From: Pirellula sp.
GTDB lineage: Bacteria > Planctomycetota > Planctomycetia > Pirellulales > Lacipirellulaceae
Assembly (NCBI GenBank): GCA_013822725.1
Contig: PNKX01000009.1
Location: forward strand, 1-64,000
DNA: 64,000 bases
Reading direction: 5' to 3'
Shown here: one piece after another, positions 1-64,000 of the stretch
Layout: each line of letters starts with the position of its first letter
Position numbering within the stretch: position 1 is the first letter of the stretch
Notes under the pieces: model-generated
Seen by the model: only the letters and a program-made list of their open reading frames with translations
Told to the model about the DNA's origin: nothing
The model's database searches: none
Made by a program: the position numbers and the translations under genes

Positions 1-1245
1 AACACGCCGGAGGAAGCCGACTTCGCGGTGGTGAACACCTGCGGGTTCATCGAGGCGGCACGGACCGAGTCGTTTGGCGCCATCGACGAGATGTTGGAAC
101 TGAAACGGCGCGGCGATCTGCGCGGCGTCATTGTCTCGGGCTGCCTGGCGGAACGACAGCAAGAATCGCTGCTGATCGAACGACCGGGAATCGACCACCT
201 CGTCGGCGTCTTTGGCCGCGAGCATGTCACCAAGGTCGCCGATCGGTTGCTCGGCGGGCTCGAAGAGCAGCGGCACATTTTCCAACCGGCGCCGACGCAC
301 CCCCTCCCCGACACCGCGCGGTTGCGGATCACGCCGAAGCATTTTGCGTTCTTGAAGATTTCCGAAGGTTGCGACCGGCTCTGCACCTTCTGTGCGATCC
401 CCAAAATGCGCGGCAAGCATGCCACCAAGCCGATTGGGGAAGTGATCGCCGAGGCGAAGGAGCTTGCCGCCGACGGCGTGCGTGAGTTGGTGATCGTCGC
501 CCAAGACACCACCTACTACGGCATGGACCTCTACGGCGAGCCGCGGCTGGTCGAGTTGTTGCGGGAGTTGGAGAAGGTCGAGGGGCTCGATTGGATCCGG
601 TTGATGTACCTCTACCCGATGTACTTCACCGACGAGCTGATCGACGTGATCGCCGGCAGCCAGCGGATCGTGCCGTATCTCGACATGCCGCTGCAACATA
701 TCAACGACACGATGCTCCGCCGCATGCAGCGCCGCGTGAAGCGGGCTGAGACGGAAGAACTGCTCGGCAAGCTCCGGTCGAAGGTGCCGAACCTGGTGAT
801 GCGGACGACGTTCATCACCGGCTTCCCCGGCGAGACCGATCAGCAGTTCGACGAGTTGGTCGACTTCGTCGCCGAGCAGAAGTTCGAGCGGGCAGGCGTC
901 TTCACCTACTCATTAGAGCCCGACACGCCGGCCGCCAAGCTGCCCGACCATGTGCCGGCCGAAGTGATGGACGAACGTCGCGAGCGGTTGATGGCGGTGC
1001 AGCAGGAGATCGCGTTCGAGTGGAACGACCAGCAGATGGGTCGCGAGCTCGAGGTGCTGATCGACACGCCGGTGCCGGGCGAGCGGGACGTCTGGATCGG
1101 CCGCAGCTACGCCGACGCCCCCGACGTCGACGGGGTGGTGTACGTCACGGGCAAGGGGCTCGCGACCGGCAAGATCGCGCCATGTGAAATTGTGGCGAGC
1201 CGCGAGTATGATTTAGTTGGGGCGCTCAGCGGCAAGCCTCGGTAG
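1..1245 (+). CDS. rimO: Ribosomal protein S12 methylthiotransferase RimO (5' partial)
   Basis: Radical SAM enzyme that methylthiolates a conserved aspartate of ribosomal protein S12. The frame is open from base 1, so the N-terminus lies outside the window and 414 residues are visible. The methylthiotransferase N-domain is shown by NTCGF and by SGCLAERQ with its iron-sulfur cysteine. The radical SAM cluster motif CDRLCTFC (C-x3-C-x2-C) lies near visible residue 125, and a TRAM-like RNA-binding tail follows. The S12-type enzyme is favoured over MiaB because of the NTCGFIEAA start and the [14 protein letters not shown] context. pgsA follows 63 bp downstream on the same strand, a pairing common in bacteria. 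Family assignment is firm; substrate is from family knowledge. Confidence 0.93.
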
Positions 1246-1308
1246 GCGCGCCGTAAACTTGCGCCGCCGTCGCTGTTTACCACCCCGCCTGTCGATCGAG
1301 CCGCCGCC

Positions 1309-1950
1309 ATGTCGGATACCGCCCTCCCCGCCGCGAAGGCCAAGGCGCGTGTGCTGAACGTCCCCAATATGGTGACGATCTCGCGATTGATCTTGGCGGT
1401 CGTCCTCTTTGGATTGATGAGCGCGGGCAGCTACACCGCCGCGCTCGTGACGTTCATCGTCGCCGCCAGCACCGACTGGGTCGACGGCTATTGGGCCCGC
1501 AAGTATGGGCAGGTGACGCAGCTCGGCCGGATTCTCGATCCGTTCGCCGACAAGATGATCATCTGCGGCACGTTCATCTATCTCGCCGCGGCGCCGCAGC
1601 TGCCCGACGGCACGCCGGCGTCGGGCGTGGTCGCGTGGATGGCGACGGTGATCCTGGCGCGCGAATTGGCCGTGACGGCGCTGCGCAGCTTCATCGAAAC
1701 CAATGGCGGCGACTTCTCAGCCAAGTGGGCCGGCAAGTGGAAGATGGTGTTCCAATGCCTGGCGGCAGGGTTCAGCATCGGGAAGCTACAGTGGTTCGAC
1801 GCGGCGACCAGGAGCTATGGCGCCGATTTGCCGACATGGGTGACGAGCGGATTGAACGTGACGCTGTGGGTAGCGCTGGCGCTGACGATTTACTCCGGGC
1901 TGGAGTACATTTGGGTCTCGGTGAAGGTGCTGAAGCGGATGGATGCCTGA
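1309..1950 (+). CDS. pgsA: CDP-diacylglycerol--glycerol-3-phosphate 3-phosphatidyltransferase
   Basis: Membrane enzyme that makes phosphatidylglycerophosphate, the first committed step to phosphatidylglycerol. The 213-residue protein has the full CDP-alcohol phosphotransferase signature: D56, D59, G60, A63, R64, G73, D77, D81 with the expected spacing. Several hydrophobic helices are visible (about residues 23-55, 83-100, 120-137, 180-200). Length is normal for PgsA. The N-terminal segment NVPNMVTISRL matches the usual 'NxPNxLTxxR' entry. It follows rimO on the same strand, and a palindromic repeat begins a few bases past its stop. Confidence 0.92.
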   Translation: MSDTALPAAKAKARVLNVPNMVTISRLILAVVLFGLMSAGSYTAALVTFIVAASTDWVDGYWARKYGQVTQLGRILDPFADKMIICGTFIYLAAAPQLPDGTPASGVVAWMATVILARELAVTALRSFIETNGGDFSAKWAGKWKMVFQCLAAGFSIGKLQWFDAATRSYGADLPTWVTSGLNVTLWVALALTIYSGLEYIWVSVKVLKRMDA

Positions 1951-1956
1951 GCGCGA

Positions 1957-2046
1957 ATAAAAGCCACCGGCTCCGCCGGTGGACGAACGACGAGTGACGC
2001 CAAAGCAACTGACACATCGTCCACCGGTAGAGCCGGTGGCTTCTAT
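1957..2046. repeat. Palindromic repeat, family A, copy 1
   Basis: Two inverted arms read as AAAAGCCACCGGC ... GCCGGTGGCTT. Each arm is itself a small hairpin (CCACCGGCTCCGCCGGTGG) followed by GACGA, and a variable centre separates the two. The same design recurs at 5499, 9703 and 59603. It sits between pgsA and the CPBP gene. Confidence 0.85.
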
Positions 2047-2056
2047 TTAACTAGCG

Positions 2057-3109
2057 ATGGACAACGTTCCCGGTGATGCGATGACTTACACCGTACTGGC
2101 GGCGGTGGCGGTCAGCCTGGGGACGCTCTTCCGGCTGTTCCAAAAGCACATCGATGGGCAGCCGCTGATTCCGGCCGAGTATCGGCGCGTCGTGCCGTGG
2201 AATTTCTTGGCGCCGCTGGTGCTGCTCGTGCCGCTGCTGTTGGCGCTGAGCATGGGTAGCGGCGCCGCGGGAATCGACGGCGAGCCGGAAGTCGACCTCA
2301 CGATCGGCGTCACGACTGCCGCAATTGGCGCCACCGGGCTGCCGGGCGCCTCGCTTTACGGCGGCTGGTTGAGCGCCGGCATTGCGGTCGACGAAGCGTT
2401 CTACGGCATCGACCCGGCCGCGCTCGTGCAAGCGATGTGGGGCCAGTCGGCGATGACGCTCACGTTGTCCGCAGCCTGCTTCGCACTGCTGATTCTGGCG
2501 TTCGGCGCCACGCGGATCGACCTCGGGCTGCCGGAGAGTTGGCCGCAGTTCTTCGCCGACGTGCGTCTCGGCGCCACGATGTGGGCGGCGTCGCTGGTGC
2601 CGATCTACGCGATCATGATCGTTCTCAATTTCACCTTCGAACCGACCGAAGGCCATCCGTTGGTCGAACGGCTGCTCGAACATCACTCGCTCGGCATGAT
2701 GGCGGCCGCGGCGTTCACGGCCATCGTAGCGGCGCCGTTGTACGAAGAAGCGGCGTTCCGGCTGGTGCTGCAGGGGTGGCTGGAGCGCGTCGAGTATTTC
2801 GCCCGCCGACGGACGCCGATTGCGGAGATCGAGGGCGATGCCGTCGATGACGGCGGCGTCGTGCGGCGGAGCGAATTTCTCTACGCTCCCGCACAGACGC
2901 AGTGGCTGCCCATTGCGGTCAGCGGCACGTTGTTTGGAATCGCCCACTGGGGACACGGGGTTTCGCCCGTGCCGCTCGTGCTGTTGGGGTTCATCCTGGG
3001 TTATGCCTATCAGCGAACCCACCGGATCGTGCCGTGCATTACCTGCCATGTGATGTTCAACGGGTTTACGTTCTTGATGCTGGCTCTGCAATTTGCGGCC
3101 GAGATGTAG
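2057..3109 (+). CDS. CPBP family intramembrane metalloprotease
   Basis: Polytopic membrane protein of the CAAX protease/Abi (CPBP) family. The three signature motifs are present in order: E230-E231 followed by FR (EEAAFR), F293-x3-H297 (FGIAH) and H331-x3-N335 (HVMFN). These are the predicted metal ligands and catalytic residues within the membrane. Length is 350 residues. The N-terminal third has two hydrophobic helices and a long insertion between the first and second motifs (about residues 245-285). An alternative ATG at 2081 would remove eight residues. The target is unknown; in other bacteria such proteins process prenylated peptides or bacteriocins, or help with immunity. Nothing nearby indicates a substrate. 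Confidence 0.85.
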   Translation: MDNVPGDAMTYTVLAAVAVSLGTLFRLFQKHIDGQPLIPAEYRRVVPWNFLAPLVLLVPLLLALSMGSGAAGIDGEPEVDLTIGVTTAAIGATGLPGASLYGGWLSAGIAVDEAFYGIDPAALVQAMWGQSAMTLTLSAACFALLILAFGATRIDLGLPESWPQFFADVRLGATMWAASLVPIYAIMIVLNFTFEPTEGHPLVERLLEHHSLGMMAAAAFTAIVAAPLYEEAAFRLVLQGWLERVEYFARRRTPIAEIEGDAVDDGGVVRRSEFLYAPAQTQWLPIAVSGTLFGIAHWGHGVSPVPLVLLGFILGYAYQRTHRIVPCITCHVMFNGFTFLMLALQFAAEM

Positions 3110-3200
3110 GCGGCGACTCTCCTCGACCGGTTGAATCGGGCGCCGTAAAATTGGGAGAACGCCTCCCCTGCCCTTCACGATTCCTCAGCGATATTGAACT

Positions 3201-4337
3201 GTGCAAATCACGCGCAACCCGACTCGCTCTGTCCGCATTGGTTTGACCGTTATCGGCGCCGACCATCCTGTCGCGGTGCAGAGCATGACCGCGACGCATA
3301 CGCAAAACATTGATGCGACAGTCGAGCAGGTGAACGCCCTGCAGGCCGCCGGAGCCGACGTGGTGCGGGTGGCCGTCGACAATACGAAGGACGCCGCGGC
3401 GCTCGCCGAGATTCGCCAGCAAACCAAGGCCAACCTGTCGGTCGACTTGCAGGAGAACTACCGGCTCGCGGAAATGGTGGCGCCGCACGTCGACAAGATT
3501 CGCTACAACCCTGGGCACCTTTACCATCACGAGCGCGAGAAGCCGTGGCAGGAAAAGGTCCGCTACCTCGCCCAGGTCGCCGCCGACAACGACTGTGCGA
3601 TGCGGGTCGGCGTTAACTGCGGCAGCGTCGATCCGGCGGTGAAGGATCGTTACGCCCACGACGACTCGATCTCGCCGATGCTCGATAGCGCGTGGGAGCA
3701 TTGCCGGGCGCTCGACGAGCTAGGGTTCACGCGCTACTGCGTTTCGCTTAAAGACTCCGATCCGCAGAAAGTGATTGAAGTGAACAAGCGTTTCGCCGAG
3801 GCGCGGCCCGACGTGCCGCTCCATCTCGGCGTGACCGAAGCAGGCTTGCCGCCCGACGGCATCATCAAGACGCGAATCGCGTTCGAACAACTGCTGAGCC
3901 GCGGCATCGGCGACACGATTCGAGTGTCGCTTACCGTGTCGAATCCGCGCAAGCCGGAGGAGATCGAAGCGGGCCGAAAAATTCTCGCCGACATCGCCGC
4001 GGGTCGCGTACGGTCGGTGGTCGACTTCGGACTGAGCACGCTGAACATCATCAGCTGCCCCAGCTGCTCGCGCGTTGAGAATGAAGCGTTCATCGACCTC
4101 GCTGAGCAGGTGAAAGAGATGACCCGTTACGCCAGCGAGCATGCGATCACGATCGCCGTGATGGGCTGCCGCGTGAACGGCCCCGGGGAAACGGACGACG
4201 CCGACCTTGGCCTCTGGTGCGGCCCTACCGTGGTGAATCTTAAGCGGCGCAGCGAGTCGCTTGGGCAGTTCCCGTACGATGCCATCTTGCCGAAGCTAAA
4301 GGCGGAACTTGACGCATTAATCGCAGCCCGCGCTTAG
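3201..4337 (+). CDS. ispG: 4-hydroxy-3-methylbut-2-en-1-yl diphosphate synthase
   Basis: IspG/GcpE converts methylerythritol cyclodiphosphate to HMBPP in the MEP isoprenoid pathway, using a [4Fe-4S] cluster. Cluster ligands are visible as C286 and C289 (SCPSC) and C323 ([10 protein letters not shown]), with E330 as the fourth conserved residue. The N-terminal TIM barrel shows the expected QSMT and RYNPGH motifs. Start is the GTG at 3201. The 378-residue length is that of the compact bacterial form without the plant-type insert. It is flanked by long inverted repeats downstream and stands alone as a transcription unit. Confidence 0.95.
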
Positions 4338-4362
4338 CTGACGGATAACGATTCGCTACTGC

Positions 4363-4518
4363 TTAGGAAGAATGGGACGCGGATTTACACGGATTTAGCG
4401 GATCCGCGCGGATAAAAAGATAGAGGGTGTTCGTGGAGTGCAGACCTCATTGCATCTGTTGTCTAATCCGCGAAAATCTGTTCAATCCGCGTAAATCCGC
4501 GTCCCATTCTTTCTTCCT
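4363..4518. repeat. Long imperfect inverted repeat (CGGATTTACACGGATT type)
   Basis: This fills most of the 321-bp gap between ispG and the next gene. The left arm has AATGGGACGCGGATTTACAC and the right arm GTAAATCCGCGTCCCATT. Inner partial arms contain GGATTT and AAATCTGTTCAATCC. Related CGGATTACACGGATTT arms occur at 57428-57575. No gene is visible in the gap. Confidence 0.8.
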
Positions 4519-4658
4519 TTATCCGGCTCCAGAGGCTCGTTGAGCCGCAGCTACAGGCCGGAATTGCCATTCGGACTTCCACGGCCGGTCGCTAGAATCC
4601 TGCGTCCCCCAGCCGGCGCCAGCACTGCCGGCTGTTTCGCGGTTCTGCGAGCGCACGG

Positions 4659-5495
4659 ATGCGACGAACGACCTTCTTCACCGCCTGGCTCGCGACGGCA
4701 ACGCTCGCGCTGGGGGCGTGTCGGTCGTTCAACAGCAACCGAGCGATTGATCTCCGGCCCGGCGCCGGACAGAAGGACGCTGCGGCGTACCTGGCTCATC
4801 CGACGACGGTCGGCCAGCTCGTGTTCCACGCCGATTTCATCCTGCCGAGCGAGAATCGGCTGATCGATGAGATCGTCGCCGAGCGACAGATCATCTACGA
4901 CAAGCTGCGGCTGAAGCCGAGCGAGCGGCAGATCCACGTCCATCTCTTCGCCGATGAAGGCGACTACAAACGCCACGTCTCGCGGCGTTTTCCCGGCTTC
5001 CCCGAACGGCGGGCGATCTTCGTCGAGACCGATCGCGAACTCGCCGTCTACGCGAGTTGGGGCGAAGCGATCGCCGAAGACCTGCGGCACGAAGTCGCCC
5101 ACGGTTATCTCCACGCCTGCGTGCAGAACTTGCCGCTGTGGCTCGATGAAGGCTTGGCCGAATACTTTGAAGTCGGCCGCGGTCGCGACGGCGTGAATCA
5201 GCTCCACGTCGATTACTTGCGCGGCCAACTCGCCGTCGGCGGCTGGCGGCCGAACTTACCGCGGTTGGAGCAACTCATCGAAGCGGGCGAGCTGACGCAA
5301 CTCGACTATGCCGAGTCGTGGCTGTGGGTTCACTTTCTACTTCACTCGGAGGCTGGCCGCGAAACGCTGCTGACCGGATATCTCGCCTCGTTGCAGCCGG
5401 GGGTCCCGGCCGGTTCGCTCGCTGACTGGGTGAAGGCGAGCGTCAAGAACCCGCACGAGGCGGTGGTGGCTCATTTGCGGTCGCTGACGCCTTGA
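4659..5495 (+). CDS. DUF1570-like putative metallopeptidase lipoprotein
   Basis: Probable secreted zinc peptidase. The N-terminus (residues 1-20) is a signal peptide ending in a lipobox, LALGAC, with C21 as the lipidated cysteine. The zinc motif HEVAH is at residues 144-148 and is followed by WLDEGLAEYF, the Glu-containing third-ligand region typical of gluzincin/DUF1570 proteins common in planctomycetes. Length is 278 residues. No processing partner is adjacent and the substrate is unknown. The start ATG at 4659 gives a good signal peptide. A family A repeat follows just after the stop. Confidence 0.75.
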   Translation: MRRTTFFTAWLATATLALGACRSFNSNRAIDLRPGAGQKDAAAYLAHPTTVGQLVFHADFILPSENRLIDEIVAERQIIYDKLRLKPSERQIHVHLFADEGDYKRHVSRRFPGFPERRAIFVETDRELAVYASWGEAIAEDLRHEVAHGYLHACVQNLPLWLDEGLAEYFEVGRGRDGVNQLHVDYLRGQLAVGGWRPNLPRLEQLIEAGELTQLDYAESWLWVHFLLHSEAGRETLLTGYLASLQPGVPAGSLADWVKASVKNPHEAVVAHLRSLTP

Positions 5496-5498
5496 GGT

Positions 5499-5579
5499 CA
5501 TAAAAGCCACCGACGGTGGACGCTCTCTAAACGGGCCGCATAGCAATTCGTCCACCGGTAAAGTCGGTGGCTTTTATTG
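5499..5579. repeat. Palindromic repeat, family A, copy 2
   Basis: The arms ATAAAAGCCACCGACGGTGG and CCACCGGTAAAGTCGGTGG carry compensating differences: the left GACGGTGG arm is shortened and the right loop has AAAGTC. It starts four bases after the stop of the DUF1570 gene. Confidence 0.85.
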
Positions 5580-5640
5580 AGTCGTTTGTCTATATTTTCC
5601 CCTTTCATTGTCATCCACTCTGCATTTCTTTAGGTCCGCC

Positions 5641-6225
5641 ATGTCTTGGCAAACTGCCGATCAGTTGATCGTCAAAGAACACGTCGGATTATTCAAGTCA
5701 GCCAGCAACTACGATATCTACGACTTGGACGCCGGCGAGAAGGTACTGGAGTGTCGTGAGCCGAACCTCGGTTGGCTCACGCGGGCGCTCCGGTTCACCG
5801 ACTACAAGCGGATGACGCCGTTTGATATTCACGTCACCGACGCCCACGGCGACCTCGTCATCAAGATTGAACGCGGCATCTCGCTCTTCCTCTCGAAAGT
5901 CCGCGTTTACGACGGCAACGGTCGGCTGCTTGGCGGGTTCGAGCAAAAGCTCTTTTCGATCGGCGGCGCCTTCAATGTCCACGACGCGCAAGGGCAGACG
6001 GTGTGCCAGCTCGCCGGCAAATGGACAGGCTGGGAATTCAAGTTCACGGCCCACGGCGTCGAGTTGGCGCGCGTGACCAAGAACTGGGGCGGGATTCACA
6101 AGGAGATGTTTACCACTGCCGACAGCTACGTGCTCGACGTGGCGAACGACCTGCCGCCTGAATCGACGATTCGGAAGCTGATTCTGGGGGCCGTGTTGTG
6201 TATTGATATGGTGCTGAAGGAATGA
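5641..6225 (+). CDS. Scramblase/LURP-one-related protein
   Basis: The 194-residue protein resembles the phospholipid-scramblase/LOR tubby-like fold found in bacteria and eukaryotes. Visible features are repeated beta-strand-rich segments such as LVIKIERGISLFLSKVRVYD and LGGFEQKLFSIGGAFNVHDA, a conserved AGKWTGWEFKF segment and a C-terminal hydrophobic stretch (KLILGAVLCIDMVL). The ATG at 5641 follows AGGT and is preferred over an upstream TTG at 5608. Bacterial members are not shown to scramble lipids; a membrane or lipid-binding role is inference from the fold. The gene is monocistronic, with repeats on both sides. Confidence 0.65.
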   Translation: MSWQTADQLIVKEHVGLFKSASNYDIYDLDAGEKVLECREPNLGWLTRALRFTDYKRMTPFDIHVTDAHGDLVIKIERGISLFLSKVRVYDGNGRLLGGFEQKLFSIGGAFNVHDAQGQTVCQLAGKWTGWEFKFTAHGVELARVTKNWGGIHKEMFTTADSYVLDVANDLPPESTIRKLILGAVLCIDMVLKE

Positions 6226-6235
6226 GGCCCGCTTA

Positions 6236-6322
6236 CAGCCCCCGGCTCCGCCGGGGGGTCGGTCACCACGCTAATCAGCATCGTCCCACAAAGCGCAACC
6301 CCCCGGCGGAGCCGGGGGCTGA
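6236..6322. repeat. Palindromic repeat, family B, copy 1
   Basis: The arms AGCCCCCGGCTCCGCCGGGG and CCCCGGCGGAGCCGGGGGCT each form a GC-rich hairpin and are complementary to each other. The variable centre contains CACCACGCTAATCAG. It lies between convergent genes. Confidence 0.88.
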
Positions 6323-6328
6323 GAATCA

Positions 6329-7384
6329 CTATTGGAACGCGTTCGGCTTCGACAGATCTTCAATCATGCCGATGTAGGGGCCCATCACGCGGAAGATCAG
6401 CACGACGATCATCGCTGCGACCAGCGCCCAGATGAGATAGCCGAACACCTGGGCGATGATGCTGATCGCCAAGGCAGCGCGGCGTTGATACTCGACCGAT
6501 TGCCGCTGCATCGTCTCGGAAAGCATGCCGGTCTGTTCGCCGACGGCGATCGCGTCGAGGAGGTCGGCGGGGAACGCGCCAGTGTCGGCGAGCGAGGCGG
6601 TCAACGTCATGCCGCGCTGGATGTTGCTCGCCACCTGCGGTCCGAGACCGCGGTAATAGTCGTTGCCCGTGGCGTCGAGCGCCAGCGGCAACGCCTTGCG
6701 GAGATCCATCGAGGTGTCGAGGATCAACTGCAGCGACCAGGTGAAGCGGGCGAGCGCCAAGGTTTGCACGGCGCCGCCAATCGCTGGCAGGCGCAGCAGG
6801 TTCCGCTGCAACTGGCGGGTCCACAACATGCCGCGGCGGCTGGCTTCGATGACGAAGACGACGGCGATGAGCGCGAAGGTAATAAACGCGATGTAGAGCG
6901 CAAGCCCCTTACTGCCGACCAACCCGAGGCCGAACATGTCGAGTTGTTCGCCGTCGAGCGTCTTCAAGTTCAGGAAGCTGGAGATCCAAATGACGACGCC
7001 GATGACGAACAGCGCGATGCCGAGCTGGATCATCGGCCAAGCCAGCGCCGTCAGAAACATCCGCTGCGTGACGATCGATTGCTCGTAATGCTCGGCGAGC
7101 CGTTTGTAGGCGTGATCAAGTCGGCCGCTCGCATCGCCGATGGCGACGATCTGCTTGAACATGCGGGGGAGATACTCGCCCGTTTTGCTCAGCGCGTCGC
7201 TGATTGTTTCGCCGCGAGAGAGGGAATCACTAACCTGCGAGAGGACTGTTTGTTCGCGGCCCCGACTACGGGCGGCTTCGTCGCGCCAGATCTTGCGATC
7301 TTCGATCCCCGCACTGGTGGAGATTGCCAACCGCCGGCAGAGGTTGGCGAGCGGCTTCAGGCGGATGCGGGGGGAGAAAAACAT
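6329..7384 (-). CDS. Type II secretion/pilus F-domain (GspF/PilC-like) inner membrane protein
   Basis: Platform protein of type II secretion or type IV pilus assembly, with two T2SF domains. The first covers about residues 5-125 (LANLCRRLAISTSAGI, DALSKTGEYLPRMFKQIVAIGDASGRLD) and the second about 195-320 (LARFTWSLQLILDTSMDL, LDAIAVGEQTGMLSETM). Transmembrane helices lie near 118-150, 175-200 and 322-345. The start is set by the overlap with the upstream deaminase: the deaminase stop TAA and this ATG share a base (TAATG at 7382-7386), which implies translational coupling. An upstream in-frame start would run into the deaminase. At 351 residues it is slightly short for PilC (about 400). No GspE or pseudopilin gene is adjacent. 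Confidence 0.82.
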   Translation of the reverse strand: MFFSPRIRLKPLANLCRRLAISTSAGIEDRKIWRDEAARSRGREQTVLSQVSDSLSRGETISDALSKTGEYLPRMFKQIVAIGDASGRLDHAYKRLAEHYEQSIVTQRMFLTALAWPMIQLGIALFVIGVVIWISSFLNLKTLDGEQLDMFGLGLVGSKGLALYIAFITFALIAVVFVIEASRRGMLWTRQLQRNLLRLPAIGGAVQTLALARFTWSLQLILDTSMDLRKALPLALDATGNDYYRGLGPQVASNIQRGMTLTASLADTGAFPADLLDAIAVGEQTGMLSETMQRQSVEYQRRAALAISIIAQVFGYLIWALVAAMIVVLIFRVMGPYIGMIEDLSKPNAFQ

Positions 7385-7821
7385 TATACGCCGATGTCTT
7401 CGTTCCAGAGTTCCGGTTTCGCGGCGATGAAGTCGCGCATCAGTTGAATGCACGTTTGGTCGTCGACGATCTCCAACTTCACGCCGCGCGAACGGACGTA
7501 CTCTTCAGGCCCCTGGAAGGTGCGGTTCTCGCCAATCACCACGCGCGGAATGCCGTAGAGCAGCGCCGTGCCGCTGCACATGTCGCAGGGAGATAATGTT
7601 GAGTATAACACGGCGCGCTGATAGTCACGCGCAGTAAGGCGGCCAGCATTCTCGAGGCAATCCATTTCGGCATGGAGGATCGCGCTCCCTTTTTGCACGC
7701 GTCGGTTATGCCCGCGACCGACGATCTTGCCGTCGATTACCAGGACCGAACCGATGGGAATACCACCTTCGGCTAGGCCTTGCTTCGCTTCATCGATGGC
7801 GGCTTGGAGGAACGGGTCCAT
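7384..7821 (-). CDS. Cytosine deaminase, fungal FCY1 type
   Basis: Zinc nucleobase deaminase (145 residues) of the cytidine deaminase fold. Zinc ligands are H50 in HAEM, with E52 as the proton shuttle, and C79/C82 in SPCDMC. Beyond the motifs, the protein follows yeast cytosine deaminase closely: GRGHNRR, QKGSAILHAE, LENAGRL, TLSPCDMCSG, YGIPRVVIGEN and a C-terminus KPELWNEDIG. The usual bacterial cytosine deaminase (CodA) is an unrelated amidohydrolase. The ATG at 7821 follows AAAGGA and is preferred over a TTG at 7848. Adenine deaminase lies just upstream on the same strand, which supports a base-salvage role: cytosine to uracil plus ammonia. Confidence 0.85.
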   Translation of the reverse strand: MDPFLQAAIDEAKQGLAEGGIPIGSVLVIDGKIVGRGHNRRVQKGSAILHAEMDCLENAGRLTARDYQRAVLYSTLSPCDMCSGTALLYGIPRVVIGENRTFQGPEEYVRSRGVKLEIVDDQTCIQLMRDFIAAKPELWNEDIGV

Positions 7822-7869
7822 GGGCAATCCTTTGCGTTGAGCTCTCAATAATCAAATGCGAATACGGTT

Positions 7870-8008
7870 GAACCACGAAATAGACGAAAGGAACGAAAGA
7901 AGAAAAGAGAGACGACAACGACGCAGATGCTCGTGAATATCAAGTTGAGTTGCGTCACCTCAAACTTTTTCTTTCTTTTTCGTATCTTTCGTTCTTTTAG
8001 TGGTTAAT
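7870..8008. repeat. Long inverted repeat (AACCACGAA / TAGTGGTTAA type)
   Basis: The left arm GTTGAACCACGAAATAGACG and the purine-rich GAACGAAAGAAG run face pyrimidine-rich TTTCGTATCTTTCGTTC and TTTTAGTGGTTAAT. It occupies the gap between adenine deaminase and cytosine deaminase. It shares the 'ACCACGAA' arm with repeats at 11752, 19228, 22533, 39126 and 57428. Confidence 0.7.
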
Positions 8009-8023
8009 TCTTCTTCTCTTCCC

Positions 8024-9667
8024 TCAAGCCAACAGCGGCGTGAATTCGAACTTGCCGCCGTCGAACAGCCCTTTGTCGCTCAGCTTCAGGGCGGGGATCA
8101 CCAGCAGGGCCATGAACGAAAGCGTCATGTAGGGAGCGCGGAGCGTCGAACCCCAGCGTTTTACCGCGGCGTCGAGTTCTTGGTAGGCATGGCCGACTTC
8201 GGCGCAGGTTCCCGTCGCCATCAGGCCGGCGACCGGTAGCGGCAAGACCCAGTGGTCGCCTTGAATGTGGTTCACGGCCGCGAGTCCGCCGCCGGCGTCC
8301 ATCACGGCGTTGATGGCCGAGGCGATGTCGTCGTCGCTCACGCCGACGGCGATCACGTTGTGCGAATCGTGGGCGACGCTCGAAGCCATCGCGCCGCTGC
8401 TGAGGCCGAAGTTCTTGATGAACGCCATCGCCGGCGGCGCCTTGCTGTAGCGGTTCACCACGACGAGCTTCAGGATGTCGCGCGTCGGATCGCTGACGAC
8501 GACTCCTTCCTCGGCCCGCGGCTCAACCGATAGGCAATTGGTGATCAGCTGGCCGTCGAGGGCCTCGATCACCTGCAGCTTGGCGCCGGGAATCGCTTTA
8601 ACGGCGAACTGTTCGGGCTGCACGTGGGTGGCGACGAACTGGTTGACGACTTTTGGCTCGACGCGCGGAATGAGCGTTTTACCGTTCTCGGCGACGAGCT
8701 TCCCGTCGATCCAGGTGCGGCGAACGTGGAACTCGGTGAGCGAATCGACTTCGATGAAATCAGCCGGATCGCCGACGCGCAGCTGGCCGACATTCAGTCC
8801 GTAGTGGACGACCGGGTTCACGCAGGCTGCTTGTAGCGCGTCAAAGACATTGATCCCCTTCGCGACCGCCCGCCGCACAAGGGCGTTGATGTGGCTCACT
8901 AGCAACTCATCGGGATGCTTATCGTCGCTGCAGAGCATCGACATCGCGGGGTGCTCGCCGATGAGCGTGTAGAGGGCGTCGAAGTTGCGGGCGGCCGAGC
9001 CTTCGCGGATGGAGATCTTGCAACCGGCGGCGATCTTGTCGAGGGCCTCTTCCTTGGTGAAGCACTCGTGGTCGGTCGTGATGCCGGCGGCGATGTACTT
9101 GGCGGCGTCGGCGCCGCGGAGGCCGGGGGCGTGACCGTCGACCGGCTTGTGGCGGGCGTGCGCGGCTTTAACCTTGGCCAGGCAGTCGGCGTCGCCGTGG
9201 AGGATCCCCGGGAAGTTCATCATCTCGCTGAGATAAACAATCCGCGGGTCGTCGAGGAGCTGCTCGACCTCGGCGACGCTAATCGTGGCGCCGGCCGTTT
9301 CGAAGGTCGTCGCCGGGACGCATGACGGGGCGCCGAAGTAGAATTTGAACGGCACATGCGAGGCGTTTTCCAGCATGTAATGGACGCCGGCGACGCCGAG
9401 GACGTTGCCGATTTCGTGCGGATCGCTCACCGTGGCTACGGTGCCGTGAACGACCGCGGCGCGGGCGAACTCGCTGGGGACGAGCATCGAACTTTCGACG
9501 TGGACGTGGGCGTCGACAAAGCCGGGGAGGAGGAATGTCGGCGCCGGCTGCTTCGTCGGCGTGATCGCAGCGATGCGGCCGTCGACGATGGAAACCTCCG
9601 CCGGCGTCACGGTGCGGCCGGGGATGTCGACGACTTGACCAACGACGGTTTGCGACCCGGAGCTCAT
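8024..9667 (-). CDS. ade: Adenine deaminase
   Basis: Amidohydrolase-superfamily adenine deaminase (547 residues) converting adenine to hypoxanthine. The metal site motif PGFVDAHVHVESS near residue 50 and VVHGTVATVSDPHEIGN are signatures of the AdeC/Ade family. Later segments (DGHAPGL, ITTDHECFTKEEAL, CSDDKHPDEL, SVAHDSHNVIAVG) also match. The ATG at 9667 follows GAAGGG; an upstream in-frame start at 9715 lies inside a family A repeat and is rejected. It is followed on the same strand by a fungal-type cytosine deaminase, making a small nucleobase-deaminase locus. Hypoxanthine could feed the xanthine dehydrogenase encoded at 37.6-41.6 kb. Confidence 0.93.
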   Translation of the reverse strand: MSSGSQTVVGQVVDIPGRTVTPAEVSIVDGRIAAITPTKQPAPTFLLPGFVDAHVHVESSMLVPSEFARAAVVHGTVATVSDPHEIGNVLGVAGVHYMLENASHVPFKFYFGAPSCVPATTFETAGATISVAEVEQLLDDPRIVYLSEMMNFPGILHGDADCLAKVKAAHARHKPVDGHAPGLRGADAAKYIAAGITTDHECFTKEEALDKIAAGCKISIREGSAARNFDALYTLIGEHPAMSMLCSDDKHPDELLVSHINALVRRAVAKGINVFDALQAACVNPVVHYGLNVGQLRVGDPADFIEVDSLTEFHVRRTWIDGKLVAENGKTLIPRVEPKVVNQFVATHVQPEQFAVKAIPGAKLQVIEALDGQLITNCLSVEPRAEEGVVVSDPTRDILKLVVVNRYSKAPPAMAFIKNFGLSSGAMASSVAHDSHNVIAVGVSDDDIASAINAVMDAGGGLAAVNHIQGDHWVLPLPVAGLMATGTCAEVGHAYQELDAAVKRWGSTLRAPYMTLSFMALLVIPALKLSDKGLFDGGKFEFTPLLA

Positions 9668-9702
9668 GCGGCGACCCTTCTGAGTAACGGCTTGTCGTCC
9701 AT

Positions 9703-9796
9703 GGATAAAAGCCACCGGCTATGCCGGTGGACGAAATTCGCGATGGCTTTGCGTCCATCGGCGGTTCGTCCACTGGCCGAGCCAGTGGCTTTTATG
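9703..9796. repeat. Palindromic repeat, family A, copy 3
   Basis: The arms are ATAAAAGCCACCGGCTATGC and CACTGGCCGAGCCAGTGGC followed by TTTTAT. The right arm has CACTGG/CCAGTG where other copies have CACCGG/CCGGTG, so the hairpin is kept by a paired change. Confidence 0.85.
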
Positions 9797-9838
9797 TCAA
9801 TCGAACCGGCGCGAGGGCCAGTTCAAGTCTTTGTCCAA

Positions 9839-11257
9839 CTAGGAACTGCTGCGTCCGCGACCGCGACCACGGCCGCGACCTCGGCCGCCCCGTTCGCGAC
9901 CGCCGGCTCCGCCCGGGCCGCCGGGCCGGGAGGGGGAGTTCTTCCGCGAGGCGAGGTTCGTTTCGACCATCACGCCGATGGCTTCCGACCACGTCGGGAT
10001 GTTCTTGTGCGACATCCGGGGCGAGTCGTCATCGTCGTCATCTTCGTCCTCATCATCGTCGTCGTGCGAACTGGGGACGGCGGCGAATTCGTGGTCGTCA
10101 TCCTCGTCAAGTTCGTCGTCGTCTTCGTCGTCATCATCATCTTGACGACGGGCGACTGGGGCGGGACGAGGGGCGCGGGCCGGAGCCGGCGCGCGTTCCT
10201 TCGGAGCGTCGCTGGAACTGCTGCTTGAACGACGGCGGCGACGGCGACGGCGGGGGCGATCCCCTTCGCTCTCTTCCGACGGGGCGTCGTCGTCGCGATC
10301 GACGTCATCCGACTCGTCGACGACGGCGTCGAGGTCGTCTGATCCATCGGCGTCGTCCGAATCGCTGCGGGCCGTGGTCTCCTCGCCGCGCGGTTCGCGG
10401 GTTCGTTCACGGCCACGACCGCCACGGCGACGGCGGCGGCGGCGGCGGGGGCGATCGCCATCCTCGGTCGCGGGGGCCTCGGCGTCGTCCGACAGTTCAG
10501 CGTCGTCGGCGCCTTCAATGGGTTCGAACTCGTCGTCGACAGGGGAGGCAGTCGGTTCTTGCTCGTCTCGTTCGCTGCGCCAACGGGGCCCACGGCGGCC
10601 CGACTCTTCGCGAGCCCGCGGCGGGCGCGGAGCGCGAGGCGCCGGCGGCGGAGTAAAGCCGCCTCCTTCGAACAACGCGTCGAACGCATTGCGCGCCGCC
10701 TCGCCCGAGAGGGCGTCGTCGCCCAGTTGGGCGGCATATTCGTCGGCGAGGTCGGAGTCATGCTCATCGCTGTAGTCGACGTCGACGATTTCGGCCTCGA
10801 TGATCTCTTCGAACTCCGACTCCAGCGGCTCGATACCGGCGAAGCTCGATTCGAGTTCGCCGGGGGTTGGCGTGTGGCGCGGTTCTGGCTTCGCTGCGCG
10901 CGGGGCGGAGCGTCGTGATTCGCGCTTCGGCTTCGGTTCAGCTTCGGCTTTGGGTTCGAACGCCGGCTCGGCCTTGGGGCTCGGTTTGACTTCGGCCTTC
11001 GGCTTGATCTCGGCTTTGGGCTTCGGAGCGGGCTTCGGCTTCGGCGGCGGGGTCGGTTCGGGCGGGACTTCGATGCCGAGTTGCGAGGCGAGGCCGCCCC
11101 AATCGCTGGCCTTGGGCTTCGGGGGCGCCGCGACGACCGGCGGCGGGGTAAAAGTCGTTTCGATCGCCGGGCGTTTGCGCTCCAGGGCGTCGGGGGCGGG
11201 GGCGGCGCCGATTTCCTTGATCAGGTCGTCCCAGGAGGAGGTCTTTTTTTCGTCCAT
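9839..11257 (-). CDS. Intrinsically disordered RG/acid-rich protein, function unknown
   Basis: A 472-residue low-complexity protein. The N-terminus (KTSSWDDLIKEIG) and a later SDWGGLASQLGIEVP look like two copies of a short helical motif. A Lys/Pro/Ala tract (KPKAEIKPKAEVKPSPKAE) follows, then acidic regions, two copies of DRPRRRRRRRR, runs of Asp/Glu, a short ordered-looking IPTWSEAIGVMVETNLASR and an Arg/Gly tail (GRGRGRGRGRGR). RG tails and Arg runs suggest RNA or ribosome binding by analogy; no catalytic domain is visible. The start at 11257 is chosen because SSWDDLIKEIG looks like a real N-terminus; ATGs at 11308 and 11353 are possible. A structured repeat array lies upstream. Confidence 0.65.
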   Translation of the reverse strand: MDEKKTSSWDDLIKEIGAAPAPDALERKRPAIETTFTPPPVVAAPPKPKASDWGGLASQLGIEVPPEPTPPPKPKPAPKPKAEIKPKAEVKPSPKAEPAFEPKAEAEPKPKRESRRSAPRAAKPEPRHTPTPGELESSFAGIEPLESEFEEIIEAEIVDVDYSDEHDSDLADEYAAQLGDDALSGEAARNAFDALFEGGGFTPPPAPRAPRPPRAREESGRRGPRWRSERDEQEPTASPVDDEFEPIEGADDAELSDDAEAPATEDGDRPRRRRRRRRGGRGRERTREPRGEETTARSDSDDADGSDDLDAVVDESDDVDRDDDAPSEESEGDRPRRRRRRRRSSSSSSDAPKERAPAPARAPRPAPVARRQDDDDDEDDDELDEDDDHEFAAVPSSHDDDDEDEDDDDDDSPRMSHKNIPTWSEAIGVMVETNLASRKNSPSRPGGPGGAGGRERGGRGRGRGRGRGRSSS

Positions 11258-11433
11258 CAGATACGTCGTGATAGTGGTGACAGCCCGCGGGGGCCGGAGG
11301 CGCGCCATTTGGGCCTCTGGGAAAGGCCGGGCGACGCCGCCGGGCCTCTGCAATCAATATAAAGTCTTTGCTGGCAGGCGAATAGGACTGTCGTTGACGC
11401 TCTCAAAGGCGTCAATGGAAGCCAATCGGGCTA

Positions 11434-11575
11434 GTCTGCCATGTCTGCCAACTCTGCCATGTCCGCCAAGTGTTTTTGGCAGACATGGGCGCTGTCGGTT
11501 TTGCCGACAAATTGCGTGTCGGCCATGTCGGCCATGTTGGCCGTGTCGGCCAACAGGTTTTGGCCGACACGGGCA
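11434..11575. repeat. Two-module 9-bp repeat array with inverted caps
   Basis: Module 1 has four 9-mers (TCTGCCATG, TCTGCCAAC, TCTGCCATG, TCCGCCAAG; 11435-11470) followed by an inverted TTGGCAGACATGG. A small hairpin TGTCGG-TTTTG-CCGACA sits between the modules. Module 2 has four 9-mers (TGTCGGCCA twice, TGTTGGCCG, TGTCGGCCA; 11517-11552) followed by an inverted TTGGCCGACACGG. Lying upstream of both divergent genes, it could be an operator array or an RNA-level structure; this is inference. Confidence 0.7.
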
Positions 11576-11751
11576 CGGCGGGATTCATGGAGACGCGCTC
11601 GGCGCGCACTGTTCCCCTAAATGCCTCGCGAGCGTTGGCAGCTGCCCCTAACTGCTTCTATTCACCCGTACACTACACCATTTAGTGGCCAAAATCTGTA
11701 GGGTAGCTGTTGGAATTCTTGGGAGCGGCCGTAGGAGAACTGCAACGTCGT

Positions 11752-11940
11752 TGGGATTCAACCGCCAAGGACGCCAAGAGCGCCAAGGAAATGCGGGGAG
11801 ATTTACCACGAAACACACGAAGCACACAAAAGGTGAGAAAGCGTGGCGGCGTTCATTCTCTTCCTTTGGTGTGCTTCGTGTGTTTCGTGGTAAAAAAGTA
11901 TTTCCCCTTGGCGATCCTTGGCGTCCTTGGCGGTTATAGC
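11752..11940. repeat. Long nested inverted repeat, family D, copy 1
   Basis: The outer arms are AACCGCCAAGGACGCCAAG and CTTGGCGTCCTTGGCGGTT. The inner arms are TTACCACGAAACACACGAAG and CTTCGTGTGTTTCGTGGTAA. The rest of the 11258-12031 interval, apart from this and the 9-bp array, shows no gene. Confidence 0.88.
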
Positions 11941-12031
11941 ATTCAGCAGCTTTCTGTAATCTGCCGGCGGCCCCGCGCCTAGAATAGCGATAGCTTATCG
12001 ACCTTCGTTGGAATCTTGCGGAGGAATAGCC

Positions 12032-13300
12032 GTGTCGGAGAAGGAACCGAAAGAGGAGCGCCGTCGCGCCGAGTTTCCCGCGGTCGAGGACGTCGAGGTG
12101 CGGGGGCATATCATCGACAGCCTCATTTTGCCGAAAGTCCTCGACGGCATCACCGCCGCGGGGGGCGAGTTCACGATCAAGAACGTCGCCATCGGGCATG
12201 ATCGGAGCGATCCTAGCTTCGCGCGGATCGAGGTACGGGCCCGATCGGAGGCGGAGCTCGAAGCGATCGTCGCGCAGATCGCCGACCATGGCGCGGTGGC
12301 GGTCCACGGGGGCGACGCCCGGCTGGTGGAAGCCGACATGGATGGGGCGTTTCCCGAAGGGTTCTACAGCACCACGAATCAGAAGACCGAGGTGCGGCTC
12401 GGCGGGCACTGGATCGGCGTGGCTGATCAGGAGATGGATTGCGGCATCATCGTCGACGACCGTTCGATTTCGTGCCGCTGCTTGCCGATGACCGAGGTGC
12501 AGCGCGGGATGAAGGTGGTCGTGGGCCATGTCGGCACGCGGGTCTTTCCGCTGGAACGGCAAGAACAGGGGCACGCCTTCGCGTTCATGAACAGCGCCGT
12601 TTCCACCGAGAAGCCAAAGGGGGTGGTGATTCGCGAGATCGCGCGGCAGTTGTTCGAGAATCGGCGCGACGGGAAGAAGTCGCTGCTGGTCGGCGGGCCG
12701 GCGATCGTCCATACCGGCAGCGGGCCGCTGGTGTGCGAACTGTTGCGCGACGGCTACCTCCACAAATTATTCGCCGGGAACGCCCTGGCGACGCATGACA
12801 TCGAGCAGTCGCTCTTCGGCACGAGCCTGGGCGTCAATCTGAGTGAAGGAACGATCGTCGACGCGGGGCATGAGCATCACCTGCGGGCGATCAACCGGAT
12901 TCGCCGAGCAGGGTCGATCGCGGCCGCCGTTGAGTCGGGACTCTTGCGCAGCGGCATCATGTACGAGTGCATTAAGCACGACGTCGGCTTTCACCTGTCG
13001 GGGAGCATTCGCGACGATGGGCCGCTCCCCGACGTGGTGACCGACGCGTTGGAATGCCAGTGGATCATGCGTTCGATGGTGAAGGACGTGTCGTTCTGTT
13101 TGATGGTGGCGACGACGCTCCATTCAGTGGCGGTCGGCAATTTGCTGCCGGCGGAGGTGAAGGTGGTGTGCGTCGACATCAATCCGTCGACGGTGATTAA
13201 GTTGAATGATCGCGGGAGTTTTCAGACGGTGGGTTTGGTGACGGATGTCGAGCCGTTTTTGCGGGCGCTGGTGGCGGAGGTGCGGAAGTTGGAGGGGTAG
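12032..13300 (+). CDS. LOR/SDH-domain protein, probable ornithine cyclodeaminase (AgrE-like half)
   Basis: A 422-residue member of the TIGR00300 LOR/SDH family. Members include the archaeal alternative ornithine cyclodeaminase and the C-terminal half of cyanobacterial ArgZ/AgrE, which converts ornithine to proline and ammonia. Visible features are the LOR/SDH N-domain (RGHIIDSLILPKVLDGI, ASFARIEVRA-like region), a central CxC segment (SISCRCLPM) and a nucleotide-binding-like LLVGGPAIVHTGSG. The GTG at 12032 is set by the perfect GGAGG eight bases upstream; a TTG at 12008 is rejected. The next gene encodes an arginine dihydrolase-like protein, which strongly supports an arginine to ornithine to proline route. 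The specific reaction is inferred from family and context. Confidence 0.78.
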   Translation: MSEKEPKEERRRAEFPAVEDVEVRGHIIDSLILPKVLDGITAAGGEFTIKNVAIGHDRSDPSFARIEVRARSEAELEAIVAQIADHGAVAVHGGDARLVEADMDGAFPEGFYSTTNQKTEVRLGGHWIGVADQEMDCGIIVDDRSISCRCLPMTEVQRGMKVVVGHVGTRVFPLERQEQGHAFAFMNSAVSTEKPKGVVIREIARQLFENRRDGKKSLLVGGPAIVHTGSGPLVCELLRDGYLHKLFAGNALATHDIEQSLFGTSLGVNLSEGTIVDAGHEHHLRAINRIRRAGSIAAAVESGLLRSGIMYECIKHDVGFHLSGSIRDDGPLPDVVTDALECQWIMRSMVKDVSFCLMVATTLHSVAVGNLLPAEVKVVCVDINPSTVIKLNDRGSFQTVGLVTDVEPFLRALVAEVRKLEG

Positions 13301-13327
13301 CGCCGCCCGCTGATGCAGAATCAACTC

Positions 13328-13466
13328 CATTAACCACGGAGAACACAGAGGGCACGGAGGTTGAGATTTCAAATTTGCCATGGCCATGGCCAATGGCCAT
13401 GGCAAATTTGAAATGGCTAATGACCAATGGCCAGTTTGCAATTCTCTCCGTGTTCTCTGTGGTTAA
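13328..13466. repeat. Nested inverted repeat with a 22-bp perfect inner hairpin
   Basis: The outer arms are TTAACCACGGAGAACACAGAG and CTCTCCGTGTTCTCTGTGGTTA. The inner perfect 22-base arms run 13366-13387 and 13393-13414 around a 5-base loop GGCCA, and contain repeated CCATGG. Together with the next repeat it fills the 475-bp gap between the LOR/SDH gene and the arginine dihydrolase-like gene. Confidence 0.88.
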
Positions 13467-13503
13467 TGTTTTAGGTTTTTTAGGGAATTTAGTGGGTAAT
13501 TTC

Positions 13504-13690
13504 AGGCCCGAAGGGCCGGCAGTTAATAGCCAGGGGCGTCAGCCCCTGGAAGGGGATGCATGAAGCGTCTTTAGCCCCGACGGGGCGACAGTAATGGGCC
13601 AACTCCCAACCACTATCGCCCCGTTAGGGCTACGAATTCTACGAACGCCGTTTCCAGGGGCTGACGCCCCTGGCTATTCACTTTCGCCGC
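13504..13690. repeat. Composite palindromic repeat (CCAGGGGCGTCAGCCCCTGG type)
   Basis: The sequence GGCCCGAAGGGCC is followed by inverted arms AATAGCCAGGGGCGTCAGCC and GGCTGACGCCCCTGGCTATT. Inside these is a second pair, TAGCCCCGACGGGGCGA and TCGCCCCGTTAGGGCTA. Each arm is also a hairpin on its own. Confidence 0.82.
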
Positions 13691-13775
13691 GTTGCGGCTG
13701 CGGAGCTTTGAGCCGCTAAAATCACTGAAGAACCATGTTTTAGAAATCGCCAAATCGCAAAGATTGAACCTGCTG

Positions 13776-14597
13776 ATGTCGTCCTCACAACGCATCTTGA
13801 TGTGTCCGCCGACGCACTACGGGATCCACTACGAGATTAATCCGTGGATGAAGACCGAGCGGCAGGCGGATCATGCGCTAGCGCAGGAGCAGTGGCGGGC
13901 GTTGCGGGCGCATCTGGTCGCGGCAGGGGCGACGATTGAGGAAGTGGCGCCGGTGGAGGGGCTGCCCGATCTGGTGTTCACCGCCAATGCGGCGCTGATC
14001 TACGAGCGGCGGGCGGTCATCTCGCACTTCAAGCACGAGCAGCGGCAAGGCGAAGAAGAACATTTTCGGCGCTGGCTGGCAGCCGACGGGTTTGAGATCG
14101 TCGAGACGCCGGAGAAATTTAGCTTCGAAGGCGCCGGCGATGCGCTCTTTTGCGGCGACACGCTGCTGGCCGGCTATCGACAGCGGAGCGATGCGCTCGG
14201 CCACCAGCAGATCGGCGAGTTGCTCGGCGTGCGCGTGCTGCCGCTGGAGTTGATCGACGCCTATTACTACCACCTCGACACCTGCTTCTGCCCCCTGGCG
14301 CCTGGCGCGGCGATTTACTTTCCGGGCGCGTTCGACGACTACGGTCGGCGCGTCCTGGAGGCGAACGTGCCGACGCTGATCGCGGTCGAGGAGGAAGAGG
14401 CCCGCAGTTTTGCCTGCAACGCCGTGGTGGTCGGGCGGACGGTGGTCACGAACGTTGGCTGCCCGAAGCTTCACGACCAGTTGCGAGCAGCCGGTTTGAC
14501 GCCGGTAGAAACGCCGTTGGGGGAATTTGTGAAAGCAGGCGGCAGCGCGAAGTGTTTGACGCTGCGACTCGACGGCGAAGAGGCGGCGGTGTGGTAG
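13776..14597 (+). CDS. Amidinotransferase-fold protein, probable arginine dihydrolase (ArgZ-like half)
   Basis: A 273-residue guanidine-modifying enzyme that closely follows the N-terminal half of cyanobacterial ArgZ/AgrE, which hydrolyses arginine to ornithine, ammonia and CO2. Shared motifs in order are LMCPPTHYGIHYEINPWM, PDLVFTANAAL, ERQGEEEHFRRW, FEGAGDAL, YYHLDTCFCPL, YFPGAFDDY and FVKAGGSAKCLTLR. The Cys in AKC near the end is the expected nucleophile and the His/Asp of HLDTCFC the catalytic pair. The Asn of FTANAAL corresponds to the residue linked to dihydrolase rather than deiminase activity. The ATG at 13776 is chosen. Upstream lies the cyclodeaminase-like gene, so the two cyanobacterial domains appear here as separate genes in reverse order. 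Confidence 0.82.
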   Translation: MSSSQRILMCPPTHYGIHYEINPWMKTERQADHALAQEQWRALRAHLVAAGATIEEVAPVEGLPDLVFTANAALIYERRAVISHFKHEQRQGEEEHFRRWLAADGFEIVETPEKFSFEGAGDALFCGDTLLAGYRQRSDALGHQQIGELLGVRVLPLELIDAYYYHLDTCFCPLAPGAAIYFPGAFDDYGRRVLEANVPTLIAVEEEEARSFACNAVVVGRTVVTNVGCPKLHDQLRAAGLTPVETPLGEFVKAGGSAKCLTLRLDGEEAAVW

Positions 14598-14603
14598 AAG
14601 AGT

Positions 14604-14688
14604 TAGCCCCTGGCTCCGCCAGGGGGTAGCACAACGAATGACAGCGCCTAACGAGATGGCAACCGACCCCCCGGCGGAGCCGGGGGCT
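14604..14688. repeat. Palindromic repeat, family B, copy 2
   Basis: The arms TTAGCCCCTGGCTCCGCCAG and CCCCGGCGGAGCCGGGGGCT are mostly complementary. The left arm has CTGG/CCAG in place of CCGG. It lies between convergent genes, six bases after the arginine dihydrolase-like stop. Confidence 0.87.
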
Positions 14689-14699
14689 ATCAGCAAACT

Positions 14700-17600
14700 T
14701 CAACGCAACGTGTTTTTCTCTTCCGCTTTGGCCGTCGCTGGAATCTCGCGCAGGGCGATTGGTCGGCGCACGCGGTCGAGTAGTTGCTTCGCTTCGGCTG
14801 AGCATGAACCATAAGCAGTCGCCGGATGGCTCCCCGCGCGGCGATCGACATGGAGGAGCGTCGAATTCTCCGTCGCGTTGGCCTCGACTCGCCAAGTGAC
14901 GAATGTGTTCGACGGCGGCGATTCGACCGATTCCAAGCCGCGATCCAAAATGAAACCGGCCGGCAAGACATAGCGAGTCGAACCGACGATCGAGGCGGCA
15001 GTCGTGCGGAACGGCGTCAATCGTTCGGTCGTGGCATAAGCGACGGTCGCCCAAGTCTCCCATGGGCTGACCAGTCTGCCCGAAAGGGGCGTGCCGCTGT
15101 CGCCGACGCGATGGAAGACGTTGTCCATGCGGTATTCGAGCTGCAGGATCAGCGCCGCCGCGGGATCTTCGAGATTGACGACTTCGAGCCGCGTGACGTC
15201 GACTTCGTCGTGCTCGGAAATCAAGCGGGCGATCGCCTCTTTGCGGTCGCGCGGCTGCATCGAGACGAGAACCGACCGCAGCGCCCCGGCGGGAGCGCCG
15301 CTGAAGGCAACTTGTTCGCGGATTACGGCGTCGGCCGATTCTCGCTCGGGTTCGTCACAGACGATCGTCACTTCGCGGCCGCAGCGGATCTCGGTGCCGG
15401 GACCGGTGCGCGGCGGAATCGGCACCAGGCGCGACGCGCCAGGTTCGACGACGAGCGCCAGATTGCCGGCGAAGTCGTTGGTGGTGACCTGACGAGGATC
15501 GGCGTGCTTCGCTGTGCAATCGACGAACACGCGGCTGTCGTCGCCGGTTGGCCCGGGGAGCGACAGAATCATGTGGTCGAACTGCGAGGAAGAGGCGAGC
15601 TTGCCGTCGACTTCGCCGCTGGAGTTGACGAGCGTGAGTTGGGCCGGGATGCCGACGGCGTTGAGCAGTTGCTTGAGCAGCAATGAATGATCTTTGCAGT
15701 CGCCGTAGCCGTTTTCCAGCGACTTCGCGGCCAGGTTCGGCATGAGTCCGCGAACGCCGAATTCGAGTCCCTGATAATTGAGTTGCTTCTGCACGAAGCG
15801 GGTGAGAACCGCGATCTTTTCTTCCGGAGTGGCGAGCCCTTGGGTAAGTTCGGTCGCCTTCGCGGTCGTCACGGCGTCGGGGGCGAGCCGGTCGGCGATC
15901 TTGACGGCGTATTCGTCGCCGAGCTTGCTCCACTCCTGGCCGGCGTCGGTCAGGTGGATGACCGGCAAGAATTCGGCGATGGGAGGTTGCGAACTTTCGT
16001 CGACGTAGACGGGGGGTTCGCTGACGCCCCAGAAAAGGCCGCCGTCGGCGCTTGTCCGCGGCTCGGGTCCGCTGGAGGTATGAGCGAGCTTCGCGACGTC
16101 GCCCGCGACGAACGCGGCGGCCGCTTGGACTGGAATCGACGAGGTAAGGATCACGTTTTCGAAGCCGAAGTCGTCGGCGTTAAGCTGCTCGCGAGTGTAC
16201 GTGAACTCGAGCGTGTTGCCGGGCTGAATCTGCGGAACGGGAATCGTCAGCGTGTTGTCGCCCGTGGCGAGTTCGCTCTTGTCGTCGGCGGCGACGTAGT
16301 AGTCGTTGGCGTTGCCCTCGGCGACGACTTTGCCTGCGGCGTCATAAACGGTTAGCCGATTGACGAAGACGCGCTCGCTGAGAGGGTTGAAGGTGACAGT
16401 GAGGGTAGTGAAGCGATCGATTCCTTCTTGGCCGACAATCTTGATCTTGCGGTAGGTGGTCGAGCGCCACCGCTCTCCTTGGCGGTAGTCGTAGCCGACG
16501 ACGCGGTAGCTTTCGTAGGCGCCAAACGTCCCAGCAGCTTGGTCGTTGGCGGGAATCTGCGTGAGGCGGCCGGCGATTTCGGCTGGCAGGGGGACGGGCT
16601 CGATCAGCGTTTTGACGATCGTGTTGTTCCCCTGGCCCAACATCGCGGAGGCGACGGCGATCCCCTCTTCGGCGGTCTGGCTGCGAGGATTGGCCTTGAG
16701 GGCAAGTTCGAACGATTCCCGCGCTTCGTTGAACAGCTTTTGGTCGAGCTGGCACTTCCCGCGGACGAGGTAGACCTCTTCGGCCGCCTTGCCCATGTCG
16801 AGCAGCTCTTGCGTCAGGGCGAGCGCTTCGTCGAATTTCTTCGCTTCGTAGTAGGCCATGGCGAGGTGGAGCAGATTCGCCACGTCGCGCGGGCGCGCTT
16901 GTCGGATCTCTTGCAGCAAGGCGATCGATTCGTCGTGCCGGCCCAGCTTTGACAGCAGCGACGATTTGATTTGCGTCGCCTGCTGGCTCGGTCCGCCTTG
17001 GAGAAACTTATCGACGGCGGCGAGCGCGGGCTCGTAGCGTTGGTTCTTCATCTGCACGCCGACCATGACCAGCATCGCCTCTTCGCTGCGATGGCCGTCG
17101 GCCAGCAGTTTTTCCAGCACTTCGACGCACTGATCGTCGTCGCCGGTTTCGAGCAGCAGCATCGCCTGCTTTTCGCGGAGGCGGGCGTTGTCTTCGTATT
17201 GATCGATGCGTTTGGCCAATTCCGCGAGGGCCTGTTCCGGCTTGCCCGTTTCGGCGAGGACATGGGCGTAGTTCATCAACGGGGTTTGATTCGTCGGCTG
17301 CAGCTTGATCGCTTCCTCGAAGCAGGCCAGCGAGGCGGCTTGATCTTGCTGTTCGAATTCATCGAGGCCGAGCGAATTCAGCGCCATGCCGCGCCAGAAG
17401 CGCTGATCTTCATTGCCGTCGTCGTTGTTCGGTTGGTGCTCGCCGGCGAATTTCATGCTCGCGAGGGCCTGGTCGACGGCGGCTAAGCCTTCGGTCTCTT
17501 CGGTGACGGTCCAGCCGACGGCCATGACGGCGCGGCGGCCTTGGCGCAGGATCCGAAAGCGATATTCCACCGAAGCGCCGGCCGAGGACGATTGCTGGTA

Positions 17601-19037
17601 GCCAAACGTCGTTTCTTCGACGCCATCGGCGTTGGCATCGGCAACAGCGGTCTTTACCTTGACGTTGAGGCGTGCGTTAGCGTCAAGGTCTTCAAGCAGC
17701 GTTCGCGCCAGCGCCGTCGACACGTCGTCGAGCGCGAGATTGTCGTGCGGCAAATGCAACGGCACGACGGCCAGGGCCGCGCGATTGCGGAGCGTGGTCG
17801 CCACCTCGGCCGCCGGGAGCAGTTCGCGCTCGCCCGAGGCCTTCAACCAGGGAGCGCCGCTGAAGTCGACCTCGTAACCGTAGTGTTCCGATTCATAGCG
17901 CGTGATCGGGGTTTGGCCGCCGGAGTAGACGACGGCGTCGCCGTCGATGACGCGAAAGCCGGCCAGCATCTCGTCGTGCCGTGCGTCGAGTTGTTCTGAG
18001 TGCTTGGCTCTCCCCGAGGAGATGAGTTGATAGAGGTAGCCGCCGCGAGCGCCGACCCACATAGCGCGTCGTTGTTGCACGGCGCCTTGAACGTACGTCG
18101 CTTTGATGCTGAGGCCTTCGACGCCGGAGATGGTTTGCGCGACGGATTGTTCGAACTCGACCTCGTCGAAACTGGCGTAGAGGTTTGACTTGACGACCTC
18201 CAGCAGGGCGTCGAGCTTGACGTCGGCGTCGGCGCCAACCTGTTCGGCGATGATGAAAAAGATCACCTGCGGAGCTTTGCTCGTGTAGGCGACTTCGGCG
18301 TCAGGGCTGATGCTGGCGGCGTGGAGCTTGATCCAACCCGCTTCCGGAGGCGTGAATTCGAAGTTGAGATCGGGAAAACGCTGCGTGGTTTTGGCGTTCG
18401 TCTGGCGGGCGTAGACTTCGAGGGCGACTGGCTGGACGGAGACGTCGGCTGCAGAATCGCTAGTGGCAGCAATCTCGCTCCGATCATTCGTGCGCGAATC
18501 ATCGGTGCTCGAACTCCGTTCTTCATTCTTATGCGCAGGCGACTTCTCTTGCTTATCGGCGCGCTGAGAGGCGTTGCGCTCGACGGCGTCGCGAACGCTC
18601 TGCATGAAGCCGGTGGAAAACCCAACGGCGAAGATGATTACGGGAATCGTCGAAATGCCGAGGGCGAACCAGGCTTGGACGCGGCCTTGGTTGTATGAGT
18701 CATTGCGGCGGCGGTAGTCGAGCAGGCCCAGCACTGCCATCGTCCAGGCGACAGTTAGGCCGAGCATGCAGGCAAGTTGAAACGCCATCGTTACCGACGA
18801 CGGCAAAGGATACAGCGTCTTCAGGAAATTCAAGATCGCCGAGAGCGTGAACGTCGCCAGCAGCATGGCCAGCGATCCGGCGCAAAGCGTATGAGTCTGG
18901 GGGCGCGCCATGATCGAGGCGCACTTGGCCGCCCCCGCTGCGAAGAGCGCGATGACCGTAAGAGCAACGGCGATGGTCGTCGCTTGGACCGGTTCGCCGT
19001 CGAAGTCCGCTAACAACTGGATGAATGGCAAACCCAT
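14700..19037 (-). CDS. Large membrane-anchored TPR / DUF3857 / transglutaminase-like protein
   Basis: A 1445-residue protein. The first 160 residues hold about four transmembrane helices, followed by a charged, disordered Lys/Ser/Asp linker. About residues 190-540 form two lipoprotein-like or PsbP-like repeats (FPDLNFEFTPPEAGWIKLHA). Residues about 545-800 contain TPR helices (ASLACFEEAIKLQPTNQTPLMNYA, LFNEARESFELALKANP). A DUF3857 region follows (FTTLTVTFNPLSERVFVNRL, LEFTYTREQL). The transglutaminase triad is visible: Cys in GYGDCKDHSLL near residue 1114, His in QFDHMI and Asp in VFVDCTAKHAD. The ATG at 19037 is preferred; one at 19082 is possible. It probably acts in the periplasm; substrate unknown. 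Confidence 0.8.
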   Translation of the reverse strand: MGLPFIQLLADFDGEPVQATTIAVALTVIALFAAGAAKCASIMARPQTHTLCAGSLAMLLATFTLSAILNFLKTLYPLPSSVTMAFQLACMLGLTVAWTMAVLGLLDYRRRNDSYNQGRVQAWFALGISTIPVIIFAVGFSTGFMQSVRDAVERNASQRADKQEKSPAHKNEERSSSTDDSRTNDRSEIAATSDSAADVSVQPVALEVYARQTNAKTTQRFPDLNFEFTPPEAGWIKLHAASISPDAEVAYTSKAPQVIFFIIAEQVGADADVKLDALLEVVKSNLYASFDEVEFEQSVAQTISGVEGLSIKATYVQGAVQQRRAMWVGARGGYLYQLISSGRAKHSEQLDARHDEMLAGFRVIDGDAVVYSGGQTPITRYESEHYGYEVDFSGAPWLKASGERELLPAAEVATTLRNRAALAVVPLHLPHDNLALDDVSTALARTLLEDLDANARLNVKVKTAVADANADGVEETTFGYQQSSSAGASVEYRFRILRQGRRAVMAVGWTVTEETEGLAAVDQALASMKFAGEHQPNNDDGNEDQRFWRGMALNSLGLDEFEQQDQAASLACFEEAIKLQPTNQTPLMNYAHVLAETGKPEQALAELAKRIDQYEDNARLREKQAMLLLETGDDDQCVEVLEKLLADGHRSEEAMLVMVGVQMKNQRYEPALAAVDKFLQGGPSQQATQIKSSLLSKLGRHDESIALLQEIRQARPRDVANLLHLAMAYYEAKKFDEALALTQELLDMGKAAEEVYLVRGKCQLDQKLFNEARESFELALKANPRSQTAEEGIAVASAMLGQGNNTIVKTLIEPVPLPAEIAGRLTQIPANDQAAGTFGAYESYRVVGYDYRQGERWRSTTYRKIKIVGQEGIDRFTTLTVTFNPLSERVFVNRLTVYDAAGKVVAEGNANDYYVAADDKSELATGDNTLTIPVPQIQPGNTLEFTYTREQLNADDFGFENVILTSSIPVQAAAAFVAGDVAKLAHTSSGPEPRTSADGGLFWGVSEPPVYVDESSQPPIAEFLPVIHLTDAGQEWSKLGDEYAVKIADRLAPDAVTTAKATELTQGLATPEEKIAVLTRFVQKQLNYQGLEFGVRGLMPNLAAKSLENGYGDCKDHSLLLKQLLNAVGIPAQLTLVNSSGEVDGKLASSSQFDHMILSLPGPTGDDSRVFVDCTAKHADPRQVTTNDFAGNLALVVEPGASRLVPIPPRTGPGTEIRCGREVTIVCDEPERESADAVIREQVAFSGAPAGALRSVLVSMQPRDRKEAIARLISEHDEVDVTRLEVVNLEDPAAALILQLEYRMDNVFHRVGDSGTPLSGRLVSPWETWATVAYATTERLTPFRTTAASIVGSTRYVLPAGFILDRGLESVESPPSNTFVTWRVEANATENSTLLHVDRRAGSHPATAYGSCSAEAKQLLDRVRRPIALREIPATAKAEEKNTLR

Positions 19038-19227
19038 AGGTGGCGTCGCCGATGATGGTATGAGGGAGCGAGCGGCGCGCATGCGGAGCGCGACGTGGGC
19101 GTCGAAAAAATCGCGCGGAGTGTAGCGGACGACCGCTCGGGTGCGTCAAGGGCAATCTGCTAGCGGCCCTGGGGCGAGATTTTGATTCGCCGCCAGCGAG
19201 GGAACCAGGGCAACAACAAGGTCAAAA

Positions 19228-19415
19228 ATATTAACCGCCAAGGACGCCAAGAGCGCCAAGGGAATACGGGGAGATTTACCACTAAACATACGCAAAGGAC
19301 GAAAAGAAGAAGGAAGTAGGGAGGAGCTTGCAACTTCCAGACTCCCTTTCGTTTATTTCGTGTGTTTCGTGGTTAACGTAGTTGTATTTCTTCCTTGGCA
19401 TCCTTGGCGGTTCAA
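19228..19415. repeat. Long nested inverted repeat, family D, copy 2
   Basis: The outer arms AACCGCCAAGGACGCCAAG and CTTGGCATCCTTGGCGGTT enclose inner ACCACTAAACATACGC and CGTGTGTTTCGTGGTTAA. It occupies most of the 500-bp divergent gap 19038-19537. No gene is visible in that gap. Confidence 0.86.
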
Positions 19416-19537
19416 ATGAATCGACTTGGCGATGCTCTCGCGAGGAAGCACGCCGAATTGCCAAGTTCCGGTTGACGGCGATATCTTGGATGCTTGCCAG
19501 CACTTCAAACGCCCGCGACCAACCAGGGAGTTCTCCA

Positions 19538-20536
19538 ATGACTGCCGCTTCATCCGAAATCAACTCCGATCGCCGGCGACTGGGACGCTCCGGCATTGAG
19601 GTTTCCTCGGTGTCGCTTGGCTGCTGGCCGATTGCGGGGGTGACGTCGCTCGACGTGAATGACGTTGATAGCATCGCCACCGTCCGGGCGAGTTTGGCCG
19701 CAGGGGCGACCTTTCTCGATACGGCCTACTGCTATGGTCCGAACGGCGAGAGCGAAACGCTCATCCGCCGCGCCTTGGAAGGGCGCGCCCGCGACGAAGC
19801 GTCGATCGCCACCAAGGGGGGCATTCATTACGGCCCCGACGGCAAGCAAGCGCAGGACGCGCGGCCGGAGACGCTCGCGCGGGAATGCGATGAAAGCTTG
19901 CGAAGGCTCGGCGTCGAGCAAGTCGAGCTTTACTATCTCCACTCGCCTGACCCGAACGTGCCGATCACGGAATCGGCGGGGGCGATCCAGCGGTTGGTCG
20001 ATGCGGGGAAGACGCTCACTGCGGGGGCTTCGAATTGCTCCCTCGAACAATTAAAGGAGTTCCACGCCGTCTGTCCGCTGAGCGCAGTGCAGTTGCCGTA
20101 CAACATGTTGCAGCGCGATATTGAGAAAGAAACGATCCCGTGGTGCCTCGCGGAGGGAATCTCCGTCGCGGCTTATTGGCCGCTGATGAAAGGGTTGCTG
20201 GCCGGCAAGATCGGGACGGAGACGCAGCTGGCTGAAGGTGATAATCGGAAAAGCTATCCGATGTACCAGGGGGATGAGTTCGAGCGGAACCAGGCGTTTG
20301 TGGCGACGCTGCGGGAGATTGCCGCCGGATTGGGGCGAACGGTTGCACAGGTCGTGATTAATTGGACGATCAGCCAACCGGGGATCACGACGGCCCTCTG
20401 TGGGGCGAAACGGGCGTGGCAAATCGAAGAGACGGCCGCGGCGATGGGGTGGCGGCTGCCGGCCGACAACATGGCGGCGATCAATGCGGAGATTGAAGCC
20501 CGCGGGCCGGCGGCGGCGAAGCGGTTGTTTCAGTAG
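19538..20536 (+). CDS. Aldo/keto reductase
   Basis: NADPH-dependent oxidoreductase with a TIM barrel, 332 residues. The AKR tetrad is visible: Asp and Tyr in FLDTAYCYG, Lys in IATKGGI and His in LYYLHSPDP. C-terminal nucleotide-binding features are partly recognisable (TTALCGAKRAWQIEE). The ATG at 19538 follows GGGAG at eight bases. The natural substrate cannot be read from sequence; many related enzymes act on sugars or aldehydes. The gene stands alone between repeats. Confidence 0.88.
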   Translation: MTAASSEINSDRRRLGRSGIEVSSVSLGCWPIAGVTSLDVNDVDSIATVRASLAAGATFLDTAYCYGPNGESETLIRRALEGRARDEASIATKGGIHYGPDGKQAQDARPETLARECDESLRRLGVEQVELYYLHSPDPNVPITESAGAIQRLVDAGKTLTAGASNCSLEQLKEFHAVCPLSAVQLPYNMLQRDIEKETIPWCLAEGISVAAYWPLMKGLLAGKIGTETQLAEGDNRKSYPMYQGDEFERNQAFVATLREIAAGLGRTVAQVVINWTISQPGITTALCGAKRAWQIEETAAAMGWRLPADNMAAINAEIEARGPAAAKRLFQ

Positions 20537-20587
20537 TTTTGTCCGTTGTCAGTGGTCCGTTGTCAGTTGCGGGGGATTGCAGCAGAA

Positions 20588-20671
20588 TTAGCCGGGCCGC
20601 CACGCGGGCCGGGATGGGGGTGGCGAGCGGGTTGGCGCTACTGCCCGGAGGGCGTGGCCCTCCGGCTAGTA
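20588..20671. repeat. Palindromic repeat, family F, copy 1 (inverted relative to copy 2)
   Basis: TTAGCCGGGCCGCCACGCGG and CGGAGGGCGTGGCCCTCCGG are two hairpins separated by GATGGGGGTGGCGAGCGG. The order is the reverse complement of the copy at 34052. It lies in the 20537-20869 gap, the remainder of which shows nothing recognisable. Confidence 0.75.
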
Positions 20672-20869
20672 GTTGGCTTGTTGATTGACGGCTGGTGGCA
20701 GTCCGGTTGTAGGGGCTGGATGAATTCATCCCCTTTCTGGCTGGGCGACGGAATTCCGTTGTCGCCTGCTGGGCCGCTCCGCTTGCCGGTCGCGACCTAG
20801 GCTTTCAGGACGACGCGACGCCTCCGTGGGGAGCGGCGACTCGTCGCTTCTCTCACGCGGAATCTCCTG

Positions 20870-21838
20870 ATGGCCAATTACTTGAAGCTGCTCGAGAACT
20901 GGACCCCCGAACAAGCCGCTCGCATGGAGCGGAACATCTTCGTCGCCCAGCATCGGCTCAATCAGTTGGAGCTGTTCGGCGACGACCAGTTGATCAACCT
21001 GCTCGACCGCCATCCGCGGCGGGATTTGGGCATCAACTCGATGGGAACCGATCCGACGCGCCGCCAAGATTGGCAAGAAGGCCGGGCCGGGAATCTCGAT
21101 TCGGCTGAACTGCTCGAAGCGGCCCGCAAGGGTCGCATCTGGCTGAACGTCCGCCGCGTGATGGATCACCACCCCGAATACGCTGAGCTCGTGCTGGCTC
21201 TATACGACGACCTGGAACGGACCTGCCCCGGTCTCGACACGTACAATCACTCCGCGAACCTGTTGATCTCGTCGCCCGAGGCGATGGTCTATTATCATCT
21301 CGATTGCCCGGCGAACATGCTGTGGCATCTCCGGGGCAAGAAGCGTGTCTGGGCCTATCCGCTGGAGTCGAGCATCGTCAGCGACGAAACGATCGAAGGA
21401 GTCCTCTGCGGCGAGAAGAGCGAAGAGCTCGACTTCCGTCGCGAGTGGGACGAACTTGCCGTGGTTCACGACCTGGAACCGGGCGAGATGATCACTTGGC
21501 CGCAACACACGCCGCATCGCGTGGTGAACACCGAAGGGCTGAACGTCTCGCTCTCGACGGAGCACATGACGCCGCGGGCGGCGCGCAAAAACAACGTCTA
21601 TCTCGCCAACCGCCACTTCCGCGAGTTGCTCGGCGGCAGTTGGCGACGGACGGAGCTGGACGGCTGGCGTCCGGCGCTCAAGGAATTCGCGTTACGCGTG
21701 AGTCGCCGCGTGCCGGGACTGAAGCCGAATCCGCCGCAGGGGTACAAGTACCCGATCTCATTCGAGGTTGATCTCGAAGCGCCAGATTGCGTGCGACCGC
21801 TGGATGGGGCGCACCGGCGCGAAGTGACGCTGGTCTAA
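20870..21838 (+). CDS. JmjC/cupin-like (cupin_8) domain protein
   Basis: A 322-residue protein with a probable Fe(II)/2-oxoglutarate oxygenase fold. The His-x-Asp iron ligands are visible as HLD in YYHLDCPANMLWHL near residue 143, followed by LRGKKRVWAYP, the typical JmjC/cupin_8 'G-K-K-W-x-L-x-P' element. The third ligand is in the GEMITWPQHTPHRVVN segment near residue 220. The N-terminal 60 residues are a helical extension (LENWTPEQAARMERNIFVAQHRL). Bacterial relatives act as peptide, protein or small-molecule hydroxylases; no substrate can be named. A thioredoxin-like gene converges on it 10 bp downstream. Confidence 0.75.
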   Translation: MANYLKLLENWTPEQAARMERNIFVAQHRLNQLELFGDDQLINLLDRHPRRDLGINSMGTDPTRRQDWQEGRAGNLDSAELLEAARKGRIWLNVRRVMDHHPEYAELVLALYDDLERTCPGLDTYNHSANLLISSPEAMVYYHLDCPANMLWHLRGKKRVWAYPLESSIVSDETIEGVLCGEKSEELDFRREWDELAVVHDLEPGEMITWPQHTPHRVVNTEGLNVSLSTEHMTPRAARKNNVYLANRHFRELLGGSWRRTELDGWRPALKEFALRVSRRVPGLKPNPPQGYKYPISFEVDLEAPDCVRPLDGAHRREVTLV

Positions 21839-21848
21839 GGACGCGAGG

Positions 21849-22337
21849 TTACTTCCGCGTCGCGCTTTCGTGCGCGGCAAACGACGTCTTCAACCGCTGG
21901 TTGAGCGTCGTCGCGTCAACGTAACCTTCGATTACGTCGAGCACCTGATTGTTCGGCGCCACGACGATTGTCGTCGGGAAGTAGCGAATCTTCAGCTTAG
22001 CGGCCAACTCCGGCTGATCGGCACGGTCGACGTAAACGGTCTCAAACGAATCGGTCGCCAATCGCTTCACTGGCGAAGCGGCGAACGTCTCATTGATCAT
22101 CCTGACGCAGTGGGGGCAGTTTGGCGCGGTTGCGTAGACCAGGATCGGCCGATTCGACTCTTGCGCCGCCGTCCATGCCTCGGGGTAGCTGGTGAAGCGA
22201 AAGACGCCGTGACGCAAGAGCGGCTTGGCAGCCGTCGTCAGGCTCGCGGTGCGCGGGGCTTCCTCGGCTTGAACCAATCCCGAGACGGAGAGGCCAATGG
22301 CCAAGACTCCTGCCAATCGAACCGCAATGCTGCGCAT
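21849..22337 (-). CDS. Exported thioredoxin-fold protein
   Basis: A 162-residue secreted or periplasmic thioredoxin-like protein. Residues 1-24 are a signal peptide ending ...VSGLVQAEE. The active-site motif CPHC lies in ATAPNCPHCVRMIN near residue 75, and the cis-Pro loop is RYFPTTIVV. The ATG at 22337 has a perfect GGAGG six bases upstream. The CPHC dipeptide resembles DsbA-type oxidants, but overall shape and size fit a reductase or co-chaperone equally well. It converges with the JmjC-like gene and is divergent from the metal-related cluster to its right. Confidence 0.82.
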   Translation of the reverse strand: MRSIAVRLAGVLAIGLSVSGLVQAEEAPRTASLTTAAKPLLRHGVFRFTSYPEAWTAAQESNRPILVYATAPNCPHCVRMINETFAASPVKRLATDSFETVYVDRADQPELAAKLKIRYFPTTIVVAPNNQVLDVIEGYVDATTLNQRLKTSFAAHESATRK

Positions 22338-22532
22338 GAAAGCCTCCGCTTGCTCGTTCCCCCTCTCGTGGGACGACGCGAAACAAGAGCTACATCGGCC
22401 GCAGGGGCCGGGCGAGGCCGCGAGAAAATCTAGCGGCGTGTCGCGCTGATACGACGGTCGCGCGCGGCGGTTTCGGCAGCGATTTCGCGGTCGTTACAAC
22501 CGGCAGGGTTCGGCGGGGCTTAAGTCGATGCA

Positions 22533-22734
22533 ATTGAACCGCCAAGGACGCCAAGAGCGCCAAGGGAAGACGATTACCACCAAGACACAAAGGCACTAAG
22601 GAAGCACGAAGAAAACGATAGCAAAGAAGCAGTGATTGATGACTTCGATGTTCACATGGATGCCTCTTCTTCGTGCCTTCGTGGTTAAGCATTTCCACAC
22701 GTCCTTGGCGCTCTTGGCGTCCTTGGCGGTTCAG
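22533..22734. repeat. Long nested inverted repeat, family D, copy 3
   Basis: The outer arms are GAACCGCCAAGGACGCCAAG and CTTGGCGTCCTTGGCGGTTC. The inner arms are ACGATTACCACCAAGACAC with GGAAGCACGAAG, facing CTTCTTCGTGCCTTCGTGG. It lies in the divergent gap 22338-22862. Nothing else is recognised there. Confidence 0.86.
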
Positions 22735-22862
22735 TTTTTAGGCTTGGCAGTTCCCCCCTACCTGCAGGCCGGTAAACCTTGACGGCGCCAGCGATTGTAC
22801 CTACCATGGCAGTGAAGTTTATCTGCGTGCGCCCTTTCGCCACCGCTCTTGGCGGCCCTCTG

Positions 22863-23294
22863 ATGCCCACTTCAGCCCTGATTTCCCGAGTGAATCGCAG
22901 CATCGCGCTCAGCGCGTTGCTTGCGTTTACGACGCTCGGGCTGTTCGGGCAGTCGCTTCACTCGTTGCTGCCCTGCAGCGATGCGGCCTGCGGCGTCCAT
23001 GCGAATGCGGCTGAAGAGTCTGCGTGCAGCTGCGGTCATTCGCATGCTGCCGTGGTCAAGAACGCCGCATCAGCCGAAGGCGACGAGACGGGCGCCCAAG
23101 TGAGCGCCGCTGGCCATGACGCCGAGAATTGCACGCTCTGCACGCTGCTTGCGAAGATCAAGGTCGACCGTCCCGCGCTCTTCCAAGCTCAGACGGACGT
23201 TGCGCAGTGTCAGCAGTTTGTGACGCTCGGCGAATCGCTGCTTCCGCAGGATTTGGCCCTTTCTGGGGCTCCACGCGGCCCGCCGCTGGCTTAA
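22863..23294 (+). CDS. DUF2946-like Cys/His-rich membrane-anchored protein, paralogue 1
   Basis: A 143-residue protein with an N-terminal signal or anchor helix (IALSALLAFTTLGLFGQSLH). A short Cys/His-rich stretch follows (CSDAACGVHA, SACSCGHSHAA), then a CTLCTLLAK motif and a conserved C-terminal end (SGAPRGPPLA). The CxxC-TLLA and RGPP pattern is shared with the gene at 26686, so the two are paralogues. This architecture resembles DUF2946-type small proteins. Metal binding is an inference from Cys/His content. ATGs at 22806 and a TTG at 22779 are alternative starts; 22863 gives the best signal peptide. It opens the 22.8-28.0 kb cluster. Confidence 0.6.
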   Translation: MPTSALISRVNRSIALSALLAFTTLGLFGQSLHSLLPCSDAACGVHANAAEESACSCGHSHAAVVKNAASAEGDETGAQVSAAGHDAENCTLCTLLAKIKVDRPALFQAQTDVAQCQQFVTLGESLLPQDLALSGAPRGPPLA

Positions 23295-23459
23295 CTGGCG
23301 CTCTCTCGCGCCGCGTTATTGCGCTCTCTTGCCAACGGTTGATCCGATTTTGGATCGGCTTTCAGTTTCGTTCCGTGCGCTGCGATACCGCTGCGCCGGG
23401 CGGGCAAGAGTTCCCTCCAGCTTGGTCTCGTCCTGGGTCGTCCCAGCAAGGGGTCCATC

Positions 23460-24251
23460 GTGCGCGCACGATTCCGAAACGGATTTACGCTCGTTGAGTT
23501 GTTGGTCGTCATCGCCATTATCGGCGTGTTGATCGCCCTATTGCTGCCAGCGGTGCAAGCCGCCCGCGCCGCGGCGCGGCGTTCGCAATGCGCCAACAAT
23601 CAACGGCAGATCGGCCTGGCGATCCTCCAGTACGTCGACGTCCATCGCGGCGACTTTCCGGAGATCGCGCATGGTCATGGCGACGACGGCCATGAAGAGC
23701 ACGAAGATCATGAGGATCACGAAGATCCGCACCATGACGACGAGGACGTTCGCAAGCGTTCGTGGATTTACACGTTGGCGCCATACATGGAAAACGTCGA
23801 CGCGATCCGGCTTTGCCCGGAAGATCACGCACGGCTCGAATCGACCGACGACCGGGAGACGAGTTATGCCATGAACGGCTACTTGCAGGATCCGACGAAG
23901 GCGTTTGAGACGCCCTGGCCGCCTGGATTCAGTCCGCCGGAGGGAATGACTGGAAGCTTCGAAGATCTCCTCTCGACCCACGCCACGATCATGATGTTCG
24001 AGGCGGGGGTGAAGGTGAATGAGAACTTCGACCACGTCGAATCGACGAGTTGGTTCAGTGAATACAACCTCAAGCACAACGCCGCTGAGCGCGAGGTCTT
24101 CAACGCCGTCCAGGACGACGTCGCGATTGAACGCCACAACGGGTCCGTCGCGAACTATTTGTACGCCGACGGGCATGTGCAGGCGATTTCCTCAAGCGAG
24201 ATCGCTCAGTGGTGCGACGATGGGATCAACTTCGCGAAGCCGCCGCAGTAG
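23460..24251 (+). CDS. DUF1559 prepilin-like protein with His-rich loop
   Basis: A 263-residue type II pseudopilin-like protein of the DUF1559 family greatly expanded in planctomycetes. The N-terminus carries the methylation/cleavage motif [21 protein letters not shown]. The C-terminal DUF1559 signature [18 protein letters not shown] is intact. Unusual is an insert at about residues 70-96 with eight histidines among aspartates and glutamates ([19 protein letters not shown]...), of the kind seen in zinc-binding loops. The GTG at 23460 follows AAGGGG. It is shorter than most DUF1559 proteins (300-400). Its neighbours also look metal-related. Confidence 0.85.
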
Positions 24252-24500
24252 CGGTCGGATCTTGAAGGTTCGCTGCGAGAGTGCGCCTTAGCGCCTTAGC
24301 GCCGTTATCGCCGTCGGTTGACGACGGCTTCTGTAACTCTGCGCACCTGACTTGCCAGCGCGTCACTGCCGGCTTGTCCGGCAGCGGCACGCTTACGAGC
24401 AGCGGTTCGTTACAGCGGCTCATTTCTTCGCACCGTATCTATCTCAGCATTTCATATTTGATATTTCATATTTCAAATTCACCATCGGAGTAGCTACCTC

Positions 24501-25427
24501 ATGAACGCTCAACGTTTTCACCTCCGCCTCAATGTCGCCTTACTCGCCCGCCGCGCTGGCGCGTTGGTTGCAGCGGCAATGTTCGCCGTTCACGCTTCCA
24601 TGGCCTTCGCCCATAGCGACGCGCTCCTCGTCAGCGTCGGCGGCCAGGTCGTCGTCGGCACGGCTGAGGATATCGACGGTCCCAACGAGGCGTACGCGCT
24701 CGACGCTGGACTCTTTGAATCGATTCTACGCGCTGGCTTCGCGCCGCCGACTCCTGCCGACTACGAAGGGGATGAGCCAGGATTTTTTGGCCTGCATGGC
24801 GTCAACGACGCCGACGATCTGGCCGCGCTGGGCGCCAGCGCGTTGCCGGCCGGCGCCGCTGTTTCGGGGAATTTAACGCCGTTCATTGTGAATGGCCAAC
24901 TCGACTCGCTTTTTTACTGGGACGGAGCTGGCGCCGTCGACTTCAAGCCCATTGCGATTGCCCAAGCGGGCGTCACGTTCGCCTTCCAGCCGACGGCCTT
25001 TGGTTCGACCGGCGCGAACGGCGACGTTGATGATCATCCGATCTACCAAATCAACGCAGCGGCCGGCACGCCTGCTGACGGCGTTTACTTGATCGCGCCC
25101 CAGATTAGCGTTGTGGGACTGGCGGCGTCGAAGCCCTTTTACATGGCGTTTCTCGTCGATGCGCTGATTGAGGATGAAGACGACTTGGAACTAATCGAGG
25201 CGGCTCTGGAAGGTTTCGAGGAAGGGGCGCCAGATGCGCTCGTCGATTTCGGCGGCGGCGTGACGAAGGACTTTGCGTTCTATGAAGAAGGGGTTGAGTG
25301 GATCGAGTCGAACCTCGTGGTGCCTGAGCCGACGAGTTGCGCGCTGGCGGTTATCGGCTTCGCTACGGCAGGCGCCTTCAGGCGTCGCATAACTTCAGCC
25401 CCTGGCTCCGCCAGGGGGTCGGTTTGA
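24501..25427 (+). CDS. PEP-CTERM surface protein 1 of the metal-related cluster
   Basis: A 308-residue exported protein. Signal peptide about residues 1-37 (VAAAMFAVHASMAFAHS). The mature N-terminus HSDALLVSVGGQVVVGTAED resembles that of the next gene (QHADVLVQVADGRLATGSAD), and both contain a NGQLDSLFYWDG / DGSLQNLFYWNG motif, so they are paralogues. The C-terminus has the exosortase signal VPEPTSCALAVIGFATAGAFRRR. The last ten residues (SAPGSARGSV) and the stop are encoded by a family B repeat, so the original C-terminus probably ended at the Arg cluster. Function unknown. Confidence 0.72.
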   Translation: MNAQRFHLRLNVALLARRAGALVAAAMFAVHASMAFAHSDALLVSVGGQVVVGTAEDIDGPNEAYALDAGLFESILRAGFAPPTPADYEGDEPGFFGLHGVNDADDLAALGASALPAGAAVSGNLTPFIVNGQLDSLFYWDGAGAVDFKPIAIAQAGVTFAFQPTAFGSTGANGDVDDHPIYQINAAAGTPADGVYLIAPQISVVGLAASKPFYMAFLVDALIEDEDDLELIEAALEGFEEGAPDALVDFGGGVTKDFAFYEEGVEWIESNLVVPEPTSCALAVIGFATAGAFRRRITSAPGSARGSV

Positions 25428-25483
25428 ACCCTCGCAACAAGCGGAATCAAACGTGGCGCTACCCCCCGGCGGAGCCGGGGGCT
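25397..25483. repeat. Palindromic repeat, family B, copy 3
   Basis: The arms CAGCCCCTGGCTCCGCCAGG and CCCCGGCGGAGCCGGGGGCT. It overlaps the last ten codons and the stop of the preceding PEP-CTERM gene. Confidence 0.87.
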
Positions 25484-25540
25484 AACAAACGGCGCCCATG
25501 ATTCGTGTCGACAACTCACACTTAATTTTTCGCAACTCCC

Positions 25541-26620
25541 ATGAAATCTTACATCTCGCGCGGCGTAATACGTCCTCGATCATATCGGGGCCGTCGCAGT
25601 TGGTTTCGTTCAGCAATGGTCTTGAGCGGCTTGTGGGCGCTCGTAGCCGCCGACGTTCAAGGCCAACACGCCGACGTCCTCGTGCAAGTCGCCGATGGCC
25701 GCCTCGCCACTGGCAGCGCTGACTTCGATTCTGGAGCGTGGACGCTCGGCAAACGAGTTTATTCGACCGAGTTCACCAGCATTTTTTCCGTGAACGACCC
25801 TGGCTTCAACGCGCTCGCGGCAGGCTCGCCGTCGATGCCCGCGGGCGCGTCGGCATTGCCCGGAAGCACTTCACTCCGCTGGGACTTTTTGCCCCTCAAG
25901 ATCGACGGCTCGCTGCAGAATCTGTTTTACTGGAATGGCAACGGCGCGACGGAGGGCGAAGTCGCGTTCGGGACGCTCCCTGGCCCCGATTACCGGCTTG
26001 AAGTCTACGGCCGGGACAACATCGTCGGCGTCGACGGCGCACCGTCGTTCGTTCCGGGCGACGTGATTAACAACACCACTTCGAACGGGTCGCTCCACAC
26101 GCATCGATTCTTCTATCTCGACTCGGGAAACCAGAACGCGACGACGAGTCCGGTTGACGGCATCTACCTGATGTCGCTGCGGTTGAGGATGACGGGACTC
26201 GATGCATCGCAACCGGCGTATTTCGTGTTTGGAACGCCCGGGTCGACGCTCGCGGCGTTGCGGGCGGCTGAGGCTTGGGTGACGAACCGCGTCGACGACC
26301 TGGCGCCTGATTTCGACGCCGACTTCAATGGCGACTTTATCGTCGACGGCGCCGACTTCCTCATTTGGCAGCGGAATCTGGGGGCGAGCAATGCGCTGCT
26401 CACTGCGGGTGACGCCGATCGCGACGGCACGGCCGGCGCCGGCGATTTGGCCGTGTGGCAAGAAGAGTTTGGGCTATCGCTTGAAACATTTCCCGGCGCC
26501 CAATCAACGCCCCCGGCGAGCATTGCGACTCACGCAGTTCCTGAACCAAGTGCTTTGCTCCTGGCGGTGTGTGGAATTGCCGTACTTACCGGCTTCGCCG
26601 GTGGACGAACAGCCAATTAA
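25541..26620 (+). CDS. PEP-CTERM surface protein 2 with dockerin-like repeat
   Basis: A 359-residue exported protein. An extended signal peptide covers about 1-41. The mature part shares the ADVLVQVADGRLATG and LFYWNGNG motifs with the gene upstream. Residues about 262-312 contain two calcium-loop-like dockerin repeats (DFNGDFIVDGADFLIWQRN and DADRDGTAGAGDLAVWQEE), often seen in planctomycete surface proteins. The exosortase signal VPEPSALLLAVCGIAVL ends the protein. The final residues TGFAGGRTAN come from a half copy of a family A repeat, replacing the usual Arg-rich end. Function unknown. Confidence 0.75.
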   Translation: MKSYISRGVIRPRSYRGRRSWFRSAMVLSGLWALVAADVQGQHADVLVQVADGRLATGSADFDSGAWTLGKRVYSTEFTSIFSVNDPGFNALAAGSPSMPAGASALPGSTSLRWDFLPLKIDGSLQNLFYWNGNGATEGEVAFGTLPGPDYRLEVYGRDNIVGVDGAPSFVPGDVINNTTSNGSLHTHRFFYLDSGNQNATTSPVDGIYLMSLRLRMTGLDASQPAYFVFGTPGSTLAALRAAEAWVTNRVDDLAPDFDADFNGDFIVDGADFLIWQRNLGASNALLTAGDADRDGTAGAGDLAVWQEEFGLSLETFPGAQSTPPASIATHAVPEPSALLLAVCGIAVLTGFAGGRTAN

Positions 26621-26685
26621 CCCCAATTGCGATTCCTCCCTTGGCAGAGCCTGGGGCTGCAAGACCAGTAGAACGCTTTCTTCAC

Positions 26686-27093
26686 ATGCCGCGACCCGCG
26701 ACAACCCGATCGACCACGTTCGCACTCCTCGCCCTTATGTGCTTGGTAGGCGGACTGGGCGCTGGACTGCATTCGTTGGTGCATGTCGTCGGCGGCCGCG
26801 TCGACTGCTGGTGGTACGGGGCGGCGCCCTGCTGCATCGTTCATACGTCCGGGGCGGCGGCGAGCGAGTCGCCTGACGACGGCGGCGCCTCGTTCGATAA
26901 GCGGGAAGTCGACGATCATGCGGATTGCCCGATCTGCACGTTGCTCGCGCGCTTTCACGCCCCGCCGGCGACTGTCGCCATCCATGCCACGACGGCGCTC
27001 CTTCACGCCGACGTGGCAGCTTCTGATCAGCTATTTCTCCCACGGGCGACGCCAAGCGCCCATCGGCCGCGCGGTCCTCCTGCTTGGAACTGA
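26686..27093 (+). CDS. DUF2946-like Cys/His-rich membrane-anchored protein, paralogue 2
   Basis: A 135-residue protein paralogous to the one at 22863. It has an N-terminal membrane helix (TFALLALMCLVGGLGAGL), a His/Cys-rich stretch (HSLVHVVGGRVDCWW, APCCIVHTSG), then DHADCPICTLLARFH and a terminal HRPRGPPAWN. The shared CxxC-TLLA and RGPP ending supports common ancestry. The ATG at 26686 is preferred over 26569, which would begin in repeat-like sequence. Its stop codon forms the left end of a 14-bp palindrome upstream of the next gene. Metal handling is inferred. Confidence 0.58.
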   Translation: MPRPATTRSTTFALLALMCLVGGLGAGLHSLVHVVGGRVDCWWYGAAPCCIVHTSGAAASESPDDGGASFDKREVDDHADCPICTLLARFHAPPATVAIHATTALLHADVAASDQLFLPRATPSAHRPRGPPAWN

Positions 27094-27104
27094 TTGATCA
27101 ATCA
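27091..27104. promoter_or_regulatory. 14-bp perfect palindrome, candidate operator
   Basis: TGATTGATCAATCA is a perfect dyad 59 bp before the start of the all3515-like gene. It shares TGAT...ATCA ends with the known cyanobacterial Zur box but lacks its AAT-N-ATT core. A regulator site is only a guess. Confidence 0.25.
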
Positions 27105-27162
27105 AATCGCTTCAGCGTTATCAATCATCAAGTGAATGTCACTTCCAAGAAGGAATTGCGTA

Positions 27163-28011
27163 ATGAGAAAGATTTCAACAGCCCTTGTTTCTACGTTCGC
27201 TAGTTTCGCGTTTGGTCTCCTCTTGTTCAGCGTCGCGACCGTCACGGCTCGCGCTGCCGAGCATAACTACTACCTCACGGTGGACGGTCGACCGACCCTC
27301 ACGTCGGGGACGTATACAGGGCAGGCCAACCCCAACAGCGGACGACTCACGTTACTTTATGCCCACTGGAATGATGCGACCCCGTCGTCGAATCATTTCC
27401 ACGGCATCGGCGTTTATTCGTTGACGGGAGCGGCCGACGCGCCGACGGTGCTCGACACCAACGGCAACAACCGGCTGCCTGAGACCTACACGGCTCAGGC
27501 CCCGTTGACGCTGCAGGCAGGCTCCGGCGCCTACGCCGGCAAGCTTGTCAGCGGCGAGAATGGCGAGCACTACAGCGATTTGTCGCTGTTCTCGATCCAT
27601 GACCTCGCCGCGGCGGCGACCCTCAATCCGACCAGTCCTGAAGGGTACATGTACAACAGCAACGCTGGGTACAAGAACACGCCCATGGGCGGGCTTAACC
27701 TGGCGCTGGAGATCGTTTCGATCTCGCCAGGCTTGAACGTTGGTCAAGCGGGACTGAACCAACCGGGCGACCGGTTGGCGATCGGGGGCGAGGCGAGTTG
27801 GCCGTTCGAACCGGTTTTCTGGACGGCCGACAATGCCGCACCCGGAGCCTAGTCGGCGGCGCTGCGGTTGGTCGATCAGGCGAACCTGTTCGGTTCGTCG
27901 GGGACGTTCCACGTCGACTTCGCCGTGGTGCCTGAACCGGCCGGCATTGGCATGGCGTTGATCGCCGGGCTCGGGTTCGTCGTGGCGACTTATCGTTGGC
28001 GCCGCGGGTAA
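27163..28011 (+). pseudogene. all3515-like PEP-CTERM protein interrupted by an in-frame TAG
   Basis: The frame reads a signal peptide (1-34), then AEHNYYLTVDGRPTLTSG, SGRLTLLYAHWN, SSNHFHGIGVYSLTG and NNRLPETYT. I recognise these as resembling the all3515 family of Zur-repressed PEP-CTERM proteins. At 27850-27852 a TAG ends the frame after 229 codons. Without any shift, the same frame continues as SAALRLVDQANLFGSSGTF ... VPEPAGIGMALIAGLGFVVATYRWRRG and stops at 28009-28011. The stop removes the exosortase signal. A single C-to-T change (CAG to TAG) would explain it. It could be a young pseudogene, read-through or a sequence error. The ATG at 27163 follows AAGGA. Confidence 0.75.
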
Positions 28012-28197
28012 CGTGAGTTGAGTGATTTCGAAGCGAGCCGGTCCGTCGTTCGCGGCGGGCCGGCGTCTCTTGTAGGTCAGGCTTTCAGCCGAGCCTCCTT
28101 GGCGGCTCTAGCTCGGCCTCCCGAACTCTGGTACCTTGTCACTCAATCTTTCAGCGGACTTTGCCGCGGTTCTCCTCACGAAATTCCGGGCCAATCG

Positions 28198-28749
28198 ATG
28201 ACCATAGCCATCGCAGGGGTTGCTCCCGCCACGGAGCGCGAAGTCACCATCATGTCGGTTTGGCCCACGCTGGGGGCGACTCCCTATGGCCGCTGGTGGG
28301 GCCGCCGCTTCGAGAACCAAATTGGCATCACCGTTCTTGGCATCCCGCTGACGATCGGACGGCTGATGGCGCTGGTCTCGATCCCGTTTGTGCTGCCCCT
28401 CTATTTTCACATGCTTATCCCGCGGTTGCCGTTCGTCGTGTTCGGCTTTCCTAATTCCGCGTGTCGGCGCTATCGGTTGACGAATAAGCGGGTGATCGTG
28501 GAACAGCCGTTCGGCGGCGGCGAACAGCAAGCCGTCTCGCTCGACCGCTTTGATTCGGTCACCCTCGAAGTATTGCCGGGCCAGGCCTGGTATCCAGCGG
28601 GCGACTTGATTTTCCGCAACGGGCCCATCGAAACGCTGCGTCTCTCCGGCGTGCCGCACCCCGAGCCCTTTCGGCAGACCTGCCTGAAGGCCCGCCAGGG
28701 ATTTGCCGGCGTGCAAAAAGCTCACGCGATGGGCTTTGCCGGCGCCTGA
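28198..28749 (+). CDS. Bacterial PH-domain (bPH2/DUF304-like) membrane protein
   Basis: A 183-residue protein with one or two hydrophobic helices (GIPLTIGRLMALVSIPFVLPLYFHMLI) followed by a PH-like segment: CRRYRLTNKRVIVEQPFGGGEQQ, then SLDRFDSVTLEVLPGQAWYPAGDLIF. The 'Y-x-L-T-x-x-R' entry is the hallmark of bacterial PH2 domains. An alternative start at 28252 would trim 18 residues. The gene follows the interrupted all3515-like gene by 186 bp, with no evident operon link. Role unknown. Confidence 0.72.
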   Translation: MTIAIAGVAPATEREVTIMSVWPTLGATPYGRWWGRRFENQIGITVLGIPLTIGRLMALVSIPFVLPLYFHMLIPRLPFVVFGFPNSACRRYRLTNKRVIVEQPFGGGEQQAVSLDRFDSVTLEVLPGQAWYPAGDLIFRNGPIETLRLSGVPHPEPFRQTCLKARQGFAGVQKAHAMGFAGA

Positions 28750-28789
28750 TGAGCCGACGCCTTCGATAGCGGCCGCCGCTTCGCGGCGA

Positions 28790-29263
28790 TTACGCCAGCG
28801 GCGCTTCGTGTCGCTCGAACAGAGCGCTGAAGTACATCAGCGTCGTTTCGCGCGACTCGCCCGAAACTTGGTCAATCAATCCCATCCAGCACTTCATCAC
28901 ATCGCGACGCGTGACGAGGCCGACAAGCTTGCCGTTCTCTATCACCGGCAACCGACGATAGGGCGTGAGCAGAAAGACTTGCGCGATCGACAGCAGATGG
29001 GTCTCGAGAGCGATCGTCTGAGCCTCGACGTCCATAAACGAACGGACGTCATGCACCGGCAGCTGCTCGTAGGCGGCGTCGAGCAAGACGTGCATCGAGC
29101 ACTTCTCCGAGAAGACGCCGAGGTACTTCCCTTTCGAGTCGACGACGGGAGCGCCGGAGATGTGGTGTTTCAGCAGCAATCGAACTGCGTCAATCACATC
29201 CGTCGCGGGGCTGACCGTGATGACGTCGGTCACCATGAAGTCGCGGGCAGTAATTTGCGTCAT
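28790..29263 (-). CDS. Two-CBS-domain protein
   Basis: A 157-residue cytoplasmic protein made of a CBS pair: residues about 5-60 (ARDFMVTDVITVSPATDVIDAV, HHISGAPVVDSKGKYLGVFSE) and about 75-135 (IALETHLLSIAQVFLLTPYRRLPVIENGKLVGLVTRRDVM). CBS pairs bind adenosyl nucleotides and usually regulate a partner; no partner domain is fused. The ATG at 29263 follows GAGG; a longer start at 29314 is rejected. It converges with the PH-domain gene. Confidence 0.85.
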   Translation of the reverse strand: MTQITARDFMVTDVITVSPATDVIDAVRLLLKHHISGAPVVDSKGKYLGVFSEKCSMHVLLDAAYEQLPVHDVRSFMDVEAQTIALETHLLSIAQVFLLTPYRRLPVIENGKLVGLVTRRDVMKCWMGLIDQVSGESRETTLMYFSALFERHEAPLA

Positions 29264-29558
29264 GACGCTCAGCCCTCGTACGAGTTGCGCACCGCCCCAT
29301 GCGCAAATCGTCAAAATGAGAAGAGGATGTTCCGCCGTCGGCCTCTGCTCTGATGTTCCTATTTCTAAGGATATCAGTTGAACCCCGGGGAATCCAAATC
29401 AATTCGGTTGAGAACGACGTTTGTGAAATTAATCACAATGAGAGCCAGCAAGTCTAGAAAGAGGGCCATGATGAATTGCGCACGGCACGAGCGAACCTTT
29501 TCGTCGTCTGCCAGCTCTCTCATCGCGTATGCCACGGACTTTCAGGCCGCCTCATCAG

Positions 29559-29804
29559 ATGCACGAGCCCCACTCACATTCGACGAGACACTTCGCCGCC
29601 GAGCGGGCGCCGTCGTCGGCGGCGCAGTGGGCGCGGCTGGAAGGTAAAAGCGCCACGATGGCGGCGGAACTGCTGGAAGCGGGTGAGGCGACGCCACTGA
29701 ACCATTCTGAGCAGACCGCGGCATTTTGCCCGCATTGCGTTGCATCAGCTGCCGTCGGCGCAGCGATAGCGTTGATATTGGATCGCTTCGTCGCTGGACG
29801 CTAA
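29559..29804 (+). CDS. Possible small His-rich/CPHC membrane protein
   Basis: An 81-residue frame beginning MHEPHSHSTRHF, with high G/C at third positions, a CPHC motif and a hydrophobic end (VASAAVGAAIALILDRF). A start at 29529 would add 10 residues. It lies in a 590-bp gap that otherwise shows no gene. No homologue is recognised; coding status rests on composition and the plausible TM helix. Confidence 0.35.
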   Translation: MHEPHSHSTRHFAAERAPSSAAQWARLEGKSATMAAELLEAGEATPLNHSEQTAAFCPHCVASAAVGAAIALILDRFVAGR

Positions 29805-29855
29805 ACTTTCAGAAGCGTTTCTTCCGAATTCGCGGCGACTGCAGGCGAGGCAACG

Positions 29856-30647
29856 ATGCGCCTTCAAGCGATTGTCTTCAAGATTCTTTTGACTGCCAGC
29901 GTCTGCGTTGGCGGCTTCTCTACGGAACTTGCCGGCGTCGCTGAAGAGAGTTCGAGCCCTGCCGCCGAACCAATCTCCACCGCGAAGCTTGCAGAGCAAT
30001 TTGCCGAAGCTTCAGATCGCGACGAACAGCGAAAGCTGAGGGAGCAGCTAATTGCTCTCGGCGAGAGGGCAATCAACGACATCTATCGACAAGCTGACAA
30101 TCATGAGAATCCTCGCGTTAGACTGCGCTGCTACGAATTGCTCTCTGAAGAGTTCGGCGACTCCGAAATCGTTCACGAAAGACTTGCGCGAGACGGGGTG
30201 CGTGACCCCAGCGACGATATTCGTTATCACTGCGCATTCGCCGTGGGACAGCTGAAGATCTATGCCGGGCACCGCAATCTCCGGCGACTGATGGATGATC
30301 CAAAGCAGCCTGAACACATTCGCCGCGCGGCGACAAAATCGCTCGCCGAACTCGGCGAACCAGACGTCATCAAACGACTCATAGAGATGATGCAACATGA
30401 CCGTTTCATGCCGCGTCACATGGGGAATCTCGGCGCCAAAGCGCTCACCGGGCGCGATCTTGAGGACTTCAACGGCTATAAATACGGCGAAGGGGCGTTC
30501 GTCTCAGGCGTGGAATACAGCATCGACGTCGCACCGGAACACTATCACACCATGGTCGCTAAGCGCCATCAGGCACTCGCCGATTATTGCAGTTGGCTAG
30601 CAAAGGAGCGGGCTGAAATCTACAAGCATATCGGCGTGCCATGGTAG
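29856..30647 (+). CDS. Exported HEAT-repeat protein
   Basis: A 263-residue protein with a signal peptide (about 1-28, LLTASVCVGGFSTELAG). An alpha-solenoid follows: helical repeats RLRCYELLSEEFGDSEIV, DDIRYHCAFAVGQLKIYAG, EHIRRAATKSLAELGEPDVI and KRLIEMMQ. The C-terminal part (YKYGEGAFVSGVEYSIDVAPEHY) is not repeat-like. HEAT proteins in this phylum are commonly scaffold proteins; no partner is indicated. Codon use is less GC-rich than in neighbours. Confidence 0.68.
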   Translation: MRLQAIVFKILLTASVCVGGFSTELAGVAEESSSPAAEPISTAKLAEQFAEASDRDEQRKLREQLIALGERAINDIYRQADNHENPRVRLRCYELLSEEFGDSEIVHERLARDGVRDPSDDIRYHCAFAVGQLKIYAGHRNLRRLMDDPKQPEHIRRAATKSLAELGEPDVIKRLIEMMQHDRFMPRHMGNLGAKALTGRDLEDFNGYKYGEGAFVSGVEYSIDVAPEHYHTMVAKRHQALADYCSWLAKERAEIYKHIGVPW

Positions 30648-30666
30648 TAGTTTTGAGGTCGGACTA

Positions 30667-31779
30667 CTACAACCCCGCGTTGAGTTCCTGTAGATCCGCC
30701 GGCACAAAGCGCCCATTCTTCCGCAGCAGTTCCCCGTCAAACCAGATCTCGCCGCCGCCGTAGTCTTCGCGCTGGATCAGCACTAAATCCCAGTGGATGC
30801 GGCTCTTGTTGCCGTTGTCGGCGATGTCGTAGGCGTTGCCGGGGGTGAGGTGGAAGCTGCCGCCGATTTTTTCGTCGAACAGCGTGTCGAGCATCGGGTG
30901 GCGGACGCGGTTGTTCGTCCCCAGCGACCACTCGCCGCAGTAGCGGGCGCCTTCGTCGGAATCGAGGACGGCGTTGATGCGATCGGTGTTGTTCGCGGTC
31001 GCCTTGACGATCTTGCCATCCTTGAATTCGAACATGATGTCGCTGAAGACCGTTCCCTGGTAGCGCGACTGTGTGTTGAAACGGATGACGCCGTTGATGC
31101 TGTCGCGGATCGGGGCGGTGAAGACCTCGCCATCGGGGATGTTTCGCTCGCCGAAGCAGGGGATCACCGGGATGTCTTTGATCGAGAACTCAAGCTCGGT
31201 GCCAGGCGAGATAATCTTCACCTTGTCCGCCGCTTCCATGCGTTTCTTGAGCGGCAGCTGCGCTTCTTTCATCGCGACGTAGTCGGCGGTGCAGACGTCG
31301 AAGTAGAAGTCTTCGAATGCGGCGGTGCTCATGTTCGCCGCTTGGGCGAACGAGTCGGTCGGATAGCGGAGAACGACCCACTTGGTGTCGGGGACGCGGA
31401 TCTCGCTGTGGACAGGATGCCACCAATACTTCTGGTAGAGATCCATCCGCTCCTGGGGCACGTCGGCGTGCTGGCTGCTGTTGGCGGCGCCGCGGATGCC
31501 GATGTACGCCTGGGCCGAGGCCATGCGGTCCTTCTCGAACTTGGCGGCGGCCTCCATGCTCTCCTTGGTCGCCGAGCGGTAGAGCGAACGCAGGACCTTG
31601 TTGCTTTTGGTGGTGACGAGCGGAATCGCGCCGCGCTCGGCGGCGCCTTCGACCAGCGCGCAGACCAAGTTCATCTCGGGCAGGTCGAACGCCTCGATGA
31701 CCACGCGCTCGCCCGCTTGGATCCGGCAGCTGTGGTCGAGAAGGAGGGTGGCAAGCTTGTCGATGCGGGAATCGTGCAT
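30667..31779 (-). CDS. M29-family aminopeptidase
   Basis: A 370-residue metalloaminopeptidase of the thermophilic aminopeptidase (M29) family. Expected ligands are visible: Glu in FGERNIPDGEVFTAP, Glu in SDEGARYCGEWSLGTN, and His and Asp in GGSFHLTPGNAYD and SRIHWDLVLIQRE. The N-domain (AGERVVIEAFDLPEMNLVCAL) is typical. The ATG at 31779 is set by homology; the longer frame starts in low-complexity repeat DNA. Cytoplasmic peptide turnover is the likely role. Confidence 0.88.
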   Translation of the reverse strand: MHDSRIDKLATLLLDHSCRIQAGERVVIEAFDLPEMNLVCALVEGAAERGAIPLVTTKSNKVLRSLYRSATKESMEAAAKFEKDRMASAQAYIGIRGAANSSQHADVPQERMDLYQKYWWHPVHSEIRVPDTKWVVLRYPTDSFAQAANMSTAAFEDFYFDVCTADYVAMKEAQLPLKKRMEAADKVKIISPGTELEFSIKDIPVIPCFGERNIPDGEVFTAPIRDSINGVIRFNTQSRYQGTVFSDIMFEFKDGKIVKATANNTDRINAVLDSDEGARYCGEWSLGTNNRVRHPMLDTLFDEKIGGSFHLTPGNAYDIADNGNKSRIHWDLVLIQREDYGGGEIWFDGELLRKNGRFVPADLQELNAGL

Positions 31780-31787
31780 GGGAATCT

Positions 31788-31833
31788 GGTGATCGGGGAT
31801 CGGTGATCGGTGACTGGTGACTGGTGACTGGTA
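31788..31833. repeat. Short tandem repeat (GGTGATC / GGTGACT)
   Basis: Units GGTGATCGG, GATCGGTGATC and three copies of GGTGACT stand just before the aminopeptidase start. Other simple repeats follow in the gap: AATGGGG runs at 31881-31902 and CCCACTG/CCCACCG units at 31923-31943. No gene is seen in 31780-32083. Confidence 0.7.
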
Positions 31834-32083
31834 GCCGCGGGACGACGATCTGTCGAAGCGGCAGTACAAATGCTGAAAGATGAATGGGGAATGGGGAATG
31901 GGGGGAGGAAGTGGCGTCTTACTGCCCACCGCCCACTGCCCACTACTTCTCCCTTACGCACCTCACGCCGCCGAAGATCGGAGTCCGTTTGTAGCGATTT
32001 GTCGGGCAATCCGAGGGAGTCGAACAGGCCCGCCGACGGTAGAATGTAATGGAGTTCGCCTTTTCTGACTACGAGGAACCTTC

Positions 32084-34003
32084 ATGTCCACCGAGCTGCG
32101 CCCTGGCCCCGCATCTGACGAAACCGATGTCCCGTCATTCGCCGAAACGGCGCTCAAGCTCGGCGGCAAGAGCGATGACGAAGCCCGCCGCACTGGCGTG
32201 ATCGACACGGCCGACGATCAGGTCGAAAAACTCTTCGCCGCGCAATACCAAACAGCCAGCAGCCCGGCGCATCGCGCGGTGTGGGACGATGGGGTCCCCG
32301 CCGATTTGTTTCAGAGCGTCCCGATCACGACGCCGCCGGCCGTGCAGCAAGTGATGGATGCGTCGATCGAAGTCGTCCAACGGCATCGCGACGGCGGAAC
32401 TCTCTACAACGACGACCGCAAGATCGCCGATCAGGTGCTGGTCGAGTTGGGCAAGGTCGGCTATTGGGGTTTGCTCGTCGATCCGCAGTACGGCGGCAGC
32501 GGGGCGCCGTTCGCCGCCTTCGCGCCGTTTCTGACGCGGATGGCGACCATCGACCCGACCGTCGCCGGGTTGGCGTCTGTCCATGGCTGCATTGGCGCCG
32601 TCGATCCGGTGCGGACGTTCGGCACGGACGAACAACGGCAGCGATTCCTCCCCGGGCTCGCTTCGGGCGAACGATTGAGCGCATTCGCGCTGACCGAGCC
32701 TGGAGCCGGCAGCGATCTCACGGCGCTGAAGACCACGGCGGTGCGCGCGGGCAACGAGTTCATTGTCAACGGCGAGAAGCTGTTCATTACCAACGTCGTG
32801 CCGGGACGAACGATCGGACTGGTCTGCCTCATCGAGGGGAAGCCGGCAGTCTTGACTGTCGAACTGCCGCATGAAGAAAACGAGCAGTTTCAACTCCGCA
32901 AGTACGGCCTCTGGGCGCTGAAGCATACCTACAATCAAGGCATCATCTTCCGCGACTTCCGCGTCCCGGCGGAGAACCTGCTGACGTTGCCGCGCGGCGA
33001 CGGGCTGACGATCGCCTACCACGGCTTGAACCTGGGCCGCATCGCGCTCTGCGCGAACGCCGCCGGCACGATGCGGCTGATGATGGCGAGCATGATTCCG
33101 TGGGCCAATTTCCGTCTGACCTACGGCCAAACGATCGCCAAGCGCGAACTCGTCCGGCGACGGCTCGGGCAACTCGCGGGGCTGATCACCGCCTGCGACG
33201 GCCTCGTCGCTTGGTGCGCCGGGCTGATCGACCGCGGCTATCGCGGCGAGATGGAATGCATCGTCGCCAAAATCTTCGGCAGCGAAGCGCAGAAGCATGC
33301 CGCGATCGAGTTGTTCATGAAGACGCACGGCGGCAGGTCGTTCCTCCATGGCCACAACTTCGGCGACAACGTCCACGAATACCTGGCGCCTTGCATCTAC
33401 GAAGGCGAAGGCGAAATGCTGGCGATGGGCTTCTTCAAGTCGCTGGTGAAAGAGCATGGCAAGACCTTCTTCGAGCCGATCGGCAAGACCCTTGCCGCGG
33501 CGGGAATCAAGAAGCCGAATCCCTTCAACCCGGCGCACGCCTGGGCGCTCAAGGGAGTCGCCTGGCCCTACGCGAAGTGGATGATCGCCCGCCGCCTATC
33601 GAGTGGCGCCGCCCCGCAACTGCCGACCATGCCGCCCGCGTTGCGGAAGCATGCCGAATTCGCGTGCGAGAACCTCCACGCGATGGGACTGGAGATCTCG
33701 CAAACGATGAGCAAATTTCAACTGGCGCTTGCCGATCGGCAGTGTCGCATGGCGGAACTGTCGCAGCGCTGTCAGGATCTCATCACGATTCTTTGCACGT
33801 CGCTCTACGGCGCCCGCCAGGAAGATGAGATGGTGCGCGACGCCGCCGACGTGCTGTGCCAGGAGCTCACTGCGAAGTACACCGGCAAGCGGGCGAGCAA
33901 TCGGTACTACCGCCAAGTGACGGAATTGGGGGCGGCGATCGCCGAAGGGGGATTTAAGGGAATTGAAGGGATCAACGGCGGCGAGATTATGATGCGGTAC
34001 TAG
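32084..34003 (+). CDS. Acyl-CoA dehydrogenase family protein
   Basis: A 639-residue flavoprotein. The ACAD core runs from about residue 110 to 480: [34 protein letters not shown] (FAD/acyl binding), [12 protein letters not shown], and [13 protein letters not shown] near residue 445, which contains the region of the catalytic base. A roughly 150-residue C-terminal extension beyond the core is like that of very-long-chain ACADs. The ATG at 32084 follows GAGGAA. The first 100 residues are charged and weakly conserved. Likely substrate is a fatty acyl-CoA, but chain length cannot be read from sequence. Confidence 0.85.
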
Positions 34004-34051
34004 CGCCGCGAACCTCGCAGTCACGTTGCCATCTGCTAGCAAGCCAACGCA

Positions 34052-34130
34052 CTAGCCGGAGGGCCACGCCCTCCGAAAGGGGGTGGTGAACGCTCACCAC
34101 TTCCTCCCGGACCGCGTGGCGGTCCGGCTA
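34052..34130. repeat. Palindromic repeat, family F, copy 2
   Basis: CTAGCCGGAGGGCCACGCCCTCCG and CGGACCGCGTGGCGGTCCGGCTA hairpins with GGGGGTGGTGAACG between them. It lies in the 34004-34315 gap, where nothing else is recognised. Confidence 0.75.
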
Positions 34131-34315
34131 TTCTCTTGTTTAGTCTTCGGCGTTGCATGCGAAGGAAGCTGCAGCGGCGTTGGCAATGCTAGCAGTCCGT
34201 CGAACCGCAAAGCGCTGTTGGTTTTTGCAGGCGGGAACTGTTTAATTCGCCGCCCTGCCTCATTCCGATATTTTAAGCGCCTCAATCCCTCTCGCGCCGT
34301 TCAGGAACTGCCGCT

Positions 34316-35329
34316 GTGAAGTCTATTCTTGCGGTCTCGCTGTTCGTCTCGGCTTGCACGCTCGGTTGCGCTGCCGGCCGCGTGCCGCGGTTCGATCAGT
34401 CGAACGGCAGCGCCACTGCGGTCAGCCTGAACGGCGAGCCGCAGATCGAGCATGGCCGGCCTCACAAGTTCATCGATGGCGTCGGGTGGGTCTTCGGCAT
34501 TCCTGAGAAGATCGCGCTGTGGGATCGCCGCGCGTCGAACCACGCTGTCTCGCCCGAGACGGAAGAGAAACTTACCGAGTATCTCGCCGCCAACGGCATG
34601 GAGTCGACGAAGGTTCGCATCAACCAATACGATCCCGGGGGCGAATGGCGGCGGCTCGTCGATAATAAGAGCGTCGGCGCCGGCTGGCGGTACACTGTCG
34701 GCGCGCTGCGCACGCTCGGCTACACGATTCTGCCGGGCCGCGTCTTCAGCGGATTCGTTGGCGGCGATTCGTACAACCCGTACACCGACAGCATCTACGT
34801 TTACTCCGACATCCCTGCGATCGCCGTCGAGCAAGGGGCTCAGGCGAAGAACGTGCGGTGGCGCGAACATCCTGGGACCTACGCTTCGATCTACTCGCTG
34901 CCGGTGCTGACGCTCTTTCCTGGGAAAGCTGCAAAGAGCGAAGTCTATGAATATGTTGCGCTCAACGGAACCTACGATGAACAAGTAGCCGCGCGCGGCG
35001 CCCTCTATCCGAAATACGGCAGCGAGATCGGCGGGCAGACGGCCTACCTCGTGCCGGGATCGAGTCTCGTCTTCTCGCTCGCCGGAGCGGGCGTCGGCCA
35101 TGTGGTCGATGCAGTGACGCCAGCCCCGGCGATCGGCGCCGAACCGTTCGCCCAGGCGGCGGCGAAGTTTCAGCAGCCGACCAAATTGGCCGACGCCCCC
35201 AACGTGACGATGTGGCCGAGCGAAGCCCCCGAGGGCGTGCCCGCCGCGCCGCCTGCCGTTGAACCGCCGGCGGAGATTCGCCAGGCGGCTGCGGTCGAGT
35301 CGTCGGTTGACGCGACGATTCTGCGCTGA
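34316..35329 (+). CDS. Hypothetical lipoprotein
   Basis: A 337-residue exported protein. The signal peptide ends in a lipobox, ACTLGC, with the modified Cys at residue 18. The mature part has recurring aromatic segments (KFIDGVGWVFGIPEKIALWD, TVGALRTLGYTILPGRVFSG, DSYNPYTDSIYVYSD, TYASIYSLP) and a proline-rich C-terminal 60 residues. The segment DPGGEWRRLVDNKSVGAGWRYTVG is typical of a planctomycete-specific lipoprotein group, but I cannot assign a function. The GTG at 34316 follows AGGA. Confidence 0.68.
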   Translation: MKSILAVSLFVSACTLGCAAGRVPRFDQSNGSATAVSLNGEPQIEHGRPHKFIDGVGWVFGIPEKIALWDRRASNHAVSPETEEKLTEYLAANGMESTKVRINQYDPGGEWRRLVDNKSVGAGWRYTVGALRTLGYTILPGRVFSGFVGGDSYNPYTDSIYVYSDIPAIAVEQGAQAKNVRWREHPGTYASIYSLPVLTLFPGKAAKSEVYEYVALNGTYDEQVAARGALYPKYGSEIGGQTAYLVPGSSLVFSLAGAGVGHVVDAVTPAPAIGAEPFAQAAAKFQQPTKLADAPNVTMWPSEAPEGVPAAPPAVEPPAEIRQAAAVESSVDATILR

Positions 35330-35355
35330 GCGCCATGCGACAGAAGCGACTCTGG

Positions 35356-35444
35356 GGTGGCACGCCCAGAGGTACTCCGATGGGCGTGGTGGCCATGGCG
35401 AAGGGTTCTCCACGCCCTGCGGAGTACCTTAGAGCGTGCCACCC
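35356..35444. repeat. REP-like palindrome pair, family C, copy 1
   Basis: GGGTGGCACGCCCAGAGG and CACGCCCTGCGG...GCGTGCCACCC arms. Each arm is a hairpin with CACGCCC/GGGCGTG stem around GGTACTCCG. It lies between convergent genes. Confidence 0.88.
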
Positions 35445-35456
35445 ATCCGGTGGCTT

Positions 35457-36212
35457 TTATGCCAACGGTTCGCGATTAACGTCTTTGTAGTAGAGGTATC
35501 GCGCCGGCGTCTTCCCCATCGCGACGAACCATTGCGGGCAATACGACGCCATCCAAATGACGTCGCCCTTCTCGACCGGGTACCACGACTCGCCGAGCCG
35601 ATAGACCCCCATGCCGTCGAGCATCACGAGGCCATGCTCCATGACGTGGATCTCCACCTGCGGCAACGTCGCGCCAGGGTCGTAAGTAAAAACATTCACC
35701 GCCATGTCGTACCGTTCGTCGGTCGGCAGCAGCGTTTGGAGCCGCGCGTTATCGTCGCCCATGAAGGGGACGCCCGGCGCGTCGGCTGTCTTGCCGACGA
35801 CCGCGTCGGGCCATTCGAACGCCGCTTTTTGGTAACGCTTTTCGAAGACGACTAGATTGCTCGCCTTGATCGCCTTCAGTTCGTGAGGACGATCGGGCGG
35901 CAGGTAGGCGAAGCTCTCTGCCTCAAGCTGATGCGTCGCACCGCCGGGAAGTTTTAACGACAGCTGACCGGTGCGCACCCAGACGACGCGTTCCGTTCCT
36001 TCGCCGGCGCCGGCGGTGAAGCCACCTGCTTCTAGCGCCACGTTGGCCTGCGTGAAGCGAGCTCCCATGTGGGGCGAAATATGCACGACTCCTTTCGCCC
36101 CGCGCCAACCGGGGAGATCTTGCCACACCCAGGTATCAGGCGTGATGAGGGCGTGTTGCGCGGTGACGCGGCTGCGGGTCGTTCCGAAAACGTCCATAGC
36201 TGGCTGGCTCAT
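35457..36212 (-). CDS. allE: (S)-ureidoglycine aminohydrolase
   Basis: Bicupin enzyme that releases ammonia from ureidoglycine to give ureidoglycolate, downstream of allantoate amidohydrolase. The manganese site is visible in the C-terminal cupin: E and H in VEIHVMEHGLVML (E-x-H-x3-H) and Q in YCPQWFVAMG. The N-terminal cupin shows the usual EGTERVVWVRTGQL. 251 residues is near the family norm. The allC gene lies 27 bp upstream on the same strand, and xdhA/B are divergent, forming a purine-ring degradation locus. Confidence 0.9.
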   Translation of the reverse strand: MSQPAMDVFGTTRSRVTAQHALITPDTWVWQDLPGWRGAKGVVHISPHMGARFTQANVALEAGGFTAGAGEGTERVVWVRTGQLSLKLPGGATHQLEAESFAYLPPDRPHELKAIKASNLVVFEKRYQKAAFEWPDAVVGKTADAPGVPFMGDDNARLQTLLPTDERYDMAVNVFTYDPGATLPQVEIHVMEHGLVMLDGMGVYRLGESWYPVEKGDVIWMASYCPQWFVAMGKTPARYLYYKDVNREPLA

Positions 36213-36239
36213 CTGTGCAATTCAATGTGATCGATGGCG

Positions 36240-37493
36240 CTATGCTTCTGACGCCAGCGCGTGGATGAAATGTACCAAGACTTGCAGCCCGAGAGCCACG
36301 TCGCTTTCCTGCACCGCTTCCGCCGGGTGATGGCTCACGCCGCCGGGACTGCGCAGAAACAACATCGCCGTCGGGGCGACAGTCGCGACAACGCCGGCAT
36401 CGTGGCCGGCGCCGCTGACCATCCGCTGCGGGTCGCCAGTACAACTTGCGACCGATTTGGCCAAGCCTTCCACCAGCCGTGGGTCCATCGCCACGGCTGA
36501 GTGCTCATGCTGCCGTTCAATTCGCATGGCCAAGTTCGCGCCACGCGCCAATTCGTCGGCAAGCGTGAGCAGTTTGTCGACTGCCGCGATCCGCACGGCG
36601 TCCTCCTGATGGCGTACGTCGAGCGACGCGGTCACGCAACGCGGAATGCAGTTCGGCACGTTCGGGTCGACGCTCAGGCGGCCGACGGTCGCCACCAGGC
36701 CGGGCGTCGAGCGCGCCGCCTCTTCCACCGCCACCGCCCAGCGGCCGGCAATCGGCAGCGGGTCGTTCCGCAGGTTCATCGGCGCCGTACCGGCGTGGCC
36801 CCCCTCCCCTGCCCATTCGACCGTCAGCCGCGTCTGCCCGGCAATCGCCGTCACGACGCCCAGCGGTTCGTCGAGCGACTCCAGTAGCGGTCCCTGTTCG
36901 ATATGAGGTTCGAGATACGCGACGATGGAACCAGGCGTCGCGCTGCATGCGTCCATCGCGTGCGGATCGCAACCAAAATGATCAAGCGCCTGCGAAATAC
37001 TAACGCCCGTGTCGTCGCACAGCGTCAGCATCCCCGCGTCGAGCGTCCCCGCTAGCGCGCGACTGCCGATGAACGGCGTGCGGAAGCGCACGCCCTCTTC
37101 TTCAGAGAAGCCGATCACTTCGATCGCCCACGGCAGCGACTGATTCGACTCGCGCAGCGCCTCGACCACGGCGATGCCCATGACGACGCCGAGGATCCCG
37201 TCGTAGCGACCGGCGTCTGCCACGGTGTCGAGATGCGAGCCGATCAACACGCGCCGCTGCGGATTGCTTTCGGGCGGCAGATAGTTCCCGATGAGGTTGC
37301 CGGCCGCGTCGATGCGAACGCTCATCCCGGCCGCTTCCATCCACCCGGTAACGAGTCGATGGGCGTCGCGCATCGCCACGGAGCAGAAAGTTCGCGTGAG
37401 GCGCCCTGGTTCGTCGCTGCAACGTCCTAAGACGTCGCAGCGTTGCATCACGTCGGCGGCGAGGCGCTGCGATAGCGAACGTTCATTGACCAC
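36240..37493 (-). CDS. allC: Allantoate amidohydrolase (M20 family)
   Basis: Binuclear metal hydrolase acting on allantoate to give ureidoglycine, CO2 and ammonia. M20 metal ligands are visible: GSHLDTVADAGRYDG, FSEEEGVRF and IEQGPLLE, plus a terminal GGVSHHPAE. Length is 417 residues, normal for the family. A close alternative is N-carbamoyl-L-amino acid hydrolase, but the adjacent allE makes allantoate the preferred substrate. The start is GTG at 37493. It is transcribed divergently from xdhA. Confidence 0.88.
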   Translation of the reverse strand: MVNERSLSQRLAADVMQRCDVLGRCSDEPGRLTRTFCSVAMRDAHRLVTGWMEAAGMSVRIDAAGNLIGNYLPPESNPQRRVLIGSHLDTVADAGRYDGILGVVMGIAVVEALRESNQSLPWAIEVIGFSEEEGVRFRTPFIGSRALAGTLDAGMLTLCDDTGVSISQALDHFGCDPHAMDACSATPGSIVAYLEPHIEQGPLLESLDEPLGVVTAIAGQTRLTVEWAGEGGHAGTAPMNLRNDPLPIAGRWAVAVEEAARSTPGLVATVGRLSVDPNVPNCIPRCVTASLDVRHQEDAVRIAAVDKLLTLADELARGANLAMRIERQHEHSAVAMDPRLVEGLAKSVASCTGDPQRMVSGAGHDAGVVATVAPTAMLFLRSPGGVSHHPAEAVQESDVALGLQVLVHFIHALASEA

Positions 37494-37616
37494 AGGCGAT
37501 TCAAAGCTGATAATTGGTGTGAGGGCGGTGCGAACAGATTATAGTCACGACCTGCGGTTTTCCAAAGTTCAGCATGGAAGAGCGCGGATCACGACTATCA
37601 ACAAACAGTTCCCCTT

Positions 37617-37649
37617 TTAGCCCCCGGCTCTTCAAGCCGGGGGTTGAAC
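37617..37649. repeat. Half copy of family B repeat
   Basis: A single arm, TAGCCCCCGGCTCTTCAAGC followed by CGGGGGTTGA, upstream of xdhA in the allC-xdhA divergent region. It could form one hairpin near the promoter. Confidence 0.6.
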
Positions 37650-37662
37650 GAAGTACCCGCCC

Positions 37663-39111
37663 ATGCGCGATCACCTCCTCCTGTTCATCAACGGCCAGCG
37701 ACACGAAGTCCGCGGTCGCGATGCGTTCTTGTCGCTGTCGGATTATCTGCGCATCCGTTGCGGGTTGGTCGGCACGAAGATCGTCTGCAGCGAAGGTGAC
37801 TGCGGGGCGTGTACGACGTTGATCGGACGGACTGCTGCGTCAGCTGCTGAATTCAACTATAAGCCCCTCGATTCCTGCATCCAGTTCCTCTTTCAACTCG
37901 ACGGCACGCACGTTGTCACGGTCGAAGGGCTCCGTCGCGACGGGACGCTCAATCCGGTGCAGCAGGCGATGGTCGACTGCCATGGCTCCCAGTGCGGCTT
38001 CTGCACGCCCGGGTTCGTCATGGCGATGACCGGCTTATTGGAAGAGCAGGAAACGGTCGACGAACACCAACTGCGCACCGGCCTCACCGGCAACCTCTGC
38101 CGCTGCACCGGTTACACGCCGATTCTCGAAGCGGGGATGAAATGCCAAGACGCCGAGCACCAACGACTCGGCGAGCTTTACCCCGCCGAGCCAATGCTCG
38201 CGGAGTTTGAACGCGTCGCGAACGATTCACTTCAGCTCGAATCACAATCGTTCGGCGAACGGCAAATTGCTTGTTGTCCCGTTGCCCTCGACGACGCCCT
38301 CGAGTTTCTCGCCGCGAATCCAAACGCCACGATCGTCGCCGGCGCCACCGACATCGGCGTTCGCGCCAACAAAGCGCATCAGTTGCCGCCAGCGATTCTT
38401 GATTTGAATCGAATCGCGGACCTTGAATTCGTCAAAGCAGAATATGGCGAGCTGCGCTGCGGCGCCCGCACGAGTTGGACCACGCTGCTAGCAGCCTTCC
38501 GTCAAGCGGCGCCGGAGTTCGCCCGCATCCTCCAGCTCTTCGGCGCCCCGCAGATCCGCCATGTCGGCACCATTGCCGGCAACATTGCCAACGCCTCGCC
38601 GATCGCCGACTCGCTGCCGTTCCTCTTCGTGATGGAGGCGACGCTCGTCCTGGCGAGCAAATCTGGGCGCCGCGAGGTGAACATCAACGAGTTTTATCAC
38701 GGCTACAAGAAGCTCGAACTGCAGCCGGGCGAGTTGATCGTCGAAATCCGCATCCCATTACCGAGCGAAAGCGAGCTGCTGCGACTCTACAAAGTCTCCC
38801 GCCGCCGCGATCTCGATATCTCCGGCTTCACTGCCGCCGTAAGGATGCAACTCGAAGGCGACGCGATTAAACAAGCGAGCATCGCCTTCGGCGCCGTCGG
38901 CCCGACGGTGTTGCGGGCGAAGCAGACCGAACGCTTTCTCGTCGGCGAACCGCTCACGCTCGAAACGATGCAAACGGCCGGCGACATCGCGGTGAGCGAA
39001 GTGACGCCGATCGATGATGTCCGCGGCTCCGCCGAGTATCGCCGGCAGCTGACGCGCAATGTGCTGCTGAAGTTTTACCACCAGACGCAGGGGAATTTAG
39101 CTCAAGTATGA
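37663..39111 (+). CDS. xdhA: Xanthine dehydrogenase, Fe-S/FAD subunit
   Basis: A 482-residue small subunit of a two-component xanthine dehydrogenase. The N-terminal plant-type [2Fe-2S] has CSEGDCGAC. The helical [2Fe-2S] domain has QCGFCTPGF and NLCRCTGY. The FAD-binding domain includes GATDIGVRANK and TIAGNIANASPIADSLP, and a CO-dehydrogenase C-terminal domain follows. The xdhB gene lies 171 bp downstream. The enzyme oxidises hypoxanthine/xanthine to urate in the cytoplasm. Confidence 0.92.
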   Translation: MRDHLLLFINGQRHEVRGRDAFLSLSDYLRIRCGLVGTKIVCSEGDCGACTTLIGRTAASAAEFNYKPLDSCIQFLFQLDGTHVVTVEGLRRDGTLNPVQQAMVDCHGSQCGFCTPGFVMAMTGLLEEQETVDEHQLRTGLTGNLCRCTGYTPILEAGMKCQDAEHQRLGELYPAEPMLAEFERVANDSLQLESQSFGERQIACCPVALDDALEFLAANPNATIVAGATDIGVRANKAHQLPPAILDLNRIADLEFVKAEYGELRCGARTSWTTLLAAFRQAAPEFARILQLFGAPQIRHVGTIAGNIANASPIADSLPFLFVMEATLVLASKSGRREVNINEFYHGYKKLELQPGELIVEIRIPLPSESELLRLYKVSRRRDLDISGFTAAVRMQLEGDAIKQASIAFGAVGPTVLRAKQTERFLVGEPLTLETMQTAGDIAVSEVTPIDDVRGSAEYRRQLTRNVLLKFYHQTQGNLAQV

Positions 39112-39125
39112 GTTCAACGAGATCG

Positions 39126-39262
39126 GTTGAACCACGACGACACAACGGACACGACGGAATGCGAGAGACGCTGAGAAAGCTCTATTTCAAACTGCTTCGT
39201 TTTAAACTTTACAGTACGCCGTTGTATTTCCGTCGTGCTCGTCGTGCCGTCGCGGTGAAATG
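39126..39262. repeat. Long inverted repeat (ACCACGACGACAC type)
   Basis: The left arm GTTGAACCACGACGACACAA with CGACGGAATGC faces ATTTCCGTCGTGCTCGTCG and TGCCGTCGCGG. It lies between xdhA and xdhB and may affect coupling of the two genes. Confidence 0.65.
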
Positions 39263-39282
39263 AATTTAACGAGAATCGGAAG

Positions 39283-41631
39283 ATGCCCAGCGTAGGTACC
39301 ACCATCCCGCACGACTCCGCCGTAGGCCACGTCACCGGCCAGGCGTTTTACCTCGACGACGTCGCGGCAATGGCGGGCGAGCTCCACGTCGGGTTCGTGC
39401 CAAGTCCGATTGCCTGCGGAACGCTCACTGGCATCGACGCTACCGCGGCTCGTGCGACTCGCGGCGTCGTCGCCGTCTACACGGTTGCCGACGTGCCGGC
39501 CCACAACGTGTTCGGCCCGCTCGCCGCCGACGAACCTTTTCTTGCTGACCAGCGGCTGCTCTACGTCGGTCAGCCGGTCGCTATTGTCGCTGCGGAGACT
39601 CGCGAGGCGCTCTATCGCGGCATTGCGGCCGTGAAGCTCACTTGCGCGGAAGAGCCGCCGCTCCTTTCCTTGGAAGAGTCAATCGCCCAAGAGCGTTACC
39701 TTGGCGTCGAACGCCGCATTGCACGCGGCGGCCAGATTGATGCAGAGTTGGCCAAGGCGCCTCATCGCCTCAGCGGCACGTTCCACATCGGCGGGCAGGA
39801 GCAGTTTTATTTGGAGTCGCAGGCCGCGATCGCCTACCCCGGCGAGGAGGGCCAGATGGTCGTCCATAGCTCGACGCAGAACCCGACCGAAATTCAGACT
39901 GTCGTCGCCGAAATGCTCGGCGTCGGCTTTCACGAAGTCGTCTGCGTCACGAAGCGCATGGGAGGCGGCTTCGGCGGTAAGGAGACGCAAGCCGCGATCC
40001 CCGCGATGATGGCGGCGCTCGTCGCTCGCAAGACGGGCCGCGCCGCGCGGGTGATCTTCGACAAAGACACCGACATGATCTCGACCGGCAAGCGGCACCC
40101 GTATCTCGTCCGCTGGGAAGTCGGCTTCGAACGCGACGGTCGCATCCACGCCCTGAAGTACGACTTCTTCTCCAACGGCGGGTGCTCGCTCGACCTCTCG
40201 CCGTCGATTCTGGAGCGAACGCTGCTCCACGCCGACAACGCCTATTACATTCCGCATGCCGATTTCCGCGGCCGCATCTGCTTCACAAATCTGCCGTCGA
40301 ACACGGCATTTCGAGGCTTCGGCGGCCCGCAGGCGATGAGCGCGACCGAGAACATCATCGAGTCGATCGCCCAACATCTCGCTCTTGATGCATACGACGT
40401 CCGCCGCGCTAACGTTTACGGCGTCGCCGAGCGCAACGTCACCCCCTATGGCCAGATCGTCGAGAAAAATCACCTTCCGGAGATCTTCGCGCAGCTTGCC
40501 GCCTCGTCGCAGTACCATGCCCGCCGCGCAGAGATCGCCCGCCGCAACGCGACTGATCCGCTGACGCTCCGCGGCTTGGCGCTTACTGGCATGAAGTTCG
40601 GCATCAGTTTTACTTCGAAGTTTCTCAATCAGGGAAACGCCCTGGTGAACCTCTACACCGACGGCACCGTGCAGGTCTCCACCGGCGGCACGGAGATGGG
40701 TCAGGGGCTGAACACGAAGATCCGCCAACTCGTCGCCGATGAGTTCGGTCTCGATCCGGCTCGCGTTCGGCTGATGCCGACCTCCACTGAGAAGAACAAC
40801 AACACCTCTCCAACTGCCGCGTCGGCAAGCACCGACCTCAACGGCGCCGCCGCAGTGCGGGCCTGCCAACAGATTAAACGCCGGCTGAAAAAGTTCGCCG
40901 CCGAGCGGCTGTCGGATAAGGCCGAAGGGCTCACGCCGTCGCCGCGGCATGTCGTCTTCGCTGAGAACGCCGTCTACGATAGCCGCCGTCCCGAGCTGCG
41001 CATCGCCTTCGGCCCGCTGTGCGACGAGGCCCGCCGCGAGCGCGTCGACCTCGGCGCTCGCGGTTTCTTCGCCACGCCAGGGGTCGACTTCAATCGCGAC
41101 ACGGGCCGCGGGACGCCCTTCTTCTACTACACGCAAGGCGCCGCTGCGGTCGAGGTCGCGATTGATCGCTTCACCGGCGAGCTCACCATCCCGCGGGCCG
41201 ATCTGCTGATCGACATCGGCCGCTCGATCAATCCCGGCGTCGACCGCGGGCAGATCATCGGCGGCTTTATTCAGGGGATGGGATGGGTAACCGCCGAGGC
41301 CCTCACCTACAATGCGAAGGGGGCGCTACTCAGCCACTCGCCGACCACCTACAAGATTCCCGCAGTAACCGACGTGCCGCTCGACTTTCGGTTGGCATTG
41401 TTTGATTATAACGACAACGTCCAGAATATCCGCCGCAGTAAAGCGGTCGGCGAACCGCCGCTGATGCTCGGCATCGCGGCCTGGGCGGCGGTGAAGAATG
41501 CGTTGTCTTATGCGAGCGCCGAGGCGGCGACTTTTCTGAGTTTACCGGCAACTGGAGAGGAGATATTGCGATGTCTGACAACAGTAGCCGCGGGTCAACC
41601 CGTGCATTCTTTCAAGGGTGGCACGCCCTAA
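39283..41631 (+). CDS. xdhB: Xanthine dehydrogenase, molybdopterin-binding subunit
   Basis: A 782-residue molybdenum subunit. Motifs: GGFGGKETQ (Moco contact), NTAFRGFGGPQAM, GTEMGQGLNTKI and GEPPLMLG, whose Glu is the catalytic base in the family. The MoCo is supplied by the moaA/E/D products and inserted with XdhC help, both encoded in this window. The C-terminus KGGTP and the stop are encoded by the start of a family C repeat, so the natural C-terminus may have been changed. Confidence 0.93.
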   Translation: MPSVGTTIPHDSAVGHVTGQAFYLDDVAAMAGELHVGFVPSPIACGTLTGIDATAARATRGVVAVYTVADVPAHNVFGPLAADEPFLADQRLLYVGQPVAIVAAETREALYRGIAAVKLTCAEEPPLLSLEESIAQERYLGVERRIARGGQIDAELAKAPHRLSGTFHIGGQEQFYLESQAAIAYPGEEGQMVVHSSTQNPTEIQTVVAEMLGVGFHEVVCVTKRMGGGFGGKETQAAIPAMMAALVARKTGRAARVIFDKDTDMISTGKRHPYLVRWEVGFERDGRIHALKYDFFSNGGCSLDLSPSILERTLLHADNAYYIPHADFRGRICFTNLPSNTAFRGFGGPQAMSATENIIESIAQHLALDAYDVRRANVYGVAERNVTPYGQIVEKNHLPEIFAQLAASSQYHARRAEIARRNATDPLTLRGLALTGMKFGISFTSKFLNQGNALVNLYTDGTVQVSTGGTEMGQGLNTKIRQLVADEFGLDPARVRLMPTSTEKNNNTSPTAASASTDLNGAAAVRACQQIKRRLKKFAAERLSDKAEGLTPSPRHVVFAENAVYDSRRPELRIAFGPLCDEARRERVDLGARGFFATPGVDFNRDTGRGTPFFYYTQGAAAVEVAIDRFTGELTIPRADLLIDIGRSINPGVDRGQIIGGFIQGMGWVTAEALTYNAKGALLSHSPTTYKIPAVTDVPLDFRLALFDYNDNVQNIRRSKAVGEPPLMLGIAAWAAVKNALSYASAEAATFLSLPATGEEILRCLTTVAAGQPVHSFKGGTP

Positions 41632-41706
41632 GGTACTCCTCAGGGCGTGGTGAACCCTATACCAGCCTCCCCACGCCCTGCGGAGTACCTTCAGGGCGTG
41701 CCACCC
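41616..41706. repeat. REP-like palindrome pair, family C, copy 2
   Basis: GGGTGGCACGCCCTAAGGTA and CGGAGTACCTTCAGGGCGTG arms. Its first codons supply GGTP-stop to xdhB. It ends 45 bp before the transposase start, making the left flank of the REP-associated transposase. Confidence 0.9.
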
Positions 41707-41751
41707 AGAATTTGCTTGAATTTCGCTCCATGGTGCGGAACAATCGCATTC

Positions 41752-42336
41752 ATGCGAGTTACCGATCCCTTTACTGGTCGCGAGTACTTCAGCAAACTTC
41801 GTCGCCGATTCGACCGCGATCGAATGCCGCATGAATTAACCTTCTCATGTTATTCACGGCTCCCACTGCTGAATCGCGATCGTACCCGCCAATGGTTCGT
41901 CGACTCGCTCGCCGACGCGCGCACCAAATGGCCCATTGATGTATGGGCTTGGGTAATCATGCCCGAGCATGTTCATCTACTGGTTGCACCACGTGAGTCG
42001 AACGTCGACATTGGTCGCTTTCAGGGGAAAGTCAAAGAACGAGTCGCCCGCAACGCGATTCGATGGTTGGAAATTCATGCTCCCGAGCGGCTCCCTCGGA
42101 TAACCGTCAAGGAGGGGCCAAGAACTCGACGACGTTTCTGGCAACCAGGCGGCGGATACGATCGCAACATTACCGAGGTCGACGCTCTCTACGCCTCGCT
42201 GACATATATCCATATGAATCCTGTCAAGCGAGGCTTAGTCACGCTTCCCGAAGATTGGGCATGGTCGAGCGCTCGCTACTATGCTGGAATTAGTCCAGCG
42301 CACCTACAGATGGATCCGACGCTGCCCTCATTCTAA
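41752..42336 (+). CDS. REP-associated tyrosine transposase (RAYT, Y1_Tnp/IS200-like)
   Basis: A 194-residue HUH single-strand transposase. The metal motif HVH is at residues 73-75 in VIMPEHVHLLV. The candidate nucleophile is Y152 in the conserved YIHMNPVKRGLV segment. The C-terminal EDWAWSSARYY is characteristic of RAYTs. It is flanked on both sides by family C palindromes at 41616 and 42338; this is the arrangement of RAYT genes with their REPs. The chosen ATG lies after the left palindrome; an earlier in-frame start falls inside it. In other phyla RAYTs recognise and mobilise their own REP sequences; whether this one is active is unknown. Confidence 0.88.
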   Translation: MRVTDPFTGREYFSKLRRRFDRDRMPHELTFSCYSRLPLLNRDRTRQWFVDSLADARTKWPIDVWAWVIMPEHVHLLVAPRESNVDIGRFQGKVKERVARNAIRWLEIHAPERLPRITVKEGPRTRRRFWQPGGGYDRNITEVDALYASLTYIHMNPVKRGLVTLPEDWAWSSARYYAGISPAHLQMDPTLPSF

Positions 42337-42337
42337 A

Positions 42338-42393
42338 ACGCCCTAAGGTACTCCGCAGGGCGTGGTGAACCCGTATCAGCCTTTCCACGCCCC
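42338..42393. repeat. REP-like palindrome, family C, copy 3 (truncated)
   Basis: It starts as ACGCCCTAAGGTACTCCGCA and continues through GGTGAACCCGTATCAGCC, but breaks off at CCACGCCC. This is the right flank of the transposase gene. Confidence 0.8.
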
Positions 42394-42402
42394 GAGCAAC
42401 GC

Positions 42403-42990
42403 TTACTTCTGGAGCGCCTTCAACACATCGGCCGCTTCGGCGCGGTCGCCGTGCGACTTGCTGACCTTGCGAAACGTCACCTTGCCGTCGCTGTCGACGA
42501 TGAACGTTGAGGGATACGCCGTTTCGTTCAGGGCCTCCCACCGCAAGCCAGCCGCGGTGACGAATTTCTGATCGGGATCGAGCACCAGCGTTAGCGGCCC
42601 CGGCAATTCGGTCTCTTTCAAAAACTCCTGGGCTCGCGTTTCCAGTTCCTTCGCCTCACCCGGATAGACGAATACCACCGTCGCTCCCGCCTTCGCGAAC
42701 TCGTCGGCCAGTTTGACGTATCCGCCGACTTGACGCGTGCAGGCGGGGCATTGGTAGCCGGGATAGCCGCGCAGTACGGCAACCACGACGGGCCCCTCTT
42801 TAAGCAGTTTCTTCAGTTCAACCTTCTCGCCGTCGAGGGATTGCAGCGTGAACATCTCCGCCATGTCGCCGATTTTTGGGGGAGCCTTTGCTGCCGGCTT
42901 GGCCGACTCGTCCGCGCGCATCGCACCGCTGGTGATAATAATGGAGAGTGTTGCAACGAGCGTGCGAAAATAGGTGGGAACGAATCGCAT
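42403..42990 (-). CDS. Exported peroxiredoxin-like protein
   Basis: A 195-residue AhpC/TSA-family protein with a signal peptide (about 1-26). The thioredoxin fold is recognised by GDMAEMFTLQSLDGEKVEL, a peroxidatic-type Cys in RGYPGYQCPACTRQ, and YPSTFIVDSDGKV. The resolving Cys may be the second Cys of CPAC. It sits between the transposase gene and xdhC, so it may have been placed there by rearrangement; its link to purine metabolism is unclear. Confidence 0.8.
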   Translation of the reverse strand: MRFVPTYFRTLVATLSIIITSGAMRADESAKPAAKAPPKIGDMAEMFTLQSLDGEKVELKKLLKEGPVVVAVLRGYPGYQCPACTRQVGGYVKLADEFAKAGATVVFVYPGEAKELETRAQEFLKETELPGPLTLVLDPDQKFVTAAGLRWEALNETAYPSTFIVDSDGKVTFRKVSKSHGDRAEAADVLKALQK

Positions 42991-43059
42991 GATGCGGCTC
43001 CTGAGGTAGACTGGGGACTGGAATTCACCGGCAGTTTATCGCGATTGCAGACTTAGACG

Positions 43060-43887
43060 ATGGGCGCCCCTCACGGTTACATCGAACGGCTCGCCGAACT
43101 CGCCGCTAGCGGCGCCCCGTTCGCCAGCGTCATGCTCGTCGACGTCGTCGGCAGCACGCCGGCGGACGTAGGGAGCAAAATGCTCGTCACCGCGGCGGGG
43201 CTCGACTTCGGCACCGTCGGCGGCGGCCGCGTCGAAGCGCAAGCGATCGCCGAAGCCCAGCGTCTCCTCAGCGAGCCGGGGGGTTCATCCCCCCGGCCGT
43301 TGCTGCTGGAATGGAATCTCCAACGCGACGTCGGCATGACCTGCGGCGGAGTGGTCAAGCTTTTTTTCGAACTCTATAACCACAACCAGTGGCAGATCGC
43401 GATCTTCGGCGCCGGCCATGTCGCCGCCGCGGTGATCCGCTGCCTGCTCCCCCTCCCCTGCCGCATCGCGTGCATCGACCCGCGCGCCGATTGGCTGGCC
43501 AAGCTCCCCGACGATCCGCGGCTGCGAAAAGTCTGCGCCGTCGACCCGCCCGCCGAAGTCGCGTCGCTCCCTGCCGCGGCGTTCGTCCTCTGCATGACGA
43601 TGGGCCACCGCACTGATCGGCCGATTCTGCAAGAGGTTTTCCGCCAAGATCGCCGTTTTCCCTACCTCGGCGTGATCGGCAGCGCGGCGAAGCGGGCCGT
43701 GCTGCGGCGGGAACTACTGGCCGCCGGCGTGTCCGTTGAACAAGCCGACTCGTTCCGCTGCCCGATCGGCTTGCCGATTGGCACCAACCTACCTGGGGAG
43801 ATTGCGATCAGCGTCGTCGCGCAACTGTTGCAAGAGCGCGACGCCCTAGTGCGTTCCACTTCAGCCCCCGGCTCCGCCGGGGGGTAG
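43060..43887 (+). CDS. xdhC: XdhC-family molybdenum cofactor insertion chaperone
   Basis: A 275-residue protein of the XdhC/CoxI family that helps load sulfurated Moco into xanthine dehydrogenase. N-terminal motifs GTVGGGRVEAQAI and VGMTCGGVVKLF, and a Rossmann-like IAIFGAGHVAAAVIRCL, are typical. The last eight residues (SAPGSAGG) and stop come from a family B repeat. It follows xdhA/xdhB, separated by the transposase and the peroxiredoxin gene. Confidence 0.88.
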   Translation: MGAPHGYIERLAELAASGAPFASVMLVDVVGSTPADVGSKMLVTAAGLDFGTVGGGRVEAQAIAEAQRLLSEPGGSSPRPLLLEWNLQRDVGMTCGGVVKLFFELYNHNQWQIAIFGAGHVAAAVIRCLLPLPCRIACIDPRADWLAKLPDDPRLRKVCAVDPPAEVASLPAAAFVLCMTMGHRTDRPILQEVFRQDRRFPYLGVIGSAAKRAVLRRELLAAGVSVEQADSFRCPIGLPIGTNLPGEIAISVVAQLLQERDALVRSTSAPGSAGG

Positions 43888-43946
43888 GCCACCGTGCCGG
43901 TAGGCGTCGTCCTGCGGTGTGCTACCCCCCGGCGGAGCCGGGGGCT
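43863..43946. repeat. Palindromic repeat, family B, copy 4
   Basis: The arms CAGCCCCCGGCTCCGCCGGG and CCCCGGCGGAGCCGGGGGCT overlap the end of xdhC and supply its stop codon. The rest of the 43888-44196 gap shows nothing recognisable. Confidence 0.88.
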
Positions 43947-44196
43947 GGAGAAACGTTGGCAAACTCTGCCGTTCGTAGCGACGATGCCTGATGCCTTCAT
44001 GCGCATCGACGTTCGCCGCCAGGAATAGTCCTCACGTTTATGCCGTGCGCGCTAGGCGTCGCATAATTCTACACCCTCGGTTGCGATTCTGGCCGAAGCT
44101 AGCATTGACGCTCGGAAACGAGCCGCGCCGAGACTTCTCGCCACGCGATTGGCGACCGGCAGTTCGACACGGACGACCTATAGGACACCGTTCAGG

Positions 44197-45234
44197 ATGA
44201 ACGCTAAACTCTCGGCCGCTTTGGCGGCCCTCGCGCTCGGCTTTCCGCTCGTCGCCGTCGCCGATGAGACGATGCCCTCGCTGGTCATCGGCGCCGAGTC
44301 GGAGCTCTCTCCGTACCAGTATGACGACGCGGTTACCGTCGCCAACCAGATCACAATCGACGATCCATCGTGCGGAATCGGCTGCTCGCAGGACGTCTCG
44401 TGCGCCGACGCCTGCTGCCAGAAGAACATTCTTTGCGGTCTGATCATGCCGTCGGACCACTGCTTCGACAGCTTCATCAGTCCGATGACGAACCCGGTCT
44501 TCTTCGAAGATCCTCGCCAGCTGACCGAAGTCCGCGGCATCTTCCTGAACCACAAGGTGCCGCTCGCGGCCGGCGGCGGCGACGTGCAACTCTACGCCGC
44601 TCAAGCGCGGGCCCGGATCACCGAGCGGTTGTCGATTATCGCCACGAAAGACGGCTACGTCGTCTCGCAGAACCCGGTGATCGCCGACGGCTGGGCCGAC
44701 GTTGCGGCCGGCTTGAAATACACGCTTTACTCCGACGCGGCGACGTAACGGCTGCTGAGCGGCGGCGCCACCTTCGAGATCCCGGCCGGCACGCCGCGCA
44801 CCCGCCAAGGCAACGGCGACGGCGAGTTTCACCTGTTTCTGAGCGGCGGCGCCGAGATCTTCAATTATGGCCACGTCATCAGCGGCTCCGGCTTCCGCTT
44901 GCCGTCCGACAGCAGCGAAGAGAGCCAGATGTGGTATTGGTCGAACCACGTCGATTATCAAGTGCTGCAGAAGTGGTATCTGCTGACTGAGTACAACTGG
45001 TACCACTGGATGAAGTCGGGCAACAACACGTTCGCCCCCGGCGTCGAGGGCGGCGACCTATTCAACTTCGGTTCGACCGGCGTCGCGGGGAACGACATCG
45101 TCACCGGGGCGTTCGGCGCCAAGTACAAGCCGAACCGCCACGTTGAAGTCGGCGTGGCGTGGGAATTGCCGCTGACCGAGCGTCGTGATGTGTTGGAGAA
45201 TCGGCTGACGGTGGACGCGATCCTGCGGTATTAG
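44197..45234 (+). pseudogene. Outer-membrane beta-barrel-like protein interrupted by an in-frame TAA
   Basis: A signal peptide (1-22, LAALALGFPLVAVADE) is followed by a Cys-rich SCGIGCSQDVSCADACC segment, then alternating beta-strand-like sequence. At 44746-44748 a TAA ends the frame after codon 183 (...LYSDAAT). The frame then continues with RLLSGGATFEIPAG and proceeds without shift to VAWELPLTERRDVLENRLTVDAILRY and a stop at 45232-45234. A C-to-T change from CAA would explain it (AATQRLLSGG). The downstream half contains many aromatic residues and ends in Tyr, typical of beta-barrels. Function is unknown; likely a young nonsense mutation, read-through or sequence error. Confidence 0.7.
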
Positions 45235-45271
45235 GCGGGCGCGAGTCTAAGGCGAAGTATCAGAGCGGGGT

Positions 45272-45299
45272 CGGACTGGTCGCTTAAGCGACCAGTCCG
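45272..45299. terminator. 28-bp perfect palindrome between convergent genes
   Basis: CGGACTGGTCGCTT and its exact complement AAGCGACCAGTCCG are joined without a spacer. It lies between the stops of two convergent genes (45234 and 45366), so a bidirectional terminator is plausible. There is no T-tract. Confidence 0.45.
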
Positions 45300-45365
45300 G
45301 CGCCACGTTGGGGAGACCATCGTTGGATGGAGCTTCTGAGTTCGAACAGCGAGCGCGAGATCATC

Positions 45366-47717
45366 TCACCTCCGCCCGTGGCGTCCTCCGCCTCCACCGC
45401 CGCTATTGCTTACGCCGCTGCTTCGAAAGGCCGAGCCGCCGCTGTCGCCGCCGCCCCCGCCGCCTTGGGATCGCATCATCGACTGGCCGCCGCCTCCGCC
45501 GCTGAACGACGATCCGCGGAAGCTCCGTGATTCGGCCCCGCTCCCTCCGCCGCCCTCGCTCCGCATCATCGGCTGACCGCCTCCGCTGAACGACGGGCCG
45601 CTACGCAGCGATCGTGATGCACTGCCGCCCGGAAGTCCCTGGAAGCTTGGCTGGCCGCCGGTTCCCGGGTTCATGCGGGGTTGCCCGAACGATCGCCCGC
45701 CATCAGGAATCTGCAAGTTCCGCGAACGGTACTGCATCTCCGGCGGTCGTGCGATAGTTCCCGGCGTCTGCAGTTGGTTCTGCGGCATTTCAATCCGTGC
45801 GCGGCCCTGCATGGTTCGTCCCTGTCCCTGCGGGAAGGACGAGCTACCGTCGAGATTGAGTTGGCGACGCAGGTCTTCCGAGCGAACGACGCCGCCGCGC
45901 GAGCGGAACGCTTCCGGATTGCCGTTCGGGCCGCTAGGCGTGAGCGTGCGGCCGTTGCGGATAATGTCGCTGTTGTTGGATCCTCCGTTCGCTTCTCCAT
46001 TAGGCAATGCTTCGATGCCGCCCGGCAACGCTGTACGCCGAGAGTTCCCGACTGTCGGCGGGTCGCCGCCGCCGCGCAACTGTCGCTGCAAGTCTTCGAA
46101 CTTCATGCCGTTCATCGATCCATTGCGCACCGTTCCGCTTGGAAGCGTCCGATCGCCCCGTTGGCCGGCGCCTGGCCCGTTCTCAGTGAACTGCGGACCC
46201 TTCGCGACGTTCCCGCCGTCGGCGGGAATTTTTGCCGTGGTCCGAGCGACGGCCGGCAATTTGAACGCGGCGCGCCCCGCATTCTGGTCGTCGCCAATTA
46301 CAAGCTTCCGGCCGCCGTTGCGAATTACGTCGCGATTGACGGCGCCGGCGAGTTTGCTGGGATCGCCCGAGACGATGGCCTTGCCGGGCTTGCCGTCGCG
46401 AGCAGGATCAATGGCGTCCCGACCGTTTTGGCCCGGTTGGCCGTTCTTGAGATCGTCAAAAGCAAACTTGCCGTCGTTGCGGAAGTCCTTGAATTGTTTC
46501 TCCGCCTCCAACCGCGCGTTGCGAATGTCCTTGAACTGATCGATCTGCTGACGCGAGCGGTCGAAGTCGACCTTCGACACTTGCTGAAGTTTCACATTGC
46601 CGATTTGCTGACTCTGCCGGATATCGGCCTGCGTCACGAGGTTCGCGTGATGGACTTTGTTGCCGGGACGATCGAAGTCTTGTTGGAAGCGATCGAAATC
46701 GCGGCGATAGTTGTTCGCCCAGTCATCGCGATTATGGCCGTCGTGCCAGCGGTGGTACGAGCAGAAGGGATCGTAGCCGCGGCCGCCGCCGTTTTTCCAC
46801 CAGGGATGATAGTGACCGTTGTTATTCCAGTTGCCGCGCCCAAAGTAGTAGTGGTGGTGATGGCGATTGAGGAACAATGCCGACAGCAGCAAGCTTGAGT
46901 TAATGCAGTTGTAGGGTCGATAGCCCCAGCCGGGATTTCCCCATACTGGCTGCGACCACCAGACCGGGGCGTACGCCAAGCCGCGGTAAGCGAGCAGGTA
47001 GTCCCAGTAGCCCGAGACGAAGATGACGCCGCCGGGGGTGTAGCAGTAGCGATCGGGAATCCAGACCCAATTCTGCTGACCGGCGTACCAGTAGCCAGCT
47101 CGCCAGCCGTAGGCGCCGTTATTCCACATCCAGCAGCCCGGCACCCAGAAATAATTGGCTCCCGGCGCAGGACTCGACGGTCCTGCTTCCACCGTCTCTG
47201 GCGGCAGCGGCAGCATTTGCACCTCTTGCACTTGCTCGCCCGCCCAGAAGCCCGGCACCCACTGGAAGTCGCCGCCGCCGAGCGCCGTCCAATTCCCCGG
47301 CACCCAGCGGCGCCCCGGCGGAATGTCGCGCCAGACGCCGCTCACCCAGATGAAGTCGTTCTGCTCGTCCGACCACATCCAGTAGCCGGGGATCCACTCG
47401 ATGTTCTGGCCTTCAGGCCGCACCTCGGGGACGAGCTCGTTGATCGGCGCCGGCGGCTCGCGCTTGACCGTGATTCCCTGATCGGCCTCCAGGACTACTG
47501 CCTCGGCGAACGCTTCGTGGATTGGGCCCTGATCGAGGACTTTCATCGCCGGCTGATTCGGATCGGCGTTGGGGGCCGGCAGCGCATTCTGCGGCTGAGC
47601 AATTGCCGGCGCCTGCGGCGGCGCTGGGACTTGTCCGAATCCGTTGATTGAAACCAGCGAAGCGGTCGTAGCGATGGCCACTCCACAGAGCGCAGTGGTG
47701 ATTGATTTGGCGAGCAT
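45366..47717 (-). CDS. WXXGXW (YXWGXW) repeat secreted protein
   Basis: A 783-residue exported protein. The signal peptide spans about 1-28. The aromatic region (about 105-250) has at least six W-x-x-G-x-W units: WIPGYW, WVSGVW, WVPGNW, WVPGFW, WVPGCW and WRAGYW. A His run (NRHHHHYYF) lies near residue 290. Asp/Arg/Gln-rich disordered segments follow, and the C-terminal tail is almost all Gly/Ser/Arg with a duplicated SFSGGG...MMRS(E/Q)GGGG unit. The ATG at 47717 has GGGGGA upstream. This is probably a cell-envelope or matrix protein; function unknown. The 47718-48191 divergent gap has no visible gene. Confidence 0.8.
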   Translation of the reverse strand: MLAKSITTALCGVAIATTASLVSINGFGQVPAPPQAPAIAQPQNALPAPNADPNQPAMKVLDQGPIHEAFAEAVVLEADQGITVKREPPAPINELVPEVRPEGQNIEWIPGYWMWSDEQNDFIWVSGVWRDIPPGRRWVPGNWTALGGGDFQWVPGFWAGEQVQEVQMLPLPPETVEAGPSSPAPGANYFWVPGCWMWNNGAYGWRAGYWYAGQQNWVWIPDRYCYTPGGVIFVSGYWDYLLAYRGLAYAPVWWSQPVWGNPGWGYRPYNCINSSLLLSALFLNRHHHHYYFGRGNWNNNGHYHPWWKNGGGRGYDPFCSYHRWHDGHNRDDWANNYRRDFDRFQQDFDRPGNKVHHANLVTQADIRQSQQIGNVKLQQVSKVDFDRSRQQIDQFKDIRNARLEAEKQFKDFRNDGKFAFDDLKNGQPGQNGRDAIDPARDGKPGKAIVSGDPSKLAGAVNRDVIRNGGRKLVIGDDQNAGRAAFKLPAVARTTAKIPADGGNVAKGPQFTENGPGAGQRGDRTLPSGTVRNGSMNGMKFEDLQRQLRGGGDPPTVGNSRRTALPGGIEALPNGEANGGSNNSDIIRNGRTLTPSGPNGNPEAFRSRGGVVRSEDLRRQLNLDGSSSFPQGQGRTMQGRARIEMPQNQLQTPGTIARPPEMQYRSRNLQIPDGGRSFGQPRMNPGTGGQPSFQGLPGGSASRSLRSGPSFSGGGQPMMRSEGGGGSGAESRSFRGSSFSGGGGGQSMMRSQGGGGGGDSGGSAFRSSGVSNSGGGGGGRHGRR

Positions 47718-48191
47718 GGCGAGATCCCCCTTCCTCGGGAGCGTTGTAAGCATTGCAAGCGCGGCCAAGCCGATCGTGGGTCGGGCCAAAGAGTTCACCG
47801 CGAACTTGCGGCGCGTGGTCATCGCTCGGCGACGGCAACACACCCGTCTAGACTGTACGCAAACCGGGCGCCAAGTTGGGCGATGCGACGTTTCTGGGTG
47901 AATTATAGCGCGGCGGAGGACGCGAAGTTACCTTGGGGCGAGGGGACGCGTATCGCTAACGCTGCGCCTGTCGTCAGTTTGGCGAGGTTGATGAAGCGGC
48001 TGGACGGCGCCTCGCCCCATCAGGTTGGAAGGATGTGGCTGGCCTGTTTGGGCATGAGAATCCACTCATACGTCGATAGGCAAGCTCTAGACGGGGTTGC
48101 GGACAAGAAACATGGAAAATCTATTGCAACCGTCGTCGTCCGAATAGAAAATGGCGACCGGAACAGTTTTCTCTATTCGGAGGCACGTCTA

Positions 48192-49010
48192 ATGAAGAAG
48201 CAAGTCATTGTGCGGGTCTGCGCCTTTGCGGCAGTGGTGACAACGATCGTTGGCATCACAACTGCGGCCAGTTTGAAGGCGATTAATCTGGGCATCGTCG
48301 AATCGATCACCCACGATCAAACTAAGTCATATATTATCAGCCCGTTTTTTAGCAGTCCCTTTGCGCGAAATGAATCGCTCGTGGGACCGATGGGCGTAAC
48401 GTATGGTCCGGCTGGCGTGACGCCCCCCACCCAGAGTTCGCATGCTAACTGGGAAGAATTGGTGACGCACTTCGTCGGGAGCTGGAGCTTCACTTCAACG
48501 TCGAAAACAAATCCCGCTGATGTCGAGCAGTACGGGTTTACCATCTTGCCCTTTCAATACGACGGGCTGACGCCTATGTTGCCCGCAATTTCACCTCTGA
48601 ATCACAGCTTCGTCAGTAGCCCCTTTACCGTGACCTGGGATCCGCCAAGCAACAATTATGGCTACGGCGCCGCCGGGATCATTAATGTCGTCGGCCAACT
48701 GATCGAACCGGGTAAGTTAGAGATTTCATTCGGAAAAACAATTAACTCAAGCTCGCATCTCTCCTTCGTACAGTCGTCGCCCACCCAGTCGCTCAACGAA
48801 TACATCTCGGACACGCACGGACCAACGAGCGGCGCTGAATACGACCTTATGCCAACGACGTATTTTGCGCGGCAAGCAAACCTGCGATTCTATCCTGTGG
48901 CCGTACCCGAACCGTCTGGACTTGTGCTGGCCATTCTTGTTGGATTGGTTCTTCGATCAGGACGAAAAGTCAGGCCTACCACGCCGCCTTCACCAGCGTT
49001 GTCGCCCTGA
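48192..49010 (+). CDS. PEP-CTERM protein of unknown function
   Basis: A 272-residue exported protein. The signal peptide covers 1-24 (VCAFAAVVTTIVGITTAAS). The mature domain contains SWSFTSTSKTNPADVEQYGF and TVTWDPPSNNYGYGAAGIINVVGQL, beta-rich and of no known family. The exosortase signal is VPEPSGLVLAILVGLVLRSGRKV, followed by an odd 13-residue Pro/Ser tail. The ATG at 48192 follows GGAGG. Base composition is less GC-rich than most neighbours. No exosortase gene is visible in the window. Confidence 0.7.
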   Translation: MKKQVIVRVCAFAAVVTTIVGITTAASLKAINLGIVESITHDQTKSYIISPFFSSPFARNESLVGPMGVTYGPAGVTPPTQSSHANWEELVTHFVGSWSFTSTSKTNPADVEQYGFTILPFQYDGLTPMLPAISPLNHSFVSSPFTVTWDPPSNNYGYGAAGIINVVGQLIEPGKLEISFGKTINSSSHLSFVQSSPTQSLNEYISDTHGPTSGAEYDLMPTTYFARQANLRFYPVAVPEPSGLVLAILVGLVLRSGRKVRPTTPPSPALSP

Positions 49011-49136
49011 GGTTCGGCCGCCGCACCGAGTTCCGCTCGGCGATCAACGCCACGGCAATCGTGGCCGGCCTGCAGTTAATGGCTGTCATCATATAGACTG
49101 GTTCGTATGTTCCAGTTTCCAGCAGGATGACGCCCC

Positions 49137-49757
49137 ATGTACCCGTTTATCGAAGTGACGGCCGTCGCGGCGCTGGCGATGTACGGGGTGCTGCGCGGGG
49201 CTCGTCGGCATTTCGATTTGGTCGGCATCTGCTACATCGCCTTCGCCGTCGCCTTCGGCGGGGGAACGTTGCGGGATCTACTGCTCGACCGTCACCACGT
49301 CTTCTGGATTGAGAACGACCACCTCGTCTGGATCGTAATGGCAATCGCCGTGGCCGGTTCAATCTTTCCGAACCTCATTGCGAGATTGGAGCCGGTGCTC
49401 TGGATTCCCGACGCCCTGGGGCTGGGGCTGTTCAGCATTCTGGGCGCCACCTACGCGCTGGATGGCGGCACGGGGCGACTGGTCGCCTGCTTGATGGGCG
49501 TGCTGACGGGGTCTTGCGGGGGCGTGATTGCCGACGTGACGTGCAATGAACTGCCGCTGGTGTTCCGCCGCTCGCCGCTGTACGCGACCTGCTCGTTTTG
49601 CGGCGCGGCGACGTTCGTCGCCCTGCGCGAGCTGGGCGTCGGCAACTCGTTGGCGATGGGGATCGGCGTGAGCGTGGTGGTGGCGTTGCGGGTCGGCGCC
49701 GTGCGTTGGAACTGGCAGTTGCCGACGAAGCCTACTTCGGAGGAGCGTGGCGTTTGA
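49137..49757 (+). CDS. TRIC-like (UPF0126) channel protein
   Basis: A 206-residue integral membrane protein with two repeated three-helix modules, typical of trimeric intracellular cation channel homologues in prokaryotes. The paired Gly motifs are AFGGGTLRDLLL near residue 40 and GVLTGSCGGVIADVTC near residue 122. Seven hydrophobic helices are visible. Bacterial members conduct potassium or amino acids in vitro; no specific substrate is suggested. Confidence 0.88.
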   Translation: MYPFIEVTAVAALAMYGVLRGARRHFDLVGICYIAFAVAFGGGTLRDLLLDRHHVFWIENDHLVWIVMAIAVAGSIFPNLIARLEPVLWIPDALGLGLFSILGATYALDGGTGRLVACLMGVLTGSCGGVIADVTCNELPLVFRRSPLYATCSFCGAATFVALRELGVGNSLAMGIGVSVVVALRVGAVRWNWQLPTKPTSEERGV

Positions 49758-49804
49758 TGAGGTCTTGTCGCAACTCGTTCCTTGTGTCTTGAGCGGCGGT
49801 TAGA

Positions 49805-50065
49805 ATGCGTGACATGGGAACTTCGATGGAACAGCAAATCCTAACGTCGCTAATTCACTTGTCGACTCGGTCCGACGTGCGAGTTCAATTTGGAGAAGGC
49901 GACGAGACTGACAAATTCTTGACCTCAATTCAGCCAGGCAGGCAGTTGTGGTATTTCAGAACGCCGCCGGAAACATGGCGAGGTTTTCCGCGAACAGGGC
50001 TAGAAGGATTCGCGGTCATCGAAGAAGACCATGTTGTTGACTTCTTGCTGCTATCGATGTCGTGA
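49805..50065 (+). CDS. Hypothetical small protein
   Basis: An 86-residue protein, no recognised family. It is mixed alpha/beta by eye (VRVQFGEGDETDKFL, GRQLWYFRTPPETWRGFPRTGLEGFAVIEED). Starts at 49805, 49814 or 49829 are possible. The first of three small, less GC-rich genes that may form one unit. The resemblance in size and style to immunity or antitoxin proteins is speculation. Confidence 0.5.
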   Translation: MRDMGTSMEQQILTSLIHLSTRSDVRVQFGEGDETDKFLTSIQPGRQLWYFRTPPETWRGFPRTGLEGFAVIEEDHVVDFLLLSMS

Positions 50066-50141
50066 AGACCAACCATCGTCAGCGTGAGAATCGGCGACAT
50101 AGCAACGACAAAAAGTAATCGGCGAATCACTTGGTGATGCA

Positions 50142-50630
50142 ATGGCCAATATGCTTCCATTCTTGACCTTCAAGACGAGCGATGAATTGGATTGGTCTAT
50201 TCGTGGCGACATGCTTCGCAAGCTGCTCGGCGATCATCTTGCCTCCATTGGATACGCCGTCGACTATGAAACCGACCCGTACGAGCCAGACTGGTACTTC
50301 AAAGCCAATCGCGGCGGCGATTTCATCGGAGTAATACTCGTTCTGGATGAGGTGAAGCCGCGGCTACAATGGTGGGTCGACGTGCAGCGAGTGCTGCCGA
50401 CCAGGGAACAACTGACCGACGGTGAACTACGAACAAGCTTAATGCTGCAATTTGAGAAATGCCTGGCAAGTTGTGACTTTGTCTCCGATTTAGAATTGAA
50501 CACCTCTACCTGCAAACCTCCGCTCCCGTCACCGCATCGAGCGTGGGAAGTCGTTCGCTGGCTGCTCTTCATCGCTTTCAGTCTTGCGTTTTGGTTTTGG
50601 GTTACGTTCTTCCGACACAGGTCCGATTAG
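50142..50630 (+). CDS. Hypothetical protein with C-terminal membrane helix
   Basis: A 162-residue protein. Residues 1-125 are a soluble domain (FLTFKTSDELDWSIRGD, YEPDWYFKANRGGDFIGV). A strongly hydrophobic, tryptophan-rich end (VVRWLLFIAFSLAFWFWVTFF) is likely a tail anchor. No family is recognised. It lies 76 bp after the preceding small gene. Confidence 0.55.
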   Translation: MANMLPFLTFKTSDELDWSIRGDMLRKLLGDHLASIGYAVDYETDPYEPDWYFKANRGGDFIGVILVLDEVKPRLQWWVDVQRVLPTREQLTDGELRTSLMLQFEKCLASCDFVSDLELNTSTCKPPLPSPHRAWEVVRWLLFIAFSLAFWFWVTFFRHRSD

Positions 50631-50702
50631 AAATACCGACTCGTTTGCATCTGAAAAGCGATGGTGGGAGAACTGGCCCCCCAACTTAGCGGTAGGAAAG
50701 AT

Positions 50703-50987
50703 ATGGAAATCCGAGAAATCGAGATATATTCGGATGCACCGAATTATGTGATCGTTCGCACGCCAGGCCGCAATTATCCTGGCTGCGTCATTCAAGGCGA
50801 TTCGCTAGCGATTCTCCTGGATAGGGCTAGCGAGGTATGCTCGCTGGCAAGATCATCCGGCAATCAAGACTTGATTGAAGAAGCCGAAGACTTAGAGCAG
50901 GCGCTAAAAGAACGCTTGGACGACTACGAGGTCGTCCTTAAGGCTCATGGGTTCGATCTGCCGTATGCGCGCCGCCCTAGAACATAG
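50703..50987 (+). CDS. DUF6959-like small protein
   Basis: A 94-residue protein. NYVIVRTPGRNYPGCVIQGDSLAILLDRASEV matches my recollection of the DUF6959 pattern ('R-x-P-G-R-x-x-P-G-x-x-I-Q-G-D-S-L'). A charged coiled-coil-like end follows (DLIEEAEDLEQALKERLDDY). The ATG at 50703 has TAGGAAAGAT upstream. Proteins of this kind are often found in polymorphic-toxin or accessory contexts; no toxin is visible here. Confidence 0.62.
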   Translation: MEIREIEIYSDAPNYVIVRTPGRNYPGCVIQGDSLAILLDRASEVCSLARSSGNQDLIEEAEDLEQALKERLDDYEVVLKAHGFDLPYARRPRT

Positions 50988-51095
50988 CTATTGCGCGACC
51001 GACGTCGCCATAAAGAGCGAGTTTAGCTGAAAGCCATCTTCGCACGCGTTTTCAGTGCGCATGGCCTTCGGCCATAGCTGCAGCCAAAAGTCAAC

Positions 51096-51128
51096 CGCAC
51101 CTAGGGCGTTGCCCTAGGCTACGGTGCG
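51096..51128. terminator. Hairpin between convergent genes
   Basis: An inner CCTAGGGC-GTT-GCCCTAGG stem is bracketed by CGCAC and GTGCG. It lies between the end of the DUF6959-like gene and the end of the sugar dehydrogenase gene. It could be a terminator or another palindromic repeat. Confidence 0.45.
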
Positions 51129-51175
51129 AGCAGGCCTTTGGCCAACGAATCGACGTCGCGTACACAATAGAACAC

Positions 51176-52435
51176 CTACTGCGACTCGAACTTGTAAATC
51201 CCGCCTTCTTGCGTCGAGAAGTAAGTCTCGCCGTCGTCGTCTTCGCCGAATGTGAAGATAGGCGTTCCTTTCTCTAGCACTAAGCGATTGGCCGTCGCCT
51301 GCTTCGTCGCCTCGTCGACCCAGAGGGCGTAGACCTGGCCGGTCGCCAGATCGCCGTAGAGGAAGGCGCCTTCGAGTTCCGGGGCGCTCTTGCCGCGGTA
51401 GACGTTGCCGCCGGTGATCGACTTGCCGAGGTCATGGTGGTAGTCCCACACTGGCTCAATCAGATCAGCCCGCGGGTCGCTGCCGTTGTCGCCAAATTTG
51501 TGGAAGCCTTCGCGGAGGTTCCAGCCGTAGTTGCCCCCCTTTTCGATGATGTCGATCTCTTCCCACAGGTCCTGGCCGACGTCGCCTGCCCAGAGCGTGC
51601 CGGTCTTCCGATCGAACGCCATCCGCCAGATGTTGCGAATGCCGTAGGCCCAGTTCTCGCCCCGGGCGTCCTGGCGGCCGACGAACGGATTGTCTTTCGG
51701 GATGGCGTAGTTGAGGCCCGGATCCTGGTGGTCGACGTCGATGCGCAGAATCTTGCCGAGGAGCGTGTTGAGGTTCTGGCCGTTGCCGTGCGGGTCGCGG
51801 CCCGCGCCGCCGTCGCCCATGCCGACGTAGAGGTAGCCGTCGGGTCCGAAGATGATCGTGCCGCCGTTGTGATTCCAGTAGGGCTGCGGGATCTCCATGA
51901 TGATTTCCTCGCTCGCCGGATCGGCCTTGTTGGGGTCGTCCTTCGAGACGCGGAAGCGAGAGATGATCGACTTGCGATCCTTCTCGTCCTTGTAGTCGTT
52001 GGTGTAGTAAACGAAGAACTCGCCGTTCTCTTTGAACTTTGGATGGAAGGCCATGCCGAGGAAGCCTTCTTCGTTCTCGGCGGGCGCGGCGTAGTGGAGG
52101 CGATCGGTGATGTCGAGGAAGGTCTTCATTTCCTCGGCCTTGGGGTCGTTTTCGATGACGTGAATACGACCGGGCTGCGTCGCGATGAAGAGACGTCCGC
52201 TGCCGTCACCCGCGCCTGTGACCACGATGGGTCGCAACTCCTGCGGTTTGCCTTCGTCGGCGCCGGTCGCTTCGTCGGGCCACTGGAGATTCGGGAAGGC
52301 TTCGACCACTTTCACCGACTTCAGCGGCGTCTGGTCGACCTTTGAGCGATCGACTTCGGCGGCGGCGAACGGGGCGACGCCGATGGCGACGAGGCAGCAA
52401 ATCGCGGCGATGAACTTCACGGGGTGGATCCTCAT
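51176..52435 (-). CDS. PQQ-type sugar dehydrogenase (glucose/sorbosone family), exported
   Basis: A 419-residue beta-propeller enzyme with a signal peptide (IAAICCLVAIGVAPFAAAE). Family motifs: EEGFLGMAFHPKF, NHNGGTIIFGPDGYLYVGMGDGG and RNIWRMAFDRKTG. The His in WNHNGG fits the family substrate site. Oxidation of a sugar to a lactone in the periplasm is expected, but cofactor use is not proven. The start is ambiguous; ATGs at 52435, 52444 and 52465 are in frame, and the last lies in a repeat. Confidence 0.83.
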   Translation of the reverse strand: MRIHPVKFIAAICCLVAIGVAPFAAAEVDRSKVDQTPLKSVKVVEAFPNLQWPDEATGADEGKPQELRPIVVTGAGDGSGRLFIATQPGRIHVIENDPKAEEMKTFLDITDRLHYAAPAENEEGFLGMAFHPKFKENGEFFVYYTNDYKDEKDRKSIISRFRVSKDDPNKADPASEEIIMEIPQPYWNHNGGTIIFGPDGYLYVGMGDGGAGRDPHGNGQNLNTLLGKILRIDVDHQDPGLNYAIPKDNPFVGRQDARGENWAYGIRNIWRMAFDRKTGTLWAGDVGQDLWEEIDIIEKGGNYGWNLREGFHKFGDNGSDPRADLIEPVWDYHHDLGKSITGGNVYRGKSAPELEGAFLYGDLATGQVYALWVDEATKQATANRLVLEKGTPIFTFGEDDDGETYFSTQEGGIYKFESQ

Positions 52436-52461
52436 GAGATGCATGGTGGTTTCATTCATTG

Positions 52462-52534
52462 TCATTCTGAGCGTACCGAAGAATCTAGCATCCCGAACGA
52501 GCTTCCAGATTCTTCGCTTCGCTCAGAATGACAC
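52462..52534. repeat. Inverted repeat (TCATTCTGAGCG type)
   Basis: TTGTCATTCTGAGCG...AAGAATCT and AGATTCTTCGC...GCTCAGAATGACA arms. It lies between moaA (end) and the sugar dehydrogenase (start) and carries an in-frame ATG for the latter. Confidence 0.75.
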
Positions 52535-52543
52535 TATCTCGCA

Positions 52544-53593
52544 CTACCCGCCGATCTGGTACATCGCCCGTTCGGGCTGATGAAAGTCGCTCTGCCCGAT
52601 GCCATGGGCGGCAGCCTTCGCGGCGACCGATTCGCGGACCAGGGCTCGCAAATCGTCGTCGCTCCCGCCTTCTCTTAGCACGCGGCGGGCGTCCCACTCG
52701 ACGGTCGAGAAGAGGCAGTTTCGCACCTGTCCCTCCGCCGTCAAGCGGAGCCGATTGCAATCGCCGCAGAATGGCTCGCTGACCGGATTGATAAATCCGA
52801 TCGAACCCCGCCCGTCGGCAAATTGGAAGTCGACCGCCGGCTGACTCGGGTTGCTCCGCGGCGCCGGAATGAGCGGGCCCCAACGGCTTTCCACCACCCG
52901 CCGAATATCGGCCCCCGTCAGGAGTTGATCGTTCGACCAATGATGCTCGGCGTCGAGGGGCATGAATTCGATAAACCGCAGTTCCAGCTTACGCTCGCGA
53001 GCGAACTCGGCGAGCGGAATGATTTCCTCCTCGGTCAGCCCGCGGATGGCCACGGCGTTGAGGCGGATCTCCTCAAACCCCGCGTCCTGCGCTGCAGCAA
53101 TTCCGGCCAGCACGCGATCGAGTCCCTGCCGCCGCGTGATCCGCTCGAAAACTTCTTCGCGGAGCGTGTCGAGGCTGATGTTCAGCCGTCGCAGCCCCGC
53201 CTGTTTCAGCGCGGCCGCCTGCGAATCGAGGAGCATACCGTTGGTCGTCAGCGCGATGTCGCGTACGCCCGGAACGGCGGCCAGCAGTTCGACCAGCGTC
53301 GGCAGATCGGTTCGCACCAATGGCTCCCCGCCAGTGAGCCGCAGCTTATCGATCCCCAGCGGCACGAGTGCGCGGACGAATCGTTCGATTTCTTCGAACG
53401 TGAGCAATTCTTCGCGCGGTCGAAAGACGACTCCTTCTGCCGGCATGCAGTAGAAGCAGCGGATGTTGCAGCGATCGGTAACGCTGATCCGCAGATTCGT
53501 GTGGCGACGGCCGAACCCATCGACCAGCGGCGGCATCGGCGGCGTCACCGGCGTCAAAGCATGATCGAGTTCATCTAACATCGTATTCAACAT
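52544..53593 (-). CDS. moaA: GTP 3',8-cyclase
   Basis: Radical SAM enzyme of the first step of molybdopterin synthesis. The N-terminal cluster motif is CNIRCFYC, preceded by NLRISVTDRC. The C-terminal [4Fe-4S] ligands are CGDCNRLRLTAEGQVRNC. The usual terminal GG is present (YQIGG). Length is 349 residues. moaE and moaD lie upstream on the same strand, so the order of transcription is moaD, moaE, moaA. moaC and moaB-like genes are not in the window. Confidence 0.94.
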   Translation of the reverse strand: MLNTMLDELDHALTPVTPPMPPLVDGFGRRHTNLRISVTDRCNIRCFYCMPAEGVVFRPREELLTFEEIERFVRALVPLGIDKLRLTGGEPLVRTDLPTLVELLAAVPGVRDIALTTNGMLLDSQAAALKQAGLRRLNISLDTLREEVFERITRRQGLDRVLAGIAAAQDAGFEEIRLNAVAIRGLTEEEIIPLAEFARERKLELRFIEFMPLDAEHHWSNDQLLTGADIRRVVESRWGPLIPAPRSNPSQPAVDFQFADGRGSIGFINPVSEPFCGDCNRLRLTAEGQVRNCLFSTVEWDARRVLREGGSDDDLRALVRESVAAKAAAHGIGQSDFHQPERAMYQIGG

Positions 53594-53607
53594 CGTGTAC
53601 CGCCACG

Positions 53608-53665
53608 CCCATTTAGCCGCGGGCGATAGCCCGCGAACCCGCCGCGAGCGGCGGGGCTAAATGGG
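53608..53665. repeat. Nested palindrome between moaE and moaA
   Basis: Outer arms CCCATTTAGCC and GGCTAAATGGG enclose hairpins GCGGGC-GATA-GCCCGC and CCGCC-GCGA-GGCGG-like. It abuts the moaE stop codon. Confidence 0.7.
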
Positions 53666-54118
53666 TCAAACGATATGGTTCGTGGGCAACGCGCTGCCAT
53701 CCGCCGTGCGCTGGGGATGAACCCACGCGGCGTCGCCATCCGCCCAATGCTCCTGCTTCCAAATCGGAACCGTCTCTTTCAACGTGTCAATCAACCATCG
53801 CCCCGCCTCGAACGCGTCGCCGCGATGCGGACTGCTCACGGCGATCGCTACGCTCGCCTCGGCGAGCGGAACTTCACCCAACCGGTGAACAATGCTGCAA
53901 TCAACGAGCGGCCAGCGCTCGCGCGCCTGCTGTTCGAGTCGCTCTAGTTCCTTCACCGCCATTTCGCGGTAGGCTTCGTAACTTAGCGACGCCGTTTCTC
54001 GCCCCTTCGTAAACTGCCGCGTGATCCCCAAAAACAAGACCACCGCCCCTGCTTCTGGCTGCTGGGCCGCCTGCAAGAGCGCCGTCGCGTCGATCGGGTG
54101 TTCGGTCAGTTTAATCAT
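53666..54118 (-). CDS. moaE: Molybdopterin synthase large (catalytic) subunit
   Basis: MoaE transfers sulfur from MoaD thiocarboxylate to precursor Z. The 150-residue protein has the family motifs GAVVLFLGITR, LSYEAYREMA, IVHRLGEVP, AVSSPHRGDAF and the catalytic Lys in PIWKQEHW. The ATG at 54118 gives MIKLTEHPI; an ATG two codons upstream is also possible. It follows moaD by 25 bp. Confidence 0.92.
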   Translation of the reverse strand: MIKLTEHPIDATALLQAAQQPEAGAVVLFLGITRQFTKGRETASLSYEAYREMAVKELERLEQQARERWPLVDCSIVHRLGEVPLAEASVAIAVSSPHRGDAFEAGRWLIDTLKETVPIWKQEHWADGDAAWVHPQRTADGSALPTNHIV

Positions 54119-54143
54119 AAAACACAACTTGCCGTCGCGATCT

Positions 54144-54389
54144 TTACCCGCCGCTCACGGGTGGAATCAGCGCGACGACGTCACCCTCACGCAGCAACGT
54201 CGCGTCGTTCGCATACTCTTCATTCACCGCTACCATCGAGCGCTGGGCCAGCGCCGCAAGCGCCGGCGCCGTAAAGATCAGCGCGGCCCGCAGTTCACCA
54301 ACCGTGGCGCCAGCGGGTAACTCAACTCCAATCTCGCCGCAGTCCGCCAACTCCCGGGCCGCGGCGAATAGTTTCACCGACAGCTTCAT
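54144..54389 (-). CDS. moaD: Molybdopterin synthase sulfur carrier subunit
   Basis: An 81-residue ubiquitin-fold sulfur carrier ending in the essential diglycine (ALIPPVSGG). The start overlaps the stop of the upstream GlcD/GlcF-like gene by four bases (ATGA), a sign of translational coupling. Followed by moaE. Confidence 0.92.
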   Translation of the reverse strand: MKLSVKLFAAARELADCGEIGVELPAGATVGELRAALIFTAPALAALAQRSMVAVNEEYANDATLLREGDVVALIPPVSGG

Positions 54390-57388
54390 CTTACAACCAG
54401 CTCCTGCGCGGGACTATCGATCAACTTCTGTAGTTCAGGCGCCAGCCCATACGCCAGCGCGACTAGTTTCACCGGGTGGAGCGTCGCCATCGGGGCCCCC
54501 TGCTCCATCTGAATCCGGCAAGTGCTGCATTCGGTCACGCCGACTCGATAGCCGCCGGTTCGAAGTTCGTTGATCAGCGGCAGCCCAATCCGGAGACTTG
54601 TGCGGTAATTTTTCTTCTGAAAGCCAAACAACCCCGCGGCGCCGCTGCATCCCTTTTCGATCAACCGTACGTCAAGTTGCGGGATCAACCCCAGCAGATT
54701 GATGCTCGGCACGCCGACTTCCAATGCCTTCACATGACAAGGCGTGTGGTAGCCCACCGTCATCGCAAGCGGTTGGAAATCGAGCCGCAGCCGCCCCTTC
54801 TGGTGCAGCCGCCACAAGTATTGCGTCGCCTCCATTGCATTCTCGGCCACCAACCGCACATCGGAATCGTCGCCCAGCAGATGGGCGTACTCGCGCGTCA
54901 GCGCCAAAATCGCCGACGGCTCCGTCGACACGATCGTGTACCCCTGCCGCACCGCTTCGGAGAGCATCGCCACGTTGCGCTCAGCCAAGAGCCGCGCCGT
55001 CCCGAGCGCTCCTTGCGAAATCATCGGCATCCCCGCCTCGTACTGGCGTTCGGGGATGTAGATCGCGACGTTGTTGTGTTCCAGCACCGCCACCAGCGCC
55101 TTCACTAGCTGCTGATCGCAGAAGTTTGCGAACGTGTCGACGAACAGCAGCACCTTCTCGCCTGGATCGCGATTCGGCTTGGCGTATTTATCCTGGGTCG
55201 ACGACTCCAAGAACGGCCCACGCTGGAACCGCGGCAGTTTTCGCCCTTGCGCGATGCCCAGCGTTCGCTCGATCACCCACCGCGCGAGACGACTACGAAT
55301 CGCCCAGTTGGCTAGATTCGGAAACCGCGACGCATAGCCACACAGCACGTCGATGTTCGTCACGAACCAGTCGTGCAACCGCAGCCCATTCGCGGCGACG
55401 TACGCTCCTTTCGCTTCGGCCATCAGCTTTGGCACGTCGACGTTCGCCGGGCATTCAAGCCGACACATGTGACAGTGAATGCAGAGATCGCAGACCTCTT
55501 TCAGAGCGTCGTCGAGAACGATCCCCGCCGGCAGCGAGCCGGTGAGAATCCCCCGCGCCAGATTCGCCTTCGCTCGCGGCGACGCTTCTTCGCGCGGCGA
55601 CGGCCGAAACGTCGGACACATCCGCGTCTCTGCGCTTTGCGTCCGACATGCGCCGCAGCCGTTGCACATCCGCGCGGCGTACGTCATTTCATCGGGACGC
55701 CAATCGAGCTGCAACTGGATCAGATTTGAATTCGAGCGCGGCGTTGACGTCGCGGGCGGGCTGTCATCGACTTCGATGCGTTCTAGCAGCGGATAGTTCA
55801 CGCGCCGCAACGGCGCCTCGGCCGGCACGCCGTCGGCGGGAATCTTTTTGCCTGGGTTGAGAATCCCGCGGGGATCGAACAGTTCCTTCACCTCGCGGAA
55901 CGCCGCCATCAGCGGACCATGTTGCCCCGCAGCATAGGGCGTCCGGCTGTACCCCTCGGCATGTTCGCCGCTGATCGTCCCGCCGACTTCCCAGGCGTAG
56001 CCGTACAATTCCTCGGCAAGCTCGCGCAGCTTCGGCACTTCCTCGGGATCGGTCAGATCAATGAACGGCCGAATGTGTAATTGGCCGTGAGCTGCGTGCC
56101 CGAAGATCGAAGCCGTCACCTGATGCCGCTGCAACGTCTCCAGCGCCCGCTGGAGAAAGCCAGGGAGCGCCGCCGGAGGGACCGCGATATCCTCCACGAA
56201 CGGCACTGGCCGCGACGACCCGCGCAGCCGATAAAGCGTCGGCACGTAACGCCGCGCGAGTTGCCACAAGACCTGACTGTCGTAGGGGTCGAGCGCCAAG
56301 TGCGAACTCGACGCCAGCCGTCGCTGATCTACCAGCAGCCGCTCCAATTCGCGCAGGCACTCGCGCACCTCCTCGTCCGACTCGCCGCCGCACTCGATCA
56401 GCAGCACCGCTTCGGCCTCGGCCGGAATGAGAAACTCGTACCGCGGGTCCATTTCGCGGGCGAGGCTCAAATGCCGCCGATCCATCAAGTCGCATGCCCG
56501 CAGCATGTGCATCGACAATTCCGCCGCCGCTTGCGCCGCTGCGGAGAGCGACGTGAAGAAGAGCAACATGCTGCCGGTATGCAGTGGAATCGGCACGGTG
56601 GCGAGCGTGATTTCAGTGGTGAGCGCCAGCGTCCCCTCGCTGCCGACCAGCAGCCGCGCCAAATCAATCGCCCCGCCCTCGGCCGCGGGATTGCTGCTGC
56701 GAAGATTATGCAGATGGTAGCCGCTCCGATCGACCAAACTACGGACCCGTCGTTCGGCGATCGCATGTTCATGCCGGGCAACGATGTCGGCTACGCCGCC
56801 GGCCAGCGCTTCGCCCGGCTGCTCGCGGCGATCGGCGTCGAAGTTCGGCAAATGTTGCGAGAGCCGCGCGACCTGGCCATCGGCGAGCACGACTTCAAGT
56901 TCCCGCACATGGCTTCGCGTCGAACCGTAGGCGGGCCAGCGGCTCCCCGAAGCGTCGAGCGCCACAACGCTGCCGAGGGTCGTCACCTCGATGCCAGCCG
57001 GATCGGGCCCGAAGATCCGCCCCGTGCGCGCGAGTCGCTCGTTCAGTTGAGCCAGCACGACGCCCGGCTGCACGACCGCGTAGTCGTCCCCGACTGAGAG
57101 GATGCGCCGCATATGCTTCGAGAAATCGACGATAATGCCGCGTCCCAGAGAATCGCCTGCCAACCCGCTGCCAGCGCCGCGCGGGTAGAGCGGAATGCCG
57201 CGCTCCGCCGCGTAGCGAACCACGGCGGCCACGTCATCGCGATGCCGCGGCAAGACGACTCCCAGTGGCGGAATCTCAAAAATGCTCGCGTCGCTGGCGT
57301 ACATCTGGACGAACAAGTCGTCGCAATGCACGTCGCCTTCCAACTGCCCCCGCAGGTCGTCTCGGATGCGAAGCTGTTCGGCGTCCAT
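54386..57388 (-). CDS. FAD-linked oxidase / Fe-S oxidoreductase fusion (GlcD-GlcF-like)
   Basis: A 1000-residue fusion. Residues 30-250 hold the FAD_binding_4 domain (YPRGAGSGLAGDSLG, VVQPGVVLAQLN, GPDPAG). The FAD-oxidase C-terminal domain follows, to about 530. Two ferredoxin-like clusters appear: CNGCGACRTQSAETRMCP (about 600) and CDLCIHCHMCRLECP (about 668). Two CCG-type heterodisulfide-reductase-like elements follow (YHTPCHVKAL, and KGCSGAAGLF with ECSTCRIQME). The architecture fits a D-2-hydroxyacid dehydrogenase, probably D-lactate or glycolate, passing electrons to the membrane. Its stop overlaps the moaD start, placing it at the head of the moa unit. Confidence 0.83.
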   Translation of the reverse strand: MDAEQLRIRDDLRGQLEGDVHCDDLFVQMYASDASIFEIPPLGVVLPRHRDDVAAVVRYAAERGIPLYPRGAGSGLAGDSLGRGIIVDFSKHMRRILSVGDDYAVVQPGVVLAQLNERLARTGRIFGPDPAGIEVTTLGSVVALDASGSRWPAYGSTRSHVRELEVVLADGQVARLSQHLPNFDADRREQPGEALAGGVADIVARHEHAIAERRVRSLVDRSGYHLHNLRSSNPAAEGGAIDLARLLVGSEGTLALTTEITLATVPIPLHTGSMLLFFTSLSAAAQAAAELSMHMLRACDLMDRRHLSLAREMDPRYEFLIPAEAEAVLLIECGGESDEEVRECLRELERLLVDQRRLASSSHLALDPYDSQVLWQLARRYVPTLYRLRGSSRPVPFVEDIAVPPAALPGFLQRALETLQRHQVTASIFGHAAHGQLHIRPFIDLTDPEEVPKLRELAEELYGYAWEVGGTISGEHAEGYSRTPYAAGQHGPLMAAFREVKELFDPRGILNPGKKIPADGVPAEAPLRRVNYPLLERIEVDDSPPATSTPRSNSNLIQLQLDWRPDEMTYAARMCNGCGACRTQSAETRMCPTFRPSPREEASPRAKANLARGILTGSLPAGIVLDDALKEVCDLCIHCHMCRLECPANVDVPKLMAEAKGAYVAANGLRLHDWFVTNIDVLCGYASRFPNLANWAIRSRLARWVIERTLGIAQGRKLPRFQRGPFLESSTQDKYAKPNRDPGEKVLLFVDTFANFCDQQLVKALVAVLEHNNVAIYIPERQYEAGMPMISQGALGTARLLAERNVAMLSEAVRQGYTIVSTEPSAILALTREYAHLLGDDSDVRLVAENAMEATQYLWRLHQKGRLRLDFQPLAMTVGYHTPCHVKALEVGVPSINLLGLIPQLDVRLIEKGCSGAAGLFGFQKKNYRTSLRIGLPLINELRTGGYRVGVTECSTCRIQMEQGAPMATLHPVKLVALAYGLAPELQKLIDSPAQELVVR

Positions 57389-57427
57389 AGGGCGAGCGAG
57401 GGGAGTCTGACGGCTTACGAATTAGAG

Positions 57428-57575
57428 TTTAGCACGAAGGCACAAAGCTAATGCAACCGCGGATTACACGGATTTCGCAAATAAGAATAAGACGCCGTAT
57501 CCCCTTTTCATCCGAGCAATCAGCGAAATCCGCGGTCGTCTTCACTTCTTCCTTCGTGTCTTCATGGTAACGCTT
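57428..57575. repeat. Long inverted repeat (AGCACGAAGGCAC and ACCGCGGATT arms)
   Basis: TAGCACGAAGGCACAAAGC with AACCGCGGATTACACGGATT faces GCGAAATCCGCGGTCGTC and CTTCCTTCGTGTCTTC. It combines the arm types seen at 4363 and in family D. It fills the 57389-57580 gap. Confidence 0.7.
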
Positions 57576-57580
57576 ACCCA

Positions 57581-58057
57581 TTAAGACGGCGGCGAAGAGA
57601 CAATCTGACTCGTCCGCGCCGCGATCTGACGATACTTCTCGTGCATCTCGAGATTGAACTGCCCATGCGTTTCCATCTCGGCGACGCCGCGGTACTGCGC
57701 CCCGCAGCGGTAACACATCAGCGCGTTGCCGACGAACATAAACAGCAGCAAGTCCGCCAGCGCCGTCGCGAACAGAATCCCAAACGTCCAGGGGAGGTTG
57801 GCGTTGTACCACGCGATCGAGCTCCCCACGATGCCGATCCCCACAAGCAACACCCCCAACCGCTGCGGAAAGTCTTTCCGCATGTAGAGATCGTGACTCG
57901 GGCAAACTAAACAACGCCGCACGCGCTCGCCGCTGACGGCTCCTTCCGGCAGCGTGATCTCATGTCGGCACGACGGGCAGGCGAGCGTCGTCGACAGCTC
58001 GTCGAACTCCTGACGAGCGGCGGTGTCGCACGAGCTGCAGGCGTAAGTGACGTTCAT
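57581..58057 (-). CDS. Zinc-ribbon membrane protein
   Basis: A 158-residue protein with four Cys pairs: CSSC, CPSC, CLVC and CYRC (residues about 6 to 118). Between the third and fourth pairs are two membrane helices (LGVLLVGIGIVGSSIAWY and WTFGILFATALADLLLFMFV). The paired Cys suggest two zinc ribbons facing one side of the membrane. The family is not named here. The ATG at 58057 starts with the first ribbon. It lies 56 bp from the end of a polytopic membrane protein gene on the same strand. Confidence 0.7.
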   Translation of the reverse strand: MNVTYACSSCDTAARQEFDELSTTLACPSCRHEITLPEGAVSGERVRRCLVCPSHDLYMRKDFPQRLGVLLVGIGIVGSSIAWYNANLPWTFGILFATALADLLLFMFVGNALMCYRCGAQYRGVAEMETHGQFNLEMHEKYRQIAARTSQIVSSPPS

Positions 58058-58113
58058 CGATCGCGCACACGGGAGCCGGGGACCGCTGCCCCGACCAGAG
58101 GGGCAAACCTCCA

Positions 58114-58896
58114 TTATACGGGGAAAGCCGACTCGGCAGACAGTAGCAGCGACATCGTTTCGCCCACAAAGACGCCCATCACGGCGACGTAAAGAATGCC
58201 GGTGGCGCTTTGCGTATTGGGGATTTCTAGAGTCTTCCAGGTCAGGACGATCAAAATCACGACGCCAATCAGCCCGAACGACCACCGCAAGAGCAGGAAT
58301 AGCCAATCCTGCGTCGACAGCGCTTGATGCGACGCCTCCAGCGCGAGGCCGACGCCGCAGAGCGCCGCCTGCAGCGCAACGGCCGCCGCCATGGCAATGA
58401 GGAGCCGTCGCAACGGCGCGAGTTCCATGCCGGGGGCGTTGAGATACCAGTGCCCCAGCAGCATCGCGGCCATCGTCGTGCCGAGCAACAAACCCGACGT
58501 GATCGGCTGCAGCGTCCGCAAGACACCGGGCAAGGCCGACGCCAATCCAGACTCTACCGCAATGCCGGCAGGGCCCAAGTTAGTCGCTCCGTTGATCAGC
58601 AGCGCGCCAACGATCGCCGCTAATGCCACAACGACTAGCAGCGCGACTCCCGCGCGCCGTTTCTCATAGAGCCAACAAACTGACCCGACATAACTCAGCA
58701 CTGCCGTCGCTACAGCCCACCAAAACGCCGCCGGAGCTGCCACTCGACTCAAGAGCGCTGCGAGCGCCGACAATCCCAGCGTCACGTACAAATGATTGCG
58801 AAAGTACCCGCTCGTCACCAACCGCGGCGGCACGATCGCCATCCCCGCCGCCATGCCAAACGACAGCCGCAGCAGGAATTCGGTCAGCAGCGCCAT
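58114..58896 (-). CDS. Hypothetical polytopic membrane protein
   Basis: A 260-residue protein with seven or eight transmembrane segments, including LVVVALAAIVGALLI, TSGLLLGTTMAAMLLGHWYL and RWSFGLIGVVILIVLTW. Several polar residues occur inside the helices (GHWYLNAP). A cofactor-binding role is possible but unsupported. It is 7 bp from the folE stop on the same strand. Confidence 0.6.
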   Translation of the reverse strand: MALLTEFLLRLSFGMAAGMAIVPPRLVTSGYFRNHLYVTLGLSALAALLSRVAAPAAFWWAVATAVLSYVGSVCWLYEKRRAGVALLVVVALAAIVGALLINGATNLGPAGIAVESGLASALPGVLRTLQPITSGLLLGTTMAAMLLGHWYLNAPGMELAPLRRLLIAMAAAVALQAALCGVGLALEASHQALSTQDWLFLLLRWSFGLIGVVILIVLTWKTLEIPNTQSATGILYVAVMGVFVGETMSLLLSAESAFPV

Positions 58897-58903
58897 GTCG
58901 TGC

Positions 58904-59560
58904 TTACCGCCCGCCGTAGATCAAATTCATCACTTCCGACCGACTCGACAGATTCGAGCGGAACAGCCCCTTCATCGCCGAAGTAACGCAGACGCTGTCA
59001 GGCTTCCGCACGCCGCGGATTGACATGCAGGAGTGGGCCGCCTCGATCACGACCGCCACGCCCTTCACGCCGAGTTCCTCGACGAGTAAGTTGGCTATCT
59101 GCTCGGTCATTCGCTCCTGCACCTGCGGACGATGCGAAATCTCTTCGACGACGCGAGCCAGTTTGCTCAGCCCCACGACCTTGCCGTTGGGGACGTAGCC
59201 GATGTGGGCCTTGCCGATGAACGGCAACATGTGGTGTTCGCACATGCTGTTGAAGGAAATGTCCTTCACCAGCACCATCTCGTCGTACTTCTCGGTGAAG
59301 AATTTCTGCAGATGGATCCGCGGATCGGTATGCAGGCCGCTGAACAGCTCCCGGTACATGCGGGCAACGCGGGCCGGCGTCTCGCGCAGGCCCTCGCGGT
59401 CAGGATCTTCGCCCACCGCAAACAGAATCTCGCGGACCGCCCGCTCGATCCGCGCCAGGTCGACTTCGTGGGAAGCTTTGCCTGCACTCGGTTCGTCGAG
59501 TTCGCCCGATAGGCTGCCGTGGTCGAACGACTTGCCGCCGCTCGGTTGCGAAGCGCTCAT
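58904..59560 (-). CDS. folE: GTP cyclohydrolase I
   Basis: A 218-residue enzyme producing 7,8-dihydroneopterin triphosphate from GTP for folate or related pterins. Zinc site: C and H in MCEHHMLPF and C in [12 protein letters not shown]. Other signatures are [13 protein letters not shown] and [14 protein letters not shown]. The ATG at 59560 is chosen over a TTG just upstream. The first 35 residues are a variable Ser/Gly-rich extension. Confidence 0.94.
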
Positions 59561-59602
59561 CAATACCGCCGTCTATTTGAAAACTGTTGAGTGGCAGATG
59601 CC

Positions 59603-59695
59603 ATGAAAGCCACCGGCTTCGCCGGTGGACTGCTTGTCTAAAGCGGGCAAGCCTGTCGTCGACTTCGTCCACCGGCAGAGCCGGTGGCTTTTATG
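59603..59695. repeat. Palindromic repeat, family A, copy 4
   Basis: ATGAAAGCCACCGGCTTCGC and CACCGGCAGAGCCGGTGGC with TTTTAT arms. It lies upstream of folE. Confidence 0.86.
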
Positions 59696-59762
59696 TTGAC
59701 ATGCATGTTGCCGCAGCTGAAAAGCCGATCGTACGCGGCAGCGGAGCGGGCCGTCAACGGCC

Positions 59763-60479
59763 TCAATTGCTGCTGAACCGGGGGGGGAACCCCGTCGCGG
59801 CCGGCATCAGCGGCGTCCCCTTCCAGGGACATCCGAGCGAGTCGAGCAGCATCCGGGCTCGCCGATCGACATTGCACTCGGCCAGCAGCCGGCACTTCAG
59901 TCCCGCGTCGAGCGGCAGGGCAAAACTTGCCAGGTCAGTCAACACCGCCAACGGCAATTCCGAGGCGAGCAGTTCCTGCACCGGCCCCTTTGGTTTCACC
60001 CCCTCCGGCAGCGGCAATGATTTCTGGAACTCTTTGCAGAGCAGGGCCTGCATTTCAGCCCGCTCTGCCTCGCCGTCGGCAGGATAAGCTTCGTCGAGCA
60101 GTTCCAACTCCGCCTGTCGGAACGATCGCCCGCTCGCTACTTCTTGAATCAACCGGGCCCGTCGCATTCCCAACAGCATGATGTTGTAGCGGCCATCTTC
60201 CAACCGCTGGTGCGTCACCACTTTGCCGATGCAAACTTGCGGCAGCAACTTCGGCCGGCCGTCGTAATCGGCCTCCCAGCCCGGCGCCAGAATGCTCATC
60301 GCAATCAGACCGTCGCTGTCGAGGGCGTCGTTCAGCATCTCCCGATACCGGGGCTCGAAAATATGGAGCGGCTGCATCACGTGCGGAAACATCACCAAGT
60401 CTGGCAACGGAAACAGCCGCGCGGTCCCCTTGAAGCGTGTTTCGTCGAACGTGAGATCTTCGGCGTTCCAGGGAAGCAT
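59763..60479 (-). CDS. LON substrate-binding-domain protein
   Basis: A 238-residue protein with only the N-terminal Lon (PUA-like) domain: LFPLPDLVMFPHVMQPLHIFEPRYREM, QVCIGKVVTHQRLEDGRYNIMLLGMRR. There is no AAA+ or protease part. Such stand-alone proteins are common and of unclear role, perhaps protein quality control. The ATG at 60479 is chosen. C-terminal helices (QELLASELPLAVLTDLASF) match the family. Confidence 0.83.
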   Translation of the reverse strand: MLPWNAEDLTFDETRFKGTARLFPLPDLVMFPHVMQPLHIFEPRYREMLNDALDSDGLIAMSILAPGWEADYDGRPKLLPQVCIGKVVTHQRLEDGRYNIMLLGMRRARLIQEVASGRSFRQAELELLDEAYPADGEAERAEMQALLCKEFQKSLPLPEGVKPKGPVQELLASELPLAVLTDLASFALPLDAGLKCRLLAECNVDRRARMLLDSLGCPWKGTPLMPAATGFPPRFSSN

Positions 60480-60570
60480 GGCCAAACTCGTGCGGTAGGT
60501 GGGATGCTTGAGGAGTGGGGAAGGCCGGTATTCCCGGCCGGCGAGGTGTCATCTAGTTGACGATTAATCG

Positions 60571-60646
60571 GGTGCCACTGGCGTGTCGCCAGTGAGAAGT
60601 GCCAAGCGAGTACCCGCTTCAGCACTGGCGACACGCCAGTGGCACC
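60571..60646. repeat. Palindrome (GGTGCCACTGGCGTGTCGCC type)
   Basis: GGTGCCACTGGCGTGTCGCCA and its near-exact complement TGGCGACACGCCAGTGGCACC surround a variable centre. It lies between the DUF309 and LON-domain genes. Confidence 0.85.
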
Positions 60647-60654
60647 CCACGTTT

Positions 60655-61065
60655 CTATGTTTCGCCCGCGCCGATCAGCGCCGGATCAAGGTGAATCTCA
60701 GGAATCAAATCAGGCACAATCTCAATTCGCGGAAACTCCTCCGTCGAGGCGAGAACCTCAGCGAAGCAGCGCTCGTATTGAGCAAGGAACGCCTCCAGGT
60801 CGAGTCCCTGACACGCCGGTCGAAAATCTTGCAGGTAAGCCAGGCTCGACAGGTAGACCTTTTTGGCCCCACGGATGTTGCCGTTGCCGAAGTGATGCAG
60901 CGCGACAGCCGCTTGGATCAATCCCTGATAATACCGCCGGAGGGAACCCCGATACTCGGTCCACAATTCTTCCCAAACCTCGTGGGCTTCGAAGAATTCG
61001 CAATCGTTGAAATAGCGAATGCCTTGCTGGTAGAGCGAATCGTTCGATTCGGCGTCGTGCGGCAT
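60655..61065 (-). CDS. DUF309 family protein
   Basis: A 136-residue helical protein with the DUF309 signature NDCEFFEAHEVWEELWTEYRG and LIQAAVALHHFGNGN. The function of the family is unknown; the conserved His/Glu pair could bind metal. The ATG at 61065 has CGGAG upstream; an ATG at 61098 is an alternative. Confidence 0.82.
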   Translation of the reverse strand: MPHDAESNDSLYQQGIRYFNDCEFFEAHEVWEELWTEYRGSLRRYYQGLIQAAVALHHFGNGNIRGAKKVYLSSLAYLQDFRPACQGLDLEAFLAQYERCFAEVLASTEEFPRIEIVPDLIPEIHLDPALIGAGET

Positions 61066-61104
61066 CGTGTCGTAGCTCCGGGCTGCGCGAGCGATCATCA
61101 GTTA

Positions 61105-61194
61105 GGGTGGCACGCCCTAAGGTACTCCGCAGGGCGTGACGAACTCTTCCACAAGGCAACCACCCCCATCGGAGTACCTCTGGGCGTGCCACCC
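61105..61194. repeat. REP-like palindrome pair, family C, copy 4
   Basis: GGGTGGCACGCCCTAAGG and CTGGGCGTGCCACCC arms, with the hairpin stems seen around the transposase gene. The rest of 61066-61404 shows only a small GCGAAG/CTTCGC hairpin near 61287. Confidence 0.88.
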
Positions 61195-61404
61195 TTCGCG
61201 AGCGTGGCTCCTGGCGTCGGATCGCTGGTGGATTATAGACGCCGTCCATCCGGCGGGCCAGAAATCGCTTTCAGCGGTATTTTCTAGCGAAGCTCCCGCT
61301 TCGCATAGCGGGTTGACACTATCGGCGCCGCCCTCACAATTGGTCGACTGACGGGGGGAATTGGCCCATCGCGGCCAACCGGAACCTTCTCCCAGGCGCT
61401 TTCG

Positions 61405-62154
61405 ATGCCAGTCTCAACTCACCACGACGGGCGAAATATGACTGGCAGGAAGCCTGCTCGCGGGAAAGCGTCCGCCGCCCCCTCCCAGGCGAAGCCACGC
61501 CCAATCGGCAGCCCCGCCGACGTTAAACGCCGCGCTGGACAGGTCGTGCGGGTTCTCAAGAAGGAATACCCCGAGGTTCACTGCGCGCTGGTCCATAGCT
61601 CGCCGTTTGAGCTCCTCGTGGCGACGATCCTCTCGGCCCAGTGCACCGACGCCCGGGTGAACATCGTCACGCCGCCGCTGTTCAAGAAGTACCCCGATCC
61701 CGCCGCATTCGCCGCCGCGCCGTTGCCGGCGATCGAGAAGGCGATTCAAAGCACCGGGTTCTTTCGCAATAAGGCGAAGAACATCAAGGCCGCGTCGACC
61801 GCGATCGTCGACGATTACGGCGGCGAGGTCCCCAAGACGCTCGACGAGCTTGTCGGCCTCGCCGGCGTTGGCCGCAAGACGGCCAACGTCGTCCTCGGCG
61901 TCGCCTTCGGCCAAGCGACTGGCGTCGTGGTCGACACCCACGTCGGCCGCCTCAGCCGCCGGCTTGGCCTCATGACGAACGACGATGCCGTGAAAGTCGA
62001 AGCCGATTTGATGGCGATCATTCCAAAAAAGGAGTGGATCGACTTCTCCCACCGCCTCATCGCCCACGGCCGGCAGGTCTGCATCGCCCGCAAACCAAAG
62101 TGCGAGGTGTGCGTGATGAACGACTTCTGCCCACGGATCGGCGTCACTGCCTGA
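61405..62154 (+). CDS. nth: Endonuclease III
   Basis: A 249-residue base-excision repair glycosylase/lyase. The helix-hairpin-helix holds the catalytic Lys in LAGVGRKTANVV, the catalytic Asp is in VVDTHVGRLSRRLG, and the [4Fe-4S] is bound by CIARKPKCEVCVMNDFC. A basic 35-residue N-terminal extension precedes the core. The start may be 61405 or 61438. dcd follows 22 bp downstream, so both genes may form a genome-maintenance pair. Confidence 0.93.
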   Translation: MPVSTHHDGRNMTGRKPARGKASAAPSQAKPRPIGSPADVKRRAGQVVRVLKKEYPEVHCALVHSSPFELLVATILSAQCTDARVNIVTPPLFKKYPDPAAFAAAPLPAIEKAIQSTGFFRNKAKNIKAASTAIVDDYGGEVPKTLDELVGLAGVGRKTANVVLGVAFGQATGVVVDTHVGRLSRRLGLMTNDDAVKVEADLMAIIPKKEWIDFSHRLIAHGRQVCIARKPKCEVCVMNDFCPRIGVTA

Positions 62155-62176
62155 ACTTCCCTCGACGGAGCGCCCC

Positions 62177-62749
62177 ATGATTCTTTCCGGTCAAGAAATC
62201 GCGGCCCGCCTCGGCGGCGACGTGAAGATCGAGCCGTACAATCCCGCGGCGCTCAACCCCAACAGCTACAACCTCACCCTGCACGACGAGGTGATGGTCT
62301 ACGAGGAAGTCGTCCTCGACATGGCCAAAGCGAACCGCGTGCGGCGAATCCAGATTCCACCCACGGGATTGGTCCTCAGCCCCAACCAGCTCTACCTCGG
62401 CCGCACCGCCGAGCGAACTGAGACGCACAACCTCGTGCCGCAGATCGAGGGCCGCTCGTCAGTCGGCCGCCTGGGCCTGTTCGTCCATGTCACCGCGGGC
62501 TTCGGCGACGTCGGCTTCTGCGGCTACTGGACGCTCGAAATGTTCGCCGTCCAACCGATCCGCATCTACCCCGGCGTACCGATCTGCCAGATCTTCTATC
62601 ACGAGATCACAGGCGCCTACGACGAGTACTCCAGCAAGTACCAACACAACCACGACATCCAGCCGAGCCTGCTGTTCCAAGAGCTCAGCGCCCCAAACGG
62701 CGCCGACCCGCAGCTGCCGCTCAACTTCGAAGCTGAGCTAATCCAGTAG
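62177..62749 (+). CDS. dcd: dCTP deaminase
   Basis: A 190-residue enzyme converting dCTP to dUTP in the route to dTMP. Motifs PQIEGRSSVGRLGL and GFGDVGFCGYWTLEM (with the catalytic Glu) are typical of Dcd/Dut trimers, as is the start MILSGQEIAARL. The ATG has GGAG six bases upstream. A bifunctional dCTP deaminase/dUTPase cannot be excluded from sequence. Confidence 0.93.
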   Translation: MILSGQEIAARLGGDVKIEPYNPAALNPNSYNLTLHDEVMVYEEVVLDMAKANRVRRIQIPPTGLVLSPNQLYLGRTAERTETHNLVPQIEGRSSVGRLGLFVHVTAGFGDVGFCGYWTLEMFAVQPIRIYPGVPICQIFYHEITGAYDEYSSKYQHNHDIQPSLLFQELSAPNGADPQLPLNFEAELIQ

Positions 62750-62761
62750 CCGCGGCAACAC

Positions 62762-62851
62762 GGGTGGCACGCCCAGAGCTACTCCGCAGGGCGTGGCGAA
62801 CCCTTCCACAAGGCAACCACGCCCATCGGAGTACCTCTGGGCGTGCCACCC
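62762..62851. repeat. REP-like palindrome pair, family C, copy 5
   Basis: GGGTGGCACGCCCAGAGC and CTCTGGGCGTGCCACCC arms between the convergent dcd and ATPase genes. Confidence 0.88.
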
Positions 62852-62873
62852 AATCCTTGCGTCTCGCCATTCC

Positions 62874-64000
62874 CTACATAATCGCAAAGTAGTTCGACAC
62901 CGCGTAGTCGAAGTACTCCGCCGTCATCTCCGGCGGTTTGCTGATGTAGTGGCAGTAGTTTACGATCTGCAGCAACAAGTCGCGCGGCTGGCAGCAGCGG
63001 AACGGGCGGTTCACCGCCTTGTAATGCTTCTCGATCACGTGATCGAGCGCCGACTGCTCGAACCGAATCCCCAGCTTCGGCGCCATGATCTGAAACAGCG
63101 CGCGAAACTCCTCTTCCGACGGATCGAGCACTTCGATCTTGTACGGAATACGCCGCAAGAATGCGTCGTCGACCAACTGCTTCGGTTCTAAGTTGGTCGA
63201 GAAGATAATCAACTGATCGAACGGCACCTGGATCTTCTTGCCGTTGCCCATCTGCAGGAAGTCGTACCGCTTTTCGAGCGGCACAATCCAGCGATTGAGC
63301 AGCTGATCGGTCGTCATCCGCTGCCGGCCGAAGTCGTCGATCACCAGCGTGCCGCAATTGCTCTTCAGCTGGATCGGCGCCTCGCTGACGTTGACGCCGG
63401 CGCTGGCCTGCACTTCGAGCGCATCCATCGTCAACTCGCCGCCGACGACGATCGTGGGGCGTTTGATCCGGACCCACCGCTGATCGACCGGCCGCGTCTG
63501 CAACGGGCCCGTCGGCTCATTGAGGGGCGCCTCGGTATGCAGCCCCGGGTCGAAGACCCGCATAATTTCGCCGTCGATCGTGATCGCCCGAGGAATCCAA
63601 ATGCAATCGCCGAACGCCGACGTCACGCGCTCGGCGATGCTTGTCTTGCCGTTACCCGGCGCGCCGAATAGAAACAGACCACGGCCTGAATTCACCGCCG
63701 GGCCGAGCCGTTTCAGCATGCTCTTGTTGATCAGCAGATCGGCGAACGCCCGCTCCAGGTCGTTCTGCGTCGGATGCTGCTTGGTGAGACTCTGCTGCGC
63801 GACGCTCGCGCAGTACGTTGAGAGCGGCACTGGCGCCGCGCCGAAGTAGCTGCAAAGCTCCGACAGTTTCTTGGCTCGCTCGCGACCAAGGTCGGTCAGC
63901 TGATAAATAAAATCGTTCATCGGGGCCGAGCCGCGGAACGCGACCAGTTGCCCCAACTTCATCTCCTGCAGCACCGGCGCCAACAGGCGAAACGGAATCG
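62874..64000 (-). CDS. AAA+ ATPase with N-terminal helical domain (5' partial)
   Basis: The frame is open through base 64000, so the N-terminus lies outside the window; at least 374 residues are visible. The Walker A motif is [10 protein letters not shown], and Walker B is TLVIDDFG. Arginine-finger-type residues follow [14 protein letters not shown] (sensor region NLEPKQ). The first visible residues ([20 protein letters not shown]) resemble a winged-helix end. Such ATPases occur widely in planctomycetes. The partner is not evident; no transposase or secretion gene is adjacent. Confidence 0.8.

Follow-up and report, generated by a model that had tools for sequence, protein, structure and literature searches.

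The DNA analysed here (the window, 64,000 nucleotides from Pirellula sp.) carries, at 22863-28011, a member of the known zinc-handling family ZepA (All3515) behind a recurrent gene set, cys-pil-pepA-pepB. From the sequence evidence we put at roughly 55% the probability that the products, predicted to lie at the cell surface, bind zinc and pass it on. The best reading of the locus is a surface zinc-handling gene set that in relatives appears to be tied to a likely Zur. The initial annotation had described six consecutive genes on one strand, and the ORF calls, which were mechanical, confirmed six consecutive ORFs on the + strand. The four genes of the set and zepA are likely to form one operon. 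A candidate promoter, TTGACG-17-TACCAT (22779..22807, +), identified by consensus match only, precedes cys1 and was kept in all three compared loci of the genus. A shared upstream word was dropped as an operon signal, as the best 9-mer was common to only 5 of the compared operon starts.

We assessed the family membership of the last gene by profile search. The zepA body (27163..27852, +) scored 226.8 bits against NF040463 (cut-off 75), so the all3515-like assignment was correct. The protein contains H-x9-H-F-H, in agreement with the family pattern H-X2-9-H-F/Y-H, and the three His of this zinc site and a Glu were invariant in an alignment of 19 sequences. By eye, its N-terminus has a hydrophobic stretch. 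The family match runs on through one in-frame TAG (27850-27852); the remainder (27853..28011, +) stays in the same frame, gave its own match of 48 bits to the zepA profile and has a PEP-CTERM-like end, and the six best ZepA homologues are 277-282 aa long. Position 28011 therefore ends the PEP-CTERM piece behind the stop, and the earlier description of an all3515-like PEP-CTERM protein reaching this point was right about the family but not about a single ORF. If the TAG is real, ZepA in the source assembly lacks its C-terminal sorting signal.

According to the sections consulted of the 2024 ZepA paper (PLoS Biol 2024, PMC10957091), ZepA is an extracellular zinc-handling protein in Anabaena that is controlled by Zur as a direct target and aids zinc uptake, with published zinc binding and zinc-dependent growth, and homologues from three other groups, including the PVC superphylum, behaved alike in an E. 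coli test. The proposal that the all3515 family is under Zur thus holds for Anabaena ZepA, and since this work is published, the zinc link of the family is not new. The window protein belongs to the same family and has the same type of zinc site, but its gene contains an in-frame stop. The same sections describe genes for PEP-CTERM and FUR-family proteins in the vicinity of zepA and a model of Lacipirellula limnantheis ZepA, whereas they contain no zepA-free gene sets and no TGCAATNNNATTGCA box (described below), and prepilin, pilin, DUF1559 and DUF2946 go unmentioned in the main text (PMC10957091).

The prepilin gene pil (23460..24251, +, GTG start) exceeded the cut-offs for PF07596/DUF1559 (62.9 bits against 23.3) and N_methyl PF07963 (31.4 against 21.2), and eight His were counted in its acidic loop, as had been claimed. 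With its N-methylation motif and DUF1559 domain it resembles the known DUF1559 (SBP_bac_10) planctomycete prepilins, but it belongs to a distinct clade that has its own invariant residues and is tied to pep genes. This clade has 1-4 members per genome in at least 27 of 43 genomes, a lower bound with at most 60 candidates scored per genome; the source genome alone gave 93 first-look prepilin candidates. The AlphaFold2 model of the protein (pLDDT 88.7) had low confidence at the His loop. Of the 14 island prepilins aligned, just 3 had an extended His/acidic loop, and we rejected it as the defining mark of the locus; the loop, initially taken as a sign of zinc uptake, is a variable extra.

The next two genes, pepA (24501..25427, +) and pepB (25541..26620, +), are paralogues with 25% identity over their common domain. 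The label PEP-CTERM had to be softened: pepA scored 18.0 bits against PF07589, below the cut-off of 20.7, pepB had no PF07589 match, and the PEP-CTERM-like C-termini (a PEP motif, VPEP in pepA, a hydrophobic stretch and a basic end) were recognized by eye. An exosortase is encoded in the source genome (PF09721, 195.1 bits; G000:C25). PepA has His-Ser-Asp near its likely mature N-terminus and a DDH motif, while pepB has a dockerin-like part and QHxD and HxH motifs. These candidate His ligands of pepB are conserved, with H186 and H188 invariant in 53 aligned sequences and Q42/H43/D45 kept in at least 90%. The pepB model (pLDDT 86.9) is beta-rich; its main part had no Pfam match, and a PDB sequence search matched the dockerin part only, apart from chance-level matches. 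Fold matches beyond the dockerin part were weak (FimH-like lectin domains with TM ≤0.38; a pilin helix) and were set aside, and for neither pepB nor the prepilin did any PDB fold or sequence match name a metal-binding fold.

Two small Cys/His-rich proteins, cys1 (22863..23294, +; predicted exported or membrane, with an HSH motif) and cys2 (26686..27093, +; between pepB and zepA), both have CxxC-TLLA and a C-terminal PRGPP tail. They scored 19.9 and 19.7 bits against DUF2946 (PF11162, cut-off 23.7), and the source genome had no DUF2946 match at E 0.001; since both fall below the cut-off, the term DUF2946-like is right for these paralogues and DUF2946 is wrong. Relatives have a cys-type ORF ahead of pil, and several have one between pepB and zepA. 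DUF2946 proteins (Caulobacter CC2720 and CC1775, P. aeruginosa PA0433) occur in the consulted Zur- or chelator-response tables, and CC2720 heads a czr/zntA efflux cluster and is among the down-regulated genes of the Caulobacter Zur-regulon table (PMC4176598, consulted sections). The window proteins differ from these in missing the Pfam cut-off and in standing in a prepilin/PEP-CTERM set.

We then compared the neighbourhoods of loci with and without zepA. The gene was found in 17 of 43 family genomes. Of the 18 zepA loci read, 16 had pep genes within 5 kb, 13 a prepilin of the same clade, 12 cys-type ORFs and 6 a FUR gene, of a second type. At 15 of the 17 zepA-free family loci read, two pep genes stood ≤3 kb from pil, and of 15 distant loci picked through their pep genes only, 13 had a same-strand prepilin within 400 bp; the pil2, pep2 and fur2 profiles were trained partly on loci later scored (for pil2, 3 of these 15), the gene-pairing rule misses overlapping frames (L043, L099, L103, L116, L125), and phylum-wide counts are lower bounds with about 6-7 candidates scored per genome. 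Outside the family, one genome has the order pil-pep-zepA-FUR (G398) and another FUR-cys-pil-pep without zepA (G227). The prepilin was missing at each of the seven ZepA loci from Nitrospira, cyanobacteria and Verrucomicrobia. Across scattered planctomycetes, pil and the genes for surface proteins are repeatedly found side by side. The initial annotation would have been refuted by a neighbourhood not conserved in related genomes; the pil/pep neighbourhood recurs in relatives, so this objection fails. In the prepilin tree, where the zepA label was set on both prepilins of L023, the label changed 8 times, and 0 of 500 shuffles gave a number as low, indicating that the link of zepA to prepilin sets was gained or lost repeatedly.

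In a rival explanation, ZepA handles zinc, but cys-pil-pep-pep would serve more generally at the surface as a system for metals or other ligands, each copy with its own metal or purpose, which zepA joined in some cases. The breadth of the prepilin clade favours it, as does the company of some copies: HupE/UreJ_2 and DUF4331 genes, and an RND pump in a distant genome. By our profile, a FUR gene was absent from all 17 family copies read that lack zepA, and 16 of these had not even a relaxed box, so that such copies may serve another metal. However, FUR (at L115 and L117) and the box (at L074 and L077, and in relaxed form at L107) do occur beside copies that lack zepA, and the repeated gain or loss of the zepA link also argues against this explanation, which we regard as rather unlikely. 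That surface genes as numerous in planctomycetes as those for DUF1559 prepilins and PEP-CTERM proteins became neighbours by chance could be suspected from the 93 candidates in the source genome, but this is very improbable and was rejected on the conservation of the gene set, namely the counts of 13 of 15 distant and 15 of 17 zepA-free loci. Acidic His-rich loops suit low-affinity buffering, and the module might act at the surface as a store or buffer for zinc, or for another metal, that is in excess, protecting the cell instead of aiding uptake; the position of CC2720 in both an efflux cluster and a Zur-regulon table (PMC4176598, consulted sections) is consistent with this. Against it stand the uptake role and direct Zur control of ZepA in Anabaena (PMC10957091, consulted sections) and the candidate boxes common to zinc-starvation-type genes, which make storage improbable.

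COG0523/ZigA and QueD-type paralogues are known from Zur regulons. The palindrome TGCAATNNNATTGCA, our candidate Zur box, matched exactly at 29 sites, spread over 16 of the 43 genomes, and the reversed control at 0. By our own sorting, 18 of the 29 lay at zepA loci or at a pil/pep, FUR/ZigA-like, PTPS/COG0523 (L083 named by eye, L078 by Pfam) or ZepA-like gene, and 10 in unrelated or unclear places; 10 exact sites were within 5 kb of zepA in relatives. The box was present in 10 of 11 genomes with the second FUR type versus 6 of 32 without (Fisher P = 4e-5), and zepA in 9 of 11 versus 8 of 32 (P = 0.0015), the set of 11 being the type found by our profile, which could miss a divergent FUR and leaves out other extra FUR matches (e.g. 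G006, G020, G030, G002:C5:20757, G019:C129, G033:C334). A ZigA-like GTPase (594 bits, below the cut-off of 600) is divergent from the second FUR, with the box between them. Box and second FUR thus adjoin ZigA-like and PTPS/COG0523 genes as in known Zur regulons, but here a surface prepilin and PEP-CTERM-like proteins are added, and the arrangement was not seen in the genus of the window.

The site syntenic to the window has zepA, FUR and boxes in one relative (G011) and a box in another (G002). The source genome has a single FUR, which lies on a different contig, and neither a Zur-type FUR gene nor a Zur box was found at the locus; the genus (G034-G038) has at most one FUR gene per genome and no exact TGCAATNNNATTGCA box at the locus, its sole exact site (G035) lying inside an unrelated ORF. 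The window contains 11 TGCAATNNNATTGCA-like sites, all with 3 mismatches and fewer than the 15.8 expected by chance, and the box type of the relatives was rejected there. Palindromes upstream of its zepA were dropped because they were not kept in both sister loci. ZnuA had no match in the source assembly (86% complete) and was found in 34 of 43 family genomes, never near a zepA locus. Of the co-occurrence with Zur genes that the initial annotation had sought, FUR-family genes were found beside loci of relatives but no second FUR at the locus in the source genome or genus, and co-occurrence with ZnuABC, judged by ZnuA, was not found at the source locus or near the family's zepA loci. Its proposed surface or pilus-like zinc system is partly supported, by the zinc role of ZepA, the conserved neighbourhood and the FUR-family genes and palindrome of relatives, but not by a conserved His loop, ZnuA or a local box.

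If the locus handles zinc at the surface, zinc shortage would lift repression by the second FUR, a Zur, in those relatives that carry it. ZepA and the PEP-CTERM-like proteins would be Sec substrates that the exosortase processes; retained at the surface or released there, they would catch zinc with their HxD, HxH and H-x9-HFH ligands. As part of a pseudopilus of the type II secretion/type IV-like kind, the prepilin would present a metal-binding face, the small Cys/His protein may relay or sense metal in the periplasm, and the inner-membrane step would fall to ZnuABC, encoded elsewhere in most related genomes, as judged by the ZnuA gene. A bolder and tentative extension is a widespread planctomycete zinc-scavenging surface organelle, in which a metal-binding pseudopilus of the dedicated prepilin clade would be loaded by pairs of PEP-CTERM proteins with N-terminal His and by a relay protein of the Cys/His type; the ancient exoprotein ZepA would have been plugged in several times, with a planctomycete Zur reading TGCAATNNNATTGCA.

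The initial annotation considered the system undescribed, which is wrong for ZepA; the set of cys, pil, pepA and pepB is undescribed in the literature searched, as far as the sections consulted extend. The 2024 paper states that the route of zinc from ZepA to the cell is unknown (PMC10957091, consulted sections). The prepilin, pepA/pepB and the Cys/His protein are now named candidate partners of ZepA, and the genus includes strains that have names; with the candidate box, a zinc regulon in planctomycetes becomes testable. A prepilin dedicated to metal capture would, if true, to our knowledge give type IV-like pili a new role.

The six same-strand genes claimed by the initial annotation were all found at positions 22863-28011 of the forward strand, in the order cys1, pil, pepA, pepB, cys2 and zepA, with intergenic gaps of 65-249 bases. 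The pil product was recovered as a DUF1559 prepilin, as had been proposed (62.9 bits, plus an N-methylation motif), while the suggested DUF2946-like pair, cys1 and cys2, held as a likeness and not as Pfam membership (19.9 and 19.7 bits; cut-off 23.7). PEP-CTERM-like ends were seen in both proteins annotated as such, with pepA below the cut-off (18.0 against 20.7 bits) and pepB recognized by eye; pepB also has a weak dockerin part (21.4 bits, missing the cut-off of 22.9). The presumed all3515-like PEP-CTERM protein matched NF040463, "all3515 family Zur-repressed PEP-CTERM protein", above the cut-off (226.8 bits), confirming its family, but an in-frame TAG (27850-27852) splits the zepA body from the PEP-CTERM-like piece and thereby removes the latter in this assembly. 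Because the best six homologues found are 277-282 aa long (87-91% identity), intact copies exist. A promoter-like TTGACG-17-TACCAT precedes cys1 and is common to the three compared loci of the genus. A 34-nt inverted repeat (22532-22565/22703-22736, 97% complementary), enclosing a further partial pair, ends about 130 bases 5' of cys1. Elsewhere in the window (35457-43887), inspection by eye picked out a REP-type transposase-like gene inside a purine-degradation cluster whose genes resemble those of ureidoglycine aminohydrolase, allantoate amidohydrolase and xanthine dehydrogenase.

All3515 was renamed ZepA in 2024 (PMC10957091), and that paper describes Anabaena ZepA as a Zur-controlled exoprotein that helps zinc uptake, bearing out the Zur repression assumed for the family in Nostoc. 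It reports similar results in an E. coli test for ZepA homologues of three further groups, including the PVC superphylum, models Lacipirellula limnantheis ZepA, gives PEP-CTERM and FUR-family genes as neighbours of zepA, and states the mode of zinc transfer onward from ZepA as unknown. The zinc site, defined there as H-X2-9-H-F/Y-H, is H-x9-H-F-H in the window's ZepA, and its His and one Glu were invariant across 19 aligned sequences. The zinc link via ZepA is sound and already published; the system was therefore not undescribed in this part, but no description of the gene set ahead of zepA (cys-pil-pep) was found in the literature, and the main text of PMC10957091 contains no occurrence of prepilin, pilin, DUF1559 or DUF2946.

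We found zepA in 17/43 Lacipirellulaceae genomes and, in a phylum sample of 392 genomes, in one further genome above the cut-off. Of the 18 family loci read (17 fetched plus the window), which include Botrimarina, Aeoliella and Lacipirellula, 16 had pep genes within 5 kb of zepA, 13 a member of the island prepilin clade (≥300 bits), 12 a cys-type ORF and six a FUR-family gene; one locus beyond the 13 had a generic prepilin (104 bits). Outside the family, genome G398 carries pil (59 bits), pep (142 bits), zepA and FUR in a row, and its ZepA shares 56% identity with that of Botrimarina colliarenosi (L020), compared with 35% for the window's. The island-type prepilin was absent from seven ZepA loci of Nitrospira, cyanobacteria and Verrucomicrobia, one of which gave a weak pep match (49 bits).

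The gene set also recurred away from zepA. Searching with a strict prepilin profile produced 56 matches across 27/43 family genomes; of the 18 that scored above 260 bits and were not near zepA, 17 were fetched. Two pep genes lay within 3 kb of pil at 15 of these 17 loci and a cys-type ORF at 15 (one scoring just 16 bits), both together at 13; none had zepA, none had a FUR gene by our profile, and one had a relaxed box. The window's syntenic site, recognized by CBS, aminopeptidase-like, d28198 or thioredoxin-like neighbours, holds cys-pil-pepA-pepB without zepA in G001, cys-pil-pep-pep plus a box in G002, and pep-pep-pil with zepA, FUR and boxes in G011. When linkage to zepA was mapped on a prepilin tree (54 sequences), it required 8 changes, forced by well-supported branches (shuffled mean 14), indicating that zepA joined or left the gene set on several occasions. 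The pep profile matched at least 22/392 phylum-sample genomes; at 13 of 15 distant loci, fetched from 20 carrier genomes other than the window's own and G398, a same-strand prepilin-type gene lies within 400 bp of pep, and at the other two the prepilin match is about 1 kb away or overlaps among mechanical ORFs. The gene set ahead of zepA is a real recurrent unit. The window's own genome has a second, more distant pep-pil-pep copy (G000:C35, L110; prepilin 219 bits). Two zepA-free copies (L096 in G001, L097 in G002) adjoin HupE/UreJ_2 genes, with a PEP-CTERM-bearing DUF4331 gene at L096 and a DUF4331-like neighbour by eye at L097, a hint of another metal or role. A MerC-family membrane protein (L116 5186-5809, G384; 86 bits) directly adjoins a pep gene.

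A candidate Zur box, TGCAATNNNATTGCA, was derived from upstream palindromes. Its exact pattern occurred at 29 distinct sites in 16/43 family genomes (reversed control 0), and in 10/11 genomes having the FUR type found by our profile versus 6/32 lacking it (p 4e-5). We sorted these sites by their surroundings: 10 are no more than 5 kb from zepA, three at pil/pep genes without zepA (L074, L077, L082), four at FUR/ZigA-like or PTPS/COG0523 genes (L076, L078 twice, L083; the ZigA-like GTPase scored 594 bits, cut-off 600), one before an uncharacterized Cys-containing protein (L078), and 10 elsewhere or unclear. The remaining site immediately precedes a PEP-CTERM-type protein in G003 (L075 4026-5013) that is distantly ZepA-like only (39 bits to our zepA profile, 19 bits to NF040463). 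Among the 15 distant loci, G227 has consecutive FUR, cys, pil and pep genes but no zepA there (cys ORF 22.1 bits to DUF2946, cut-off 23.7) and G284 a FUR gene about 1.9 kb ahead of pil; our profile found none at the other 13. Apart from the ZepA paper, a literature search found no description of the box or of a planctomycete zinc uptake regulator. Of the co-occurrence with Zur genes that would support a zinc role, FUR-family genes were seen beside six of the 18 zepA loci but not at the locus in the window's genome, which is 86% complete and has one FUR gene on a different contig. No box was found at the locus there or in the near-complete sister genomes G034 and G035, which have one FUR gene each; The full island together with one FUR gene is likewise present in genomes of the Botrimarina genus, Botrimarina included (G007-G009), and in G039.

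In an alignment of 53 pepB sequences, H186 and H188 were invariant and Q42-H43-x-D45 nearly so; with Sec cleavage placed by eye near residue 41, processing would leave a His at the N-terminus or close to it. The pepB model was confident and beta-rich (pLDDT 86.9), with no convincing solved-structure relative outside the dockerin part. The prepilin model (pLDDT 88.7) has a long N-terminal helix and a low-confidence His loop at about 71-95. Two expression tables related to zinc include DUF2946 proteins: Caulobacter CC1775 and CC2720 are listed with down-regulated genes in a Zur-regulon table (PMC4176598), and P. aeruginosa PA0433 appears beside a TonB receptor in an expression table under N-acetylcysteine (PMC9431628).

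A zinc role has good support in those copies of the gene set that are linked to zepA, FUR or the box; for the remaining copies it is only plausible. In the window's genome, the basis for the predicted zinc role is homology to ZepA together with orthology to the relatives' genes.
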